Positions 1 to 64,000 of a stretch of 64,000 nt of DNA are shown here, piece by piece. The stretch's first letter is position 1. Every line of letters starts with the position of its first letter. The notes below the pieces were generated by a model. It saw only the letters and a list, made by a program, of their open reading frames with translations, was not told the DNA's origin and did not search any database. A program made the position numbers and the translations under genes. The DNA is from an uncultured Verrucomicrobiota bacterium (GTDB lineage: Bacteria > Verrucomicrobiota > Verrucomicrobiia > Limisphaerales > UBA9464). Location of the stretch: contig CAIVQH010000019.1 of the NCBI GenBank assembly GCA_903907995.1, forward strand, positions 1-64,000, read 5' to 3'.

Positions 1-1497
1 GGCCAGAGCGCGTTTCAGGTCCGCCTTCAGCTCCGGATCGTCTGACTGGGTGGCCACGAACTGGGCGTAAGCCCTGGCCCACAGTTCGACCGGCTTCAGC
101 AGGTAGGTAACGTGGGCGCGCAGTTCCCGGGCGAACGCCTTGTGGTGCGAATTCTGGAGCTGAGCAAAGGCCTGGGTGGCGCGGATGGCTTCCATGACCG
201 GCGCCAGCGGCCCATCGGGCAGATCCGTCGCAAACCGGGCGTCCTGGCCCGCGGCCGCCGGTTTCCCCAGGGCGACCAGATCCAGGACGTGGCCGATCTC
301 GTGGGCCGTGGTGAGCTTTGGCCACGGGCCATCCGAATGAACCGCCAATTCCACCACCTGGCCGGCTTTCGTGGTGCGGATGTGCCCCAAGGAATCGTTG
401 CCGAGGCGCATCTGCCGGACGGGGATCGGCTCCAGCTTGCCGTCGTCGTGAACCTGATCGATCGCAGCGATCGCGCCCTCCACCTTGGCCCGCAGCCGAG
501 GATCCGTGATCTCCATGCGCATCGCCTTGGACACGGGCGAAGAGCTTGGTGGCTTGGGCGGCTCGGCGGCCGGCGCGGGCTTTGGTTTGGGTGCCGGTTT
601 CGCCCGGGGAGCGGGCGCGGAAAGGGGCTGCGGCGCCGGCAAGGGTTGGCCGGCACTTTTACCGACCCAGCGGATCTCGCCGCCGCGCATCTCCACCTGG
701 TCGCCGAACGTGGCTCTGAGACGGGCGATCAGATCGGGCGACAGTCCTTGCACGCTGGCCTTGAGATGGCTGTTGAATTCCAGCTCGGCCGGCGTGATGG
801 GTTCGCCGGGCTCGATCAGCCCCTCGGCCTCGGCCGCGTCGCGATCGACGTCCTCGACGCCCATGCCGCTGTTGAATCCCCAAGGGCCCCACGGCACCCC
901 GAAACCGCCGATCGACGGCGAGTTCATTGAGAGCCAGAAGCCGAGGTCCGTCTTCAACCGGATGACGCCTTCGTTCTCCAGGTGCAGCGGCCGCGGCGTG
1001 GTGACATCCACCTCCCTGATAAAACGCTGGGCGGGGAACTCGGCCAGGACGTCCGGCTGCATGCCCTGCTTCCAGGAGCCGTAGTCGTGGGCGGACTGGG
1101 TCTGGACGTCGAAGACCAGGCCGAGGCGCGCGGCGCTGGTGATGTCGCGCACGGTGCCGCTGTGATCGGGATCCACCTGATCGCCGAGCCCCTCGGCAAT
1201 CGCCGCCTCGCGGGCCAGCTCGATGAACTGGGCGCGGGAGCCGACCTTGAGGGCCGTGGTCTTGCTGCCGTCCGGCAGGATGATTTCCTCGCGGGCGCCG
1301 GTGACGAAATCGTTGAGCAGCTCGCGCATGCGCTGCAGGAACTTCACGTTCTCGATCTGAGCGGAGAAAAGGGCGCGATCGCGCAGCGCCAGCGGGATCT
1401 GCCGCCAGCCTTCGGTGTTGAGGCCGACTGACACGATGGTCTTTTGACCAAGGCGCTGCTCGGCTTCCTTGAACGGGATGGGGGCGACAAATTGCAT
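1..1497 (-). CDS. Phage head-associated protein with HExxH metalloprotease motif (partial)
   Basis: An open frame of 499 codons begins at an ATG at 1497 and runs off the window edge without a stop. The N-terminal half starts MQFVAPIPFKEA and resembles structural or minor-head proteins of tailed phages, but I cannot name the family. A Pro/Ala/Lys-rich linker (about residues 285-315) leads to a C-terminal domain with HEIGH at residues 399-403, the zinc-binding HExxH signature, followed about 70 residues later by ELWARAYAQ, whose Glu could be the third ligand as in gluzincins. The start overlaps the stop of the upstream small gene by one base (TAATG), implying coupled translation. Role as a virion-associated protease is inferred. 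It reads opposite to the other phage genes at 1.9-6.5 kb. Confidence 0.6.
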   Translation of the reverse strand, partial: MQFVAPIPFKEAEQRLGQKTIVSVGLNTEGWRQIPLALRDRALFSAQIENVKFLQRMRELLNDFVTGAREEIILPDGSKTTALKVGSRAQFIELAREAAIAEGLGDQVDPDHSGTVRDITSAARLGLVFDVQTQSAHDYGSWKQGMQPDVLAEFPAQRFIREVDVTTPRPLHLENEGVIRLKTDLGFWLSMNSPSIGGFGVPWGPWGFNSGMGVEDVDRDAAEAEGLIEPGEPITPAELEFNSHLKASVQGLSPDLIARLRATFGDQVEMRGGEIRWVGKSAGQPLPAPQPLSAPAPRAKPAPKPKPAPAAEPPKPPSSSPVSKAMRMEITDPRLRAKVEGAIAAIDQVHDDGKLEPIPVRQMRLGNDSLGHIRTTKAGQVVELAVHSDGPWPKLTTAHEIGHVLDLVALGKPAAAGQDARFATDLPDGPLAPVMEAIRATQAFAQLQNSHHKAFARELRAHVTYLLKPVELWARAYAQFVATQSDDPELKADLKRALA

Positions 1498-1835
1498 TAC
1501 TCGGCGATGAACGAGGAGAGGTCATCCACCGGGATCGAGGCGTGCGGTGCATCGGGACCGCCTCCCAAGCGAAAGACTTTCCGGGAGCCGTCTCCGTTTT
1601 CGTCGTCCAAAAAGAAATCCTCCCCCTGGTAGGTGACCTTCACGCACTTCCGACGTTGGCCCTCCAGAGGAGCGCACCACCACGTCGGGCGGAGAGACTT
1701 GCCGATAATCACGCTGCCGCGCCAAGCATGGCACGGCTCGTAGTTCCATCGTCCCGGCAGATTCTTCACGGTAACGGCGGTCGCCGCTCGTTGTTTCTTC
1801 GTATGTGCCCGGGCAAATTTGCGTTGGAATTTCAT
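1497..1835 (-). CDS. Small phage-region protein of unknown function
   Basis: The frame encodes 112 residues from an internal ATG at 1835 (MKFQRKFARAHTKK) to a TAA at 1499-1497. I chose this start because the longer open frame upstream is antisense to the capsid gene and has no protein-like composition there. The protein begins very basic, then holds several Trp and Cys residues (GRWNYEPCHAWRG, RPTWWCAPL) and ends acidic with DDLSSFIAE. No family is recognised. It overlaps the next gene by one base and stands divergent to the capsid gene with a 66-base gap, so the two probably belong to one phage transcription unit. Confidence 0.5.
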   Translation of the reverse strand: MKFQRKFARAHTKKQRAATAVTVKNLPGRWNYEPCHAWRGSVIIGKSLRPTWWCAPLEGQRRKCVKVTYQGEDFFLDDENGDGSRKVFRLGGGPDAPHASIPVDDLSSFIAE

Positions 1836-1901
1836 GGGGTGGATTGTTGGGGTTGCTTGGCCTTTTTCCGGCGCGGGCCGCATTGCTGCCAGACGTAGCC
1901 G

Positions 1902-3266
1902 TTGAACGCGGCCAAGGATGCCGAGATCGAGCTGCTCAAGGCCCGGGGCAAAGTGGACGCCGCGGAGCGCCAGCGCCTGGAAGGGGAATCCGTGGCCGCC
2001 AAGCGCACCCGGGCGGAAGCCCAGGTGGAGGAGCTCGGCGCCGGGAAGATCCCGCCCAAGAACGAAGCCCTGAAGAAGTTCTGGGTGGACCAGTTCATCG
2101 CCGATCCGGTGGCCGCCAAGGCCGCCCTGGAGGCCGTGTCCCCCAATCCGGCGCTGAAGACCGTCGTCCAGGCGAAGGGCGTGGGCGGCGCGGTGCTCGA
2201 CTACCAGCCGGGTGCCGAGGGCGACGTGGTCGCCGCGCTCGAACATTACGCCGGCCTCTTCCAGTGCGGGCGTGGGCGGGCCCATGCGGACGCCGCCACC
2301 CAGAGCGCGGTCGCGGCCCGCTTCTTCCAGAAGGATCTGCTGCCCCGCGTGAAGAAGGGCTGCGACTTCGTCAACGAGATCGCCGCCATCCGCGCCAAGC
2401 TGGCCGACGATGCCTATCCGGTCCGCGCCGCGAACTCGCTGGGGACGCTGATCGGTGTGCTCACCCTGCAGCAGAGCCTGGAGTTCCTGCACCTCAACTT
2501 CCCGGTGCTGAGCCGCATCTCCACGGACTTCACTGCCGACGGGGCCAAGTGGCAGCAGCAGATCATCACCCGCATCCGGGGGACGCTGCAGGCCTACGAC
2601 TATAACGTCGGCGGCGCCGGTACCGGCTACAAGCGGTCCCAGGACGCAACCACCACCGACGTGCCGGTCACGATCAACAAGCACAAGAACGTGCCGGTGC
2701 AGTTCGGCGTCGAGGAGCTGTCGAAGACGATGCGCAATTTGTTCGGCGAGCAGGACGAGCCGATGAACTACGCCATCGGCAAAGTGCTGGTGGAGGATCT
2801 CTACGCCCTCTTCACGGCGGCCAACTTCACCTACGGGACCGCGGCCGGCCTCGCGGCCTTCGACCGCACCGTCCTGGTGGCGATGGCCAACGCGATGAAT
2901 CCCCGCGGCGTGCCCGACCAGGGCCGGACGCTCCTGCTGAACTCGCCGTATTTCGGCAAGCTCTCGCTGGACCCCGCCATCACCGCTCTGGCCCAGTTCC
3001 AGGACAAGACGTTCATCACGAGCCGCACGCTGCCCTCGGTCCACGGGTTCACCCCAGTCGAAGCACCGAACATCGCCGCGGCCGCGCAGACCACCACCGA
3101 CCACATCGTGGGCATCGCCTTCCGGCCTTCCGCCCTGGTGCTGTCACACCGGACACCGGCGGCAGCATCAGCGTCCTGCTGTCGCCGGGCCGGTACCGGC
3201 TCATCACGCCCTGGGACCGGCCGATCGAGCTGCTGCTGCCCAACGACAGTGCCACCTATGCGCTGA
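1902..3266 (+). pseudogene. Truncated phage major capsid protein carrying a scaffold/protease-like N-terminus
   Basis: The frame opens at a TTG at 1902, two codons after an in-frame TAG, with no good ribosome site, so the true 5' end is probably missing. Residues 1-70 are charged and helical (AAKDAEIELLKARG) and look like the C-terminal end of a Mu I-type scaffold/protease. From about residue 125 the sequence looks like a major capsid protein (LTLQQSLEFLHLNFPVLSRI, QFGVEELSKTM). Around 3139-3145 the capsid-like sequence stops and the frame continues as nonsense (SHRTPAAASASCC), while a different coding frame begins. The gene therefore looks 5'- and 3'-truncated. Capsid identity is from sequence character only. 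Confidence 0.55.
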
Positions 3267-3646
3267 GCGCGGTCGCCCCGCTCACACCGTTCGGAGTGAG
3301 CAGCTCGCGACCGGTCTATTTCGGCGTCAGCGCGAGCACGGTGCTCGATGCCACGGGCATCCTGGCGCTCAGCTCAGTGAGCCGGAGCAGCCTGGCGGGC
3401 ACGTTCAACTTCCCGGCCGGCAACGGTTATTACTTCTTCGCGTTCCCAGATTCCTTTGGCAGCCCGGCTGCCGGTGTCGGCTTTCAGTTCGGCGCGTTCC
3501 CCGTGGACATGGCCGGCGCCGGCGACGGGTTCACCACCACCGACAACGGCTGGAGCTATCTGCCCGTCACGGTCGGCGGAGCCGCCTACCGCCTCTACCG
3601 CACCGCCTCGCCCCAGGGCGACGCCCTCTCGATCAACGTCCAATGA
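3143..3646 (+). pseudogene. Phage tail-fibre-like protein fragment
   Basis: Protein-like sequence begins abruptly at the joint near 3143 (TPDTGGSISVLLSPGRYRL) in a frame different from the capsid gene and continues to a stop at 3646. A GTG at 3296 could restart translation, giving 116 residues. It is rich in Ser, Gly, Phe and Tyr and predicted beta-strand segments (FNFPAGNGYYFFAFPDSFG), which fits a tail fibre or receptor-binding domain, but I recognise no specific family. The 5' part is missing, apparently by the same deletion that truncated the capsid gene. Its stop overlaps the ATG of the following fragment (CAATGAAA). Confidence 0.4.
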
Positions 3647-3863
3647 AATCCCTGCTCCTCATCCTCTCGCTGTTCGCGGCCACACTGCTGCACGCCATCG
3701 TGCCGATCACCGGCCCGCTCGCGCCGGCGACCACCTGGGCGTGGTCGGAGCCGACCATCATTTCGCCCATGTCCTGCAGCACAAGAACGTGGCCCGGGAC
3801 TTCATCTCTGATCCGACCTGGTCGCGCCGTATCCTGGGCATCTGGAGGCCTGTCACCGAATGA
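3643..3863 (+). pseudogene. Chimeric remnant: signal-peptide start joined to NlpC/P60-like tail-assembly end
   Basis: An ATG at 3643 opens a convincing signal peptide (MKSLLLILSLFAATLLHA), but after about 35 residues the sense moves to another frame that reads ADHHFAHVLQHKNVARDF and ends in IWRPVTE at 3861-3863. That tail resembles the C-terminus of NlpC/P60 tail-assembly peptidases, which normally precede the tail-tip gene in siphophages and gene-transfer agents, as here. The stop overlaps the next ATG (ATGA). I read this as a deletion joint between the start of one gene and the end of another. The NlpC/P60 identification is tentative. Confidence 0.35.
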
Positions 3864-6457
3864 ACAAAACTCCCAACGCGGCCATCGACCAGCGGCTCTT
3901 CAACCTCGATCCGACCGATGCCGTTTCCAATCAGCAGACGGTCCCCTGCACCTGGTGGTGTGGCACGCGGCTGGTCACCTTCGCCCAGATCATGGAGGTG
4001 GCCAACCGGTTCACCCAGCCGGCACCGGATGGCGGGAAGAAGGGCGGCGGCGGTGGTGGCAAAGGCGGCAAGGGTGGCGGTGGCAGCTCTTCGCTGAACC
4101 ATTTTGGCACGGTTGGCTACCTGATCGGCTGCGGGCCGATGGAGTTCATCTCGGGCTATGTCCAGGACAACGCCCTGGTGTGGCCGGACGCGCCGCAATG
4201 GCCGGCGGGTCGCGGCGCACTTGCCTCGCTCAAGGTCGTGCGGACTTCGAACCTGGTCGGCTGCCAATGGGCGGCGGCCCACGGCTGCAAGGTGGGCGAC
4301 TTCGTGAGCATCGCCGGCTTTAACGACTCCACTCTGAACACGCCCTACGTCGTCGTGCAGGCCCCGCTCGATGCGTACTCTTTTTCGTGGACGGCCGCCG
4401 GTCCGGACATCACGTATGGCCCCGATGGCAGCGGCTACATGACGAAGGTGGTGGACATCGTCGCCGGCGACCTGCGCCGGCTTGGTGCGCAGATCACCGA
4501 CCAGTCGGCCGTCCGCGCCGTCGTGGCGGACATTCTGGCTCACTGTGACGGCTGGCTGGCCTTCAACGCGGCCGGCGCGATCGTCGCCGGCCATTGGCCG
4601 CACAACGAGGCCCCGCCGGCGTTCACGGACGCGACCACGGTGGACGTGGACGATTGCCTCAATGGCGAGGAGATCGCGTGGGATTCGGACGGGTGGGATG
4701 GCACGGCCAGTCAGGTCACGGTGACGTACTCGGATGCCGAGCACGCCTACAAGACGCTGCCGGCCCTCGCGCCCAATAGCTGGAATCTGGAGGCCAGCGG
4801 CCGCCCGAAACCGGAGAGCGTGGACCTGCAGCATGTCACCCGCGCCGGCCAGGCGCTCGCCATCGCCGCCCAGCGGGCGAAACTGCGCGGCGAGCTCACC
4901 TTTGGCGGCACGCTCAAGCTCCGGCGGGAGAAGGTGGTGAGCATCAAAGTCGGCAGCCTCTTCCTGCTGACCGACGATCTGCTCAGCATCTCGCGGATCT
5001 GTCGCTGCACCGAGTTGACGATCAGTGCGCCTCCCGAGGCCCGGACGGAGATCGTCTACACCACCGAGCCTGGCTACACGTCCACGCCTTATCGGCCCGC
5101 GCCGGCGGCGGTCCAAGGCACCGATCATCCGAGGCCCACGTTGCCTGCCCACTATCAGCTGGTGCAGCTCCCGCAGCTGCTCACCGGGAAGGGCTTCGCG
5201 GCGGCCGCTATCTGCGCCCGCGAGGATCTCACAACCTCCCGCCTAGACGTGTGGTTTCGCCAGGCCGACAGCAGTTCTTTTTACGAACTGGCCTCGTTGA
5301 CCCATTTCGCTGTGAGCGGCCAGGTCAACGCGACCTTCGCGCCTTACGCCGGCGTGGACGACGACACCCAGCATGTCGCGATCCTGCTCGATGACCGGAC
5401 GCCTCAGCCCGATCTCGATCATGTGCTCGCAACGCAGACCGACGACGCGATCAATGACAACGCGCTGATGCTCTTCCTGTTCAAGGCGTCGTCGCCGGCG
5501 CAATTCGAGATCCTGACGGTGAAGCAGATCACGGCCGCCGGTGGTGGTGTTTACAACGCCGTGGTCCGCCGCGCCCGCTACGGCACGCTCCAGGGTGGCG
5601 ACGGCACCTACAGTTTCGATTCCGGTGACACCGCCTTCCTGATCTACCGCGAGGAGTTGGTGGCGTTCGAGCACTCGCAGTTCGCAGCGTTCGCGGCCGC
5701 TGGCACCGCCGCCATCTTCCGCCTTGTGCCCAGCACCGCCTGGATCGAGGGAGACGTGACGGATGCCTATGACGGCAGCACGAACGCCGGCGGCGTGACG
5801 GCTGAAGTGAGCTTCACGTTCACCGATCCTTTCGCTGCCACCATTTCGTTCGTCAGCCTTACCCAGGCCGGATCGGCCGTGGTCTTTTCGACCACCTACG
5901 CCACGACGGACCCGTTTGCCATCCAGGTCCGCTTTGGCTCACCCCTGGGAGATATGACGACGGCAACCATCAAGGCGCGGCTGGGCAGCACGGACATCCT
6001 GATCTGGTCGGGAACCCTCCCGCCAGGCAGCACGAGCACCCTCATCACCCCCACATTGCCCTTTGTGCTCTCGGCCGAGGGTAACTGGCGCATCATTGCG
6101 GCTGTCCAGACGGCTGCCGGCCGTAGCACGGCCGCCACCCTGCAGGACTCCGGCAGCGATGCGGCCGTCCAGGTGCGGGCCGCCGGCAGCACCACGGTCC
6201 TTGCGCCTACGGCCACTCCGGCAGGCTACATTGGCACGCACACCACGACGACGACCGGCCTTGCCTGTGCCACCGCCGGCGCGACCATCCACTACCAGAT
6301 CGTTTCCATCGGCGCTTCACCCGGAGGCTCTTGGACGACCTACACCGGCACCTTCCCGGTCGGCCGCAACAAGACGCTCTACGCCTACGCCTCCAAGGGC
6401 GGCCTCACGGACAGCCCGGTCCAGAGCTGGGATTTCGAGTACGATTCGGGGCTATGA
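3860..6457 (+). CDS. Phage tail-tip / host-specificity protein
   Basis: This 865-residue frame starts at an ATG overlapping the preceding stop. Residues 60-75 form a Gly/Lys linker, and residues 85-480 resemble the tail-tip proteins of siphophages and gene-transfer agents (J/gp15 type), with the stretch VDIVAGDLRRLGAQ and a later DDLLSISRICRC. The C-terminal 75 residues (PTATPAGYIGTH, GATIHYQIVS, KTLYAYASKGG) match the chitobiase/beta-hexosaminidase C-terminal sandwich domain, common on exported carbohydrate-interacting proteins. It would recognise the host surface. It is the only phage gene here that seems full length, although the N-terminal part is short for this family. Confidence 0.55.
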   Translation: MNKTPNAAIDQRLFNLDPTDAVSNQQTVPCTWWCGTRLVTFAQIMEVANRFTQPAPDGGKKGGGGGGKGGKGGGGSSSLNHFGTVGYLIGCGPMEFISGYVQDNALVWPDAPQWPAGRGALASLKVVRTSNLVGCQWAAAHGCKVGDFVSIAGFNDSTLNTPYVVVQAPLDAYSFSWTAAGPDITYGPDGSGYMTKVVDIVAGDLRRLGAQITDQSAVRAVVADILAHCDGWLAFNAAGAIVAGHWPHNEAPPAFTDATTVDVDDCLNGEEIAWDSDGWDGTASQVTVTYSDAEHAYKTLPALAPNSWNLEASGRPKPESVDLQHVTRAGQALAIAAQRAKLRGELTFGGTLKLRREKVVSIKVGSLFLLTDDLLSISRICRCTELTISAPPEARTEIVYTTEPGYTSTPYRPAPAAVQGTDHPRPTLPAHYQLVQLPQLLTGKGFAAAAICAREDLTTSRLDVWFRQADSSSFYELASLTHFAVSGQVNATFAPYAGVDDDTQHVAILLDDRTPQPDLDHVLATQTDDAINDNALMLFLFKASSPAQFEILTVKQITAAGGGVYNAVVRRARYGTLQGGDGTYSFDSGDTAFLIYREELVAFEHSQFAAFAAAGTAAIFRLVPSTAWIEGDVTDAYDGSTNAGGVTAEVSFTFTDPFAATISFVSLTQAGSAVVFSTTYATTDPFAIQVRFGSPLGDMTTATIKARLGSTDILIWSGTLPPGSTSTLITPTLPFVLSAEGNWRIIAAVQTAAGRSTAATLQDSGSDAAVQVRAAGSTTVLAPTATPAGYIGTHTTTTTGLACATAGATIHYQIVSIGASPGGSWTTYTGTFPVGRNKTLYAYASKGGLTDSPVQSWDFEYDSGL

Positions 6458-6570
6458 CCCTTTTCAGCTGGCTACGCCTGGCGGCCGTCCTGACCCTTTT
6501 CACGATTTCCGCGCACCCTTTTCACGATTTTCTCGCGGTTACAGCGGTCGGAAGACAGGAGTGCGGAGAT

Positions 6571-6673
6571 CTTGGTCATGCTCGTGCTCTTGCTCTTGAT
6601 CCTCTTTTCTTTAACGACCAATCACCGTTGCCCAAGCGAACAAGAGCATGATCAAGAGCAAGAGTAGGAGCAG
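6571..6673. repeat. Inverted pair of hexamer arrays
   Basis: At 6571-6606 six units of the form cttgct run in tandem (cttggt, catgct, cgtgct, cttgct, cttgat, cctctt). At 6638-6673 six complementary units of the form gagcaa follow. The inner 15 bases of each arm (6587-6601 and 6650-6664) are perfectly complementary, so the pair can form a long hairpin with a 48-base loop. It lies just beyond the phage tail gene. It belongs to the class of locus-specific short-unit arrays seen throughout the window. Confidence 0.7.
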
Positions 6674-6680
6674 GAACGCG

Positions 6681-6710
6681 GAGCCAGGCGTCAGAGTCAG
6701 GAGTCAGGAT
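6681..6710. repeat. Degenerate heptamer array over a stop codon
   Basis: Units gagccag, gcgtcag, agtcag and gagtcag follow each other in near-7-base register. The TGA stop of the minus-strand TPR gene (6699-6697) lies inside the array, so the last codons of that gene are made of repeat sequence. Confidence 0.55.
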
Positions 6711-7761
6711 TTAGCGGGGGAAGACCGGAACGCTCGAGCTTACGTTCCCATTCTGCCGCCAGCATCTGCCGATGGTAGCGCAGGCGGCGCGTCAGATCGA
6801 AGAGGTAGTAGCCGGTGGCCGCCACGGCCAGGCCGATCAGCACAAACAGCGGAAGCAATTCGAGTTGCGCTTGTCGGATATGGCGGTGGAGGTCGTCGGC
6901 CTCTTTTTGCAATTCAGGAGCCTGTGCTGAACCGAGCCGGATGGCGCGCTCGAACGCCTTGGCGGCCAGATTCAGATCTTGCTGATGGAGCGAATGCAGG
7001 CCCAACACGACGAAGCAGGCGGGCTCCTCCGGATTCAGCGTGGCCATGTACAGGATTCCCTGTTCGAGGTGGGGGTCAGAACCCAGATCCCATTGGAAAC
7101 GGTAAGCGGGAGGAGCATCCTGCTCGAGTTCGGGAAATTCCCCGTATTCCCCATAAGGATGGTCCCCGGGAGCGAGCTTCCCTCGGAGTTGGCCGTATCG
7201 ACCCATGCCCGGGCGGTTAAACCCCCATGTCCATTCATCCACATAGACATGCCGACGCTGCCAGGCGGCGTCGTGCGCCAGATATTGCAGCAGGGCCAGA
7301 TGGTAGCGTTCGAGGCCGAAGTGGGCGTCGGGGTTGAGCTCCAGGTCGCGGCCGATTTCGTGGGCGGCGTCGGCATATCGACCCATCAGATGGTAGGCGG
7401 TTCCGAGGTTGGCGTGGATGCCGTAGTCGCCGGAAAATCTCGCCAGGACCGGTTCCAGCAAGGCGGCGGCCTCCTTGGCCTCACCCAGCCGGAGGTGGGC
7501 GCCGGCCAGGTCGTTCCACCAGGCCGGGTCGTCCCGGCGCGGATGGCTCTGCAATTCTTCGATGCGCTTCCGCAGTGGCTTGGGATCGGGCGGCTCGGCG
7601 GGGGCGCCGAGTATCACCTTGGCCATCTCAGGTTTTTTAAAACGCTCAGAAAGCAGGGTATCCGAGTCCCACACACAGGCGTGGAGAGAGTCCATCCCAT
7701 AGCCCAAGAAAACAAATATCTGCAGGATCAGCCGGAGGGAAATCCGGCGGGGAACTGGCAT
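6697..7761 (-). CDS. Exported/membrane TPR protein
   Basis: The gene encodes 354 residues from an ATG at 7761; an upstream in-frame extension to 7866 is rejected because it runs into the region facing accA and has no signal sequence of its own. The chosen start gives a hydrophobic leader (LRLILQIFVFLGYGM). Several TPR-like helix pairs follow: WNDLAGAHLRLGEAKEAAALLEP, then GIHANLGTAYHLMGRYADAA, and a third near FVVLGLHSLHQQDLNLAAKAF. A transmembrane segment near residues 305-325 (LLPLFVLIGLAVAATGYYLF) leaves a basic tail. Between the TPRs sits a Trp- and Pro-rich insert with no recognised domain. It is divergent from accA and probably binds partners at the membrane. Confidence 0.65.
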   Translation of the reverse strand: MPVPRRISLRLILQIFVFLGYGMDSLHACVWDSDTLLSERFKKPEMAKVILGAPAEPPDPKPLRKRIEELQSHPRRDDPAWWNDLAGAHLRLGEAKEAAALLEPVLARFSGDYGIHANLGTAYHLMGRYADAAHEIGRDLELNPDAHFGLERYHLALLQYLAHDAAWQRRHVYVDEWTWGFNRPGMGRYGQLRGKLAPGDHPYGEYGEFPELEQDAPPAYRFQWDLGSDPHLEQGILYMATLNPEEPACFVVLGLHSLHQQDLNLAAKAFERAIRLGSAQAPELQKEADDLHRHIRQAQLELLPLFVLIGLAVAATGYYLFDLTRRLRYHRQMLAAEWERKLERSGLPPLNPDS

Positions 7762-7868
7762 GGACCGAGTTAGGAAGCGGGCCGAAACGGGGTCAAGTCC
7801 GGCGTTGCCTGCCGGCGGGCGGCTTCCTAAGTTTCGGCTTCGCCCCCGGGACCAGCCCGGTCGCACAC

Positions 7869-8846
7869 ATGAAGCACTACCTCGACTTTGAAAAACCGAT
7901 CATGGAACTCCAGCGCCGGCTGGAAGAGCTGAAGCAGCAGCCGGAACAGCACGCGATCGGCGTGAGCTGGGCGGAGGAAATCAAGCTGCTGGAGGCCAAG
8001 ATCGAGGAGGCGCGGCGTCAGATCTTCACCAATCTCACCCCGTGGCAGCGCGTCCAGCTGGCGCGGCACCCCAAACGGCCCTACTCGCTCGACTACCTCC
8101 GGCAGACCTTTACTGGTTTCGAGGAGTTGCACGGTGACCGGATGTATTCCGATGACCGCGCCTTTGTTGGCGGTTTTGCCCGGCTCGGCGACCAGCGCGT
8201 CATGGTGATCGGCACCCAAAAGGGGCGCGACACCAAGGAGAACATCCTCCGCAACTTCGGTTCCGCCCATCCCGAGGGTTACCGGAAGGCCCTGCGCCTG
8301 ATGCGGATGGCCGACAAGTTTTCCCTGCCGATCATCACCCTGATCGATACCGCCGGGGCGTATCCCGGGATCGGTTCGGAAGAACGCCACATCGGCGAGG
8401 CCATCGCGGTGAATCTCCGCGAGATGATGCTGCTGGAGGTGCCGATCATCACCGCCGTCATCGGCGAGGGCGGTTCGGGCGGCGCGCTGGGCGTGGCCGT
8501 TTCCGACCGGGTGCTGATCCTCGAGAACGCCTACTACTCCGTCATCAGTCCGGAAGGCTGCGCGGCCATCCTCTGGAAGGACCGGGCGGCCTCCCCCAAG
8601 GCGGCGGCAGCCCTGAAGATCACGGCCGGTGACCTCAAGGAGCTGGGGCTGGTGGACGAGGTCGTCCCGGAGCCGCTGGGCGGTGCGCACAACGACTACG
8701 CCGCCGCCGCCAGCTCGCTGAAAGAGGCTCTGCTGCGCAACCTCGCGGAGATTCAGGCGCTGCCGGTCCCGCAACGGCTCAAGGGCCGCTATGACAAGTT
8801 CCGGGCCTTCGGCCGGGTCACCGAGCCCCAGGCTGTGGCCGCCTGA
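7869..8846 (+). CDS. accA: Acetyl-CoA carboxylase carboxyltransferase subunit alpha
   Basis: The 325-residue product has the usual length and order of AccA: an N-terminal helical segment (DFEKPIMELQRRLEELK), the conserved ARHPKRPYSLDYL, then the crotonase-like core with GFEELHGDRM, IGTQKGRDTKEN, LIDTAGAYPGIGSEERHIGE and the oxyanion-hole region GEGGSGGALG. With AccD it transfers the carboxyl group from carboxybiotin to acetyl-CoA, giving malonyl-CoA for fatty-acid synthesis in the cytoplasm. The ATG at 7869 follows a short gap from the divergent TPR gene. manA begins 13 bases after the stop, so the two are probably cotranscribed. Confidence 0.95.
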   Translation: MKHYLDFEKPIMELQRRLEELKQQPEQHAIGVSWAEEIKLLEAKIEEARRQIFTNLTPWQRVQLARHPKRPYSLDYLRQTFTGFEELHGDRMYSDDRAFVGGFARLGDQRVMVIGTQKGRDTKENILRNFGSAHPEGYRKALRLMRMADKFSLPIITLIDTAGAYPGIGSEERHIGEAIAVNLREMMLLEVPIITAVIGEGGSGGALGVAVSDRVLILENAYYSVISPEGCAAILWKDRAASPKAAAALKITAGDLKELGLVDEVVPEPLGGAHNDYAAAASSLKEALLRNLAEIQALPVPQRLKGRYDKFRAFGRVTEPQAVAA

Positions 8847-8859
8847 GTCTGCCCGCGCC

Positions 8860-9846
8860 ATGCTTTATCCGCTGACCTTTCAGCCCATCTTCAAGGAACG
8901 CGTCTGGGGCGGACGCAAGCTTGCCAAGCTATACGGCAAGGCCCTGCCGGAGGGCAAAACCATCGGTGAAGCCTGGGAGATCACCGACCGCCCGGAAGGC
9001 GTTTCCGTGATTGCCAATGGCCCGTTGGCCGGCCGGGATCTGCGCTGGCTGATGGAGCAGCATGGTGCCGAGTTGCTGGGCCGCGCGTTGTCTCCTGGTG
9101 AGCGGTTTCCCTGGCTCGTGAAGCTCCTCGATGCCAGCGATGACCTGTCCCTGCAGGTACACCCGCCGGCGCACAAGGCTGACCAGCTCGGCGGCGAGCC
9201 GAAGACCGAGATGTGGTTCATCGCCGATGCCGAGCCGGGCGCGAAAATCTACACCGGCCTCAAGCGCGGGGTGACGCGGGCCGCCTTCGAGCGCAAGACC
9301 CGCGATGGCACGGTGGCGGACTGCTTCCATGTCCATCATGTCACCCGGGGGGACACCATGTTCCTGCCCAGCGGGCGGGTCCATGCGCTGGGCGGTGGCA
9401 GCATCATTTTCGAGATCCAGCAGAACTCGGACACCACCTACCGCGTGTTTGACTGGAACCGGGTCGGCCTCGATGGCAAGCCCCGCGAGCTGCATCTCGA
9501 ACAGTCCTTCGCCTCGATCGACTTCTTCGACTGCGAACCGCCGCTGGTGGCGACGCCGTTTGCCGGCGGTACTTCCGGCACGGTTTCACGGCCGGTGGTC
9601 CGGCATGGGCTCTTCAGCATTGATCACGAAAAAATCGCCGCCACCACTCCCACGGAAGGCCAATGGGCGGCGGGATTGACCGTCGTCGGCGTGGTGGCCG
9701 GCACGCTTGAAGTGACCGGAGGCGGCGTGACCGTGCCGGTCGGGGCTGGCGGCTTTGTGCTGCTGCCGGCGGTTTTGGGCGGGGTCGGATTTCGCTCAGA
9801 AGGTACCGCAGAGTTTCTACGGGTGACAATGGCCGCCGGCCGGTGA
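8860..9846 (+). CDS. manA: Mannose-6-phosphate isomerase (class I, short form)
   Basis: The 328-residue protein starts at MLYPLTFQPIFKERVWGG; an earlier in-frame start inside accA is not used because the family begins here. It interconverts fructose-6-phosphate and mannose-6-phosphate. Zinc ligands are visible: Gln and His in LSLQVHPPAHKA, Glu in EPKTEMW, and His in GRVHALGGG. The GGRKL segment near the N-terminus and the C-terminal cupin-like strands are typical of the short bacterial form. It sits directly downstream of accA and 13 bases before the TPR gene at 9860, so it may be in one operon supplying GDP-mannose precursors for surface sugars. Confidence 0.92.
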   Translation: MLYPLTFQPIFKERVWGGRKLAKLYGKALPEGKTIGEAWEITDRPEGVSVIANGPLAGRDLRWLMEQHGAELLGRALSPGERFPWLVKLLDASDDLSLQVHPPAHKADQLGGEPKTEMWFIADAEPGAKIYTGLKRGVTRAAFERKTRDGTVADCFHVHHVTRGDTMFLPSGRVHALGGGSIIFEIQQNSDTTYRVFDWNRVGLDGKPRELHLEQSFASIDFFDCEPPLVATPFAGGTSGTVSRPVVRHGLFSIDHEKIAATTPTEGQWAAGLTVVGVVAGTLEVTGGGVTVPVGAGGFVLLPAVLGGVGFRSEGTAEFLRVTMAAGR

Positions 9847-9859
9847 GACTTGCTGTGCA

Positions 9860-11735
9860 ATGAGCAATCTCCCCACGCCGGACGAACCATTCTGGCTCAC
9901 CCCGGAGCAGCGCCGGCGGATCGAGGAGCAGGATGGGCTGGAGCTGTCGCCCCTGCGGCGGGCGATGCGTTATGTGTGGGTGCGGCTGGCGGTGGTGGTG
10001 CTTACTTTGGGCGTGCTGGCCGTCGGATTGTCCCTTCCGCCGATGTGGCGCAGCAGTCCATCCGGGTTTACTCCGGTGGTCAGGATCAGCGTGCTGGAAT
10101 GGTTGCAATGCCGTTCGCTCAAGCAGTCGGCCTTGCAGATGGCGGCCGAGAACAAGCTGGATGAGTCCATTCTCGCCTGGCGGCAGGCCATCGCCAACAA
10201 CCCGGCCGATCTGGAGGCCAACCGGGGCTTACTCCGGACCCTGAGCACCGCGAAACGGCCCGCCGCCGGTAACCTGCCGCAGGGGCTCTGGCGCGCGCAA
10301 TGGCTGCTCCGCATCACGGCCACAAATCTCGCGGACCTCGAACTGGTCGGGCATCTGGCCCAGCGCTACGAGGTGAACGATCTGGCGCTGGGGCTTCTGA
10401 CTCCGAATGAGGCAAGACTTTCCGACGCCGCCCTGGGCGATCTGCTGCGCACACTCTTTCGTGGCGGGCAGATGGAGCAGTTCGCCGCGGTTTGGAAGCG
10501 GCATCCCGGAGCGGATCGGAATGATCCGGAGCTGGCGCTGTATCATACCGCCTGGGAGATCGCCTGGGGACCGCCCGGGGGCATTGCCGCCGCCCGGGCG
10601 AGCCTGCAAAAGGCCAAGGAGAATCTGGAACTGCGGGTGACCGCCCACGAGCTGCAGCTGTACGTCAGCGATGCCCTCGCCGATTTGGAGGGCTACGCCG
10701 ACTCGCTCCAGCAGCTGCGGGATCTGCACTACGACCGGCCGCTCGATCACGTCCGCTATTGGCGGATGCTGCTGGCGACCGGCCGGAAGACGGAGGCGGC
10801 GGCGCTGGCGCGTGCCTACGCTGCCCCCCCCGGAAACCGCGCTCGAGACCCGGCTCATGTTTGACACCTTCGTCCAGGTGGACCTGAAGGAGTACGCCGC
10901 CGAATTTATGCAGCGGCATCTGCCGACCTTCGAGTTTGACCGTGAGCTCTGGGTGCGCCAGGCCGAACTGCTCATCACCCTCGGCCACTGGGATGAGCTG
11001 CGCACGCTGGCCGTGGACCTGCGGGCAACCCAGCGGCAATTTCTCGGCCTGACCGGCTACGCCTGGTTCGTCGAGGGGCTGGCCAACTACCGCAGCCACC
11101 TGCCGGAGCCGGCCTGGGAGGCCTTCAGGAAGATTCCGGCCTGGCCGGTGGAGGACGCCCTGCAGGGCTATCGCATGGCCAAGGACCTGAGTTCCTTTGG
11201 AAATCCAGAGCTGGCCAAGGATGTCCTCCTCAGCCTGGAAAAGGCGGCCGGCGGCACGGCGGAATACTGGTTCCACCTGGTCGTGGCTTCCTACGAGGCG
11301 CACGAGTTTGAAACCATGCTGGCCGCGGCGGAAAAGGCCCATCAGCTCGCACCGAACAACCTGGTTTACATCAACAACTACGCCGCCGCGCTCCTCATGC
11401 AGCGCAAGAATCCCCCCTTGGCCGCCCAACTCACGCTGCGCAAGCTCACCGCCACCCCCAGGGATGACGGCGCACGGTTGAACCATGTGCTGGCCCTGTT
11501 GCAAAATGAACGGACCGCCGAGGCTGCGGCCCTCTTGCAGGAGGTCGATCCCAGGCGTCTCGACAGCCGGTTGTTCACCTTCTTCAATCTTGCCCTGTTT
11601 GAACTGAAGTACCGTGAACAGCATCCCAAGGAGGCGCTCGCAGCGTATGCGCAGATTGAAAGTCGCTTCCTCCTGCCACCGCAGCTAAGCTGGTTGGAAG
11701 AGACCCACGCGCGGTTGGTGGATACTGCTCACTGA
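9860..11735 (+). pseudogene. Membrane-anchored TPR protein, copy 1, frameshifted in a C8 run
   Basis: The first frame (9860-10864) gives a cytoplasmic tail, one transmembrane segment (VRLAVVVLTLGVLAVGLSL) and TPR-like helices (ENKLDESILAWRQAIANNP). Near 10824-10831 there is a run of eight C; removing one C moves the frame into LARAYAAPPETALETR, which aligns with LARSFSQPPDGAT of the neighbouring paralogue, and the protein continues to LVDTAH at 11735. The total length of 1876 bases is one more than a multiple of three, consistent with one extra base. The repaired protein would have about 625 residues. It may be a sequencing error, a real pseudogene, or slippage in the C run. The role is unknown; a periplasmic TPR scaffold is likely. 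Confidence 0.7.
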
Positions 11736-11754
11736 GGCGCTGCCAGCCGTTTGC

Positions 11755-13646
11755 ATGATGACCAACGACGATTCCAAAGACCCAAATCCGCCGCCCACCC
11801 CACCCGAAACGGTGGATATGGAGGATGAACTCAAAACCATACCCGGCAGCAGCACATTGCGGGTGCTGCTCTACGACCTGTGGTTCCGGATCGCCGCGGT
11901 GCTGGTTCTGCTCGTGTTTGTCCTCCTCGTCCTCTTCCTCCCGAAGATCTGGACCTCGACGCCGCCGGACTTCCTTCCGGTAATCAGGGTCAGCGGTTTG
12001 GACAAGGTCCAGGCTGGCGCGTTGCGGCGTTCGGCGGAAAAACTTCGCGCCGAAAGGAAGTTCCCGGAGGCGCTGCTGGCCTGGCAGTCCGCCACTCAGA
12101 ACGACCCGGGCAATCCAGAGCTCGCCCGGGGCGCCCTGCGAACCCTGATCGAGCAGCCGATGCTGAACCGCCCCAACCTGGGATGGGGGTGGACCGGAGT
12201 TTCTGGCTGCTGCGCCTTACCCACACCAATACCGACGACCTCTCGCTGGCGGTCCGGTTCCTGCATCACGGGGATCTGGACGATCTGGCGGGGCAACTGA
12301 TCGGGAGTCATGTCGAGGAGCTTTCGCCCGAGGCGCTGGCGGACGCCCTGGTCGTCTATTTCCGGCTGGGCCAGATGGACCATTTCAACGACCTCTGGCA
12401 GAAGCACCTGCAACCGTTCACCAATTCTCCGGCGCTCCGGCTGCATCAGATCGCCTGGCAGGCCGCCTGGGGACCGCCGGTGACGTTGCGTCCGGCACGG
12501 ATCGCCTTGGAAGCGGCGCAGAATGATGCCAATACGGACCTCGCCCGACTGGCCCACCAGTTGCAACTGGTGGTGAGTTCATCCCTGGGTGAACTTGCCC
12601 GTTACGAGAGTTCGCTGAACTGGCTGGAGGAGCATCATTTTGATCGGGTCGCCGACCATATCAACCATTGGCACATGCTCGTGGTGAGCGGACAGCGGGC
12701 CCGGGCCCAGGAGCTGGCCCGCTCCTTTTCCCAGCCGCCGGATGGCGCGACCGATGCCGCCGGCATGGCCGCCGTCTATCAGACCCTCGGACTTGATGAT
12801 TACGCGGTGGAGTTTCTGGAGAAGCAGGTGCGGGAATTCCCCTTTTATGGCCAGCTCTGGATTCAGCTGGCCCAGTTGCACATCAACAAGAAGCGGTGGG
12901 ACGAGGTGCGCAACACCGCCGTGACGATCCGGAACACCACCGAGCTGCGGGGTGAGCTCGACGGCTACAGCCTGTACCTTTCCGGGCTGGTTGAGCTCAA
13001 ACAGGGCGGGGGCGAGGCCGCCGCCGCCACTTTTGCCAAGATTCCTTCCCAAAGGTTCAGTGAACCGTTGCTGGCCTATTCCGTCGCGCGCGAGCTGCTC
13101 CACCTGGGCTATGGGGAGATTTCCTCAAAAATGCTGCAGAAGCTGGAGGCTGACTATGGCGAAAAGGCCACCTTCTGGTTTGATCTGACGGTGGCGGCGT
13201 ACGAGGCCCGCGAAATGGACGTGCTGGAAACCGCCGCGCGCAAGGCGTGGGAAATCGAACCCAACCGCATCGACATCATCAACAACTATGCCGCCGCGCT
13301 CATCGTGCTGCGCAAGCTTCCCGATGAGGCCGTCAAGCTGACCCTCAGTCTGGTCACCAGCCAGCCGAAGCGGCCTGAATTCAAGGTGAACCACGCGCTG
13401 GCCCTCCTGCAAAACGGCCGGCTGTCCGAGGCGGAGGACATCCTCAAGACGCTCAATCCCACCCAGCTCACGGTGAACGACAGCGCGGTCGTCGATTACG
13501 GCTGGTTCGAATTGGCCGTCCACCGTGGTGATGCGGACGGAGTCCGAAAGATCTATCCCACCATCCAGCGTTCCCAGCTGCTCCCGCCGCAGTTGGAATG
13601 GCTGGACGCCGAATACAAAAAGGTTGCCGGCGACAAGGCCAAGTAG
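11755..13646 (+). pseudogene. Membrane-anchored TPR protein, copy 2, frameshifted near a G5 run
   Basis: This is a paralogue of the gene before it, 19 bases away, with the same architecture: a Pro-rich cytoplasmic tail, one transmembrane segment (LVLLVFVLLVLFLPKIW), then TPR-like repeats to the end. Frame 1 reads to RPNLGWGW at about 12190, and the sense then continues in another frame as DRSFWLLRLTHTNTDDLSL. Adding one G to the run at 12185-12189 joins the two. The length of 1892 bases is one short of a multiple of three. C-terminal repeats align closely with copy 1 (IDIINNYAAALIVLRK against NLVYINNYAAALLMQRK). Two adjacent paralogues each with one homopolymer indel suggest base-calling error as much as decay. 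Confidence 0.7.
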
Positions 13647-13660
13647 GGCAGTGAGCCGGT

Positions 13661-13688
13661 GATCAGTAATCACTGATTACTGATCACT
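13661..13688. terminator. Heptamer array forming a near-perfect palindrome between convergent genes
   Basis: Four heptamers (gatcagt, aatcact, gattact, gatcact) stand in exact register. From 13659 to 13687 they form a palindrome with 14-base arms around a single central base. It lies between the convergent ends of the TPR gene and the C39-like peptidase gene, and contains the TAA stop of the latter (13679-13677). It could act as a bidirectional terminator. Confidence 0.55.
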
Positions 13689-14804
13689 CGCCCTCACCGG
13701 CCAGGGCACAGCCTGGGCTTCGGGCCAGACGAGATAGACGGTCCGCTGCGAATGGGCCCAGGCCCGGGCAAAGTCGGCGCGGGGGAACGTGCGGCGGACG
13801 CGTTCGCGCCGGACCCCGGGATCGTTCACCACCACGTCGCCCGTGGCGGTAAAGCCGCAGACGACGACCAGGTGGCCGTTCTCCGGCAGCGGCACCGGTG
13901 ACCCCAGCAGCATGGTGTAACTCAGGGAGGTCGCGACCGGCAGGCCTCGGCTGGTCCATTCTTCCAGATCGGCGACATCTTCCAGGCGGGCAACGCAGGC
14001 GCGCAGGCCCGGCTGGGAACCGGCGAACGCCATGTTGAAAGGCCAGTTGCCCGTCCCATCCCAGGCCAGATCGAAGACGTTGGCCGCCGTGGTCCGCACG
14101 TCGAAATCCAGCTCGGGCCGGTGCAATTGGCCCGCCCAGTAGGCCAGCAGCATGGTGGTACACGTCGGGCTGCACCATTTGGTTACGCCCTCGGGATAAT
14201 CGGCCTGCGAGCGCACCGGCACCGCGATGGTCCGTCCCCACGCGGACTTCTGGGGCGGCTTGGGTTCGTGCGACCGGTGGACATCGGCGAGGCAAAGGGT
14301 CAAAAACTTCAGCCGCGTATCCGCGCCGTGCAGCGTCACGCGTACCTGCACGCGCGGGGCCGGCTGCTTCAGGACCAGTGTGTCCGTTTCCACCCGCGCC
14401 GTGTCGTCGTGCTGATTGTTGATGCTGGTGCGCGTGTGCGGTTTCGCGCCGGTGCTCCAGCGGCCTAGGGTGAACCAATGAGCGGGACCGTCGGTCGTGA
14501 CCGCGCGCGCCTCACAGTCCAGCGACCCGTGGGTGGTCATGGTTGCGTTCCAGGAGACAATGAGTTCGTCCCAGGCCAGGCCCGTCTCCAGCTCCGGGGA
14601 TAGCAGGACCGTTTCGTCCCGCGCCGCTGTGCGGGTGAAGTTGGTGAAGCTCGAAAAGGTGAGCAGCGCCGTCGCCGGTGCTGCTGCCCGGACCTTGCCC
14701 GGGCAGGCGATCAAAGCGGCCAGCGTAAGCAGCAGGCCGAGCGCGCGGCCCGGCCTACGCCAGCAACCGGTGACGATGCTGATAATGCACGACGGAAAAT
14801 TCAT
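13677..14804 (-). CDS. Exported C39-like cysteine peptidase family protein
   Basis: The 375-residue product starts at an ATG at 14804, inside the last 50 bases of folA; no later ATG precedes the signal peptide (GRALGLLLTLAALIACPGKVRA). A beta-rich N-terminal half (residues 40-190) is followed by a C39_2-like papain-fold domain: VPVRSQADYPEGVTKWCSPT holds a Gln and a Cys in the order expected for catalysis, and GHLVVVCGFTATGDVVVNDP supplies the His and Asn/Asp. It probably acts in the periplasm or outside the cell on a peptide, but no substrate can be named. Its 3' end lies in the heptamer palindrome. Confidence 0.75.
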   Translation of the reverse strand: MNFPSCIISIVTGCWRRPGRALGLLLTLAALIACPGKVRAAAPATALLTFSSFTNFTRTAARDETVLLSPELETGLAWDELIVSWNATMTTHGSLDCEARAVTTDGPAHWFTLGRWSTGAKPHTRTSINNQHDDTARVETDTLVLKQPAPRVQVRVTLHGADTRLKFLTLCLADVHRSHEPKPPQKSAWGRTIAVPVRSQADYPEGVTKWCSPTCTTMLLAYWAGQLHRPELDFDVRTTAANVFDLAWDGTGNWPFNMAFAGSQPGLRACVARLEDVADLEEWTSRGLPVATSLSYTMLLGSPVPLPENGHLVVVCGFTATGDVVVNDPGVRRERVRRTFPRADFARAWAHSQRTVYLVWPEAQAVPWPVRASDQ

Positions 14805-15246
14805 GGTCGCTGAGCACTTCGCCGATGGGCGTGAACATGTCCTCGAACGGGGGGAAAAAGGCGTCGCCGGGCACGATCTGTTTGACCCGGGTGAGATAGA
14901 GGTCCGTGCAGCTCGGCAGCAGCAGCGCATAGATTTCCGCCCCGCCGGCGATCCAGACCTCGCGGGGATCCTCTTCGACCGCCGCCGCCAGCGCGGCCTC
15001 GTCGGGTACTGTCCGGGAGCCGGGAGCGGTGAAGCCCGACCGGCTCAGGATGATGGTCTCGCGCCCCGGCAGCGGGCGGCCGATCGATTCGAACGTCCGC
15101 CGCCCCATGACCAGGATGTGCCCCAGCGTCGCCTGCTTGAACCAGCGGAAATCGGCGGGCAGATGCCACGGGATTTTCCCGCCGGCCCCGATCACGCGGT
15201 TTTCTGCCATGGCGGCGATGGCTTTGTAAGCTCTCACGGCTCCCAT
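14755..15246 (-). CDS. folA: Dihydrofolate reductase
   Basis: The 163-residue protein begins MGAVRAYKAIAAMAENRVIG; a longer in-frame start at 15414 is rejected because DHFR begins with this strand. It reduces dihydrofolate with NADPH to tetrahydrofolate in the cytoplasm. Hallmarks are GKIPWHLPADFRWFK (substrate Trp and acidic residue), HILVMGRRTFESIG with the nucleotide-binding segment, IILSRSG, and VWIAGGAEIYALLL. Length is normal. The gene overlaps the downstream C39-like gene by 50 bases. No thyA is adjacent within the window. Confidence 0.93.
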   Translation of the reverse strand: MGAVRAYKAIAAMAENRVIGAGGKIPWHLPADFRWFKQATLGHILVMGRRTFESIGRPLPGRETIILSRSGFTAPGSRTVPDEAALAAAVEEDPREVWIAGGAEIYALLLPSCTDLYLTRVKQIVPGDAFFPPFEDMFTPIGEVLSDHEFSVVHYQHRHRLLA

Positions 15247-15310
15247 TTCGTGGCGCTGATCCGCTGCCCTGTCATTCGTATCTGCGTTCCATGTTGGCGT
15301 GACACAGCCC

Positions 15311-15345
15311 ATTCCGCGCTCCCAGCTTCCCGCTCCGCGCTTCTC
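15311..15345. repeat. Heptamer array at the end of the YlbF gene
   Basis: Five units in exact 7-base register: attccgc, gctccca, gcttccc, gctccgc, gcttctc. The stop codon of the minus-strand YlbF-family gene (15346-15344) overlaps the last unit. Confidence 0.6.
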
Positions 15346-15769
15346 AGTGGCAGCCGCAGCTCGGGCCGCAGGAACCGGCAAAGTCAGACGGCTTGGGCAC
15401 CCGGCCCAGTTCAAAGGCCTTGGTCACGTGGCTGGTGATCATGTCGCGCATTCCCTGCATCTCCTCCTGCGCGGCGAGGAATTCCTGGGCCAGCGGATTG
15501 GCCAGGAAGCCTTCCCGCAGCCGCTCGAAGCCGGCGATCTCGCCATCCTCCAGCTGCATGCCCATCTGCTGCTTCTGCTGGAGCAGGCCGGCCTGTTCGT
15601 TCAGGGCGGCGAGCTGTTCGCGGGCGGAGGGGTCCTGACCAAACCGCTCGATGCGGTCGCGGATGGAGACAAACTCCGGCGCCGCGACGAGCGCGGCACA
15701 GAGTTCGTGAATCTTGGGCAGGAGCAGGCTGCCGGTGGGGGCGATCGCGATATCGGTATCGGTTTCCAT
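15344..15769 (-). CDS. YlbF-family protein with C-terminal cysteine tail
   Basis: I chose the ATG at 15769 (METDTDIAIAPTG); an ATG at 15799 is also possible and has a slightly better purine tract. The 141 residues are mostly helical, with the pattern of the Com_YlbF family (LAALNEQAGLLQQKQQ, FLAAQEEMQGMRDMI). In Bacillus, YlbF (RicF) works with YmcA and YaaT in a complex that binds iron-sulfur clusters and affects RNase Y and development. The C-terminus here ends GSCGPSCGCH, giving three Cys and a His fit to bind a metal or cluster. No partner genes are in the window, so the function is inferred from the family only. Confidence 0.7.
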   Translation of the reverse strand: METDTDIAIAPTGSLLLPKIHELCAALVAAPEFVSIRDRIERFGQDPSAREQLAALNEQAGLLQQKQQMGMQLEDGEIAGFERLREGFLANPLAQEFLAAQEEMQGMRDMITSHVTKAFELGRVPKPSDFAGSCGPSCGCH

Positions 15770-15922
15770 AAGCGTGGCAACGTCGGCGAAACGGACCATC
15801 CGTCCCGGCAGCGCGTCAGACAAGAGTGCCCGAGCGGACCACGATGGCAAAACCTAGTTGTCGAAATCCGTTGAGCTGGTCTGACAATTCGGAACGGCCT
15901 TTCCCAATTTTCCGACCGGCGC

Positions 15923-18577
15923 CTATGGCACCCGCACGCGGAAGAAGCCCTGGGCGGTGTCGGCGGGCGGCGTCCATGACTCGCCGGTGGCCAGCGTCCT
16001 GACCGGTTGCCACTGCGCTTCGTCGCCCAGCAGTTCGCTGAACTCCACCGTGTAAGTCGCACCGGCAATGCCATCCACTTGCAGGGTCAGTACCGGAGCC
16101 AGGGTGAGCCTGAGTTCCGGCACCTGAACCACCAGGGGCTGGACTGTGCCCGTGAGCGCGAAGCTGAAGGGGTTGCCCTCGCCGAGGTTGTTCGTGAGCC
16201 GGACCAGACCGGAGAAAATGCCGGGTGTGGTCGTGTCGAGCGCGAGGGTGAAATTCGTCGAGCTGCCCGGGGCCACATTCGTGGGAAACTGGCCCAGCAG
16301 CTCGAAACCGGCGGGAAGCGAAAGCAGTCCCAGGGTCAGGGGCGAGCCGCCATCATTGCGGACCGTGTAGGTCCGCGTGGGCCCGGGTCGTCCCAGCAGG
16401 GTGCTGCCGAAATCCGTGCCATCCGCAGCCGATGGCGTGATATCGCCGTTGATGATCGTGAGGTCGCCGCCGAAAACGGCGATCTGGGCGGGGCCTGGCA
16501 CATAGCTGATGCCCGTGGCGGCGAGGGTGTCCCCGGAGCCGGTGGTGGTGATCTGCGCCTCATAGCCGCCAGTCTCGGTTTCGCCGGCGAAATGGGTGGC
16601 ATACTGGTTGGCAAGCCACGGTCCGACGATTCCGGCCAGCAGCCGGGGGAGGAGGAAATACTGGCCGACGGGATCGGTAGGATGCAGGAGCAGGTAATTG
16701 AAGAGAAAGACCGCATCTCCGTGTGCCTCGACCGGGTCCGACTGGTTGCCCTGTACCACGAAGGCCTCATCCGCCGTCACGGGTGATTCGGCGGAACCCA
16801 GGATCGACGTGTGGAACGACCACGAAAACAGCGAGTCGCGGGCGAAATCGACCTGGGCCGGATCTTCCGGATCGAAGCCGCCCGGAATGTCCCGCGCCGC
16901 ATCCAGGGCGACGATGGTGTCCACCCCGCCCATATTCTCCGCGAGCTGGTCAGCAACGTAGCTGCCGAAGGAGTGGCCCACGAGGTTCAGGTTCGTGCCG
17001 TGAAAGCCGTAGGCGGCCAGCGCCGACGCGGCCCATTTGGCCACGGGCACGATCGAGGCTTCCGCGTCGAACGGATCAAGCACGCTTGTGTCCGCCGCCG
17101 CCCGCCAGTCGAGCGTGAGGATCTGGTCGTCCGGCCGGACATTGGCCAGGTCTGCCGCCGCCTCGGCGATATTCTGGTTGGTACGGGAACTCCGCCACCC
17201 ATGGATGACAATCCAGGTCCGCACGCTGGGATCGATCGGGGCCGGATTGGGACCGAAACGCAGGATGTCCACCGGATAGTCCGTTGTATCGCCCGGTCGC
17301 TGGATGCTCCCGGCAATGCCCGGCGACAGCAGCAGCGTGTAAGCACCCGTGCTGCCGGCCGTGTCACCCTGGCCGCCCACCGCATCGTAAGCCTCGTTGC
17401 CGAGGCCCGAAACGCCCACGTAGTAGGTGCCACCAACCGGGAATACCTGCTCCAGATCGGCCTCCGCCTGCGGTACGTCATTGGTTCGGAGACCGCCAGC
17501 GGCATGCGCCAGTTCGTTTCCGGCCGAATCGAAGACGCGCAGATAGGGCGTCACGGCACCGATCGCATTGAAAGTGATGCGCTGGCCATCCGTCACTGTA
17601 AACGAATACATGTCCACGTCGTCGATGGTGCTGATCTCACCTCCCAGCGAACGTGTCTGCGTCAGGGGACCGAAGGGGATGGCCTCGGTGATCTGGTCGT
17701 CGCGATCGTTGCGGGACACATGCATCAGCACGGTGTCGTCGCTGCCGGACTCGAGGGACGCATCGTCGCGGTACGCCACGAAAGAATATTTGGGATCCCT
17801 GCCACCGTCAGAGATCCAGAGTGCGGGCCAGGCCGCGTCCGCAACGAGGCCGCCATTGCTGGTGTTGGTGTACACCGGGCCCTGCACGGTCGCGACCGTG
17901 TCGTAGCCCAACAGGCCGTGGTCCTCGCGGATTTGAAAGCTGATCAGTTCGCCCACGGCAAACCCGGTTAGCTCTGCCCGCAGGGTAACCACGGTACCCT
18001 CGACCACCTGCCGCGGCGGCACCCAGTAGGCACTCAGGAATCCTTCCGGATCGGTGACGTCGATGGTGAGGGTGTAATCGCCCGAGCCTGAGGAGAAGAG
18101 ATCCGCACTGGTGCAACGGAGATAATAGGTGGAACCGCTGTCCAGCGTGACCGAAAGCGTCTCCGCCCCATTGTCGCCGTTCTGGTCCTGAGTGGCCACC
18201 ACGGTGCCCCTCGAGGTCAGGGGACCGTTCGCGGCTTCCAGCTCCAGCTTGGCGTCGAGTGCACGGTCGGCGGCCGTTGGCGTCATGGTGAAGGTGAGCT
18301 TCCGGGGAATGGGAGCCACCGGAACGCTGATTTTGTAGTAATCCACATCCGTGAGCGTGGCAATTTTGGCGACGCTCACCCGGGCGTGATTGCTGGAGTC
18401 GATCACGATCGGCGTGGCGGCATCCCGGCTGTCATTCGGTTCCTGTTCAACGATGTCGGCCCGGAGTGCCGGTGTGACACTGAGCAGCAGGAGGCCCAGC
18501 CACAGCCATTGTGGCCAGTGCGGCGCGAACGGCTTCCCGCTGCTGGAAGGATGCTTCGTGGTGTCGGTCAGGATCAT
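15923..18577 (-). CDS. Secreted lipase-like alpha/beta hydrolase with PPC-type and choice-of-anchor regions
   Basis: The start at 18577 gives a tail plus signal sequence (WPQWLWLGLLLLSVTPALRA). Total length is 884 residues. Residues 40-170 and 310-430 resemble bacterial pre-peptidase C-terminal (PPC) domains (EQEPNDSRDAATPI, then DDVDMYSFTVTDGQRITF). A lipase-fold domain follows: TWIVIHGWRSS with the oxyanion-hole HG, LNLVGHSFGSYVADQ with the GxSxG nucleophile Ser, and VALDAARDIPG with the Asp. After it come a choice-of-anchor D-like beta domain (FGSTLLGRPGPTRTYTV) and a terminal module ending GFFRVRVP shared with four other secreted proteins here. It is probably an extracellular esterase or lipase. 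Confidence 0.75.
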   Translation of the reverse strand: MILTDTTKHPSSSGKPFAPHWPQWLWLGLLLLSVTPALRADIVEQEPNDSRDAATPIVIDSSNHARVSVAKIATLTDVDYYKISVPVAPIPRKLTFTMTPTAADRALDAKLELEAANGPLTSRGTVVATQDQNGDNGAETLSVTLDSGSTYYLRCTSADLFSSGSGDYTLTIDVTDPEGFLSAYWVPPRQVVEGTVVTLRAELTGFAVGELISFQIREDHGLLGYDTVATVQGPVYTNTSNGGLVADAAWPALWISDGGRDPKYSFVAYRDDASLESGSDDTVLMHVSRNDRDDQITEAIPFGPLTQTRSLGGEISTIDDVDMYSFTVTDGQRITFNAIGAVTPYLRVFDSAGNELAHAAGGLRTNDVPQAEADLEQVFPVGGTYYVGVSGLGNEAYDAVGGQGDTAGSTGAYTLLLSPGIAGSIQRPGDTTDYPVDILRFGPNPAPIDPSVRTWIVIHGWRSSRTNQNIAEAAADLANVRPDDQILTLDWRAAADTSVLDPFDAEASIVPVAKWAASALAAYGFHGTNLNLVGHSFGSYVADQLAENMGGVDTIVALDAARDIPGGFDPEDPAQVDFARDSLFSWSFHTSILGSAESPVTADEAFVVQGNQSDPVEAHGDAVFLFNYLLLHPTDPVGQYFLLPRLLAGIVGPWLANQYATHFAGETETGGYEAQITTTGSGDTLAATGISYVPGPAQIAVFGGDLTIINGDITPSAADGTDFGSTLLGRPGPTRTYTVRNDGGSPLTLGLLSLPAGFELLGQFPTNVAPGSSTNFTLALDTTTPGIFSGLVRLTNNLGEGNPFSFALTGTVQPLVVQVPELRLTLAPVLTLQVDGIAGATYTVEFSELLGDEAQWQPVRTLATGESWTPPADTAQGFFRVRVP

Positions 18578-18652
18578 GCGTGGATTTGTAGGCCGAGGAT
18601 CGCCGTCGTTAAGCAACCGCGCGGCAAAAAGCAACCCGAATGCGGACCTCAT

Positions 18653-18749
18653 GGGAACAGGGAACAGGGAACGGCGAACAGCGAAAGATCGTCAACAACG
18701 CCTGCGCTGCTCAAACCGAAAACTGAAAACCGAAAACCGAAAACTCTCT
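18653..18749. repeat. Two heptamer arrays with different units
   Basis: The first array (18653-18687) has five units: gggaaca, gggaaca, gggaacg, gcgaaca, gcgaaag. The second (18715-18749) has accgaaa, actgaaa, accgaaa, accgaaa, actctct. Both keep exact 7-base register, but the unit sequences are unrelated. The second ends six bases from the stop codon of the ggt remnant. Confidence 0.7.
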
Positions 18750-18754
18750 CCCAC

Positions 18755-18865
18755 CTACCACCTCGCCGCCATCCCGTCCTGGCGACGCTCGCTCGCACTG
18801 ATCCACACGCGATCGGTGCGATCCCACATCACGGTCTGGCAGTTGCCGAACCCGCGTCGGGACCA
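18755..18865 (-). pseudogene. 3' remnant of a second gamma-glutamyltransferase gene
   Basis: Read on the minus strand, this piece encodes about 35 residues (VMWDRTDRVWISASERRQ, then DGMAARW and stop). The end of the intact ggt at 21383 reads VMWDKTNRVWIGASESRK and DGMAAGW, and the DNA around the two stops is also similar. Nothing upstream continues the homology, and a heptamer array begins right after the stop. It is a fossil of a duplicated or replaced ggt gene. Confidence 0.7.
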
Positions 18866-18928
18866 CGTCTGTTTGGTAGGGTTTAACCCATCTATCCTAA
18901 TCTGAATACTCCACCAGTGTGGTGCTGT

Positions 18929-19054
18929 ATGACCGCTCTCATTGTGATCCCCATGTTCGCCGCCGCCGGCTACTCCCTGGTCTATCTGTTGGGAGGGGGT
19001 GGCTTTTTCGGAGCCGTGGTCATCTTTTTCGTGGCCAAACTGCTCGGCAAGTAA
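18929..19054 (+). CDS. Small membrane protein (41 residues)
   Basis: The ATG at 18929 begins a 41-residue frame with two hydrophobic stretches: TALIVIPMFAAAGYSLVYLL, then a GGGG turn, then FFGAVVIFFVAKLL, ending in GK. It could span the membrane twice as a hairpin. No ribosome site is obvious, and no family is recognised. It precedes a larger membrane protein gene by 42 bases and may belong to the same small stress-type cassette. Confidence 0.45.
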   Translation: MTALIVIPMFAAAGYSLVYLLGGGGFFGAVVIFFVAKLLGK

Positions 19055-19096
19055 GTGGTGTTCCCCGACTCAACTCCCTCTCCTCCTTCGAGAATC

Positions 19097-20035
19097 ATGA
19101 TTGCTGACCCTTCCGTGCGGATCACGACGGCAACCGTTGCCCCTCTTTACGACCGCAGCCTTTTTCCCAACCTCTGTTGGGGCTCGATCCTTGCCGGAAC
19201 CGTGGCCGCGATCGGCATTCACCTGCTTCTGAGCGCCTTGGGCGTCGGGGCCGGGCTGGCCGCTTTCACGCCGGTGAGCGATGCCAATCCGCTTGAGAAT
19301 TTTAGCGTCGGGGCCGCCATCGTCTGGACGCTGTGCGCCCTGGTCGCTCTGGGCTTTGGAGGCCTGATCGCTGGGCGGTTTTCCCACTCGCAGCACAGCG
19401 GGCTAGTTCACGGAATACTGGTCTGGAGCCTGACCATGATCATCACGGTGCTGCTCCTTTCCATGGGGACCGGCATGGTGCTGGGCGGTGCGCTCAAGGT
19501 CCTGGGCGAAGGCCTGGGAATTGGTGGAAAAGCTGTGGCCGCCGCTACCGGCGGCGCGGCCCAGGAAGGGATCAAACGGGGAGCGGATCAGTTGCAAAGC
19601 TTCATCGATGAGGGCGTTCAATCCGCTCCGACGAATTCCACCCCGGGCGAGGCCATCCGCGCGAAACGGGAAATCGGTTTTGCCGTCACGAAGCTGTTTG
19701 CCCCGGGAAACGACCCGGCCTCTCCCGGCAACCGTCAGGCCGCCGTGAAGGCGCTCATGGTCCAGGCGAAAATGAGCGAGGCGGATGCCACCAAGACCGT
19801 CGATGACTGGACCGCTTCTTATCAGGCGCTCAAGGGCGACTTGGAAAGCGCCAAAACCATGGCTGATCAAAAGGCCCGGCAGGCCGCCGACCAGGCCGCC
19901 AGCAATCTTTCCTGCGCCGCCATCTGGTCCTTTTTCGCACTGGCTCTGGGCCTGTTGGTCACCGGGCTTTCGGCCAGCCTGGGAGCGAAACGGGCCGTAC
20001 ACTGGGTCGAGTTTCACCGGACCCAGGCCAGCTGA
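19097..20035 (+). CDS. Integral membrane protein with central helical domain, unknown function
   Basis: The start MIADPSVRITTATVAP at 19097 is preferred to an upstream GTG at 19055 because it gives the normal soluble lead before the first membrane helix. The 312 residues hold three N-terminal transmembrane segments (ILAGTVAAIGIHLLLSALGV, AAIVWTLCALVALGFGGLIAG, ILVWSLTMIITVLLL), a charged helical domain of about 130 residues, and a last segment (IWSFFALALGLLVTGLSASLG). Gly/Ala-rich helices after the third segment (GEGLGIGGKAVAAATGGAA) are typical of membrane stress proteins, but no family is named. It lies ahead of a YflT-like gene and a YciF-like gene on the same strand. Confidence 0.6.
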   Translation: MIADPSVRITTATVAPLYDRSLFPNLCWGSILAGTVAAIGIHLLLSALGVGAGLAAFTPVSDANPLENFSVGAAIVWTLCALVALGFGGLIAGRFSHSQHSGLVHGILVWSLTMIITVLLLSMGTGMVLGGALKVLGEGLGIGGKAVAAATGGAAQEGIKRGADQLQSFIDEGVQSAPTNSTPGEAIRAKREIGFAVTKLFAPGNDPASPGNRQAAVKALMVQAKMSEADATKTVDDWTASYQALKGDLESAKTMADQKARQAADQAASNLSCAAIWSFFALALGLLVTGLSASLGAKRAVHWVEFHRTQAS

Positions 20036-20104
20036 GACCGCAAAGGGGCGCTCGTTTGCGCCCCGGAATTTTCACCGCACAGCAAAAATAACACGCCAAT
20101 CATC

Positions 20105-20674
20105 ATGTCCAAGAAATCTGTATTCTGTATCGCCACGAACCGGAGCCAGGCCGATCAAATTGTTGACCGGCTCAAAGCCGCCAACTTCTCCAACAACGAC
20201 ATCTCCGTGCTGTTTCCCGACAAGGGTACCACGCGGGATTTCGCCCACGAGAAGAACACCAAGGCACCTGAGGGAGCGGTTGCCGGCGCGAGCACCGGTG
20301 GCGTGGTCGGCGGGGCGCTGGGCTGGATTGTCGGCATTGGCGCGCTCGCCATTCCCGGTGTCGGCCCGTTCATCGCGGCGGGTCCCATCATGGCGGCACT
20401 GAGCGGCGCGGCCATCGGTGCGGCGGCCGGTGGCATTGCCGGCGGCCTGATCGGTCTGGGCATTCCCGAACTGGAAGCCAAGCGCTACGAGGGCAAGGTA
20501 AAAGAGGGCAACATTCTGCTCTCCGTCCACACCGAGAATTCCGACGAGATCAAGCGGGCCAAGGAAATCTTCACCGCAGCCGGGGCCCACGACATCTGCA
20601 CCACGGGGGAATCCTCCGCACCGGACGCGCCCAAGAAAGAAGGCGTGCGCCAAACCGGCGGATACGCCGTTTAA
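20105..20674 (+). CDS. YflT-like general stress protein with glycine-zipper membrane segments
   Basis: The 189-residue protein begins with a small alpha/beta domain (KSVFCIATNRSQADQIVDRL) that resembles the YflT/general stress protein 17M family. The middle (residues 60-125) is a Gly/Ala-rich membrane region (GWIVGIGALAIPGVGPFIAAG, then GAAIGAAAGGIAGGLIGLG). The C-terminal part repeats the alpha/beta theme (GNILLSVHTENSDEIKRAKEI). Such proteins are induced by osmotic, heat or desiccation stress in other bacteria. The downstream YciF-like gene is 70 bases away, and pairs like this are frequent, so a shared stress role is likely. Confidence 0.7.
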   Translation: MSKKSVFCIATNRSQADQIVDRLKAANFSNNDISVLFPDKGTTRDFAHEKNTKAPEGAVAGASTGGVVGGALGWIVGIGALAIPGVGPFIAAGPIMAALSGAAIGAAAGGIAGGLIGLGIPELEAKRYEGKVKEGNILLSVHTENSDEIKRAKEIFTAAGAHDICTTGESSAPDAPKKEGVRQTGGYAV

Positions 20675-20744
20675 AGCACTCCGTCAAATTCCCTGCTGCG
20701 GTCCGGACGGCTGGACCGCACAAAAATCTCACCCATCTATTCTC

Positions 20745-21353
20745 ATGAAAACGAAAACACTCAAAGAGCTGTTCCTGGACGAGCTGGCCGACATGTATGA
20801 CGCCGAGAAGCGCATCGTGAAGGCGCTCCCCAAGATGGCCAAGGCCGCGACCTGCACGGACCTCAAGGGCGCCATTGAAAAGCATCTGCAGGAAACCCAC
20901 GGCCATGTGACCAAGCTGGAGGAGGTCTTCCAAACCTTCGGCCTCCATGCCAAAGGCAAGACCTGTGAGGCGACCAAAGGGCTGCTGGAAGAGGGCGCCG
21001 AGATCGCCGCCGATTTCAAGGGCTCGCCGGCCATCAACGCAGCCCTCATCTCCGCCGCCCAGAAGGTCGAGCATTACGAGATGGCCTCCTATGGCTGCCT
21101 GCACGAGTGGGCCGGCCTGCTCGGCAACCAGAAGGCCGCCGCGCTCTTGGAAACCATTCTCAACGAGGAGAAGGCCGCCAACGAGGGGCTGACCGATCTC
21201 GCGGTCACCAAAAGCAATCAGGAAGCGCTATGCGAGTCCGGTGACGCGACCGAGGAGCAAAAACCGGGGAAAACGTCGGCGAAATCTCGTAAGCCTGTTT
21301 CCCTGGATGTGCTCGGCAAACACCCGCTGCTGAAGCCGTTGAAGAAGAAGTGA
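20745..21353 (+). CDS. YciF-type ferritin-like protein (DUF892)
   Basis: The 202-residue product matches the DUF892 family: LKELFLDELADMYDAEKRIVKALPKM at the N-terminus, a second helix with HLQETHGHVTKLEEVF, a third with AQKVEHYEMASYGCL and a fourth with ILNEEKAANEGLTDLA. The Glu and His residues of these helices form a ferritin-like di-iron site in YciF. A 40-residue Lys-rich tail (EEQKPGKTSAKSRK) is extra and may bind nucleic acid or be disordered. Family members are linked to osmotic and oxidative stress. It closes the small stress-type cassette that starts at 18929. Confidence 0.85.
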   Translation: MKTKTLKELFLDELADMYDAEKRIVKALPKMAKAATCTDLKGAIEKHLQETHGHVTKLEEVFQTFGLHAKGKTCEATKGLLEEGAEIAADFKGSPAINAALISAAQKVEHYEMASYGCLHEWAGLLGNQKAAALLETILNEEKAANEGLTDLAVTKSNQEALCESGDATEEQKPGKTSAKSRKPVSLDVLGKHPLLKPLKKK

Positions 21354-21382
21354 TCGGGCGGATGCCAAGGCGTTCCTGGCAC

Positions 21383-23089
21383 CTACCACCCCGCCGCCAT
21401 CCCGTCCTTGCGGCTCTCGCTCGCGCCGATCCACACGCGGTTCGTCTTGTCCCACATCACGGCCTGGTAGCCGCCGAAGGCAGGGACGGAGGCGGAGCCC
21501 AGCCTGTGCCCGAGCTTCTGCAGGTCGCGGACGCTTTCCGGCGGGAAGCCGGCCTCGAGGTTCACCGTGCCACCATCGGTCATCACCGTGCCGTCGGGAT
21601 CGCTGGAGCCGGTGTGGTAGATGCGCGGCGCATCGCCGGCCTCCTGCAGGTTCATGCCGTGGTCGATCCAGTTCACGAGCACCTGGACGTGGCCCTGCGG
21701 CTGCATGTCGCCGCCCATCACGCCGAAGGCCATCAGCGGCTCGCCGTCGCGGGTGACAAAGGCGGGGATGATCGTGTGAAACGGCCGCTTGTGTGGCGCG
21801 TAGCTGTTGGGCCGGCCCGGCGTGAGGTCAAACGCCTCGCCCCGGTCGTGCAGGCCGAAGCCCAGCCCGGGCGGCACCATCCCGCTGCCCATGCCTCGGT
21901 AGTTGCTCTGGATGAACGAGACCATCATCCCGTTCGGATCGGCGACGCACAGATAGATCGTGTCGCTCGTGCGCAGTGCGGAAATGCCCGGATCGTAATG
22001 CTTCGCCGCGCTGTCCGGCCGGATCAGCATGCGCCGTTTCGCCGCGTAGTCTTTTGAGTTCAGCTCGGCGATGGGCGTCTTGAAGAAATCGGGATCGGCA
22101 TAGAGCCGGGCACGATCCTCGTAGGCCAGCTTCTTGGCCTCGATGAACGTGTGCATATAGGCCGTGCTCCCAAAACCCATCGCGTGGAGGTCGTAGCCTT
22201 CGAGGATGTTCAGCATCTGGAGCACCGAGAGGCCCTGGCTATTCGGCGGCAGCTCCCAGATGTCGTACCCCCGATAATTGGTGGAGATCGGGTCCACCCA
22301 TTCGGATTTCTGTTCGGCGAAATCGCGTTCCGTGAGGAAACCGCCCTGTTCCTGGATGAACGCGCAGATCGTGTGGGCGATGTCGCCCTTGTAGTAGGCG
22401 TCGCGTCCACCGGTGGCGATTTTGGAGAGCGTGGTCGCGAGCTGCGGATTCTGGAACCGCTCGCCTTTGCGTGGCGTGTGCCCGTGGGGTGCCCAGAGGT
22501 TCGTCACGTTGGGCCATTTGGCGAGGATGGCCACGTTGCGTTCCCAGCCTTCGGCGATGACTTCGCTCACCGGAAAACCGTCGCGGGCGTAGCCGATGGC
22601 CGGGGCGAGATTCGTGGCCATGGGCAGGCGGCCGAACTTGCCGTGGAGCGCGAACCAGCCATCCACCGCGCCGGGCACGGTAACGGGCAGGGGACCGTAG
22701 CTCGGCACATTCGTCAGGCCGCGCTTCTGGAATTCCTCCAGCGTCAGGGCATGGGGCGAATGCCCGCTGGCGTTCAGGCCATGCAGCTTCTTCGTCGCCG
22801 GATCCCAGACGATGGCGAACAGGTCGCCACCCACGCCGCAGCTGATCGGCTCCATGAGGCCGAGGCAGGCATTGGCCGCGATCGCGGCATCCACCGCCGA
22901 GCCGCCGGCCTTCATCACGTCAATCGCGGCCTGCGTGGCGAGGGGCTGGCTCGTGCAGGCCATCCCGTGCGGCGCGATGGTCTCGGAGCGGGTGGTGAAG
23001 CCGCGGTTCACGGGGCGCTGGGTGGCATGCATGGCAACGGGAAAGAGCACGAGGGCGAGGATGGGCGTGAACAGGCTTCGCGATGCCAT
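21383..23089 (-). CDS. ggt: Gamma-glutamyltransferase family protein
   Basis: The 568-residue protein has a signal peptide (MASRSLFTPILALVLFPVAM) and the N-terminal nucleophile hydrolase fold: HGMACTSQPLATQAAIDVMKAGGSAVDAAIAAN at the start of the large chain, and the autocleavage region ALRTSDTIYLCVADPNG, where the Thr after SD would become the catalytic N-terminus. It would cleave gamma-glutamyl compounds such as glutathione in the periplasm. The usual Gly-Gly loop downstream is replaced by MGSGMVPPG, so acceptor use may differ from the E. coli enzyme. It is convergent with the YciF-like gene, with a 29-base gap. A decayed copy of its 3' end is at 18755-18865. Confidence 0.88.
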   Translation of the reverse strand: MASRSLFTPILALVLFPVAMHATQRPVNRGFTTRSETIAPHGMACTSQPLATQAAIDVMKAGGSAVDAAIAANACLGLMEPISCGVGGDLFAIVWDPATKKLHGLNASGHSPHALTLEEFQKRGLTNVPSYGPLPVTVPGAVDGWFALHGKFGRLPMATNLAPAIGYARDGFPVSEVIAEGWERNVAILAKWPNVTNLWAPHGHTPRKGERFQNPQLATTLSKIATGGRDAYYKGDIAHTICAFIQEQGGFLTERDFAEQKSEWVDPISTNYRGYDIWELPPNSQGLSVLQMLNILEGYDLHAMGFGSTAYMHTFIEAKKLAYEDRARLYADPDFFKTPIAELNSKDYAAKRRMLIRPDSAAKHYDPGISALRTSDTIYLCVADPNGMMVSFIQSNYRGMGSGMVPPGLGFGLHDRGEAFDLTPGRPNSYAPHKRPFHTIIPAFVTRDGEPLMAFGVMGGDMQPQGHVQVLVNWIDHGMNLQEAGDAPRIYHTGSSDPDGTVMTDGGTVNLEAGFPPESVRDLQKLGHRLGSASVPAFGGYQAVMWDKTNRVWIGASESRKDGMAAGW

Positions 23090-23181
23090 GCACCGGGTCT
23101 AGCAAGGGTTCGGGTTGCGGGCACGCGAAACTTCGGCGTTCGAATCGCACTTCGATTCGGCTCCCCGGCCGCCCCGGCCGG

Positions 23182-25902
23182 CTAGTCTTTCAGACGATAA
23201 AACCGCACGGCTGAATCGGGGCAGAAGTAGGGGCTGCCAACGGCACCCGGTGCCGGCTGCCAGGCGCCGCCGTCCTTCAGGTCGGTGGTCGTCTCCAAGG
23301 TGTAGCCGTCGCCATTCCAATACAGGGTCGTGCCCCCGCCCGGCTCCGTCAGGAGATTGAGGTGGGGTTGCAGCGTGGGCGGGACCAGCAGCGTGAGCGA
23401 CGATCCAAAGGTGATGTCGGGACTGTCGGCCGAATAATTGTGTACCTCCACGGCCAGCAGGTTGCGTCCCGTCAGCAGGTTGGTGAGCCCGTCGCCGGCA
23501 AGGGAGAAGAGGATCGGACAGGTGGCGTCGCCATCGCAGTTGAAGCCGGTCGCCAGTGTCGCGTGACGGATGGTTTCGGGCGCGGCCGGCAGGTTGTTGC
23601 GGTGGATTTCGGAACCGTTCAGATAGAAAACCGCACCGTCATCAATGTAGTTGGTAAACAGGAGCCGCACGTCTCGCCGGTCGCCTGTAAAGTCAAACCA
23701 GGTCCGGAAATAGTAGGTGGGATAGGGCAGGCTGGTGGCCGGGTTGACCGGCAGTTGTGAGCCTATGGGCCGCAGGTCCGGATTGGGCGCGCCCGACCGG
23801 GCATCGGCCCAAAGCAGGCCCTGCCCCACCGGCCAGGCTGCCTCCGCAAACGCGGGGGTCGGCCAGGGAGTTCCATCCAGGTCGTTGGTCGAGTAACGCC
23901 AAGTGTTCGTGAGCGAAACCAGCTCACTCGCGACTGGCTGGGGCAGGGGTGGAACGGTGAATTCTCCGACATGGGTTGCCACCCGACCACCATCGCCGGA
24001 ACGGATCCGGTATTGCACCAAGGCGCCCGGCCCGGGTACGGCCAGCGTGGCAACATGTCGGAACCTGGGCGTCCCCTCCGGCTCGGAGCTCTGGCCGTAT
24101 TGCAGCCCTTCGCCGTAATCGACGGCGGTCGGGCAGGGCGTTGTCGTTGTCCACAGCAGGTTCACGGTCGTCGCGCCGGGGGTGGCGTCCACCTGGACGC
24201 CGCCGGCCACCACATCCGGCGTCTGCGCGAGCGGCGTCACGCGGATGACATCCGCTGCCAGCATGTTGGTCTGGCCGGGAGCGGAGGTTCCCAGCAGGAC
24301 GACCCGGTTCGTCTGTGCGGGGTCCAGCCACGCCTCTCCCAGCCGGACCCAGCCGGTGGGAGTGCCCTGCGGAAAGGACCGGGTCAGCACGTTGCTGGAG
24401 CCCATCCAGATCTGCCAGACCGCCGGGGCGGCGTCGGTCCGGCGGGGGAGCTGGGCCAGCACGGCGTAGTTCCGCGCCTCGGTCAACGGCAGCAGCCATT
24501 GGGCGGTGGCCGTCTCGCCTGGAGCGAGGCGTGACTCACGCGCATCCACCCCCCAGGCGGCCGAAGCGGTGTTCGTCCAGGTGCCGGACGGTTCGGAATA
24601 CCCGGGTGAGAGATTGTCCAGATACAGGTCGTCAGGAAGCCAGCGCACGATTTTGATCGCCAGGTTCCCCGCCGGATCGGTGACCGCGACGCCCGCCTTG
24701 GCGAGGCTGGCGGACGGCAACGGCAATTGGGCGGTCCATCGGTTGGAGCCGGCCGGCACACAGGTCGCGATGCCGTAATTCTCCGAGACGTCCTTAAATC
24801 CCACGAAGGGCGCTCCCTGATAGATGGGGCCGGAGGTGGTGATTTCCAAGGTGGCCAGCCCCCCGGTTTCCGTCGGCTTCACCGTCAGCGTGGGCAGCTG
24901 CTGGGCGGTCAGCCCGCGCCAGCGCTGCATCGCCTCGATCGCAGTGCAATACCGGAACTTCACGTCCGGATACTTGGCGGCGGCGGCATGGATGAGCGTG
25001 TCCATGCGTTCCATGTCCGTCAGGAAGAAGCTTTCCGGAAGGTGCGCCCAGAATGAAACCACCTCGTCCGTCCCGTCCGCCGCCTGGGCGAAAATGTCAT
25101 CCACGAACGGCTGCGTGACGTTGATGGTCTTCACCGACCGGACGTTCCACGCCGGTTCCGCGCCCGGTAGCTGGTAGTTGGTCGTGGCGGGGTGGAAGGG
25201 CACGAAGTTCGTCGGCGCCAGCGACCAGTCGAGCACGTTGAAGAAGGGCTGGACCGCCTGCCCGCTCTTCAGCGGGGAGTCATCGTCCATGTTGTACGGC
25301 CACAGGCGGTCGATATAGGTCTGCCATTCGTTGTCCATGTAGTGCCAGCCGCTGCGGAAGGTCACCGTGAACGTCTCCTCCTCGATCAGCGACTCGGCCA
25401 GGGCCCGGTCAAAATCGCCGCGGCATTCGCGGAAAGTCTTCGCCTGGTTCCAATAGCTGGTCCCGTCCCCGGAGTAATCACTCCACAGGAAGGTGTGGTA
25501 GTGCAGCGTCAGCTCGTCGCCGAAGTCCCGGATGGCCGTCCCGTGATAGTGGCGCATCAGGTAGAGGGGGAGCAGGTTCGGCACGGGGGCGTCGAGGTTG
25601 TCGCTTTGTCCGTAAACGCTGCCCACGAGCATCCACCAGGTCAGCTTGAGCGGATTGCCGTAGGAGTCCGCGAACTTCGCCCGCCAGGCGGGATCCATCG
25701 CCTGGTAGGCGTGATCGGTCGGGTCGGTGTAAAGGGCGGTGGAGAAATGGTTCGTGTGGACGTAGATGTTGATGCCGCCCGGGAAGTTCCAGAGCGCCGT
25801 GTCGGAGCCGAGCACGAAGCAGATCGTGCCGGCCGAGAACGCCCGTAATTGGGCGAACAGGGCCAAGGCCAGCAGCCTTATCAACAGGTGCTTCAACTTC
25901 AT
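23182..25902 (-). CDS. Large secreted protein, deacetylase-like N-terminus, golvesin-like and fibronectin-type regions
   Basis: The 906-residue product has a signal peptide (LLIRLLALALFAQLRAFSA). Residues 30-330 look like a metal-dependent polysaccharide-deacetylase barrel: a conserved ELTLHYHTFLWSD with paired His and Asp, and VVSFWAHLPESFF further on. Residues 420-560 resemble a golvesin/xanthan-lyase C-terminal domain (NYAVLAQLPRR, ADVIRVTPL). A fibronectin-III-like stretch follows, then a jelly-roll-like region with FYLNGSEIHRNNLP. The last 45 residues are the C-terminal module ending RFYRLKD, shared by other secreted proteins in the window. The deacetylase call is tentative; a role in surface polysaccharide breakdown is inferred. 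Confidence 0.6.
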   Translation of the reverse strand: MKLKHLLIRLLALALFAQLRAFSAGTICFVLGSDTALWNFPGGINIYVHTNHFSTALYTDPTDHAYQAMDPAWRAKFADSYGNPLKLTWWMLVGSVYGQSDNLDAPVPNLLPLYLMRHYHGTAIRDFGDELTLHYHTFLWSDYSGDGTSYWNQAKTFRECRGDFDRALAESLIEEETFTVTFRSGWHYMDNEWQTYIDRLWPYNMDDDSPLKSGQAVQPFFNVLDWSLAPTNFVPFHPATTNYQLPGAEPAWNVRSVKTINVTQPFVDDIFAQAADGTDEVVSFWAHLPESFFLTDMERMDTLIHAAAAKYPDVKFRYCTAIEAMQRWRGLTAQQLPTLTVKPTETGGLATLEITTSGPIYQGAPFVGFKDVSENYGIATCVPAGSNRWTAQLPLPSASLAKAGVAVTDPAGNLAIKIVRWLPDDLYLDNLSPGYSEPSGTWTNTASAAWGVDARESRLAPGETATAQWLLPLTEARNYAVLAQLPRRTDAAPAVWQIWMGSSNVLTRSFPQGTPTGWVRLGEAWLDPAQTNRVVLLGTSAPGQTNMLAADVIRVTPLAQTPDVVAGGVQVDATPGATTVNLLWTTTTPCPTAVDYGEGLQYGQSSEPEGTPRFRHVATLAVPGPGALVQYRIRSGDGGRVATHVGEFTVPPLPQPVASELVSLTNTWRYSTNDLDGTPWPTPAFAEAAWPVGQGLLWADARSGAPNPDLRPIGSQLPVNPATSLPYPTYYFRTWFDFTGDRRDVRLLFTNYIDDGAVFYLNGSEIHRNNLPAAPETIRHATLATGFNCDGDATCPILFSLAGDGLTNLLTGRNLLAVEVHNYSADSPDITFGSSLTLLVPPTLQPHLNLLTEPGGGTTLYWNGDGYTLETTTDLKDGGAWQPAPGAVGSPYFCPDSAVRFYRLKD

Positions 25903-26013
25903 GTTTCCGAACCGCCTTCAGTTCGGCGGACCGCCCGGGAGAGGACTCCGTACTTCTTCGCCTCAAAGTGACAGCAGAACCCGGTAGATGGCGTACAGTT
26001 TAGCAAGTCGGCG

Positions 26014-26100
26014 GCCAATTACGAGTTGCGAATTGCGAGTGACGAGTTGCTCGGCCGCCATAGGGCTGACTCAGGATTCAGGACCCGGGACCCTGTCATT
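26014..26100. repeat. Two heptamer arrays, the second containing a stop codon
   Basis: Array one (26014-26048): gccaatt, acgagtt, gcgaatt, gcgagtg, acgagtt. Array two (26066-26100): ctgactc, aggattc, aggaccc, gggaccc, tgtcatt. The TGA of the ADOP permease (26098-26096) is inside the last unit. The two arrays have unrelated units but the same register length. Confidence 0.65.
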
Positions 26101-28774
26101 CGAACCGCAGCGCCACCATCGGATCAACCCGCGTTGCGCGACGGGCCGGGACATAGCACGCCAGCAAGGCCACGGCGCCAAGCGAGAACGTCACGGTCGC
26201 AAAGGTGAGTGGATCGGTGGGCGCAACCTGGAAGAGTGCGCTGGCCAGCACCCGCGTCAAAGCGAAGGAAGCCAGCAGCCCGATGACCACGCCCGCCAGG
26301 ATCAGCCGCATCCCCTGTCCGACAACCAGCCGTAGCACATCGAATCGCCGGGCCCCCAGCGCCATGCGGATGCCGATCTCCCTTTGCCGCTGGGCGACGG
26401 TGAAGCTCAGAAGGCCATAGAGACCGATGATCGCCAAAGTCAAGGCGAGGGCGGCGAAGCCTCCGATCAATCCAAGATTGAGCCGCTCCGGTGCCACGTT
26501 GTGGTTCCGGACCTCATCCATGGTCTGCATTCCGAAAATCGGCAGCGCCGGGTCGAGCTGGTAAACCTGTTGCCGGAGAGTGCTGAGCATGGCGACGGGG
26601 GCGGTGGCAGTTTTGACCACCACCACCGTGTTCTGGAGCGTTTGCTGATAGATGGGGAAATACGCCTGCACCAGTCCGCCCTGGTCCTTCAGGCGGTTCT
26701 CCTTCACGCGTCCGACGATCCCCACGATGGTCACGACCGGCTGCTTATCGCGTTCCCCCCAGGGAATCCGTATGCGCTGGCCGATCGGGTTTTGGCCGGG
26801 CCAATGGCGCTTGGCGAATTCCTCGTCGATGATCACCGAGCTGAGCCCGGCTCCCCAGTCATAGCCGGCGGCGCCCCGCAGGTGCTCCCGGTTGTCCTGT
26901 TCCGTGAAATCCCGTCCCTGCCGCAGCGGAATGCCCATGGCCCGGAAGTAATCGGGTGAAATGAGATGAACCTGCAAGGAGGGTTGCAGCTGCGGCGGTG
27001 GCTCAGGCTGTCCTTCGATCACGAAGCGCATGTCCCAGCCGCCCTCATGCAGCGGCGTGGTCTGGGAGGCGACGCTGGCGGCCTGCACCCCGGGCAGCGC
27101 GCGCAGCTTTTCGAGCAGCGCATGGTAGAAAAGGATCTGCTGCTCCGCGGTCTGGTATTTGTCGGGGGGCGCAGTGAAGCGGAATGTCAGAACATGGTCG
27201 GCCGCAAAGCCGGGATCTACCCGTAGGAGCCTATTAAAGCTGAGGAGAAGCAGGCCGGCCCCGACCAGCAGCACGAAGGTCAGCGCGACTTCCGCGATGA
27301 CCAGTCCCTGCCGCAATCCGGCCCGGCCGGAGGTCGCGCCGCGTCCCCCTTCTTTCAGGGTGCCGTGCAAATTGGGACGGTTTGCGTGCCACGCCGGAGC
27401 CAGACCGAAGAGGACCCCCGTGAACACCGCCACCAGCCCCGAGAACAGCAGGACGCGCGGGTCCAGGCTGATCTCGGCCGCCCGCGGCAGACTCTCGCCG
27501 GCCAGCGCCACCACAATCCGGAGCAGACCCTTGGCGAAGAGGAGGCCCACGGCCGCGCCCAGCAGCGCGAGCAGGCCGCTTTCGGTGAGCAACTGTCGCG
27601 TGATCCGCCAGCGCCCCGCGCCCAACGCAGCGCGCAGAGCCATTTCCTTCTCCCGGGCCGCCGCCCGGGCGAGCAACAGGTTGGCGACGTTGGCGCAGGC
27701 GATGACGAGCACAAAGCTGACCGCCCCGAGGAGAATCCACAGCGCGCTCCGGACATTCCCCACTTTCTGATCCAGCAGCCGGTCGATCTGCACACCGCGC
27801 GTCTTGTTGGACTCCGGATATTGCTGTTCCAGGCGAAGGGCGATGACATCCAGGTTGGCCTGCGCCTGTTCTAGTGTGACTCCCGGTTTGAGCCGCGCCA
27901 ATCCGAGCAGTCCCGGATGATCGTCCCGCTTCTGCCAGCCGGGCGCAATCGGACCCACCGGCAGCCAGAGGTCAGCCTTGTATGGAAAATCAAATCCTGC
28001 GGGCATGACCCCCACAATGGTATAGGACTTTCCGTCGAGGGTGATCGTTTGGTTCGCGATCCCCGGCTGGCCGCCAAACTGGCTCTGCCACAGCGCGTGG
28101 CTGATCACGGCCACCGGCGGGGCTCCCGGCTTGTCTTCGTCCTCGCCGAAAACCCTCCCGATTTCCGGCTGGGTGCACAGCGCCGCAAACACGTCCGCCG
28201 ACATCATCACTCCCGCCAGCCGAAGCGTCTCGCCGGCACCGGTGAAGGTGAAACTGTTCCCGATATAGGCGCCAAACTTCTCAAACACCGTTTGTTGATC
28301 CTTCCAGTCGGTGAAATTCGGGTAGGCCAGCGATCCACCCGACCAATCGGGCCCGCGCTCGCTCAGCGCGACCAGTTGTCCCGAATCGGGATAGCCCAAC
28401 GGACGCAACAGCACCGCATCCACCACGCTGAAAATCGCGGTATTCGCGCCAATGCCCAGCGCCAGGGTAAGGACCGCCACGGCTGCGAAGCAGGGGTTCT
28501 TGCGCAATTGCCGCGCGCCGAAACGGATGTCCTGGAGCAAGGTTTCCAGCAGAGGCACCCCGAGCTGGTCCTTGTAAGATTCCTTCGCGGCCTCGATCCC
28601 TCCGAGCTGGATCATCGCCTGGCGGCGCGCCTCGTCGGGCGTCATGCCCGCTGCCAGATTGTCCTCGATGCTCATCTGGAGGTGGCTTTCCAACTCATCG
28701 TCCAGCTCCCGGTGCTTGTGCTGCCGGTTGAACAGGCCGCCCAGCCGCATCAGCCACCCGCGAAGCGTTCTCAT
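26096..28774 (-). CDS. ADOP-type MacB/FtsX permease
   Basis: The ATG at 28774 overlaps the stop of the padR gene (ATGA) and gives 892 residues. Residues 1-90 are a soluble region typical of acidobacterial duplicated orphan permeases (DDELESHLQMSIEDNLAAGMTPDEARRQAMIQLGG). Then follow two MacB periplasmic-core plus FtsX units: a transmembrane helix at CFAAVAVLTLALGIGANTAIF, a long periplasmic domain, and FtsX helices (VSFVLVIACANVANLLLARAAARE), with a second copy at the C-terminus (LTLAIIGLYGLLSFTVAQRQREIGIRMALGA). No ATPase is encoded nearby, as is usual for this group. The transported substrate is unknown. The upstream PadR repressor probably controls it. Confidence 0.88.
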   Translation of the reverse strand: MRTLRGWLMRLGGLFNRQHKHRELDDELESHLQMSIEDNLAAGMTPDEARRQAMIQLGGIEAAKESYKDQLGVPLLETLLQDIRFGARQLRKNPCFAAVAVLTLALGIGANTAIFSVVDAVLLRPLGYPDSGQLVALSERGPDWSGGSLAYPNFTDWKDQQTVFEKFGAYIGNSFTFTGAGETLRLAGVMMSADVFAALCTQPEIGRVFGEDEDKPGAPPVAVISHALWQSQFGGQPGIANQTITLDGKSYTIVGVMPAGFDFPYKADLWLPVGPIAPGWQKRDDHPGLLGLARLKPGVTLEQAQANLDVIALRLEQQYPESNKTRGVQIDRLLDQKVGNVRSALWILLGAVSFVLVIACANVANLLLARAAAREKEMALRAALGAGRWRITRQLLTESGLLALLGAAVGLLFAKGLLRIVVALAGESLPRAAEISLDPRVLLFSGLVAVFTGVLFGLAPAWHANRPNLHGTLKEGGRGATSGRAGLRQGLVIAEVALTFVLLVGAGLLLLSFNRLLRVDPGFAADHVLTFRFTAPPDKYQTAEQQILFYHALLEKLRALPGVQAASVASQTTPLHEGGWDMRFVIEGQPEPPPQLQPSLQVHLISPDYFRAMGIPLRQGRDFTEQDNREHLRGAAGYDWGAGLSSVIIDEEFAKRHWPGQNPIGQRIRIPWGERDKQPVVTIVGIVGRVKENRLKDQGGLVQAYFPIYQQTLQNTVVVVKTATAPVAMLSTLRQQVYQLDPALPIFGMQTMDEVRNHNVAPERLNLGLIGGFAALALTLAIIGLYGLLSFTVAQRQREIGIRMALGARRFDVLRLVVGQGMRLILAGVVIGLLASFALTRVLASALFQVAPTDPLTFATVTFSLGAVALLACYVPARRATRVDPMVALRFE

Positions 28775-29115
28775 GCCAGGCCCTCCTGGGGGTTCAGGAA
28801 GCAGGCCACGATGGCCGTCATCTGTTCCCATGCCTGGGTTTCCTTCTGGATCTGTTTCCGGCCCGCGCGGGTGAGCTGGTAAAACTTCGCCTTCCGGTTG
28901 CTCTCCGAGAGGCCCCATTCCGAAGTGATGTAGCCCTCCTGCTCCAGCTTGAGCAGGGCCGGATAGAGCGTGCCGTAATTGACCGACAGCAGGTCGGCGC
29001 TGGTCCGCTCGATCTGCCGGGCGATCCCGTAACCGTGCAATGACCCGGTGCGTTCGAGTGTTTTCAGGGCCATCAGCGCCAGGGTGCCCTGCCAGACCTC
29101 AGGTTTGCCATTCAC
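28771..29115 (-). CDS. PadR-family transcriptional regulator
   Basis: The 114-residue protein starts at a GTG at 29115 (VNGKPEVWQGTLALMALKTL), the normal PadR beginning; the longer frame to 29202 would translate through a perfect inverted repeat and is rejected. The winged helix is clear: HGYGIARQIER, then SVNYGTLYPALLKLEQEGYI and KFYQLTRAGRKQI for the wing. It overlaps the ADOP permease by four bases (ATGA), so the pair is an operon. In this widespread arrangement PadR represses its own operon, likely through the palindrome at 29128-29164. Confidence 0.88.
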   Translation of the reverse strand: MNGKPEVWQGTLALMALKTLERTGSLHGYGIARQIERTSADLLSVNYGTLYPALLKLEQEGYITSEWGLSESNRKAKFYQLTRAGRKQIQKETQAWEQMTAIVACFLNPQEGLA

Positions 29116-29127
29116 GGGTTCGAGGCT

Positions 29128-29164
29128 GCCGTATCTCCTATTGGAATGCAATACGAGATACGGC
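29128..29164 (-). promoter_or_regulatory. Probable PadR operator (10-bp perfect inverted repeat)
   Basis: The arms gccgtatctc (29128-29137) and gagatacggc (29155-29164) are exact complements separated by 17 bases. The repeat ends 12 bases before the padR GTG. A palindrome of this size directly before an autoregulated PadR gene is most simply its operator. An internal aggag may serve in translation but is far from the GTG. Confidence 0.6.
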
Positions 29165-29273
29165 GTTTCTGGTCGCGGGCGGGATAGTTCAAAACTCATC
29201 ACCCGAAATTTGCACCTCGTAATGTCCCCTCAGGCTTGGACGTTGGCCGGCCGGCTGGCAGGCTCCTTCCAAC

Positions 29274-31646
29274 ATGCATTCCCTGCGCTGCCTCCTCGTC
29301 CTTGCCGTGGGCATCACCGTTGTTCGCGCCGAAGCTCCCAAGTGGGAGCAGATGGATTACGGCCCGTTTCTCGCGTCGTCCGTGACCATGCCCTGGTCAA
29401 AGAATGGCGAGGATGTGGACGGCATCACGCTGAAAGGGCTGACCGTGAAGCTCGGCACGAATGGCGCCGCCTGTTTCGACACGGCGGAGCTGCGCTGGGC
29501 CGGTGCGTGGACCGGCGGCTGGCTGAAGCTGATGGGCACGCCCTTCGACGGCACGCATCGTCCTCCGGAGCGTTCCCGGCCGGCCGTGGTGGGCACGCCG
29601 ATCTTTGGTTCCTCGCACGGTCCGGGCTGGGCGAAGGAAGGGGATTGGCGCGACCCGCGCACGGAGCCGTATGTGCCGCTGCCGCATGATTGGGCGAAGT
29701 GGGGCGGGGTCCATCGCGTCGGTGACCGCACGGTGCTGAGCTACACGGTCGGCAAAACCCCGGTGGATGAACTGCCCGCTCTGGTCACCCGCGATGGAGT
29801 GACCGCCTTCGCGCGTTCGCTGCGGGTCGGCGCGCACCGACAGCCGTTCAGCCTGCTGGTCACCGAGCTGCGCCTTGAATTGCGCCGTGAACAGGCCTCC
29901 GTGGGCGTGCCGCCTGAACCGGACAACCGCATCATGCCCTTCGGCCAGCTCACGGCCGGCGCGGAACGCCTCCCCGCAGACGCACGATGGGAGATTCTTG
30001 CCGGCAGCCGGCTGGTGCTGCATCTGCCGGCCGCGTCGGAACCGACTTCGCTGCGGCTCTTTGTGGCCCACAGCGGTCCCGAAACGCTACGCCGGCTCAT
30101 GGACGGAGAATTGGCTGCGCGGAATGCGGCCTATTGGAGCGGCGGTGGCCGGAAGTGGAGCGACTCCGAGGTGCTCGCGGAAGCGACGGGACTTCCGCTG
30201 GAGGGGGTGCCGCCCGTTGCCGTTAAGCCGGCCTGGCCCGGGGTCATCACCACCTCGGCCAAGCTCGGGGACACCGGCGCCGCGTATGAATTGGATTCGG
30301 TCGTCCTACCGGACGAGAACCCCGGTCACGCCTGGATGCGCCCGAGCGGTTTTGATTTCTTCAGCGACGGCACCCGCGCCGCCGTCTGCACCTGGGGCGG
30401 CGACGTGTGGATCGTGTCCGGTCTCGACGGCGCGCTCGCGAAGCCCACGTGGCGCCGCTTTGCCGCCGGTCTTTTCCAGCCGCAGGGGCTGAAGATCGTG
30501 AAGGACCAGATCTATGTGCTCGGGCGCGACCAGATCACGCGCCTGCAAGACCGCAACGGCGATGGTGAGGCGGATTTTTACGAGTGCTTCAACAACGACG
30601 TGAGCGTCACCCCTAACTTCCACGAGTTCGCCCTCGATCTGCACGCCGACGCCGCGGGGCGGTTTTATTTCACCAAGGGTGGGCCGTTGCTCGGTACGGA
30701 ATATTGGGACCCCATCGGGATGCACAACGGCTGCGTGCTCCAGGTCAGCGCGGATGGTAAGGAATTGACGCGCTATGCGACCGGCCTGCGAGCTCCGAAC
30801 GGCTCCGCGGTCGGGCCGCACGGCGAAGTGACGTGCAGTGACAACGAGGGCATCTGGACGCCTGTATGCCGGCTGAACTGGGTGAAACCCGGCGGCTTCT
30901 ACGGCGCGATGGGGCTTGATCACCGCGACACGCGGCCGACGACCTATGATCCGCCGCTGTGCTGGCTGCCCTTCGCGATTGACAACTCAGCCGGTGGCCA
31001 GGTCTGGGCCGGGGAGAAGTTCGGCCCGCTCGGCGGCGAATTGATCCACCTGAGCTACGGCAAATGCCGGGCGTTCCACGTGCTGCGGCAGGAAGTCGGC
31101 GACACGATACAGGGTGGCGTGGTGCCGCTGCCGTGGCGGTTTGATTCCTCCGCGATGCGCGGTCGAGTGAATCCGCGCGACGGATCGCTGTGGGTTGCCG
31201 GCCTCAAGGGCTGGCAGACCACCGCGGCCCACGATGGTGCGCTGCACCGCATCCGCTACACGGGCAAACCGTTCCCGACGCTGGCCGGCTTTGTGGTGAA
31301 GCACGACGCGTTCGAGCTGCGTTTCAACACGCCCCTGGATCGTGCGACGGCCACCGACCTTCAGAATTGGGACGCGCAACAATGGGATTACCTCTGGGGC
31401 GAACACTACGGCTCCGATCTCTATTCCGTCGCCGAGCCCGGCAAACTCACCGGCAAGAAGGGCGAGCTGAAGGGCGACCACCTCACCGTTAGCTCGGTCG
31501 AACTGACCGACGGCGGGCTTGGGGTCCGGCTGAAAGTGTCCGGTATCCGCAAGGCGATGCAGCTGATGGTCCGCGCGACCTTGAAGACCTCGGACGGCAC
31601 CGAACTTCCGGTGGAATATTACGGCACCATCAACGCCGTTCCCTGA
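29274..31646 (+). CDS. Secreted DUF6797-like protein with beta-propeller region
   Basis: The 790-residue protein has a signal peptide (MHSLRCLLVLAVGITVVRAEA). The N-terminal 320 residues resemble DUF6797-type proteins of Planctomycetes and Verrucomicrobia (MDYGPFLASSVTMPW, DGITLKGLTVKLGTNGAAC). Residues 340-640 look like a glucose/sorbosone-dehydrogenase-type propeller (FQPQGLKIVKDQIYVLGRDQITRL, FALDLHADAAGRFYF, ATGLRAPNGSAVGPHGEV). No c-type haem motif (CxxCH) is present, though relatives often carry one. Its function is not established; periplasmic sugar oxidation or binding is plausible. It is followed by another secreted protein gene 68 bases downstream on the same strand. Confidence 0.65.
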   Translation: MHSLRCLLVLAVGITVVRAEAPKWEQMDYGPFLASSVTMPWSKNGEDVDGITLKGLTVKLGTNGAACFDTAELRWAGAWTGGWLKLMGTPFDGTHRPPERSRPAVVGTPIFGSSHGPGWAKEGDWRDPRTEPYVPLPHDWAKWGGVHRVGDRTVLSYTVGKTPVDELPALVTRDGVTAFARSLRVGAHRQPFSLLVTELRLELRREQASVGVPPEPDNRIMPFGQLTAGAERLPADARWEILAGSRLVLHLPAASEPTSLRLFVAHSGPETLRRLMDGELAARNAAYWSGGGRKWSDSEVLAEATGLPLEGVPPVAVKPAWPGVITTSAKLGDTGAAYELDSVVLPDENPGHAWMRPSGFDFFSDGTRAAVCTWGGDVWIVSGLDGALAKPTWRRFAAGLFQPQGLKIVKDQIYVLGRDQITRLQDRNGDGEADFYECFNNDVSVTPNFHEFALDLHADAAGRFYFTKGGPLLGTEYWDPIGMHNGCVLQVSADGKELTRYATGLRAPNGSAVGPHGEVTCSDNEGIWTPVCRLNWVKPGGFYGAMGLDHRDTRPTTYDPPLCWLPFAIDNSAGGQVWAGEKFGPLGGELIHLSYGKCRAFHVLRQEVGDTIQGGVVPLPWRFDSSAMRGRVNPRDGSLWVAGLKGWQTTAAHDGALHRIRYTGKPFPTLAGFVVKHDAFELRFNTPLDRATATDLQNWDAQQWDYLWGEHYGSDLYSVAEPGKLTGKKGELKGDHLTVSSVELTDGGLGVRLKVSGIRKAMQLMVRATLKTSDGTELPVEYYGTINAVP

Positions 31647-31714
31647 CCGCAGCAACTTTCGCCAAGCAAGTTGAATTCCCGGCCTCTCATCGCGTCAGCC
31701 GACGACACCTGACC

Positions 31715-33988
31715 ATGCGTTTGCCCCTCCTGTTCTTCCTTACATTGGGCCTGCTGACGGCTGCACTGCACGCCGCCGACCTCACGCCGGCACCGCAGCA
31801 GTTCCGGCAGGAGATCGCCCAGCGGTTCACCGTCGCCGACGGGTTGCCGGCGAATCCCGTGCAACTGGTGGACTTCACAGCCGAGGGCAATCCGCGCGCG
31901 TTCGCCGGTGGCAAGTGGAGCGAATTGCGCGACGGGAAATGGCGCGAACTCCCGGCGCTTACGGCGAAGTCGGAACGTGAGTTTGTTTTTGCCGACGCCA
32001 CCGGTGCGCCGGTTACGGTGGCGTTGCCTTGGGCCGGGGTGAGGCAAGTCGTCCGCGCGGGCGCGGACACGTGGCTGGTCACGGCGGCAGACCCGTTCCT
32101 CGTGCACAATGGGCAGATGGCCTCCCAGAGCTGGCCCAGCAAATGGCGCGTGAACCAGCTCACTGTCGGTCCCGGAGGCGAAGTCTTCCTCGCTTCCAGC
32201 GGCGGGTTGTTCCGGCGCGTCGCCGCCGGCTGGAAGTCGCAGGACATTTTCGACGGACTGGGCCGGGCGTGGGCGGTGAAAGATGTTCTCGGGGTCGCGT
32301 TTGATTCGATGGGACGCCTCTGGTTCGCGACGAAGGCGGGCGTGGGTTGCCATGATGCGGCCGGCTGGAAATTCTATGAGGGCAAGGACGGCCTGCCGTG
32401 GAATGATTTCACCGGCATGGCTGCCGGGACCGAAGGCGAGATGTGGTTTGGCACGCACCTCGGAGCGATCCGGTGGGACGGTCACGATTTCCAATATCGC
32501 CAAGGCCCGCTCTGGCTGCCGCACGACGACATCAGTGGTCTCGTGGTGAATGCGAAGGGCGATGCCTGCTTCGCCACCGCCGGCGGCGTGAGCGTGATCG
32601 TGCGCCAACCGATGACGCTCGCGGCGAAGGCGGAGCACTACGAGGACGAGATCGAGCATTACGTCAAGCGGACGCCGTTCGGCTACGTGGCCGAGGCCCC
32701 ACTGGGCAAGCCGGCCGACCGGTCCACCGCCACGCCCCACGATTCCGACAACGACGGTCTGTGGACCGCCATGTATGGCGCCGGCGAGTGCTTCGCCTAC
32801 GGGGCGACCAAGGACGCGAAGGCGAAGGTTCGCGCGAAGCAGGCCTTCGAGGCCCTGCGATTTTTGCAGAAGGTCACGCAGGGCGGTACGCCGTCGCCGC
32901 CGAAGGGTTACGTCGCCCGTACCATCCTCCCGGGGAACGGGCCGGACCCGAACGTGGGCCGCATCGCCTTTGACCGCGAGGAGCAGAAGCACGACGTGTT
33001 GTGGAAAGTCTACGAGCCGCGCTGGCCCAAGAGCGCAGACGGCAAATGGTATTGGAAATCCGACACCAGCAGCGACGAGCTCGACGGCCACTATTTCTTC
33101 TATGCCCTCTATTACGACCTCGTGGCCGATACGGACGCGGAGAAGGAGCGTCTGCGCGAAGTCGTGCGCGACCTGACGGACCATCTTATCACCCACGGTC
33201 TCACCCTCACCGACGTGGATGGCACGCCGAGCCGTTGGGGGGTATTTGGGCCCCAGTTCCTGAACCACGATCCCCGCTGGTGGGCCGAGCGCGGGATGAA
33301 CTCGCTCAGCATCCTCACCTACCTTTCGGTTGCGGAGCACGTCACGGGTGATCCGAAATATGCCGCGATCTCACGCGAGCTGATCGACAAGGAATCGTAT
33401 GGGCAGAACGTGATGTATCCCAAGGTTCAGGCCGGTCCCGGCTCGGGCAACCAGTCCGACGACGAGATGGCGTTCATGTGCTTCTACGGAATCCTGCACT
33501 GCTCGAAGGACGAGACACTGAAGAACAGCGTCCGCGCCTCCTTCTATGCCTACTGGCAGAACGAGGAGCCGGAGCGGAATCCTTTCTTCGACTTCGCCTA
33601 CGCGGCTCAGGGACTCGGACAATCCATCACGAACGTGTGGGGCACCTTCCCAGTGTCACCGCACGGCGACTGGTTCGCTGATTCCATGGCGACCCTGCGC
33701 GGCTTCCCGCTCGACCGGCTTGACTGGTCGCATAAGAACTCGCACCGGCTCGATGTCGTCCCGCTCGGCGGCACGCGGTCGAAGGACTCCTACATGCCGG
33801 GCGAACGTGGACGTGGCAACCGGGTCGATGGCAAGGTGCTGCCGGTGGAGAACCGCCACTTTGGCCACTGGAACACCGATCCTTGGGAGCTTGATTACGG
33901 CGGCAACGGCAACGAGCTCGATGCCGGCACCGTGTTCCTGCTGCCCTACTATATGGGGCTGTACCACGGTTACATTGCGAAGCCGTAA
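31715..33988 (+). CDS. Secreted propeller plus alpha/alpha-barrel-like protein
   Basis: The 757-residue product has a signal peptide (LPLLFFLTLGLLTAALHA). Residues 30-300 contain two-component-type propeller blades (VLGVAFDSMGRLWFATKAGVG, FTGMAAGTEGEMWFGTHLG, ISGLVVNAKGDACFATAGG). Residues 310-757 are helical with many conserved aromatic residues (SDELDGHYFFYALYYDLVA, FGPQFLNHDPRWWAERGMN, GNQSDDEMAFMCFYGIL) and look like an alpha/alpha toroid of the glycoside-hydrolase or lyase type. No catalytic residues can be assigned with certainty. It could be a sugar-degrading enzyme cooperating with the DUF6797-like neighbour. Confidence 0.6.
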   Translation: MRLPLLFFLTLGLLTAALHAADLTPAPQQFRQEIAQRFTVADGLPANPVQLVDFTAEGNPRAFAGGKWSELRDGKWRELPALTAKSEREFVFADATGAPVTVALPWAGVRQVVRAGADTWLVTAADPFLVHNGQMASQSWPSKWRVNQLTVGPGGEVFLASSGGLFRRVAAGWKSQDIFDGLGRAWAVKDVLGVAFDSMGRLWFATKAGVGCHDAAGWKFYEGKDGLPWNDFTGMAAGTEGEMWFGTHLGAIRWDGHDFQYRQGPLWLPHDDISGLVVNAKGDACFATAGGVSVIVRQPMTLAAKAEHYEDEIEHYVKRTPFGYVAEAPLGKPADRSTATPHDSDNDGLWTAMYGAGECFAYGATKDAKAKVRAKQAFEALRFLQKVTQGGTPSPPKGYVARTILPGNGPDPNVGRIAFDREEQKHDVLWKVYEPRWPKSADGKWYWKSDTSSDELDGHYFFYALYYDLVADTDAEKERLREVVRDLTDHLITHGLTLTDVDGTPSRWGVFGPQFLNHDPRWWAERGMNSLSILTYLSVAEHVTGDPKYAAISRELIDKESYGQNVMYPKVQAGPGSGNQSDDEMAFMCFYGILHCSKDETLKNSVRASFYAYWQNEEPERNPFFDFAYAAQGLGQSITNVWGTFPVSPHGDWFADSMATLRGFPLDRLDWSHKNSHRLDVVPLGGTRSKDSYMPGERGRGNRVDGKVLPVENRHFGHWNTDPWELDYGGNGNELDAGTVFLLPYYMGLYHGYIAKP

Positions 33989-33998
33989 AACGAGGCGG

Positions 33999-36665
33999 CT
34001 ATTGCTGGACCGCGCGGGCGAAGCGGGGGCCGGGTTTGGTTCCGTAGGGATCACCAAACAAAGATACCCGGTTTGCCGGGATCACAGGCATCGCGTAAAT
34101 CCAGTCGGTCAGGTTGGTGGAGATCTGCACCCGGTACAGGTTGGTCAGACCGCCCGTGAGGCCTACGCTTATAGAGGTATCGGAAGGTCGTCCCAAGAAG
34201 GTCAGTCTGGGGGAGTCAGCCACGGCCGGCAGCAGCGTCACTGATGTGCTGAGGGCATCCACGCCCGTATCATTGGCGACAAAGAGCGCATAGGTGCCCT
34301 CGTCTTCACTCGACACCTGGCGCAGCGTCAGAATTGCGTTGGTTTCTCCGGGTAGGGCGGTGCCGTCGTGAAACCATTGGAATGAACGGGGTGATTTGCC
34401 CGTGATCAACGCGCCCAGATTCACGCTGTCTCCCGCCGGCACGGACGATGGCACGGTGAGGGAAGTGATCTGGGGCGTGAGGCTCAGCGGCGGGCCACCC
34501 TTCAATTTGGCTAGGCCCCAGCATTCTTCGCCGTTGAAGCGGGTGAATCCGCCATACACCACCAGGTCATCACCCGGCAGCACAAACACCTTTTCGATGG
34601 GCGCATCCGGACCGTCGCCGGAGTTGAAACTGGCGTCCGGTGTGCCATCCGGAAGCAGCCGGGCCACGCCGCCATGAGGTTGGCCGGCCAGAGTTTTGAA
34701 GGAGCCGGCGACCATGATCCGCCCCTGACTGTCGAGCCGGATCACGTTGACCAATCCGTCACACGACAGCCGGGTATTAAATTCGGTGTCCCGGCTGCCG
34801 TCCTCATTCAAGCGGCGGAACTGATAGACGTGAGTCGTGTTGTTCGTGTGGAAATCGCAGAAGAGAATCACTTTCCCATCGGGTTGGGGTTCGGCCAGCA
34901 GCACCTGTGAGACGACCGGAAGCGAGGAATGGAAGCCGGGATCGGCCCGGATGAGATCGGGTCTGAGCCGACCGATGGCATTTTCCGGCAGTCCGGCCAG
35001 GGTGGTGGAGAATCCCCAGAGCAGCACCTTGTCGTCCGGTAGCACATTGAACCCGTGTATTCCGCCGAAACGCCCACTGCCCTGCTGACCAAACTGGGTG
35101 TGACCGTCCGGCCGGATGCCGTACGCCATCTCGTCGGTGCGTTGGATCAATGACCCGTCGCTTTGAAACTGAAGTTCCTCGCCCTCCCCGGGAGAAAATG
35201 TGCTCCAGTGGCCGCTGAGCACACGAAGCGAGCTGTCGCGGCCGACGGAGATGAGCCGCTGGGTGATTGGGTCAAAGAACAAAACCGTGCCGCCTGTGGC
35301 CTGCAAGGGGGTCCATTGGGACTGCCCCCGGGTAAGCAAAGTGAATATCAGATCCAGGCTGCCTGAGGCGGTCAGGAGGGCCGGACCGGTCACAATGTTT
35401 GCGCCCATGGTTTCGAAATACGGATTCTCTGATCCACCATGACCAAAGAGCAGCGCGCCATCGGCGAAGGCTGCCGGGACCGGTGGCTTCACCGCCTGGC
35501 GAAGCGCGAAGTCTAGCGTGCGCAACAGCTTGCCCTGCGGTGAGTAGATCCTCGGAGCGCCGCCATTCTGCACCAGATAATCCAAGGTGGGCAGCACTGT
35601 GATGGTCAGATACTGGCCGAGATTTGCGGTCCCGCTGAGGGGGACGCTCGTCGCGAGGCTTCCATCATGGTTCAGTTCGGCAACCGAGGTGATCCCCGTG
35701 GTGGCGGCCGTCGTCTTGACCAGCATATGCCCCTCGGGAAGAAAGCTGACAAACTGGCCTGGCGAGACGGCGGGGTGGAAATCGGGGTCCAAGCTGCCAT
35801 CCGCTCGTAATCGCACAAAGGGATGCACCGTTCCGGAGCCACCTCCCAGCAAGCTCTGGTCCGTGCCGTAAATCGCGATCAGGACCTCCCCGTCGGGTGA
35901 CACGGCGCTGAAACTGCCGGTAGCGAAATTCGCGGGCGCGGGGTTGTACGACTTGTCGAACGATCCATCCGGCATAAGCCGCGTCCATTCCGAGACTCCA
36001 TACTCGTGAAATGCGGTCGGCGTGAATTCGACAAGCATGCGGTCATCGGCCAGCACTGACACCGCCAAGATGCGCGCCCCGTCGATGTCGCTCGTGAACG
36101 TGGGGTCAATGCTGCCGTCCGGTTGCAGACGGAGCAGCTTGTATTGGTCCACTATCAGGGTGGCCGGCCGTTTCACCGCCGCCAGAATCTTGCCATCCGG
36201 CTGGACGGCCATCAGCCGCCACTCATCGGCCTCGGTCTGTACCGGCAGATGGAACGATTCGTCGCGGGTGCCGTCGGGGTTCAGACGCAGGAAACGGACC
36301 GGCGTTTGGGGGTATATCGGCGTGGGTGGGCCGTATGCGACCCAGATCTTCCCGTGGGCCTGGACTTGGGAAATCGAGGCGTTGGTCAGAAAGGCCGGAC
36401 TGACAAAGGTCGGCACGATGACTCCATTGGCGTTGACCTGGGCCAGAAGCCGCACCTCGTAACCGTTTAATCCGACCACCTCGGGACCCAGTTCGACAAT
36501 ATAGCCACCGGTAAATGACGGGTGCAGAACAAAGTACCCGCCGGCCTTCTCAAAGCGGGGGCGATAATCCGGATCAAGCTGGCCGGGGCTGAAGGGTGCA
36601 CCGTTGCCTATGAAACCGCCGACGAGAAATAAAAGAAGGCTTAGCCACTTGGGTATGGGAGTCAT
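33999..36665 (-). CDS. Secreted delta-60 repeat protein with Ig-like domain
   Basis: The start MTPIPKWLSLLLFLVGGFIG at 36665 gives a signal peptide and 888 residues; an extension to 36749 adds non-family sequence. At least seven delta-60 repeats are visible, each of the form RLxxDGxxDxxF: FLRLNPDGTRDESF, LLRLQPDGSIDPTF, WTRLMPDGSFDKSY, FVRLRADGSLDPDF, RRLNEDGSRDTEF, ARLLPDGTPDASF. They form a propeller. An Ig-like domain follows (PSSVPAGDSVNLGALI, FQWFHDGTALPGETNAILTL). The terminal module (YRVQISTNLTDW to RFARAVQQ) is the one shared by secreted proteins here. It is probably a cell-surface or extracellular binding protein; it is convergent with the previous gene. Confidence 0.75.
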   Translation of the reverse strand: MTPIPKWLSLLLFLVGGFIGNGAPFSPGQLDPDYRPRFEKAGGYFVLHPSFTGGYIVELGPEVVGLNGYEVRLLAQVNANGVIVPTFVSPAFLTNASISQVQAHGKIWVAYGPPTPIYPQTPVRFLRLNPDGTRDESFHLPVQTEADEWRLMAVQPDGKILAAVKRPATLIVDQYKLLRLQPDGSIDPTFTSDIDGARILAVSVLADDRMLVEFTPTAFHEYGVSEWTRLMPDGSFDKSYNPAPANFATGSFSAVSPDGEVLIAIYGTDQSLLGGGSGTVHPFVRLRADGSLDPDFHPAVSPGQFVSFLPEGHMLVKTTAATTGITSVAELNHDGSLATSVPLSGTANLGQYLTITVLPTLDYLVQNGGAPRIYSPQGKLLRTLDFALRQAVKPPVPAAFADGALLFGHGGSENPYFETMGANIVTGPALLTASGSLDLIFTLLTRGQSQWTPLQATGGTVLFFDPITQRLISVGRDSSLRVLSGHWSTFSPGEGEELQFQSDGSLIQRTDEMAYGIRPDGHTQFGQQGSGRFGGIHGFNVLPDDKVLLWGFSTTLAGLPENAIGRLRPDLIRADPGFHSSLPVVSQVLLAEPQPDGKVILFCDFHTNNTTHVYQFRRLNEDGSRDTEFNTRLSCDGLVNVIRLDSQGRIMVAGSFKTLAGQPHGGVARLLPDGTPDASFNSGDGPDAPIEKVFVLPGDDLVVYGGFTRFNGEECWGLAKLKGGPPLSLTPQITSLTVPSSVPAGDSVNLGALITGKSPRSFQWFHDGTALPGETNAILTLRQVSSEDEGTYALFVANDTGVDALSTSVTLLPAVADSPRLTFLGRPSDTSISVGLTGGLTNLYRVQISTNLTDWIYAMPVIPANRVSLFGDPYGTKPGPRFARAVQQ

Positions 36666-36770
36666 GATCTTGGAGTGACCCGCCTTTGCAGGTTCCGTGC
36701 CGGATATCAAACAGGTCCCAGTTGAACCTGATGGGCAGGACAAACCCAATGTTTTGACTGCTCCCTCCCA

Positions 36771-36805
36771 GTTTACTGATTACTGACCACTGTTCATTGA
36801 TTCCT
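36771..36805. repeat. Heptamer array
   Basis: Five units in exact register: gtttact, gattact, gaccact, gttcatt, gattcct. It lies between the start of the delta-60 gene and rnpB. The unit gattact also occurs in the array at 13661-13688, the only close match between loci. Confidence 0.65.
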
Positions 36806-36876
36806 CTCCGTTTCCGGCCCTTTTCTTTTGCCGTCACGCGCCTTGCTCCAAGGTCGCCGCCTGCTAGCGTCACCGC

Positions 36877-37277
36877 GGTCTTGGAAGAGCGGAGGATCGC
36901 TCGCGGCGCAAGCTGCGGGAGGAAAGTCCGAACTCCATAGGGCGCAGGCCCACGTAACTCCGGTCAGGCCGGAGATACACGCGGGCAGCCGGGGCGAAAG
37001 CCCCGGTTGACAGACAGTGCCACAGAAAATGCAGACCGCCTTGGATCGCAAGGTCCGGGGTAAGGGTGAAACGGCGGGGTAAGAGCCCACCGCCCGAAGC
37101 GCAAGCGACGGGGCACGGAAAACCTGCCTGGGAGCAAGACCAAATAGGGAACCTCGGTGCGGCCCGCACCAGTGACTGCGCAAGCGGTCCGGGTTCCGGG
37201 TATCGGTTGCTCAGATAAATGATCCTCTCCGCCCGCAAGGGTGCAGACAGAATTCGGCTTACAGCTCTTCCAAGACC
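36877..37277 (+). ncRNA. rnpB: RNase P RNA
   Basis: The region carries the conserved class A core: an aggaaagtccg segment near 36930 with the flanking gcaagctgcgg, and further on the cgggagcaagaccaaatag-like segment near 37130 with the conserved tail gataaatga near 37215. The ends pair perfectly over 14 bases (36877-36890 with 37264-37277), forming helix P1. The length of about 400 bases is typical. It is the catalytic RNA that matures the 5' ends of tRNAs. A strong hairpin follows at once. Confidence 0.93.
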
Positions 37278-37278
37278 A

Positions 37279-37302
37279 ATTCGCCGCCCGAAGGCGGCGA
37301 AT
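37279..37302 (+). terminator. Stem-loop after rnpB
   Basis: Ten-base perfect arms (attcgccgcc and ggcggcgaat) enclose the loop cgaa. It begins two bases after the P1 helix of rnpB. A T-run is missing, so termination would be weak or factor-assisted. Confidence 0.5.
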
Positions 37303-37334
37303 CGAGTGTCCTTGAGTTGAAGCAGGCCGGCGGC

Positions 37335-37976
37335 TCAGCGGTGGCCGTGGAAGCCGCCGCCGCCGTGAAATCCACCGCGATAGCCGCCGCCGTAGTACCC
37401 ATGATAGCCGCCGCCGTAGTAACCGCGACCGCCGAAGCCAAACGAGAGCGAAACCCCCGGGCCGTAGTAGCGGGGTCCGTAATAGCCGTAGCCGTAACCG
37501 TAGTACGGGTAATAGCTGTAGTCATACACCACCGTGGGAGGGGCGGTGACCACGACCGGGGCCGATTGCACATAGGTGGTCGTGGGCGGAGCCTGCTGCA
37601 CGATAACCGGACCGGGCGTTGAGGCGGTTAATTGGGCGGGTGCCGGCGCCGATGCCACGGAGTCAACCGGGCGTGCGTGGGTCAGCATCGCACTCATGAC
37701 GGGCTCGGAAACGCCCTCGCTCCGCAGATAGATCAGGTCCGACGCGCTCAACGAGTAGCCGATGGGTGCGTGGTTGATGTACGCCACAATGGTGTCGTCA
37801 CCGACCTTCGCCTTGACCAGCTTGAGCACCTCCGTCGCGCCAAAGGGCAGGGAGGGAGTGGCGGCTGCCGTCCCGGTTGTCGGTGCCGGGTCCGCCGAAA
37901 CGGAGGCCGCGAACTGACCCACCAAGACCAGACCCGCGATGACCACTGACAACTTCGGTGCGATGCGATTTTTCAT
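37335..37976 (-). CDS. Exported Gly/Tyr-rich protein
   Basis: The 213-residue product has a signal peptide (LSVVIAGLVLVGQFAASVSA). Residues 45-100 form a small helical domain (GATEVLKLVKAKVGDDTIVAYI, SDLIYLRSEGVSEPVMSAML) seen in many verrucomicrobial exported proteins. A Pro/Ala/Val-rich linker leads to a low-complexity tail of Gly, Tyr and His (YYPYYGYGYGYYG, GGGYHGYYGGG, HGGGGFHGHR). The tail could be a matrix or cell-wall adhesive. No enzymatic function is suggested. It converges on rnpB. Confidence 0.7.
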   Translation of the reverse strand: MKNRIAPKLSVVIAGLVLVGQFAASVSADPAPTTGTAAATPSLPFGATEVLKLVKAKVGDDTIVAYINHAPIGYSLSASDLIYLRSEGVSEPVMSAMLTHARPVDSVASAPAPAQLTASTPGPVIVQQAPPTTTYVQSAPVVVTAPPTVVYDYSYYPYYGYGYGYYGPRYYGPGVSLSFGFGGRGYYGGGYHGYYGGGYRGGFHGGGGFHGHR

Positions 37977-38165
37977 AAGACTCAGCTTTGCCTACGGTTC
38001 GAATTTCGTGTTCCTACTCCGTCCGTCAAGCAATAGAACAGACGGCCAGGCCGGTTTCGCATTCATTGGCCTCCCACGGCTGGCTTGAAAGTTAGTTTAC
38101 AAAATATTGCAGCACAAACACTTAAGTTTAATTCTGCCGGTTGGATTGCAGCCTCCCATCCGGCT
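37977..38165. other. AT-richer intergenic stretch
   Basis: This gap holds the promoter region of the Gly/Tyr-rich protein gene and the 3' flank of the BNR gene. A segment around 38095-38130 (ttacaaaatattgcagcaca) is clearly AT-richer than its surroundings. I see no gene or terminator. Confidence 0.4.
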
Positions 38166-39242
38166 TTACGGCAGGAAACGTACGGCATAGACCGGGGGAA
38201 AGTTGTGCCCCAGTTCGGTCCACGAATCGCCCCGGTCGGCCGAGAAGAAGACATTGCCGGTGGTTGAGCCGAGTACCAGCGCATTCCCCTGCAGATCAAG
38301 GGCATGGCGGAGCACGATGTCGTAGGTGCGCTCCTGCGGCAGTCCCTTCGTGAGCGTCTGCCAGCTTTTCCCGCCGTCGGTCGTGCGGCAGACGCACAGG
38401 GCACCGCCTACCGCCATGCGCTGTTCGTCGGCCTTGGCCGGCACCACCCAGGCGGTGAGCGGGTTGTGCGGGTCGGCGGCGATCGCAAAGCCGAAGAACG
38501 CCGGTCCCCCGGGCTGGGCGATGTCCTGCCAGGAGGCGCTGCCATCCGAGCTGCGGAAGATGCCGCAGTGATTCTGTTGCCACAGCACGTCGGGATGCGC
38601 TGCGCACGCCGCGACCAGATGCGGATCGTGGCCGACCTCCGTATTCGGGTCGGGCAGGAAGGAGGCGGTCAACCCCCGGTTGCGTGGTGCCCACGTCGCG
38701 CCGTCGTCCATCGTTTCGAAGACGCCGGCGCAACTGATCCCGACCAGCACCCGCCGCGAATCGCGCGAATCCACGATCACCGAATGGATGCCCGGGTGAT
38801 CACGGCCGCCGCCCATCCACTGGGTCGGTCGCGACGGATGGTTCCATAGCCCCTCGACGAGCTGCCAGGTGTCGCCACCGTCGTCGCTCCGGAAGAGCCC
38901 GCCGGGTTCCGTGCCGAGATACAGGCGCTGGGGCTGGTCCGCCCCGCCGTGCGCGAAGACCCACAGGTAGCGCAGCGTCGCTGGCACGCCGGGCTTGATC
39001 TCGGCGCCCTCAGGATACTTCGGCGCGGGCACTTCCTCCCAGGTTGCGCCGCCATCACGCGAGCGCTGCAGTTTCTGGCCCCAATGCCCGTGATCCAGCG
39101 TCGCCCAAAGCACCCCGGTGCGCGGATCGGCCGCTGCATAGGCGACCGCCACGCCGGGAAAGACTTCCCGCGTGATGCGGCTTCCGGTGGCCGTGGGTTC
39201 GACAAACAGCAGTCCCTTGCGGGTGGCGAGGAGGATGGTCAT
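38166..39242 (-). CDS. BNR/sialidase-like beta-propeller protein
   Basis: The 358-residue protein begins MTILLATRKGLLFVEPTATG, with no signal peptide. Asp-box (BNR) motifs SxDGGxTW recur: SRDGGATWEEV, SDDGGDTWQLV, TMDDGATWAPR, SSDGSASWQDI, TTDGGKSWQTL, SADRGDSWTEL. They define a six-bladed propeller of the exo-alpha-sialidase/WD40-like group, although sialidase activity is not supported by an Arg triad that I can identify. Its upstream neighbour is a MoaD-like gene 136 bases away, an association I believe is widespread in other phyla. It is probably cytoplasmic. Confidence 0.75.
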   Translation of the reverse strand: MTILLATRKGLLFVEPTATGSRITREVFPGVAVAYAAADPRTGVLWATLDHGHWGQKLQRSRDGGATWEEVPAPKYPEGAEIKPGVPATLRYLWVFAHGGADQPQRLYLGTEPGGLFRSDDGGDTWQLVEGLWNHPSRPTQWMGGGRDHPGIHSVIVDSRDSRRVLVGISCAGVFETMDDGATWAPRNRGLTASFLPDPNTEVGHDPHLVAACAAHPDVLWQQNHCGIFRSSDGSASWQDIAQPGGPAFFGFAIAADPHNPLTAWVVPAKADEQRMAVGGALCVCRTTDGGKSWQTLTKGLPQERTYDIVLRHALDLQGNALVLGSTTGNVFFSADRGDSWTELGHNFPPVYAVRFLP

Positions 39243-39250
39243 GGGGGAAG

Positions 39251-39285
39251 GAGACAGGAGTCAGGATACAGGAGACAGGATGAAG
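39251..39285. repeat. Heptamer array near the BNR gene start
   Basis: Five units in exact register: gagacag, gagtcag, gatacag, gagacag, gatgaag. The array begins nine bases upstream of the BNR gene ATG on its 5' side, where the ribosome site would be expected. Confidence 0.65.
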
Positions 39286-39340
39286 CGCGGAGCGGGGGGC
39301 GGGACGACAATGGTGCATAGGTGAGGCATGGGGTTGTTTG

Positions 39341-39382
39341 GCAATTCGGAATTCGAAACTCGTCATTCGAAACTCGCCTCAT
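39341..39382. repeat. Heptamer array containing a stop codon
   Basis: Units gcaattc, ggaattc, gaaactc, gtcattc, gaaactc and gcctcat follow in exact register. The MoaD-like gene stop (39381-39379) is in the last unit. Confidence 0.65.
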
Positions 39383-39651
39383 CCGCCGGAGAGCGCTTGC
39401 AGGATGAACACCTCATCCTCGGGCAGGAGACGGTCCGACAACCGCTCCCGGTCCTGCACGGGACTGGCGTTGACGAAGATGTTCACGTGCTTGCGCAGCG
39501 CGCCGCGATCATCCGTCACGTAGCCGGCGAGGCCGGGATGCAGGCGGTCCAGCGCCGCGACCGTCTCCGACACGGTCGTGCCGGCGACGACGGTTTCCTC
39601 GAGCTTCGGAAAGAAGCGCCGCAGATGGGAGGTGAACCGCAGGCGAGGCAT
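39379..39651 (-). CDS. MoaD/ThiS-like ubiquitin-fold protein
   Basis: The 90-residue protein starts MPRLRFTSHLRRFFPKLEE at 39651; a longer frame upstream is compositionally unlike protein. It has the beta-grasp pattern of MoaD/ThiS with ALDRLHPGLAGYV, KHVNIFVNASPVQDRE and LLPEDEVFILQALSGG. The free C-terminal Gly-Gly is the site that MoaD and ThiS use for thiocarboxylation or conjugation. No moaE, thiG or E1-like activating gene lies beside it; instead a BNR propeller and an M48 protease gene flank it on the same strand. The role is therefore open. Confidence 0.82.
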   Translation of the reverse strand: MPRLRFTSHLRRFFPKLEETVVAGTTVSETVAALDRLHPGLAGYVTDDRGALRKHVNIFVNASPVQDRERLSDRLLPEDEVFILQALSGG

Positions 39652-39713
39652 CGGACGAAATCGAAGCGCAGCCGCCGCCGCGTCGCAAGCCCGGGATGAG
39701 CACGCAAGCCCGC

Positions 39714-41605
39714 CTACTTGCCGCGCTCGTAGATGACGGCGCCGGGCACTGCGTACACTTTCTTGCCGAGAGGTTTCAGATTTCCCCGGGCGACAAATAC
39801 CAGGCAGGGATCGGGCAGTCTGATCTGCGCGACCAGCATCTGGACGAGTTTCCGGTCGGAACTTCCCATGCGCGGTTTCCACCAGGGCACGGCCAGCCTC
39901 ACGGCCAGGACGCGGCGGGGTTTATGGGGAAAATGCTGCACCTCCTTGCGGGCGAGGGCGGCGGAGGCGACGTCCTTTTCTGAGGCGAGGACTTTTCGCA
40001 GCAGGGCGAGCTGGTCCGGTTCCATTTCAGGCGGCAGGAATGTGTCCTTGGCCGTGATCTGGTTGCGCTCCTGCTGGGCCAATGCGGTGGCCTGGCGAAA
40101 CTGGTCCACCCGGTGTTCCAGCGGGCGGAGCCGGTCGCGCTGGCCCGTGCGGTTGAAATGCGCGTAGAGCAGCCCGCAGCCATCCTCGGTCAGCAACGGA
40201 TCGGCGCGCAGGGCGGTTTCGATGAGGTCGATCCCCTGCACATCATCGGTCTTCAGGTGCAGCCGCCCGAGGATGAAGTTGGCTCCGGCGTGCTGCGGTT
40301 CCAGCGCGAGCACCTGCTGCAGCACGGGCAGGGCCTCCTCGTCGCCGTGCAGGTTCACCAGCTTGAGCGCCTTCTCCCAGAGCTGCTTGGCGCCGGGCGG
40401 CGCGTCGGGCGAGGTGCTGGCGGCCAGCTCTTCGGCCAGCTTGCGCGCCTGGACGTGACGTTCCTGCCATTGGGCGCGGATGGCGTTCTGCCATTCCCGG
40501 CTGAGCTGCCAGGCCACCGTGGGGACTTCCGGACCGAGGAAATATTCGGCCGCGCTGGTCCCGAGAGGCGGGGGCGGAGCTGGCGAATCCAACTCCGCTG
40601 CCGGCCGGCCAATGGCCCGTAGGCGGTCCCGGAGGCAGGGATGCGTGTCGGCGTTGCTCGTTTGCTGCAGAAAGGCCTGGCGCAGCCAACGGGCGCCGTC
40701 GGTCTCGGTAGGACCGCCTTGCAAGGCCTGCAGCAGCTCCGCCATGACATCGGCCGGCGGCAGCTCGGAGTCGTTGGCCCGGGTGAAGATGCCGGGCCAG
40801 AACTTCTCGCCCAGCAGCGCGGCATCCAGCCGGACGCGGACCAATGCCCGGCCGGTGATTTCCGCACCCACGAGACGGACGGAGCAGGCATCAGCCACAT
40901 ATTCGTTCGCCCGGGCCAGCACGAAGGTGTGCCCGCTGAACTTCGGCCAGAACCAGTCGAGGAATTTCGTCAGCACCCAGCTCCAGCGCGTGCGCTGCCG
41001 GGCCATCTGCCCGATGACCTGCGCCCAGGTCCGGCGCACCCGGTAAAGCCAGTTGCCGAAGCGCCCATGGCCGCGCGACGAGTGGGCAAACTCGTGCGCC
41101 AGCACCGCGCGGAACTCCTCCGGCGACAGGCTGGCCATCAGCGGGAGCCCCAGCACCAGGTAGTTCCGGTGCCAGCCGAAGATGCCGAGGCGGGGAATCT
41201 GCACCACGGCGGCATTGAGGTCGCTGACCATGTGAACGTGGTGAAAGGGCTGGCAGTTGAGCGACCCGCGCAGTTCCTCCAGCAGGGCGAACAATCGGGG
41301 TGCCTGTTCGCGGGTCACGGGCCAGCCGCCGGGCGGCTCGAGGCGCACCTGCAGCCCGCGCAGCACGGCCAGGAACAGGCGGCCGAAGATGACGGGCCGA
41401 GGAGCGCCAGCTTGATGGTCGCCGGGGCGGCGAAGACCATCACTACCATCAGCAGCGACAGCGCGAGCGTGCCCAGCAGCACCAGCAGCAGGTAGCCGTA
41501 GGCCAGGATGACCAGCCCGACGATGCGCGCGAGATACAGCCGGGGCCGTTCCCGCGAGATTTTTTCGTAGCGCAGGATCAGCGCATCAAATTCCTCCCGA
41601 GTCAC
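39714..41605 (-). pseudogene. M48-family membrane metalloprotease, single-base frameshift
   Basis: The frame from 41605 encodes a helical start (FDALILRYEKISRERPRLY) and two transmembrane segments (VGLVILAYGYLLLVLLGTLAL and on), ending in KLALLGP. The sense then continues in another frame as VIFGRLFLAVLRGLQVRLE near 41390-41398, where one G seems missing. The rest is a full M48 domain: AVLAHEFAHSSRGHGRFGNW with the zinc HExxH, and ANEYVADACSVRLVG with the Glu ligand, followed by a TPR-like C-terminal region (VLALEPQHAGANFILGRLHLK). The length is one base short of a multiple of three. It may be intact in reality. Its role would be membrane-protein quality control. Confidence 0.75.
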
Positions 41606-41977
41606 GCGGGTGATGGTTTGCCGGGCCGGTGGCGGGCGGCAAATGCTTTATCCGCGACCTGTAGTCTATCTCGCGTTCGTGCGTATCCGGCTCCGCAGAC
41701 GCGTCCGATCCGTCGGCAATAGTGACTTTTCAGACGTGCTCTGAGCAGTCGGATGGGCCCCGGTTTCCTGCGTTCGCATGAGATTTGGTAACCCGGGCCG
41801 GAACCGACCTCGCTGGCGGAACTTGAATAGGCCCCGGACTGCTCCGGACCGGGAAAGTTCCTCGACCGCTTTCATGGCAGGAAGCCGGTCCTTGACGCCC
41901 TGTGGAGAGGCCCGGTTCGCGGTGCCCGATTGTAGCGCCGGCGCCTGAGCCGGGAGGGCTGTCGTCGCGTTCCCACG
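41606..41977. other. Non-coding stretch
   Basis: Between the M48 gene start and the end of the adhesin remnant I see no protein-like frame, RNA gene or clear terminator; short open frames here have shadow-type composition. Confidence 0.4.
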
Positions 41978-42741
41978 CTACTTCAGAGCCCGATAAAACT
42001 TCCCGGCCCCGTCGGGTGCCAAGGTGAGCGGCGACGTGGCATTGACCGTTCTGAATGGCCTTTCGGGCGTTTCGGCCTGCTGCAGAGTGCCGTCGGTCCA
42101 GGCGAGGGTCAGCGAACCGTCGGTCGGATTGCGGACGAGTGTGAGGATCGGCGGTGGTCCGCCGGAGCCCGGAGCGATGAAGGTGTCTTCGATGGACCTC
42201 GCGGCGTTCATGACGAGGCTGCCGGCGGCGATCACGCCGGCGCGGATGTTGCGCGCGCATCCTGGATCGGCGCCGGCGGGCAGCGTGCCCGCGAGCAGGG
42301 TGACGGTCGCCAGGCTGCCCGAGGTCCCGTTGGACACGGCCTGAAAGATGCCGGCAGGGCCACCCAACGGCGACCGAATGTCGCCTTGCGGCGCGGCGAT
42401 GGTGACGTTGCCCACCGTGGCCGAGCCGTAGGAAAAGGTCGTGGCCAGGATGCCGCTGCCCGGGATGGGATCGCTCAAAGTTTCGACGAGAGTCGCCCCC
42501 GGATCGTCCGGATCGGGCCGTACCCGCGCCTGTTCCACCGTCCGGAAAGAAAGCCCACCAGCGCCGGCATCGACGTTCCCCGCCAATGACTTCACGGTGA
42601 CGTTCCTGCCGTCATACGTCGCGATGCGGGAGCCATGGACCAGTATGTCCTGCTTCGCGAGCACCCAAACATTACTGCCGGCGGAGGTATAGATGCCCTG
42701 GGGCGCGCCCGAATCGGGTGCGACAATGGCCGCAAAGACGC
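41978..42741 (-). pseudogene. 3' remnant of a large adhesin-type secreted protein
   Basis: Protein-like sequence runs from about 42741 (VFAAIVAPDSGAPQGIYTSA) with no ATG before a GTG at 42664; further upstream an in-frame TGA at about 42758 and then the neighbouring promoter region follow. The pattern APQGIYTSAGSNVWVLAKQDILVHGSRI and NVTVKSLAGNVDAGAGG is that of repetitive filamentous-haemagglutinin-like adhesins, so this is the C-terminal end of a larger gene. The last 50 residues end KFYRALK, a weak match to the shared C-terminal module. It has lost its signal peptide and is probably silent. Confidence 0.6.
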
Positions 42742-42822
42742 AATTCCTGACTCAGCTTTGCCGTCTGCTGTTTACCGATTGCTCTTGCCGCTTGGTTCTC
42801 ACTTCGTAGCTTATACTTCCAT

Positions 42823-43947
42823 ATGAAACGGCCCTGCCTCTTCCTGACACTCCTGCTCCTGCTGGGTGCTCTGCCGGCTCTGGGTCAGCGGACTGCCACC
42901 GCCACCGCCACCCTGGCCGGCCCGTTCGTCGTGAGCGCAACCGTGACCGACGGGGGCATCGGCTACGTGGCCCCGCCGGTGGTGACCATCACGGGCGGCG
43001 GCGGCACGGGCGCCTCGGCCACCGCGGTGGTGGTCCATGGCCAAGTCACCGAGATCGATGTCAACCAGGCCGGCTCCGGCTACACCAATGCGCCCACCAT
43101 CCTGATCGATGGGCCGACGGATTTTGTGAAGCGCGGGCTGGTCGCCTACTACCCGCTGGATGGCAATGCCGACGACGCCGCCGGCGGAAATCACGGCGCG
43201 ATCCATGGCCCGACGAGCACGGAAGATCGCTTTGGCAAAGCCGATTCGGCCTTCCGTTTCAATGGCAATGGCGACTTCATCCAGATGCTGGGCGCCCTGC
43301 CCGAGATGACCTCGGCCACCGCCAGCCTCTGGATCGCCGCGGATGACTGGGCGGGGATTCAGATGCTCCTGTTTGAAGGCGACGATACCGGAGGTCATGA
43401 TTTCGCGCTCTACCTCAATGGCATCTGCACGTTCGTCACCAAGGATGATTCCGGCACATCGCTGCACAACTATGTGCCGCCACTGCAGACGTGGACTCAT
43501 CTCGTGACCGTGGCGGATGCGGATAGCGGGACCGTCCAGCTCTGGGTCGATGGCGTGCTCCGGGCAAGCAGCCCGTTCGGTGGCCAGGCCAACATCGGAT
43601 ACCACTCGGAATTCAGCCTGGGCCACCGGGGCGGCGGAAATAACGACTGGTTTTACAACGGCGCCATGGACGAGGTGCGCATCTACAACCGCGCGCTGTC
43701 CGGCCCGGAGGTCGCCGCCCTGTACGCCCTTCAGCGGGCGCAGCCGCTGAACGTGGCCCTCACGGTGAAAAGCTACGAGCTCACCGTGACGGTGACTCCG
43801 GGCAAGGGCTATCAACTCCAGTCCTCGGGCGACCTGAGGCAGTGGGTCTCAGTCGGCCCAATATTCTTCCCGACCACGCCAACCGTGACGCAGGAAGTCA
43901 GTGCCAGTGAAAACGGTCGATATTGGCGGGTGCTGGAGGCGCCGTGA
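42823..43947 (+). CDS. Secreted LamG-domain protein
   Basis: The 374-residue product has a signal peptide (LFLTLLLLLGALPALG). Residues 30-100 are a Gly-rich beta region (VSATVTDGGIGYVAPPVVTITGG), seen repeatedly in exported proteins. Residues 105-300 form a LamG/concanavalin-like domain: LVAYYPLDGNADDAAGGNHG, SATASLWIAADDWAG, WTHLVTVADADSGTVQLWVDG and MDEVRIYNRALSGPEVAALY. The final module (YQLQSSGDLRQWVSVGP to RYWRVLEAP) is the shared C-terminal one. It probably binds carbohydrate at the surface. Its gene is divergent from the adhesin remnant. Confidence 0.8.
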   Translation: MKRPCLFLTLLLLLGALPALGQRTATATATLAGPFVVSATVTDGGIGYVAPPVVTITGGGGTGASATAVVVHGQVTEIDVNQAGSGYTNAPTILIDGPTDFVKRGLVAYYPLDGNADDAAGGNHGAIHGPTSTEDRFGKADSAFRFNGNGDFIQMLGALPEMTSATASLWIAADDWAGIQMLLFEGDDTGGHDFALYLNGICTFVTKDDSGTSLHNYVPPLQTWTHLVTVADADSGTVQLWVDGVLRASSPFGGQANIGYHSEFSLGHRGGGNNDWFYNGAMDEVRIYNRALSGPEVAALYALQRAQPLNVALTVKSYELTVTVTPGKGYQLQSSGDLRQWVSVGPIFFPTTPTVTQEVSASENGRYWRVLEAP

Positions 43948-43981
43948 AGCTGCGCGAGGAGACAGGAGCGGCCTTGCGGCC

Positions 43982-44002
43982 GGGAGTCGGGAGTTGGGAA
44001 TG
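43982..44002. repeat. Short heptamer array
   Basis: Three units in register: gggagtc, gggagtt, gggaatg. It lies 35 bases after the LamG gene stop. Confidence 0.45.
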
Positions 44003-44626
44003 CGGAGGCCATCCTCTCTGTTCTTTCGACGATCAGTACTTACGGCCCTGGGTAACTGTCGTGACAGAGTGCACGCCGTTCGCCCTGCCTTACACCCTGA
44101 CGAATTCCGCGTGGAGCTGGGCGTAGGTGCCGTTGAGGGCCAGGAGTTCGTCGTGGGTGCCGCGTTCGACGATCCGGCCGTGATCGAGCACGAGGATCAG
44201 GTTGGCGTGGCGCACGGTGCTCAGGCGGTGGGCAATCACGAAGCTGGTACGGCGCGCGAAGAGCTCCTCCAGCGCGTGCTGGATCAGACGCTCCGTTTGC
44301 GGGTCCACCGCACTGGTGGCCTCGTCGAAGATCAGGATGCGCGGCTCGGCCACCATCGCGCGGGTGATGGTGATGAGCTGACGCTCGCCTGCGCTCAGGT
44401 TCCCGCCGCGCTCGCCCACCTTCGTGTGATAGCCATCGGGCAGGCGCGCGATGACTTCATGCGTGCCGAGTTTCGTGGCGGCGGCAATCACCTCGGCCTC
44501 GGTCGCGTCGGGCCGGCCAAAGCGCAGGTTGTCCAGCACCGTGCCGGTGAAGAGGAAGTTCTCCTGCGTGACGATGCCGAGCTGGCGGTGCAGGGATTCG
44601 AGGGTGTGCCGGGAGATGTCGAGGCC

Positions 44627-44831
44627 GTCGGGCGCGGCGGCGGCGGCAAGTGAGCCAGTAAGCGAGTGAGCCAGTGGGTCAGAAGAGGAGGCAACAGGAG
44701 GACGGTCTTCCCTCTGGCTTTCTGGCTCACTGGCTGACTGGCTCACTGGCTGACTGGCTCACTGGCCCTCTGGCTGACTGGCAGACTTGGGAGGGAAATG
44801 GAGCCTCCTCACGTCGGCTGCTACCAGAGTC
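44627..44831. mobile_element. Octamer-array palindromic element inserted in the ATPase domain
   Basis: The insert is flanked by gtc (44627-44629 and 44829-44831), and its precise loss rejoins LLD with GLDIS in frame. One arm (about 44649-44682) has units ending in ccagt; the other (about 44720-44790) has about eight units of gctgactg or gctcactg. Between them is a core with agaagaggaggcaac. A further segment near 44801-44825 (gagcctcctcacgtcggctg) lies outside the arrays. One frame reads EDRPPVASSSDPLAHSLTGS, related to the peptide of the other element in this gene. It resembles the palindromic elements of Rickettsia in being coding, but I know no such family in this phylum. Confidence 0.7.
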
Positions 44832-45877
44832 GAGGAGGATGCGCCCGCGCTGCGGTTCGTAAAAGCGGGCGAGCAGGCTGATAATGCTGGTCTTGCCTGA
44901 ACCGGTGTGGCCGACGAGCGCGACGGTCTCGCCGGCGCGCACGGTGAAATTGATGTCGCGCAGCACCCATTGGTCGGCGGACGTGGTTTCGTAGCGGAAG
45001 GAGACGTCGTCGAAGGTCACGTCGCCGTGGAGCGGCGGCAACGCTTTGGCCTCGGCACGGTCGCGGACCTGCGGCTCGGTGTCGAGGAGGGCGAAGATGC
45101 GTTCCGCGCTGGCGGCGGCGGAGAGCATCGCGTTGTAGAGGTCCCCCATCGTCTGGATCGGCCCGAAGAACATGCCGAGATAGAGCACGAACGCCGCGAG
45201 CGCGCCGACCGTGAGCGCCCCGTGCTGCACCCGCCAGCCGCCGTAGCCCAGCAGCACCGCCGTCGAGATGCCTGCGAGGAAACCGACGAACGGCATGTAG
45301 GTGTGGAACACCCGCGACGAGGCGACCCAGCGCGCCGTGAAGTCATCGTGCAACGCCTGGAATCGGCGCAGGTTCTCCGTCTCGCGTCCTAACGCCTGAA
45401 CGACCCGCATGCCCGAGATGTTCTCGGCCATCGAGGCGGTGAGACGCGACATCGTGCCGCGCAACTGGCGGTAGGCTTCGCGGCCCCTTACATGAAACCA
45501 TTTCGTGGCCCAGGCGAGGGGCACGAGCACGGCGCAGACGGCGAGGCACAGCCGCCAGTCATAGTGCAGCAGCAGCGCGACGACGCCCACGAGCGTCACG
45601 AGGCTCGAGAGCGCCTGCGTGGCGCCCCAGGTGAGGACGCGATCGAGGGCGTCCACGTCGCTGTCGGCGCGGGCGATGATGCGGCCCTGATGGGTGCGGT
45701 CGAAGTAGCTCAGCGAGAGCCGTTGGATGTGCTCAAAAACGGCCAACCTTAGGTCATTCATCGCGCCCTGGCCGATCGTGATGGCGGCCCGCACCTGCAC
45801 GACCGACAGCGCCCAGCCGACGAGCAGGTTGGCGAGGTAGAGGGCGCTGACGATGAGAATGCCTCGGGCGGGGGAGA

Positions 45878-45980
45878 GTGAACCAGTGGGCCAGTAGGTC
45901 AGTGGGTCAGTAGAAGAGGCAACGGACGCGCGATTTTCCTTCTGAGCTACTGACCCACTGATTGACTGATTCACTGGTTC
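45878..45980. mobile_element. Octamer-array palindromic element, in frame, in the membrane domain
   Basis: The left arm (about 45880-45913) has units gaaccagt, gggccagt, aggtcagt, gggtcagt; the right arm (45947-45980) is its complement with units ending in ccagt or tcagt. The 34-base arms differ at only about six positions. The core (agaagaggcaacggacg) matches the core of the element at 44627-44831. It reads QKENRASVASSTDPLTYWPT in the host frame and adds about 35 residues after the first membrane helix. Confidence 0.7.
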
Positions 45981-46287
45981 GTGGCGTACGGCCGACACGT
46001 GGGCAAACGCCGGCGTCAGGTACTCGTCGATTCCGTACTGGATGAGCTTCGGCCCCAGCAGCGTCGAGGCGGTGGCGAGGACGGTGAGGATGAGGTTCCA
46101 GATGAAGGCGCGGCGGTACGGCCCGGTGTAGGAGAACAGCCGGCGCACGAGCGAGCCGCGCATTTTCGTCTGCGCGAACTCCTCGTCCAGGGCGATGTCG
46201 TCGTGGGTGGCCATCGGGTTGTTTTAACCGCTGATATGCGCGGATCTGCACTGATGGGAGATCGAGGCACGGAAACGTAAGCGTGTC

Positions 46288-46410
46288 AGGGACGGTGCGC
46301 TGCGCCGTCTCCGCCCCGTAAGGGCGGAAGATGCGTGCGGATACCGTGGGCGTTCGTTCCGTCGCCTGACGCTCCGCTCGGCGACGGGGACGGCGCAGCG
46401 CGCCGTCCCT
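46288..46410. repeat. Intergenic inverted-repeat element
   Basis: Two 22-base arms (46288-46309 and 46389-46410) are complementary with one mismatch; the inner part has smaller hairpins such as ccgccccgtaagggcgg. It lies in the 221-base gap between the two ABC exporter genes. The GC-rich arm core (gcgctgcgccgtc) suggests a dispersed REP or MITE-type unit. Confidence 0.6.
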
Positions 46411-46435
46411 ACCGGGGGATGGGGCCGATCTGGGT

Positions 46436-48286
46436 TCATGGGCGGGTCTCCTCCTCGGTGAGCTGGGTGGCGAAGAGGTCCCGGTAGGCGCCGTTTTGCG
46501 CCAGCAATTCGGCGTGGGTGCCGCGTTCGACGAGGTGGCCTTCTTTCAGCACCAGGATCAGGCTGGCATTGCGGACGGTCGAGGCGCGTTGGGCGACGAT
46601 GAGCGTGGTGCGCCCAAGGCACAATTCGGCGGTGGCCTCGCGGATTTCGCGCTCGGTCTTCGGGTCGATGGCACTGGTGGCGTCATCGAGCAGGATGATG
46701 CGTGGGTCGGTCAGCAGCGCGCGCGCGATGGCCAGGCGCTGCCGTTGGCCGCCGCTAAGCGAGATGCCGCGCTCGCCGATGATCGTGTCGTAACCCTGTG
46801 CGAGCTCGCTGATGAAGTCATGCGCCCGCGCCGCCTTCGCCACCCGGATGATGTCCTCGCGCGCCGCGTCGGGCCGGCCAAAGGCGATGTTGTCGGCGAT
46901 GGACGCGCTGAAAAGAAACGTTTCCTGAAAGACGTTGCCGATGCGGCGGCGCAGCGCGCGCAGGTCGAACTCGCGGACATCCACGCCAGCCACGAGCACG
47001 CGGCCGGCGGTCGGATCGTAGAAGCGCGGGATGAGCGACAGTAGCGTAGATTTGCCCGCACCCGTCGGCCCGCCCAGCGCGACCGTCTGGCCGGGAACCA
47101 GGTCGAACGACACGTCGTCCAGCGCCAGCCGGCGGGCGGTTTTCGGCGCGTCGGGCGGCTTGGGCGGCTCGGCCGCATCGTTCTCGACGAGCAAGGACGG
47201 CGTGCTCGGATACGTGAACGAGACATGCTCAAAGCGCACCGTTGCGGCGGTGCTCTCCGTAGGCCACGGGCGCGTACCGCCCTGCAGTGTGACCGGTGCG
47301 TTCAGGATCTCATGGACCCGCTGGGCGGCGGAACTGGCGTTCTGAATGATGTTCGTGACCTGCCCGATGACGCCGATGCGTCCGCCGAGCGCGAGCAGGT
47401 AAAAGACCGCCTTCGCCAGATCGCCCAGCGGCATATCGCCCGCGATGACCTGCCGTCCGCCGACCCAGAGCACCAGCGGCACGCCGAGGCCGAAGAGGAA
47501 CTGCGCGAAGGGCACGCGCGCGGCCCAGTAGTTCACCGTGCGGAACATTTCCGCCAGGAAGGCGTCGCGCTTGCCGCGGAACTTGGCGATCTCGGCCGAT
47601 TCGCGGGCGAAGGCCTTCACCACACGTACACCGGCGATGTTCTCCTGGATGACCGTGCTCATCGCGCTGTGCTGCTCGTGGACCTTGCGCCAGCGCGGTT
47701 GCAGTCGGGCGGCAAAAAAGGCCATCGCCCCGACGGTCGGCACCATGGCGGCGACGGCGAGCCAGCCGAGGGTGGCGCTGAGCGCGAAGATGTAGGCCAG
47801 CATGCCGAGCAGCCCGGCGGTCACGTCCACGCTGAAGAGCAGGCAGACGAACATGAAATCCTGCAGGCGAAAGACATCGGTGCTGGCGCGCGAGATCAGC
47901 TCGCCGGTGCGGGCGTTGTCGTGCCACGAAAAGGTCTGGCGCTGCAGCGCGTCATAAACGGCCGCGCGGATGTCCCCGAGGGTCTGCTGGGCCGTGGTGT
48001 TCCGCAGCGGACCGAGGAACAGCCCGATGACCGCCCGCAAGGTCACGAGCCCGGCGAACGCCGCCACCAGATGGAAGAGCGAAAAGGAATCGGCGGCACC
48101 CTTACCTCGTCCAAGGTGCGTGATGGCGTTGCCGAGGAACTGCGGCAGCGAGAGCTCGATGCCGATGTTCACGAGCAGCAGGCCCACCGAACCGGCGACC
48201 ATCCACGGCCGGCGGCGGAGGAATTTCACCACACCCCACAAAGCGCGCAGCGCGCCGGGAGCGGCGCTGGCGGCGGCGTCACTCAT
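46436..48286 (-). CDS. ABC exporter half with degenerate Walker B
   Basis: The start MSDAAASAAPGALRALWG at 48286 gives 616 residues; an extension to 48382 is unlikely because it lies ahead of the family start. The membrane domain has six segments (PWMVAGSVGLLLVNIGIEL, FVCLLFSVDVTAGLLGMLAYIF and others), followed by an ATPase domain with Walker A GPTGAGKST, signature ISLSGGQRQRLAIARAL and Walker B RIILLDDATSAID. The residue after the Walker B Asp is Asp, not Glu, as in the degenerate site of heterodimeric exporters such as TM287/288. The switch His is replaced by Gln (VAQRAST). A Pro-rich insert (AAEPPKPPDAPKTARR) precedes Walker A. It pairs with the gene at 44090-46214. Confidence 0.88.
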   Translation of the reverse strand: MSDAAASAAPGALRALWGVVKFLRRRPWMVAGSVGLLLVNIGIELSLPQFLGNAITHLGRGKGAADSFSLFHLVAAFAGLVTLRAVIGLFLGPLRNTTAQQTLGDIRAAVYDALQRQTFSWHDNARTGELISRASTDVFRLQDFMFVCLLFSVDVTAGLLGMLAYIFALSATLGWLAVAAMVPTVGAMAFFAARLQPRWRKVHEQHSAMSTVIQENIAGVRVVKAFARESAEIAKFRGKRDAFLAEMFRTVNYWAARVPFAQFLFGLGVPLVLWVGGRQVIAGDMPLGDLAKAVFYLLALGGRIGVIGQVTNIIQNASSAAQRVHEILNAPVTLQGGTRPWPTESTAATVRFEHVSFTYPSTPSLLVENDAAEPPKPPDAPKTARRLALDDVSFDLVPGQTVALGGPTGAGKSTLLSLIPRFYDPTAGRVLVAGVDVREFDLRALRRRIGNVFQETFLFSASIADNIAFGRPDAAREDIIRVAKAARAHDFISELAQGYDTIIGERGISLSGGQRQRLAIARALLTDPRIILLDDATSAIDPKTEREIREATAELCLGRTTLIVAQRASTVRNASLILVLKEGHLVERGTHAELLAQNGAYRDLFATQLTEEETRP

Positions 48287-48488
48287 GGGCCGGCGCGGTG
48301 GCGGAACCGGCGGATTCGCCGCCTGCTGGAAATGCCGGAGGCATCGGGGCGCGGAGCGTGGCAGCTGGCAGCCGGGTGGCAAGAGCCGGGCGGCCTGAGG
48401 CTGAACCGAATTCTGTCCGCAGAAGGCGCGTGAAAATTTCCGCGCAATCTTGTCCGGTTGGTCCCGGGGCAGGGATTAGTAGGCAGAT

Positions 48489-50819
48489 ATGAGCGCATCC
48501 GATTCAGAACTGTTGCAGCGTTACGTGGCGGAGAAGTCCGAGCCGTCCTTTCGGGAGCTGATCGAACGGAACCTCGGGCTGGTCTATTCCGTGGCGCTGC
48601 GAAACGCCGGGTTTGACGGCACGGCCGCAGAGGAAGTCACCCAGCAGGTCTTCATCCTGTTGTCGCAGAAGGCGGGCGAACTGACGGCCCATCCGTCACT
48701 GACCGCCTGGCTGTTCACCGCCACGCGCCAGATCGCCATGCGTCACCGCCGGTCCGAACTCCGCCGCCGGGCTCGCGACCAGAAAGCCAACGAAATGTCC
48801 CACACGTTAGACCCCGATTCTGCCTCCCCCGATTGGACTTCACTGCGTCCGGTCATCGACCAGGCCATCGCCGAGCTGGAGGAAACGGACCAGCGCGCGG
48901 TGCTCTGGCGATTTTTCGAGAAGCAGGGTTACGCCGGAATTGGCGCGCGGCTTGGCGTCTCCGAGGAGGCCGCCCGGAAGCGGGTGACGCGTGCGCTCGA
49001 TACCTTGCACGGTGCGCTTTCCCGGCGGGGCGTGACTTCGACGGCCGCCGCCATTGGATTGGCGCTGGAAGGACATGCGGTTGCCGCCGCCCCCGGTGGT
49101 CTGGCGGCGAAGGTACTCGGATCGGTTGCCGGGACGGGCGCATTTGTGGTCGTAGCGGTGGCGCCAGCCCTGGCGCTTTCATCCCGGGCGACCCTGTTTA
49201 CCGGCTCCAAACTGAGCGTGGGGCTGGCCGGGCTGGTCGTGGCCTGCACCCTGGGTTATCGCGTATGGCGATCGTCAACTTCCGTGTCCGTTGAATCTTC
49301 CGCCCCGGCGGGCATTTCCGAGAGTGCGTCCAGTCGCGCCGGTGCATCGACCGATCCGCTGGCCCGGTTCCGGGCCACCGTCCAGGCCCGCGCTGAGAAG
49401 TCCGCCGCCGACTTGGAGGAGGCGCGGCGTCAGCTGCGCGAGGTGCTCACCCGGCCGCCCCAGTCCGGGGAGTTGCCGCCGAAACCTTTGGTGGAAGCGT
49501 TGGCGCTGTTTAAAGGTCAGGTGGGGGAGGCAATTCCCATTCTGGCCGAGGCGTTCCGGGTGGAGGATTTGAACACCCAGATCTGGGCGCTTTCGGGACT
49601 TCAACGGGTCCTGTGGCGTTGGGGCGAGGACGACGCCGGTGGACGGCGCCGCAAGGCGATGGCGGAGCTCCGTCCGCTGTTTGGCAAGGTGCTGTCGGAT
49701 CCGCGCCGTCCCGAGGCGTTGCGAGGGCTGGCCATGAGCATCCTGTATCCGGGCAAGTCGCATCTGGCCGGTTTGCCCGACAGCCAGGTCCGCCCCGATC
49801 CGGACTCGCTGGCCGAGGTTGAGCGCGCCCTCCAGGCCACGATCCGGAAAGGCGATCCGTACCGGTTCACGATTGTAAACACGCTCATCGGGGTGGGAGT
49901 GCTTGATCCGGACACGGAGCAGGTCATTCGTCACCTCACCCCGCTGCTGGAGGCTCCCGCCGAGGAAGACCGCATCCTGGCCGCGTATGCGCTCGCCAGG
50001 TCGTCGATCGAAAAGCCGGCCGCGACCAAGACCGTGCTGCTGGCCACCCTGGGCCTTCCCCATTACGGGTATCGCCTCTATGCGGTCGAGGGCCTGGGAG
50101 CCCTGGGCACCAATGCGGTCGAAGCGGTGCCCGCGTTGCTGGAGTGGGCACGGACAGCTGCTTCCTCCGCCCCCGATGAACGGGAGGTTGCCCTGACGGC
50201 GGCCTGTCAGATTCAGCCGGAATTGCGGGCTTCCCATCCGGAAATCGATCTGCGACTTCGGCACTGGGAACAGGTCCGGCAAATGGCGGCGGACGGGGCG
50301 CAGCCCTCCGAATTCTTCCGAACGCTCGTTCAGTGGAAAGCCACCCAAGGGGATAACGCATTCAAACAATGGCTGCTATCAGACATTCGAGGGGGAAATG
50401 CCGAAGAGACCAGGACTCAAAGGGAAAAACTGCTCACGAAACTGGAGCAGGAAATGCAGTCCGGCACCGCCGAAGAAAAGGCGCCTTTTCAACGGGCGGC
50501 GGAATTCGTGCGGGCCATACCTGGGACCGGCTTGGAGGAGGCTTTGGTTGTGTCCAAGCCGGCTGACACGGAGAATTTGATCTTGGCGGCCAAGGAAGTT
50601 CTGGCGGACGAGCGCAACGCCCGTGAGCCGGAAATTGACGCGGCCCTCGAACAGTTCGAAACGGAGAAAATCCGAACCGGTGTGTTCCCGGTCGTGACCC
50701 GCGAGAGTGCGGAGGCCCTTTCCAAAATCCTGGAAGGAATCGACCCGGCCTTTCGCAAGCTGTGGCGGCAACAGGTGTTAAAGGATCTGCCCTGGCTCGA
50801 CCGCATCATGCCGAAATGA
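48489..50819 (+). CDS. ECF sigma factor with membrane segment and long C-terminal extension
   Basis: The 776-residue product starts MSASDSELLQRYVAEKSEPSF. Residues 20-95 are sigma-70 region 2 (SEPSFRELIERNLGLVYSVAL, AEEVTQQVFILLSQK) and residues 125-185 are region 4 (RAVLWRFFEKQGYAGIGARLGVSEEAARKRVTRALDTLH). Near 205-250 come hydrophobic helices (GTGAFVVVAVAPALAL, LSVGLAGLVVACTLGYRVW). The remaining 500 residues are helical repeats (AAYALARSSIEKPAATKTVLLATL, AVEGLGALGTNAVEAVPALLEWA) of the HEAT or Armadillo kind. The extension probably faces the periplasm and senses a signal; this layout is known in ECF groups of Planctomycetes and Verrucomicrobia. No anti-sigma gene is adjacent. Confidence 0.8.
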   Translation: MSASDSELLQRYVAEKSEPSFRELIERNLGLVYSVALRNAGFDGTAAEEVTQQVFILLSQKAGELTAHPSLTAWLFTATRQIAMRHRRSELRRRARDQKANEMSHTLDPDSASPDWTSLRPVIDQAIAELEETDQRAVLWRFFEKQGYAGIGARLGVSEEAARKRVTRALDTLHGALSRRGVTSTAAAIGLALEGHAVAAAPGGLAAKVLGSVAGTGAFVVVAVAPALALSSRATLFTGSKLSVGLAGLVVACTLGYRVWRSSTSVSVESSAPAGISESASSRAGASTDPLARFRATVQARAEKSAADLEEARRQLREVLTRPPQSGELPPKPLVEALALFKGQVGEAIPILAEAFRVEDLNTQIWALSGLQRVLWRWGEDDAGGRRRKAMAELRPLFGKVLSDPRRPEALRGLAMSILYPGKSHLAGLPDSQVRPDPDSLAEVERALQATIRKGDPYRFTIVNTLIGVGVLDPDTEQVIRHLTPLLEAPAEEDRILAAYALARSSIEKPAATKTVLLATLGLPHYGYRLYAVEGLGALGTNAVEAVPALLEWARTAASSAPDEREVALTAACQIQPELRASHPEIDLRLRHWEQVRQMAADGAQPSEFFRTLVQWKATQGDNAFKQWLLSDIRGGNAEETRTQREKLLTKLEQEMQSGTAEEKAPFQRAAEFVRAIPGTGLEEALVVSKPADTENLILAAKEVLADERNAREPEIDAALEQFETEKIRTGVFPVVTRESAEALSKILEGIDPAFRKLWRQQVLKDLPWLDRIMPK

Positions 50820-50906
50820 TCCGGGAATGCGGCTGTCATCGCAGCACTTGATCCCCGGTCTCGGGTCATTGCCAGCGGGAGCGGGGATTGCAACGCTCTG
50901 TCCGCC

Positions 50907-52271
50907 ATGACCGCCCCGACCGACCTGCGAACCCTGCTCGCCCAAGCGTCGCCGCTGCGTTCCGGTGACCAGCTCGCCGGTGTGGCTGCGCACACGCAGG
51001 AGGAGCGAGTGCGGGCCCAGATGGCGCTGGCCGATACGGCGCTCACCCGGTTTCTCGAAGAGCCAGTCATCCCTTACGAGACCGACGAAGTCACCCGGCT
51101 CATCGTGGACACGCATGATGCCAAGGCCTTTGCACCGGTGCGCGGGCTGAGTGTGGGGCAGTTGCGCGAATGGTTGCTGGCGTATGAGACTGACACGGCC
51201 GCCCTGACGGCACTCGCCCCGGGGCTGACTCCTGAAATGGTCGCCGCCGTGAGCAAGCTGATGAGCAATCAGGATCTCGTGCTGGTCGCGAAGAAGTGCT
51301 CGGTGGTCACGCGCTTCCGTAACACGCTCGGCCTGCCCGGGCACCTCGCGGTGCGGTTGCAGCCGAACCATCCCACGGATGACCCGCGCGCGATTGCGGC
51401 GAGCACGCTCGACGGCCTGCTCATGGGCGCTGGCGACGCGGTCATCGGCATCAACCCGGCCTCCGACAATGTGGCCTCGCTGGAGCATCTGGTGCGACTG
51501 CTAGACGAGTTGATCACCACCTACTGCATTCCTACGCAGTCGTGCATCCTCGGGCACGTCACCACCCAGTTGCAGGCCATCGAGCGCGGGGTGCCGGTGG
51601 ATCTGGTGTTCCAGAGCATCGCGGGCACGGAGGCGGCCAATGCGAGTTTCGGCGTGAACCTGAAGCTGCTCGGTGAGGCGCACGCGGCGGCGCGTTCGCT
51701 GAAGCGCGGGACGGTCGGCGACAACGTGATGTATTTTGAGACAGGGCAGGGGTCGTGCCTCTCGGCGAATGCCCACCACGGCGTGGACCAGCAGACGCTG
51801 GAAACCCGGGCCTACGCGGTGGCGCGGGCTTACTCGCCGCTGCTGGTGAACACGGTGGTCGGCTTCATCGGGCCGGAGTATCTGGCAGATGGCAAACAGA
51901 TCATCCGCGCCGGGTTGGAAGATCATTTCTGCGGCAAGCTGCTGGGCCTGCCGATGGGCTGCGACGTGTGTTACACCAACCACGCCGCCGCCGATCAGGA
52001 CGACATGGACACGCTCCTGACGCTCCTCGGCGTCGCCGGTGTGAATTACATCATGGGCGTGCCAGGGGCGGACGACATCATGCTCAGCTATCAGTCCACG
52101 AGCTTTCACGACGCGCAGTACATCCGGCAAGTGCTGGGGCTGAAGCCCGCACCGGAATTCGCCGCCTGGCTCGAACGGATGCAGATCAGCGATGGCGCGC
52201 AACGGCTGAAGTCCGATGCCCGCCGATCCGACCTGTTTCGTCACCGACTGCTGGTAACTGCCAGCATTTAG
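50907..52271 (+). CDS. eutB: Ethanolamine ammonia-lyase large subunit
   Basis: The 454-residue frame matches EutB along its length: NTLGLPGHLAVRLQPNHPTDDP, LDGLLMGAGDAVIGINPASDN, CILGHVTTQLQAIERGVPVDLVFQSIAGTE, YFETGQGSCLSANAHHGVDQQT, GLPMGCDVCYTNHAAADQDDMDTLL, IMGVPGADDIMLSYQSTSFHDA. With EutC and adenosylcobalamin it converts ethanolamine to acetaldehyde and ammonia. The usual eutC follows at once in other bacteria, but here the next frame is an unrelated immunity-like gene. The GTG/ATG start at 50907 sits 87 bases after the sigma gene. Without EutC the enzyme may be inactive, or eutC may lie elsewhere. Confidence 0.92.
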   Translation: MTAPTDLRTLLAQASPLRSGDQLAGVAAHTQEERVRAQMALADTALTRFLEEPVIPYETDEVTRLIVDTHDAKAFAPVRGLSVGQLREWLLAYETDTAALTALAPGLTPEMVAAVSKLMSNQDLVLVAKKCSVVTRFRNTLGLPGHLAVRLQPNHPTDDPRAIAASTLDGLLMGAGDAVIGINPASDNVASLEHLVRLLDELITTYCIPTQSCILGHVTTQLQAIERGVPVDLVFQSIAGTEAANASFGVNLKLLGEAHAAARSLKRGTVGDNVMYFETGQGSCLSANAHHGVDQQTLETRAYAVARAYSPLLVNTVVGFIGPEYLADGKQIIRAGLEDHFCGKLLGLPMGCDVCYTNHAAADQDDMDTLLTLLGVAGVNYIMGVPGADDIMLSYQSTSFHDAQYIRQVLGLKPAPEFAAWLERMQISDGAQRLKSDARRSDLFRHRLLVTASI

Positions 52272-52304
52272 AAGAGGGTGGTCGGTAAAAGGAATGGCAT
52301 CTTT

Positions 52305-52601
52305 ATGCACCTAGACCAGAGGATGATTGCACCAAACGAAAACCGATTGATCGGAAAATGGCTTATGTCCGAAGGCAAGCTGGTTGAGGACGAAACGTGC
52401 CAACGAATCACCAAGTTGGTGACTGCCTACTTGGCGAAACTTGGTGAAGATTTGAGCGGATGGGAGACACTATATCGTGACCCCAAGGACGGCAGATTTT
52501 GGGAGTTGACCCATCCGCAAAGTGAAATGCACGGCGGTGGCCCACCAGAGCTGCGGTGGGTGCCGCCGGAGGTAGCACTTCAGAAATACGGGCAAGCGTA
52601 A
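52305..52601 (+). CDS. Imm27-like immunity protein
   Basis: The 98-residue protein starts at an ATG at 52305 (MHLDQRMIAPNENRLIGKW); ATG codons at 52278 or 52323 are possible alternatives. It matches the Imm27 pattern: ENRLIGKWLMSEGKLVEDETCQRI and SGWETLYRDPKDGRFWELTHPQSEMHGGGPPEL. Imm27 proteins neutralise toxins of polymorphic toxin systems. No toxin gene is next to it, so it is an orphan or protects against toxins of neighbours. Base composition of the gene is clearly lower in GC than the surroundings, which suggests transfer. It takes the place where eutC would be expected. Confidence 0.8.
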   Translation: MHLDQRMIAPNENRLIGKWLMSEGKLVEDETCQRITKLVTAYLAKLGEDLSGWETLYRDPKDGRFWELTHPQSEMHGGGPPELRWVPPEVALQKYGQA

Positions 52602-52694
52602 GATCGCGTCAGATTCCACGTTGGTAAGCGCCTGCGAGTAACTGTGGCTACATTCGGCTTGAACGGCCTCCGCCGGGCCGCTTAATCGCGCACC

Positions 52695-53759
52695 GTGTTT
52701 TCTTGCCGAAACGTTTCCCGCCTTCTGGTGCCGGTGCTGGCCCTGCTGCTGGCGGGATGTGGCTCCTCCCCCACGCCGCCTCCCCATATGGAACCCCATG
52801 TGGTTTTTGCGCCTCCCGTGCTGCAGCCCGCCCATGACCAGGAACCGGAAGTCGTGCGCGTCGAGCCGCCGCCACCCGTGGTACCGGTGCCGCCGGTAGT
52901 GACGAATGCTCCGGCCACGGCGGTGCCAAACCCCAAGCCGGCCGTCGTATGGGTGGATTGGGAAAAGTGGCTCGCTGAGAACGGCCACCCGCCGGTCAAG
53001 GTCATTCCGGGAAGCCGCCGGGCACTGTGGGCGGGCGCGGCAGTCTATCTCGGCTTCGAACCGCGCCAGTTGAACGGTCGCGTGGAGGTGTTTCACCGGG
53101 ATATCGAGAAGACTTTTGACGCGCTCCTGGCCACCAATTCGCCCGTGCTGAAAGTCCCGCCCCTGATTGTGATCGATCCGGGGCACGGTGGAACCAACTG
53201 GGGCACCCGCAGCCTTCTGGGGAATGCCCATGAGAAGGAGTATACCCTGGACTGGGCGCGGCGGTTGCAGGCCTTGCTCGAAGCCAGGGGCTGGTCCGTG
53301 GTGCTGACGCGGACGAATGACGCCAGCCTGGAGCTGCCGGAACGGGTTGCGGTGGCCGAGAAAGCGGGCGCGGCGCTCTTTGTCAGCCTGCACTTCAACG
53401 CCGGCTTTCCGAACCAGGAGGCCCATGGCCTGGAGACCTATTGCCTTACGCCGCAGGGCTTGCCGTCGAATGTGATCCGTGATTTCGCGGACGATGCCAC
53501 CCACGCCTGGCCAAACAATGCCTTCGACGCGGAAAATGTACGGCTGGCGATGCATGTCCATCGGCGGCTGTTGGGCGCTACCGGCGCGGAGGATCGGGGG
53601 GTGAAACGGGCGCGTTTCATGGGCGTGCTCCGGGGGCAGAACCGGCCCGCGATCCTCATCGAGGGTGGTTATCTCTCGAATCCGCAGGAGGCGCGGAAGA
53701 TTGCCACGCCGGAATACCGCCAGAAGCTCGCCGAAGCGGTGGCGGCGGCCTTGAACTGA
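52695..53759 (+). CDS. N-acetylmuramoyl-L-alanine amidase, lipoprotein
   Basis: The GTG start at 52695 gives a lipoprotein signal (LLVPVLALLLAGCGSS) with the lipobox Cys. A Pro-rich linker (residues 25-85) leads to a short copper-amine-oxidase-N-like stretch and the Amidase_3 domain: PLIVIDPGHGGTNWGTRSLLG with the zinc His, EKEYTLDWARRLQALLEARG, ALFVSLHFNAGFPNQEAHGLETY, and GVKRARFMGVLRGQNRPAILIEGGYLSN with the catalytic Glu. It cuts the amide bond between muramic acid and the peptide in the cell wall. The outer-membrane anchoring is inferred from the lipobox. Confidence 0.88.
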   Translation: MFSCRNVSRLLVPVLALLLAGCGSSPTPPPHMEPHVVFAPPVLQPAHDQEPEVVRVEPPPPVVPVPPVVTNAPATAVPNPKPAVVWVDWEKWLAENGHPPVKVIPGSRRALWAGAAVYLGFEPRQLNGRVEVFHRDIEKTFDALLATNSPVLKVPPLIVIDPGHGGTNWGTRSLLGNAHEKEYTLDWARRLQALLEARGWSVVLTRTNDASLELPERVAVAEKAGAALFVSLHFNAGFPNQEAHGLETYCLTPQGLPSNVIRDFADDATHAWPNNAFDAENVRLAMHVHRRLLGATGAEDRGVKRARFMGVLRGQNRPAILIEGGYLSNPQEARKIATPEYRQKLAEAVAAALN

Positions 53760-53774
53760 GAGCCCGTCAGATGG

Positions 53775-53996
53775 GCTCAGAGCGGGCGCATCTTTTCATC
53801 GCGATTGGCTCTCCCAGCAAGCCTGTCCGGACCCGGCGAAAGCTTCCATTGGTGTCCAAAGAAAGCCCGGTGGGCGAGCGTTCCCGCGAGCCGGGCCACC
53901 CCAGACCCAGGCCGCCGCGGCTCGCGCGGACGCTCGCCCCACCACGCGCCCGGAGTCCAACGCTGACCACGATGAAAAGATGCACCCGCTCTGAGC
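53775..53996. mobile_element. MITE-like element with terminal inverted repeats
   Basis: The ends at 53775-53801 and 53970-53996 are complementary over 27 bases with about two mismatches (gcatcttttcatcg against cgatgaaaagatgc). Inside, a second pair of arms (about 53870-53892 and 53919-53942) is built on gtgggcgagcg. The whole is about 222 bases with no open frame. It lies between the amidase stop and the epimerase start. The unit looks like a non-autonomous mobile repeat, but I cannot name its transposase. Confidence 0.6.
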
Positions 53997-54021
53997 GGAT
54001 TTGCGGCTTTTTTCGGAACCC

Positions 54022-54993
54022 GTGAGCGCGCATCCTGACGCGGTGCAAAAGCCTGTTCTGGTCACCGGCGGGGCCGGGTTCATTGGCTCGCACCTGGTCG
54101 AACGGTTGTTGGCCGGGGGCGAGTCCGTGGTGGTCATTGACGATCTCTCCACCGGCAGCCGGGAGAATCTGAAGGCGGTGGCGGGGCACCCTGGGCTGAG
54201 GTTCATCGAAGGGAAGGTTTCCGAGGTGAACGCTTTGACAGAGCTTTGCGCGCAAAGCGGTTACATCTTTCACCTGGCGGCGGCGGTAGGGGTCGAACTG
54301 GTGGTCAATTCACCCATCCGCACCATCGAGACCAACCTGCGGGAAACGGAGGCGATCCTGCAGGCCGCCGCGCCGGCCAAGGTGCCGGTTTTGCTGGCCT
54401 CGACCTCGGAGGTTTACGGCAAGAGCACCAAACCGGTCTTCAGCGAGGACGACGACCTGCTGATCGGGCCGCCTACGCTGGGGCGCTGGAGTTACGCCTG
54501 CTCCAAGCTGATGGATGAGTTCCTCGCGCTTGCCTTCATGCGCGAACGAGGGCTGCCGGTGACCATTGTGCGCCTCTTCAACACCGTGGGGCCACGCCAG
54601 ACCGGGCGCTACGGCATGGTGCTGCCGCGTTTCATCGAGGCGGCCAGGGCGGGCAAACCGTTGCGGGTGTACGGGGACGGAGGTCAGACGCGCTGCTTCT
54701 GTCATGTGGCGGATACCGTGGAAGCGTTGGTGCGTCTGAAGCAGTGTCCGGCGGCGGTGGGCGAGGTCATCAATGTGGGCAACGACGAGCCGGTCACCAT
54801 TGGCGATCTTGCCGCGCGGGTGATCCGCGAACTTTCCTCCGCTTCGGCCGTCGAGCTGGTGCCCTATGACCAGGCCTACGCGGCGGGCTTTGAGGACATG
54901 CGAAACCGCCGCCCGCGGCTCGAAAAGCTGAATTCGCTGATCGGCTTCCGCCCGGGTCGGTCCCTCCTTCAGATCATTCAGGCTTCGGCCTGA
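54022..54993 (+). CDS. NAD-dependent epimerase/dehydratase (UDP-glucuronate decarboxylase-like)
   Basis: I place the start at a GTG at 54022; TTG at 54001 (next to the mobile element) and GTG at 54043 are alternatives. The 323 residues form a short-chain dehydrogenase of the extended type: VLVTGGAGFIGSHLVERLL (NAD-binding), VVVIDDLSTGSREN, LLASTSEVYGKSTKPVF with the catalytic Ser/Thr region, SYACSKLMDEF with the YxxxK pair, and FCHVADTVEALVRL. It acts on a nucleotide sugar, likely UDP-glucuronate or UDP-glucose, for surface polysaccharide. A UUCG hairpin terminator overlaps its stop. Confidence 0.85.
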   Translation: MSAHPDAVQKPVLVTGGAGFIGSHLVERLLAGGESVVVIDDLSTGSRENLKAVAGHPGLRFIEGKVSEVNALTELCAQSGYIFHLAAAVGVELVVNSPIRTIETNLRETEAILQAAAPAKVPVLLASTSEVYGKSTKPVFSEDDDLLIGPPTLGRWSYACSKLMDEFLALAFMRERGLPVTIVRLFNTVGPRQTGRYGMVLPRFIEAARAGKPLRVYGDGGQTRCFCHVADTVEALVRLKQCPAAVGEVINVGNDEPVTIGDLAARVIRELSSASAVELVPYDQAYAAGFEDMRNRRPRLEKLNSLIGFRPGRSLLQIIQASA

Positions 54994-54998
54994 TTTTT
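54979..54998 (+). terminator. UUCG-loop terminator overlapping the epimerase stop
   Basis: The stem caggc / gcctg encloses the ttcg tetraloop and is followed by attttt. The TGA (54991-54993) is part of the stem end. Confidence 0.6.
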
Positions 54999-55015
54999 GG
55001 GCGGGGGGCGGAGAC

Positions 55016-55043
55016 AAAAAAGGCATCCCCGGTTGGGGATGCC
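55016..55043 (-). terminator. Terminator of the prepilin-like gene
   Basis: On the minus strand, nine-base arms (ggcatcccc / ggggatgcc) enclose ggtt on the complementary strand and are followed by six T. It stands 34 bases after the prepilin-like stop. Confidence 0.8.
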
Positions 55044-55076
55044 TTTGAATGGAGGGGAAAGTATCGTCCCGAGGGC

Positions 55077-55865
55077 TTACGGCTTGCCGTTGGTGTTCGG
55101 GAAGATGAAGTCGATCTGGGCCTGGGTCGCATTGTAGGCGTCGCGCAGGGAATCCTGCACGCGGCCGCTGGTGACCTGCTGGACGGAGCCATCACCCAGC
55201 AGGATGTTGCCGGCGGAGGTGTGGGTGGTGGCGCTGAAGCCGATGTGGTTGTTGGCGCCAGTCGGGCTGACCTGGGTGGTCGTCAGCGACCACTTCGCGG
55301 CAGGAGTGTTGTTGTTCTCACCGATATACTTGACCGGAGTCGTGGTGGTGTCGGCCGTCATGTTGCGGTCACCGCTCAGAATCGACTGCGGCTGGGTTTC
55401 ATCCGCCGACAGGCCGATGAAGTAGCTGATGGACTTGTTGTACAGGAAGTCATTGGTCTTGAGGATGGCGGTGAAGTTCGGCGCGACCTTCTTGTCCGTA
55501 ACGGTGCCGGTCGGGGCCGGCTTGGCGGAATCGCTCGGGCAGACGAGGATCTTCGGGCTGCTCAGCTCGTTGGAGATGGCGACGAACTGGGCCCAGGTAT
55601 GGTCGTGATCCTGGGCGATTTCAGAGGAACCGCCCTGGTTGGTGCTGATGCCCCAGGGGAACTGGCCGCTGTTGTCGGTCGAGAAAATACGGAAGGCGAG
55701 GCCGACGTTCTTCAGGTTGTTCACGCAGGAGATGCGGTTGGCCTTGGCCTTCGCCTTGGCGAGGGCGGGCAGGAGCATGCCGGCGAGGATCGCGATGATC
55801 GCGATCACGACGAGGAGTTCGATCAGCGTGAAGGCGCTGAAACGCTGTTTTTGGAGACGATTCAT
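55077..55865 (-). CDS. Prepilin-type protein with GDG C-terminal motif
   Basis: The 262-residue product starts [36 protein letters not shown], the prepilin peptidase site (FTLIEL) with the hydrophobic helix. The globular part has [19 protein letters not shown] and a C-terminal segment [12 protein letters not shown] that matches the H-X9-DG region of the family common in Planctomycetes and Verrucomicrobia. It is probably a pseudopilin or surface pilin exported by a type II-like system. The strong terminator and long upstream region suggest a well-expressed single gene. Confidence 0.85.
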
Positions 55866-57434
<1,569 letters not shown>

Positions 57435-57474
57435 GCGTTGGGCTGACAAATTTTAAAATCCATAAACCAAACCA

Positions 57475-58980
57475 ATGAAAAAACTATTTCTTTCCCTTCT
57501 AGTCGCCGTGGTGGGCCTGACCGGCGCGGTCTCCCTGCGGGCTGAGGACGCCCCGGCCGCCGCCGCCGCCTCAGCAACCAATGCTCCCGCTGCCGCCAAG
57601 GCAGATCCAACTCTCGAACAGCGTATTACCGACCTCGAGGCCTACGTGAACAACGCGGCCCGTCTGGCCGATGCCGCCGACGCCAAGGTAAGCTCGAAGA
57701 TCAGCGGCTCCGGCCCCGGCCATAACAGCTTCCAGATGGTCTGCGCGGCCCTCGTGCTGTTCATGACGCTGCCCGGCCTGTTCCTGTTCTACGGCGGCCT
57801 CGTCCGCAAGAAGAACATCCTCTCCGTGGTCGCCCAGTGCTTCGGCATTGCCGGCCTGGTGACGATCCTCTGGTGGGCCTTCGGCTACAGCTTCGTCTTC
57901 GGTGACGGCTCCACGCCCTGGTGGGGCAGCTTCAGCAAGTTCGCCTTCCTCAAGGGAGTCGACTCCAATCCCAACGGGAACTACAGCTACTGGGTTTCGC
58001 AAAACGTGTTCTCCATGTACCAGCTCATGTTCGCGATCATCACCCCGGCGCTCATCGTCGGTGCCATTGCGGAACGCATGAAGTTCTCGGCCATCATGCT
58101 CTTCGTCGGCCTCTGGATGGTCGTCGTTTACTTCCCGCTCGCCCACGCGGTGTGGGGCATTGACGGTGCCATGAACGGTGTCTGGAACCCCAAGGCCTCC
58201 ATCCGTGCGATCGACTTCGCCGGTGGTACCGTGGTGCATATGAGCTCCGGTTGGAGCGCGCTGATCCTCTGCCTCATCCTCGGGCCGCGCACGGGCTTCG
58301 GGAAGGCCAACATGGCCCCGCACAGCATGACGCTCTGCGCCATCGGCACGGGCATGCTCTGGGTCGGCTGGTACGGCTTCAACGCCGGTTCGGCGGTGGC
58401 CGCCGACGGTGTCGCGGCGAACGCCTTCATGACCACGACCATGGCGACCGCCGTGGCCTCCTTCGTCTGGCCCATGCTCGAATGGGTCATCCGCGGCAAG
58501 CCCAGCATCCTCGGCTTCTGCTCGGGTGCCGTGGCCGGTCTGGTGGTCATCACGCCTGCCTGCGGTTTCGTGAACACCACGGGTGCGGTGATCATCGGCG
58601 TGCTCGCCGGTGTGGTGCCGTTCCTCGCCTGCGCCTACCTCAAGCCGCTGCTCAAGTATGACGACGCGCTCGACACCTTCGGCGTCCACGCTGTCGGTGG
58701 CACGCTCGGTGCCCTCGTGACCGGCTTCCTCGCGACGGCCGATGTCAATGCGAACCTTGCCGGTGATCCGGCCAAGGCCAACGGCCTGGACAAGCTGGTC
58801 GGCCACGGCCTCTGGATGGAACAGCTCAAGGCCATGGGCTTCACCATCGTGCTCGCCGTCGTGGGCACCGTGGTCATCGCCTACATCGTCAAGGCGGTTG
58901 TCGGCCTGCGTCCCACTGTGGAACAGGAAGACACCGGTCTCGACCTCAGCGACCACGGCGAAGAGGGCTACCACAGCTGA
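57475..58980 (+). CDS. amtB: Ammonium transporter
   Basis: The 501-residue product has a cleavable signal peptide (KKLFLSLLVAVVGLTGAVSL), an Ala-rich and helical periplasmic start (residues 25-80), then eleven predicted membrane segments. Family marks are FMTLPGLFLFYGGLVRKKN, AIDFAGGTVVHMSSGWSALI with the first pore His, WVGWYGFNAGSA, and DTFGVHAVGGTLGALVTG with the second pore His. The C-terminal tail is short and acidic. It conducts ammonium or ammonia. A strong terminator ends the glnB-glnK-amtB unit. Confidence 0.95.
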   Translation: MKKLFLSLLVAVVGLTGAVSLRAEDAPAAAAASATNAPAAAKADPTLEQRITDLEAYVNNAARLADAADAKVSSKISGSGPGHNSFQMVCAALVLFMTLPGLFLFYGGLVRKKNILSVVAQCFGIAGLVTILWWAFGYSFVFGDGSTPWWGSFSKFAFLKGVDSNPNGNYSYWVSQNVFSMYQLMFAIITPALIVGAIAERMKFSAIMLFVGLWMVVVYFPLAHAVWGIDGAMNGVWNPKASIRAIDFAGGTVVHMSSGWSALILCLILGPRTGFGKANMAPHSMTLCAIGTGMLWVGWYGFNAGSAVAADGVAANAFMTTTMATAVASFVWPMLEWVIRGKPSILGFCSGAVAGLVVITPACGFVNTTGAVIIGVLAGVVPFLACAYLKPLLKYDDALDTFGVHAVGGTLGALVTGFLATADVNANLAGDPAKANGLDKLVGHGLWMEQLKAMGFTIVLAVVGTVVIAYIVKAVVGLRPTVEQEDTGLDLSDHGEEGYHS

Positions 58981-59052
58981 TTTCAGCTTTGTGCGCCAAT
59001 AAACGCGGCCCGCGAGCCGTGGTTGGCCCATGAAGCACTTGGCAATCTCAGA

Positions 59053-59081
59053 CGCCGGCAACGCAAGTTGCCGGCGTTTTT
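59053..59081 (+). terminator. Rho-independent terminator after amtB
   Basis: Ten-base perfect arms (cgccggcaac / gttgccggcg) with loop gcaa are followed by five T. Confidence 0.85.
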
Positions 59082-59099
59082 CTTTGCTGAGAGGCCGCT

Positions 59100-59930
59100 G
59101 ATGCCCGGGGCTTAAAAAGATTCTGAACGGACTGTTGCCGAATTGGTTAGAGCGTTTTCAGAAATCTCGTGGCTGTACCAACCGGGTACTTGCAGTCGGC
59201 CAGGGCCAGCGTCGATTGGTGGTTGAACCGTTGGCACCAGCTGCAATCGTTTCCAGCGGCATTGCCGTCCGCTTGCGCCCTTCCCCTTCACTCCGGCCCT
59301 CGCCCTCGGGGAGAGATTCCACGTCCCAAAAGGCGCGAATTGTGCCCCTAACCTCGTTGGCTCAACGCCGAGACATCCGTTCGTGAGTTGCAGGCATATT
59401 GGCCGGGCTGAAAGCCCGTCCGAATAATGCCTGGGGTGAAGCGAGCCAGGCGAGCGCAGCCCCAGGTTGCCCCGGCAATCGAGGTCGAGCGCTGTAAGCG
59501 CGTCCGAAAGGTCGGTCTCCCGCTTGATCAGGCCTTCAGCCCTCGGACCGATCGGGAGCGCGTGCCCCTGGGGCTGCGCTCTCTGCGTTCGCTCCACCCC
59601 AGGCATCACTCAAACGCGCTTTCAGCGCTGAGGCCACAAAGACGGAGCCGTCTGTCCGTACAGGGCGGTTCATGGGTAGGGAGAATCGTCGCCCGTTTCC
59701 GGGCAAAACCCGGCGTTGGACTGGCCGGAAGCACCGGCCGACCAACCGTGAAGCCGCCCGGCTGTCTCCTCTCCTCAAGGGAGAGGATTAGGGTGAGGGG
59801 GAAGGGAGCTTGCATCGCTCCGGGATCCCAACTCGCGCAGCGGTTTCCCCAATGCGCTTTTTCTTGCGGCTACATCATTTATGGAACCGCTCTAACGCCA
59901 AAGCCGTCTGTTTTCGGGTGCTCGTCCGGG
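59100..59930. repeat. Gene-free stretch of nested inverted repeats
   Basis: About 830 bases have no credible gene. Arms of about 40 bases at 59426-59466 and 59567-59606 are near-complementary (cctggggt and accccagg ends). Around them, GA/CT-rich blocks at about 59278-59315 and 59765-59805 are complementary in part, and gttagagcg (59146-59154) pairs with cgctctaac (59888-59896). The nesting suggests a composite of dispersed repeats. Confidence 0.55.
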
Positions 59931-59936
59931 GCCGGC

Positions 59937-60791
59937 TCAACCGATCTGGATCACCAGGGCCGTGGTGTTGTCGCGGCCATCCTTGGCGACGGCGGAGGCG
60001 ACCAGATCTTGGGCGGGATTGCCCGGCTTCTTGGGTGGCTTGGCCGGCCGTAGCAGATCAACCAGATCGTGGGTGTAGAGCCCCTCGGTCAGGCCGTCTG
60101 AGCAGATTAGAAAAATGTCTCCCGGCTCATAGGCGACGGCTCCGACCTGCGGGTCCACGAACTGGTTGCCACCGCCCAGGGCCTTCTGGAGGACGTTCCG
60201 GCGCGGATGCGTGCGGGCTTCCCGCTCGTTGAGCTGCCCCTGGCGCACCAGCCAGCCAACGTGCGTGTCGTCCTGGCTGAGCTGACGGATTCCGCCCTCC
60301 CGGGCCGGCAGATAGTAGATCCGGCTGTCGCCGATATGCGCGAAATACATCCAGTCCGGCGCAAACCAGCAGAGACTCAGGGTGGTCTCCATTCCCGAGC
60401 ATTCCTCGTAGCTGCCACCGACATACACCAGCGCCCGGTGGATTTGCGCGTAAAGCTCCGTCAGAACGTCGGAAAAACCGGCCGCCAGCCCGGTGGCGGA
60501 CTGTTGAAACGAGCGCGGGAGCAGGGTGGTGATTTTTTCCACGGCGATCCGGCTCGCAAACTCCCCGGATTTCGCCCCGCCCATGCCGTCGCTCACCGCA
60601 AACGCAAAGTCGGTGCTGCGGACGGAAGCCTCGCCAAATTTGCCCAGTCGCTGCGCCTCGCGGGCATCGAACCGGAGGCCCAGAAAGGCGTCCTCGTTGT
60701 TTTTCCGCACCTTGCCCACGTCCGTGCAGCCGAACCACTTCAGCTGCCCGGCCGCACTTTTTCGGGGGGGATTATCCAGGCCGGATTTCAT
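59937..60791 (-). CDS. PP2C-type protein phosphatase
   Basis: The 284-residue protein has PP2C motifs in order: GCTDVGKVRKNNEDAFL with the first metal Asp, FAFAVSDGMGGAKSGEFAS, the metal motif, FAHIGDSRIYYLPA, LSQDDTHVGWLVRQGQ, and ICSDGLTEGLYTH with the second metal Asp, ending KDGRDNTTALVIQIG. It removes phosphate from Ser/Thr. Its ATG overlaps the stop of the small kinase-like gene upstream by four bases, so the two are translated together and are likely partners. Confidence 0.9.
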   Translation of the reverse strand: MKSGLDNPPRKSAAGQLKWFGCTDVGKVRKNNEDAFLGLRFDAREAQRLGKFGEASVRSTDFAFAVSDGMGGAKSGEFASRIAVEKITTLLPRSFQQSATGLAAGFSDVLTELYAQIHRALVYVGGSYEECSGMETTLSLCWFAPDWMYFAHIGDSRIYYLPAREGGIRQLSQDDTHVGWLVRQGQLNEREARTHPRRNVLQKALGGGNQFVDPQVGAVAYEPGDIFLICSDGLTEGLYTHDLVDLLRPAKPPKKPGNPAQDLVASAVAKDGRDNTTALVIQIG

Positions 60792-61171
60792 TCGAACCCC
60801 GGAAGGAGGGTGGCAAACTCGAAATCGATCACACAGAAGCGGCCGTCGGACTGACGGTAGGTCACGTTACGCATGTCCGGATCATCATGGCGGACGCCGA
60901 ACTGCTCAAGCTCCGCAAACAGCTCCCGCATCCGCGCCTCGTCCAGGTGTTCCACGCGGGAGCCGCAATTGGTAGTGATGATGCGCAGCTTGCTGGCATC
61001 CGCCTCGAGCAGGCGAGGGGTGAAGCCGCACCCCTGCGCTTCCAGATGCTTCAGGATCCGCACCTCATTGGCAAAGCGCGTTGCGGCGTCCGGGCCGTGG
61101 TAGGTCTTGGACACCCGGCCATCGAACCCCAGATAGACGGTCGCCCGGAGCGTGTCTTTGACTTTCAGCAT
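60788..61171 (-). CDS. Miniature kinase-like protein
   Basis: The 127-residue frame holds a shortened kinase pattern: TVYLGFDGRVSKTYHGPDAATRFANEVRIL provides a strand, a Lys and a helix with Glu, and FGVRHDDPDMRNVTYRQSDGRFCVIDFEFATLL gives an HxD-x4-N catalytic loop and a DFE in place of DFG. This fits small RIO/Bud32-type or phosphotransferase kinases, although the N-lobe and the C-terminal lobe are much reduced. It overlaps the PP2C gene (ATGA), which strongly suggests a kinase-phosphatase pair. Activity cannot be shown from the sequence. Confidence 0.65.
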   Translation of the reverse strand: MLKVKDTLRATVYLGFDGRVSKTYHGPDAATRFANEVRILKHLEAQGCGFTPRLLEADASKLRIITTNCGSRVEHLDEARMRELFAELEQFGVRHDDPDMRNVTYRQSDGRFCVIDFEFATLLPGFE

Positions 61172-61624
61172 GATCGTGGGTCGCCGGTGCCAACTGCCTC
61201 CGGCCTATGGCGTAGTATGTTCCCAATCCGACCGCTCCGTAAGTGCCGAATGCGATTTTGGTTCAGTTTTTTTCGCGTGGAACCGATGGGCTAACCGGGT
61301 GTTCCACCCGCGCAGCATAAGACCTGCTTTAGCGTAAGAGTCGGCTTCGGCATTATCCGGGGTGCTTTTCTGCGCGGATTTGCCCACTTCATACGCCGTT
61401 GGTGGGCAATCAGGGGCAGGGTGGTCAAACGGCTGCATGGGCATTTCGCCCTTTTTCCTCCGCAAATCGGCGTTTCCGGCCGGATTTCCATGAAAAGTCT
61501 TCACCCATACCGTGTTCTTGATTCTTCGCCCCGAGACTGCGCATGTTTTTGCGTACGCGGCATCCCACGTGCTTGAATTGTCCCGCTCTGCGGGACCAAA
61601 TCAATAAGTCCCACAATTACATCC
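61172..61624. other. Leader region of the glutamine synthetase gene
   Basis: No gene is credible. The stretch holds a sigma-54-like site, listed separately, and a short inverted repeat (gtggaac at 61277-61283 and gttccac at 61301-61307). The long leader fits regulated transcription. Confidence 0.45.
61422..61437 (+). promoter_or_regulatory. Sigma-54-like promoter before glnA
   Basis: The sequence tggtcaaacggctgca has GG at 61423-61424 and GC at 61435-61436, ten bases apart, with CTGCA as the -12 block. It lies about 190 bases before the GSII gene. As for the site before PII, chance occurrence is possible. Confidence 0.4.
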
Positions 61625-62674
61625 ATGGCTAAATACAAACTAGAATATATCTGGCTCGATGGTTACGACCCCGTGCCGAACCTCCGTGGCAAGACTCAGC
61701 TCAAGGAGTTTTCGAGCTTTCCCAAGCTGGAAGAACTCCCGATGTGGGGTTTCGACGGCAGCTCGACCCGTCAGGCTGAAGGCCGCAGCTCCGACTGCAT
61801 GCTGAAGCCGGTTGCGGTCTTTCCCGACAGCACCAAGAAGAACGGCGTGCTCGTCATGTGCGAAGTCATGATGCCCGATGGCGTCACCCCGCACCCGAGC
61901 AACTCCCGGGCAACCATCCTCGACGACCCCGGCGCCTGGTTCGGGTTCGAGCAGGAATACTTCCTGTACAAGGATGGCGCTCCCCTCGGCTTCCCGCCGG
62001 GTGGCGGCTTCCCGCCGCCCCAGGGCGAGTACTACACCGGCGTGGGCTACAAGAACGTCGGCAACATCGCCCGCGAAATTGTCGATACCCACCTCGACCT
62101 CTGCCTTGACGCCGGCATCAACCACGAAGGCATCAATTCCGAAGTGGCGAAGGGCCAATGGGAATTCCAGATCTTCGGCAAGGGCTCCAAGAGCGCGGCC
62201 GACCAGGTCTGGATGGCCCGTTACCTCCTCCTCCGCCTGTGCGAGAAGTACAGCGTGGACGTCAACTTCCACTGCAAGCCCCTCGGCAAGGATGTGGACT
62301 GGAACGGCTCCGGCATGCACTCCAACTTCTCGACCAAGCACATGCGCGAAGTCGGCGGCAAGGATTACTTCGAGGCGCTCATGGCGGCCTTCGACAAGTA
62401 CAAGAACGAGCACATCGCCGTCTATGGTCCGGACAACCACCTGCGCCTGACCGGTCTGCACGAGACGCAGTCCATCGACAAGTTCAACTACGGCATCGCC
62501 AACCGTGGCGCCTCGATCCGCGTCCCCCACAGCTTCGTCAACAACGGCTACAAGGGCTACCTGGAAGACCGTCGTCCGAACTCCCAGGGCGATCCCTACA
62601 AGATTGCGAGCCGCATCCTGCAGACGATCGCGACGGTGCCGCTGCCTGCCCCTGCCAAGAAGGGCAAGAAGTAA
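61625..62674 (+). CDS. Glutamine synthetase type II (GSII)
   Basis: The 349-residue enzyme is of eukaryotic type II, far shorter than GSI: YIWLDGYDPVPNLRGKTQ, LPMWGFDGSSTRQAEGRSSD, the metal and substrate motif FGFEQEYFLY, YYTGVGYKNVGNIAREIVD with HLDLCLDAGINHEGINSEVAKGQWEFQI, VDVNFHCKPLGKDVDWNGSGMHSNFSTK, and NRGASIRVPHSF. It condenses ammonia and glutamate to glutamine with ATP. It lies downstream of the PII/amtB group, interrupted by the phosphatase pair. GSII lacks the adenylylation Tyr of GSI, so control is likely transcriptional. A strong terminator follows. Confidence 0.92.
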   Translation: MAKYKLEYIWLDGYDPVPNLRGKTQLKEFSSFPKLEELPMWGFDGSSTRQAEGRSSDCMLKPVAVFPDSTKKNGVLVMCEVMMPDGVTPHPSNSRATILDDPGAWFGFEQEYFLYKDGAPLGFPPGGGFPPPQGEYYTGVGYKNVGNIAREIVDTHLDLCLDAGINHEGINSEVAKGQWEFQIFGKGSKSAADQVWMARYLLLRLCEKYSVDVNFHCKPLGKDVDWNGSGMHSNFSTKHMREVGGKDYFEALMAAFDKYKNEHIAVYGPDNHLRLTGLHETQSIDKFNYGIANRGASIRVPHSFVNNGYKGYLEDRRPNSQGDPYKIASRILQTIATVPLPAPAKKGKK

Positions 62675-62702
62675 GCCGGAGGAATCTCCATTCAATCTAC
62701 AG

Positions 62703-62734
62703 ACGGCGCGGGTTTTTGCCCGCGCCGTTTTTTT
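62703..62734 (+). terminator. Terminator after GSII
   Basis: Ten-base arms (acggcgcggg / cccgcgccgt) with a six-base loop are followed by seven T. Confidence 0.85.
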
Positions 62735-62783
62735 GTGCCCAACTGCGCCGTGTGAAGCGACGGGCGGCGGGCAGATCTGCCCT

Positions 62784-63641
62784 TCAGCGAAATTGCGGGT
62801 GCGCCGCGAGAGCGGCGGCACTGGCCGGCGAAAGTGGCATCTGCCGGTACACCGCCTCCACCATCGGTTCAGCGCTGGTCGAGCGGCGGGCGCGCGCCAG
62901 CCAGTCCAGTCCCAATGCCTGGGCCAATAAATCGGGTGAATTGGCCGCGATGGTCGTCTCCTCCTTTTCGCCTGTGGCCGAGCCGGTTCCGACAAACCAG
63001 CCGGCCAGCAGCAGGGTGACCCGCAGCAAAGTTGCCCTCGAATAGGTCGCCAGCGTGCAGGGCACCGCCGGGCCCAGCCGCTCATGCAGCTGTCGGAACA
63101 GCGGCAGGGTCCACATGGCCATGTTCTTGGCGGGAGAATAGGCGTCGAAGAAAATTGCGTTCGGACTGGGCCACGAGCGGGCAGCAGGCGAACCGAGCAG
63201 GGCCGGGAAGTCACCGGTATGGACCTGCCAGCGGACCTGGTTTGCGCCGTTCTGGAAGGTTACAGCCCCGTTCGCGAGCAGGGTTTCGCAGGCCGGTTCG
63301 TAGCCATCGTAATAACCCAGCTCGGCCGCGTGCTCCAAGGCGAAGCGCAGCGGCTTCAGGGTGTGGTCAAAGCTCACCACCCGAAGCTGGCCCGGCAGTT
63401 CGCGCAAGGCCCTGAGGGCGGTCAGCACGTTGGCCGCCGCCCCCAGGCCGACGTCCCAAATCACGAATTCGCCCTCCGAATGCCGGGCAAAGCGCTCCGC
63501 GAGCTGAAGCTGCCGAACATACAGGGCCTCGGCCTCGGCCACGGGGCCGACCACGGGATGAAACGTTTCCGCCTCGGCCACGGAGCGGACGCTCCAGCTG
63601 CCGTTCTTGAGCTGTACGAGTTGAAAATCGGGCGAAACCAT
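62784..63641 (-). CDS. MnmC-like methyltransferase domain protein
   Basis: The 285-residue product starts at an ATG at 63641 (MVSPDFQLVQLKNGSWSVRS); another ATG at 63653 is possible. The pattern fits the MnmC-type methyltransferase (Methyltransf_30): LKNGSWSVRSVAEAETFHP, FVIWDVGLGAAANVLTALRAL as the SAM-binding loop, and AIFFDAYSPAKNMAMWTLPLF as the acidic motif, then CTLATYSRATLLRVTLLLAGWFVG. In E. coli this domain methylates aminomethyl-uridine-34 of tRNA. The FAD domain of MnmC is absent. It is convergent with GSII. Confidence 0.8.
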   Translation of the reverse strand: MVSPDFQLVQLKNGSWSVRSVAEAETFHPVVGPVAEAEALYVRQLQLAERFARHSEGEFVIWDVGLGAAANVLTALRALRELPGQLRVVSFDHTLKPLRFALEHAAELGYYDGYEPACETLLANGAVTFQNGANQVRWQVHTGDFPALLGSPAARSWPSPNAIFFDAYSPAKNMAMWTLPLFRQLHERLGPAVPCTLATYSRATLLRVTLLLAGWFVGTGSATGEKEETTIAANSPDLLAQALGLDWLARARRSTSAEPMVEAVYRQMPLSPASAAALAAHPQFR

Positions 63642-63747
63642 CGCTGGGCCGCGCATATTCGGGGAAGCGCGACGGACACCAAGCCGAAAGCGCATCGTAA
63701 CTTGAATTCCCCGCTTGCCGCATGCGTTTCCGTTCTCCTTAATCCGC

Positions 63748-63842
63748 CGCGCCAGGGCCCATGGAACGCGGACTTACGAACCCCGCCAGGGCCGGAAGGC
63801 AGCAACGGTAGTTTGCTCCCGTCTGCCGTGGTCACCCTGGTT
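63748..63842 (+). ncRNA. ffs: Signal recognition particle RNA, small bacterial type
   Basis: The core gccggaaggcagcaacggta near 63790-63810 is the conserved SRP RNA tetraloop/asymmetric-loop region that binds Ffh. Outer segments ccaggg (63752-63757) and ccctgg (63835-63840) pair and close the hairpin. The length of about 95 bases is that of 4.5S RNA. It lies 22 bases upstream of dnaX, a conserved neighbour. It works in co-translational targeting of membrane proteins. Confidence 0.9.
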
Positions 63843-63864
63843 TCCTTTTTCTGTCCGCGTCCAG

Positions 63865-64000
63865 ATGTCTTATCAGGTCATAGCGCGCAAATACCGCCCG
63901 CAGCGGTTTGAGGATGTCGTTGGTCAGGAACACGTCACGCAGACGCTGGCCAACGCCATCAGGGCCGGGCGCATCGCCCATGCCTACCTCTTCTGTGGCC
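63865..64000 (+). CDS. dnaX: DNA polymerase III subunit gamma/tau (partial, 5' end)
   Basis: An ATG at 63865 begins [20 protein letters not shown], then [25 protein letters not shown], the classical start of DnaX leading into the Walker A of the clamp loader. The window ends inside the gene, so only 45 codons are visible. The product loads the beta clamp at the replication fork. Position directly after ffs is the usual one. Confidence 0.95.

Follow-up and report, generated by a model that had tools for sequence, protein, structure and literature searches.

KIN, a kinase-like protein of 127 residues, and the PP2C-type phosphatase encoded beside it are very probably tied in function to type II glutamine synthetase (GSII), and we lean, though only slightly, towards a dedicated reversible covalent switch for which GSII is the substrate. 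The two genes are located in a 64,000-nucleotide stretch of DNA from an uncultured Verrucomicrobiota bacterium, referred to here as the window (Table 1), and across the class to which it belongs (Verrucomicrobiae, judging from record titles) the KIN–PP2C pair is probably a covalent switch of GSII. The computed evidence consists of kinase and phosphatase signatures, the fold of KIN, natural fusions of the two proteins, co-occurrence and adjacency with GSII, and complementarity with GlnE, the bifunctional enzyme that acts on type I synthetase (GSI).

Table 1. Features of the KIN–PP2C locus and its surroundings in the window
Feature	Position	Strand	Remarks
KIN	60788..61171	minus	127 aa, ATG start; predicted minimal kinase-fold protein
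KIN key residues			K22, E36, H95/D97/N102, D116-F117-E118; from translation and conservation
PP2C-type phosphatase	59937..60791	minus	284 aa, ATG start
PP2C metal motifs			NED 32-34, SDGMGG 67-72, SDGLTE 231-236, GRDN 272-275; from sequence
Overlap of KIN stop with PP2C start	60788..60791	minus	ATGA on the sense strand
GSII-type glutamine synthetase	61625..62674	plus	Divergent from KIN; candidate substrate
KIN–GSII divergent intergenic region	61172..61624	.	453 bp
Ammonium transporter AmtB	57475..58980	plus	TIGR00836, 408 bits
PII signal protein with T-loop (11 residues)	57096..57434	plus	
Second PII signal protein	56450..56788	plus	112 aa
MnmC2-like tRNA methyltransferase domain protein, after GSII	62784..63695	minus	NF033855, E 1.3e-20, below cut-off
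Small SRP RNA (Bacterial, RF00169)	63750..63845	plus	67.5 bits, gathering threshold 40

Kinase fold of KIN

An earlier note on this DNA had described a 127-residue protein with HxDx4N and DFE motifs, coupled to a PP2C gene by a four-base overlap and set in a nitrogen region. The reading frames and their translations agree with this description: HDDPDMRN fits HxDx4N, VIDFEFA contains DFE, the four bases are common to both frames, and two PII genes, amtB and GSII are found nearby. A VxK motif at Lys22 and an αC-like Glu36 are also present. The GSII gene, which that note does not mention, lies outside the span given there (59937–61171), at 453 bp from KIN. Shared sigma-54 control of the divergent genes was considered and rejected; the intergenic region has no match to a sigma-54-like TGGC-N7-TTGC sequence with at most one mismatch, and the whole window has 100 such matches versus 82 expected.

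Because Pfam APH (PF01636) matches KIN above its cut-off (29.5 bits versus 23.2, E 8e-7, residues 68–122 only), and homologues occur in many genomes (83 of 145 in a separate genome tally), KIN is not a chance reading frame. APH is matched at E ≤ 0.01 by 82 of 84 KIN members. The Kdo/WaaP and Bud32 models match below cut-off (22.7 bits versus 125 for the Bud32 NCBIfam model TIGR03724), and Pkinase (PF00069), which represents the Hanks-type Ser/Thr kinases, is not among the six families that match KIN at E ≤ 1. KIN is single-copy in its own genome, where two further matches have E values of 0.5 and 0.6, and a search of the plasmid collection returned no KIN match at 1e-5. PADLOC found nothing for KIN and matched PP2C weakly (E 2.1e-5), and a role of the pair in defence was rejected on this outcome.

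Structure prediction, which the earlier note had proposed as a check, gave a confident kinase fold for KIN (AlphaFold2 with an 84-row alignment; pLDDT 95.4, pTM 0.88). The best Foldseek matches in the PDB are Ark1 (PDB code 8yv4; E 1.7e-6, TMq 0.71) and its ATP-bound form (PDB code 8yv5; E 2.6e-6, TMq 0.72), followed by Bud32, PRPK, WbdD and RIO2; 193 matches have E ≤ 0.001, and the 50 that were listed are kinases or kinase-domain proteins by title, including RNase L. In VIA-align, the scores of RIO2 (Z 12.6, rmsd 3.3, 120 residues aligned), PRPK (Z 12.4, rmsd 3.0, 125 residues) and Ark1 (Z 12.2, rmsd 2.8, 112 residues) do not separate the three from one another or from certain eukaryotic kinases, e.g., ALK2 (Z 12.5), and these rows, as those from Foldseek, indicate a common fold only. 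Comparison of the model with ATP-bound Ark1 aligned 113 residues. At the sequence level, KIN alone has no convincing match in the PDB (best E 0.59), and a KIN profile matches CK2 and CDC7 weakly, with E 0.0019 at best. The chain stops nine residues past DFE, and the usual C-lobe helices that come after the activation segment are absent. Most protein kinases use the helices after DFx for binding of the protein substrate. From the model, we consider with high confidence that KIN would be a pared-down kinase fold in which the core remains, i.e., the N-lobe, the catalytic loop and the DFE strand.

Bud32 acts in KEOPS, and Ark1 acts on tRNA. A small kinase fold is what KIN has in common with Ark1, Bud32/PRPK and the RIO kinases, which are its closest structures, but the solved Ark1 chains have 171–173 residues, whereas KIN has 127 and is accompanied by PP2C and GSII as neighbours. 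It is nevertheless conceivable that the phosphate acceptor of KIN is RNA or a small molecule, as with Ark1 or APH, for instance an analogue of glutamate or glutamine, and that PP2C hydrolyses the product. The best fold match is an RNA kinase, the best Pfam match is a phosphotransferase family that includes small-molecule kinases, and KIN lacks a C-lobe platform for a substrate. Fusion with a PP2C of the Ser/Thr phosphatase type and the GSII-specific co-occurrence described below are hard to explain with an RNA or drug substrate, and we regard this possibility as quite unlikely.

An alignment of 146 distinct KIN sequences, obtained by removing identical ones from 191 and spanning 42–100% identity to the sequence in the window, shows Lys22, Glu36, His95, Asp97, Asn102, Asp116 and Glu118 to be invariant, and Phe117 is present in 145. 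Further invariant residues include Lys5, Arg32, Pro52, Gly70, Arg101, Thr104 and Tyr105. Having DFE instead of DFG is not necessarily a sign of decay in KIN, which retains its remaining catalytic residues; DFE is also present in choline-kinase-like enzymes. The earlier note had left a choice between a minimal kinase and a pseudo-kinase adaptor for the phosphatase; the former stands as a prediction from the fold and the catalytic residues, but the latter is disfavoured, because all 146 homologues retain every catalytic residue and KIN thus does not look like a pseudokinase in sequence. A related proposal is that KIN serves as a non-catalytic regulator of PP2C that binds ATP or another ligand. 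Its very small size, the missing activation segment and the fusion to PP2C in several lineages are compatible with such a role, but a pure adaptor need not retain the catalytic residues, whereas all 146 sequences have them, even at 42% identity, and we give the proposal very little credence. A pseudokinase review (PMC12599244) contains none of the terms PP2C, glutamine synthetase and Verrucomicrobia. Three cysteines in KIN are also well kept, Cys48, Cys69 and Cys113 being found in 145, 143 and 141 of the 146 sequences, respectively. Unfused KIN has a median length of 131 residues and a range of 124–157, with starts set by a simple rule.

The PP2C partner and its fusion with KIN

The phosphatase in the window matches Pfam PP2C_2 well above the cut-off (67.4 bits versus 24, E 1.6e-18), and the Stp1/IreP model NF033484 below it (177.4 bits versus 230, E 3e-52). 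The aspartate residues of the metal motifs are invariant in 17 aligned KIN–PP2C fusions.

The neighbourhood survey that the earlier note had suggested, and by which a lack of conserved linkage could have been exposed, instead shows the two genes to be strongly linked, with natural fusions included. Among the best 80 of 256 KIN loci, which are on genome contigs mostly titled Verrucomicrobia, Limisphaerales or Pedosphaera, 79 have PP2C downstream of KIN in the same orientation; the exception is a contig that ends 21 bases after KIN (L034). KIN and PP2C share one open frame of 411–461 codons in 15 of 40 loci from the class, a set chosen partly for long-frame KIN matches. Fusion also occurs in L078 and in L098, to which L101 is identical in sequence, and these cluster with sequences from the order of the window. 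On a KIN tree of 91 rows, with few columns and many unresolved forks, the fused state changes at least six times, gain of fusion and splitting not being distinguishable. A script applied to all loci found 153 same-strand KIN–PP2C pairs within 1500 bases, 22 fused ones, and 13 outside this range, overlaps included; since some genomes were sampled more than once, the loci cannot be counted as independent genomes. The AlphaFold2 model of a fusion contains two good domains, but because the linker (residues 126–130) is poorly modelled and the pTM is 0.67, no docking of the domains was read from it.

In family f64, eight loci (L192–L198 and L200) have GSII together with PP2C while KIN is located elsewhere. 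In L158, from the same family, KIN (5788–6183) is apart from both PP2C and GSII, and directly follows and overlaps a reading frame (6180–7577) that by eye resembles an MgtE-type magnesium transporter with CBS domains.

A kinase gene adjoining a PP2C gene is an arrangement known from linked Ser/Thr kinase and PP2C pairs, and the examined text of the GOS survey notes that PP2C adjoins Ser/Thr kinase genes (PMC1821046). Those pairs have a standard Ser/Thr kinase domain, and PASTA among their neighbours, whereas KIN matches APH/Kdo and not Pkinase. The same text reports that bacterial type II GS is abundant, its neighbours including PII and a histidine kinase, and a link between PP2C and GSII is absent from it.

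GSII and GlnE in relation to KIN

The glutamine synthetase in the window scores 359.2 bits with the GlnII model NF041605, below the cut-off of 500, but this is still the best model by far. Its sequence is closest to solved GSII PDB code 4bax (E 2.6e-89), with 3fky and 2d3a also close, and these relationships support assignment to type II.

In a search of 286 genomes of the class with KIN, GSII, PP2C and GlnE, KIN was found in 139, after removal of one chance match before counting (G194, residues 5–59, E 9.4e-4). The KIN-type PP2C is present in the same 139 genomes, and eight weaker PP2C matches (E about 1e-21 to 1e-25) were found in genomes that lack KIN. GSII occurs in 141 genomes, namely 138 of 139 with KIN versus 3 of 147 without it, an association for which Fisher's test gives p 1e-77 with kinship ignored. 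The only KIN without GSII is on a 6-kb contig (G252). Conversely, GSII without KIN is found in G072, G122 and G332. In the first two, amtB and GSII adjoin with no KIN–PP2C between them, and in G072 amtB directly precedes a GSII gene that is cut by contig ends.

At least 14 families in the class sample include genomes both with and without KIN (tables read by eye), and the association with GSII therefore does not reflect one deep split. In 12 of these families (f1, f11, f13, f42, f51, f64, f67, f72, f74, f83, f84 and f89) the listed members without KIN also lack GSII, the membership of such rows in the 286-genome sample being taken from handle numbers for f74 and for part of f72 and f64; the exceptions are f24 (G072 and G122, with G355 lacking both) and f76 (G332).

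The association extends to gene position. KIN and GSII are at most 5 kb apart in 111 of the 138 genomes, 102 of these pairs being divergent and 9 co-directional. In 23 of the other 27, the genes are on different contigs, some of which are probably assembly breaks, and in 4 they are 25 kb to 1.2 Mb apart; genomes in which the distance is very large (G119, 1.2 Mb; G309, 1.1 Mb) keep all three genes. Among the best 80 of 256 loci, GSII is a neighbour in 63, AmtB in 45 and PII in 42, all three counts being depressed by contig ends. GSII is present in 36 of the 40 class loci (absent from L148, L152, L158 and L159), and in the 36 class loci from outside the order of the window, it is found in 33, and AmtB in none. 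In 288 genomes of the phylum, two matches outside the class (G524 and G567) were rejected as KIN, being by eye a methyltransferase-kinase and an APH-like protein. GSII encoded on rhizobial plasmids is 74–80% identical to that in the window, and given that KIN has no plasmid match at 1e-5, close relatives of this GSII do without KIN. Co-occurrence of KIN and GSII could also reflect a shared regulon rather than an enzyme acting on its substrate.

One form of the regulon explanation is that KIN–PP2C modifies PII (GlnB/GlnK), and that the linkage to GSII arises through the nitrogen regulon only. PII is present in 42 of the best 80 of 256 loci, which judging by record titles belong to the order of the window, a T-loop with Ser49 is found in 52 of 53 PII matches, and PphA dephosphorylates PII in some cyanobacteria (PMC4285133). 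Outside the order, however, PII is found in 1 of 36 class loci, compared with GSII in 33, and in that locus (L148) it is 5.5 kb from KIN with no GSII; another locus from outside the order, L209, has PII beside PP2C. Moreover, an identical PII T-loop exists in G122, which has no KIN, and GlnD, the usual modifier of PII, is above cut-off in every KIN-containing genome of the panel described next. PII is thus a weaker candidate substrate than GSII, and its modification by the pair in place of GSII is unlikely.

GlnE (E ≤ 1e-20) was found in 99 of the 286 genomes, 12 of 139 with KIN versus 87 of 147 without, and is mostly complementary to KIN. In a panel of 30 genomes, 17 with KIN and 13 without, where the type of synthetase was judged by score and length instead of type-specific models, GSII is the sole Gln-synt_C match in 14 of the 17. 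The exceptions are G288 and G295, with further relatives of 447–500 codons, and G249, with a GSI-like gene. Full GlnE is present in seven panel genomes (G059, G063, G144, G152, G156, G172 and G249), and these are exactly the ones with a GSI-like match (E ≤ 5e-134, 473–511 codons); weak GlnE matches elsewhere in the panel are mostly within GlnD genes. Six of the genomes without KIN have synthetases of 714–780 codons, assigned to type III from their size alone; two of the six have an additional relative of 451–465 codons, and G122, also without KIN, has GSII only. GlnD is above cut-off in 26 of the 30 genomes, including all 17 with KIN, which suggests that uridylylation of PII is probably present alongside KIN–PP2C.

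A putative covalent switch of GSII

The control that GlnE exerts on glutamine synthetase by covalent modification is textbook metabolic regulation, and to our knowledge bacterial GSII is generally taken to be without such control. In the mechanism that we propose, the target of KIN would be a GSII residue with a hydroxyl group, to which it would in the simplest case transfer phosphate from ATP; this would probably lower the activity of the synthetase, and PP2C would strip the mark. The balance between the two activities would be set by nitrogen status, perhaps via PII, with glutamine, 2-oxoglutarate or PII as possible input signal. From the combined evidence we infer catalysis by the pair, GSII as its substrate, the direction of the effect and the nature of the signal. 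In this role KIN–PP2C would be the counterpart for GSII of GlnE, an unrelated bifunctional enzyme that serves GSI. A wider reading is that Verrucomicrobiae have a further form of covalent GS control, in which GSII is modified reversibly, with phosphate or AMP, by a PP2C and a 127-residue kinase that ranks with the smallest complete kinase folds, the two being repeatedly fused and replacing GlnE where GSII replaces GSI; as a joint statement this could equally well prove right or wrong.

GlnE and KIN–PP2C have in common that two opposed activities are devoted to one synthetase (a role that for KIN–PP2C is conjectural), that the activities are sometimes on one chain, and that each system is found where its type of synthetase occurs. 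They differ in that GlnE acts on GSI through a pair of nucleotidyltransferase domains, whereas KIN–PP2C combines a kinase fold and a PP2C with GSII. No sequence relation between GlnE and KIN or PP2C is apparent from Pfam, as the GlnE domain PF03710 matches neither protein at E ≤ 1. AceK-like bifunctional enzymes phosphorylate a metabolic enzyme and dephosphorylate it again with a single protein, and AceK does so with one active site; KIN–PP2C differs by using two domains of unlike folds. PphA, which acts on PII in cyanobacteria, is likewise a dedicated phosphatase in nitrogen control, but its target is PII, and the examined passages of PMC4285133 mention no mini-kinase that adjoins the phosphatase or is fused to it.

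The parallel with GlnE also raises the possibility that the transferred group is AMP. SelO is a kinase-fold nucleotidyltransferase and SidD has a PP2C-like fold, and by analogy KIN could adenylylate GSII, with PP2C acting as de-AMPylase. The functional position parallel to that of GlnE agrees with this, and the de-AMPylase SidD (PMC3656104) is a precedent. KIN nevertheless retains the full canonical set of residues for phosphotransfer, PP2C resembles phosphatases of the Stp1 type, and nothing in the data points specifically to AMP transfer, which we consider very unlikely and do not favour over phosphorylation.

Several findings count against the proposed switch of GSII: three genomes have GSII without KIN, 12 genomes with KIN also have GlnE, the fold most similar to KIN belongs to an RNA kinase, and KIN is devoid of the helices after DFx. 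If the proposal is true, the switch is a case of convergence for which the substrate is named and one-chain enzymes exist in nature. A catalytic KIN of 127 residues would also lower the size known to us for a kinase fold, and would raise the question of how the substrate binds without the usual C-lobe. Among the open-access papers listed, with subscription ones largely outside, none describes the KIN–PP2C pair.

For a possible modification site, 123 distinct GSII sequences (one of which, from L202 of G332, is without a detected KIN) were compared with four rhizobial sequences and with that of G122, which lacks KIN. Only Leu278 and Gln282 separate the 123 sequences from the rhizobial ones, each being present in 122 of 123, and G122 has both. 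The only consistent difference is in the loop after the HET motif, GLHETQSID versus GKHETAPW in three of the four rhizobial sequences, and G122 has the loop version of genomes with KIN. Ser283 (122 of 123), the best candidate site, was rejected as a diagnostic marker, being alanine in G300 (L210), which has KIN, and serine in G122, in one of the four rhizobial sequences and in the solved structures 3fky and 7cpr. No modification site emerged from this comparison.

In two of the rhizobial plasmid loci, where GSII is 78% identical to that in the window, a small DUF2735 gene (L212, 3252–3437; L213, 3306–3515) is situated divergently upstream of GSII, in the place that KIN has in the window. Several MAG records (L039, L040, L046, L083 and others) bear titles that name Akkermansia muciniphila, Proteobacteria or Methylacidimicrobium, yet their KIN is 76–82% identical to that in the window; these titles may be wrong. 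Finally, G350 encodes two GSII proteins, 73% and 49% identical to that in the window, each beside its own KIN–PP2C fusion (L143 and L144). The divergent second gene (L144, 8174–9169) is directly downstream of its fusion, and a duplicated system is possible.
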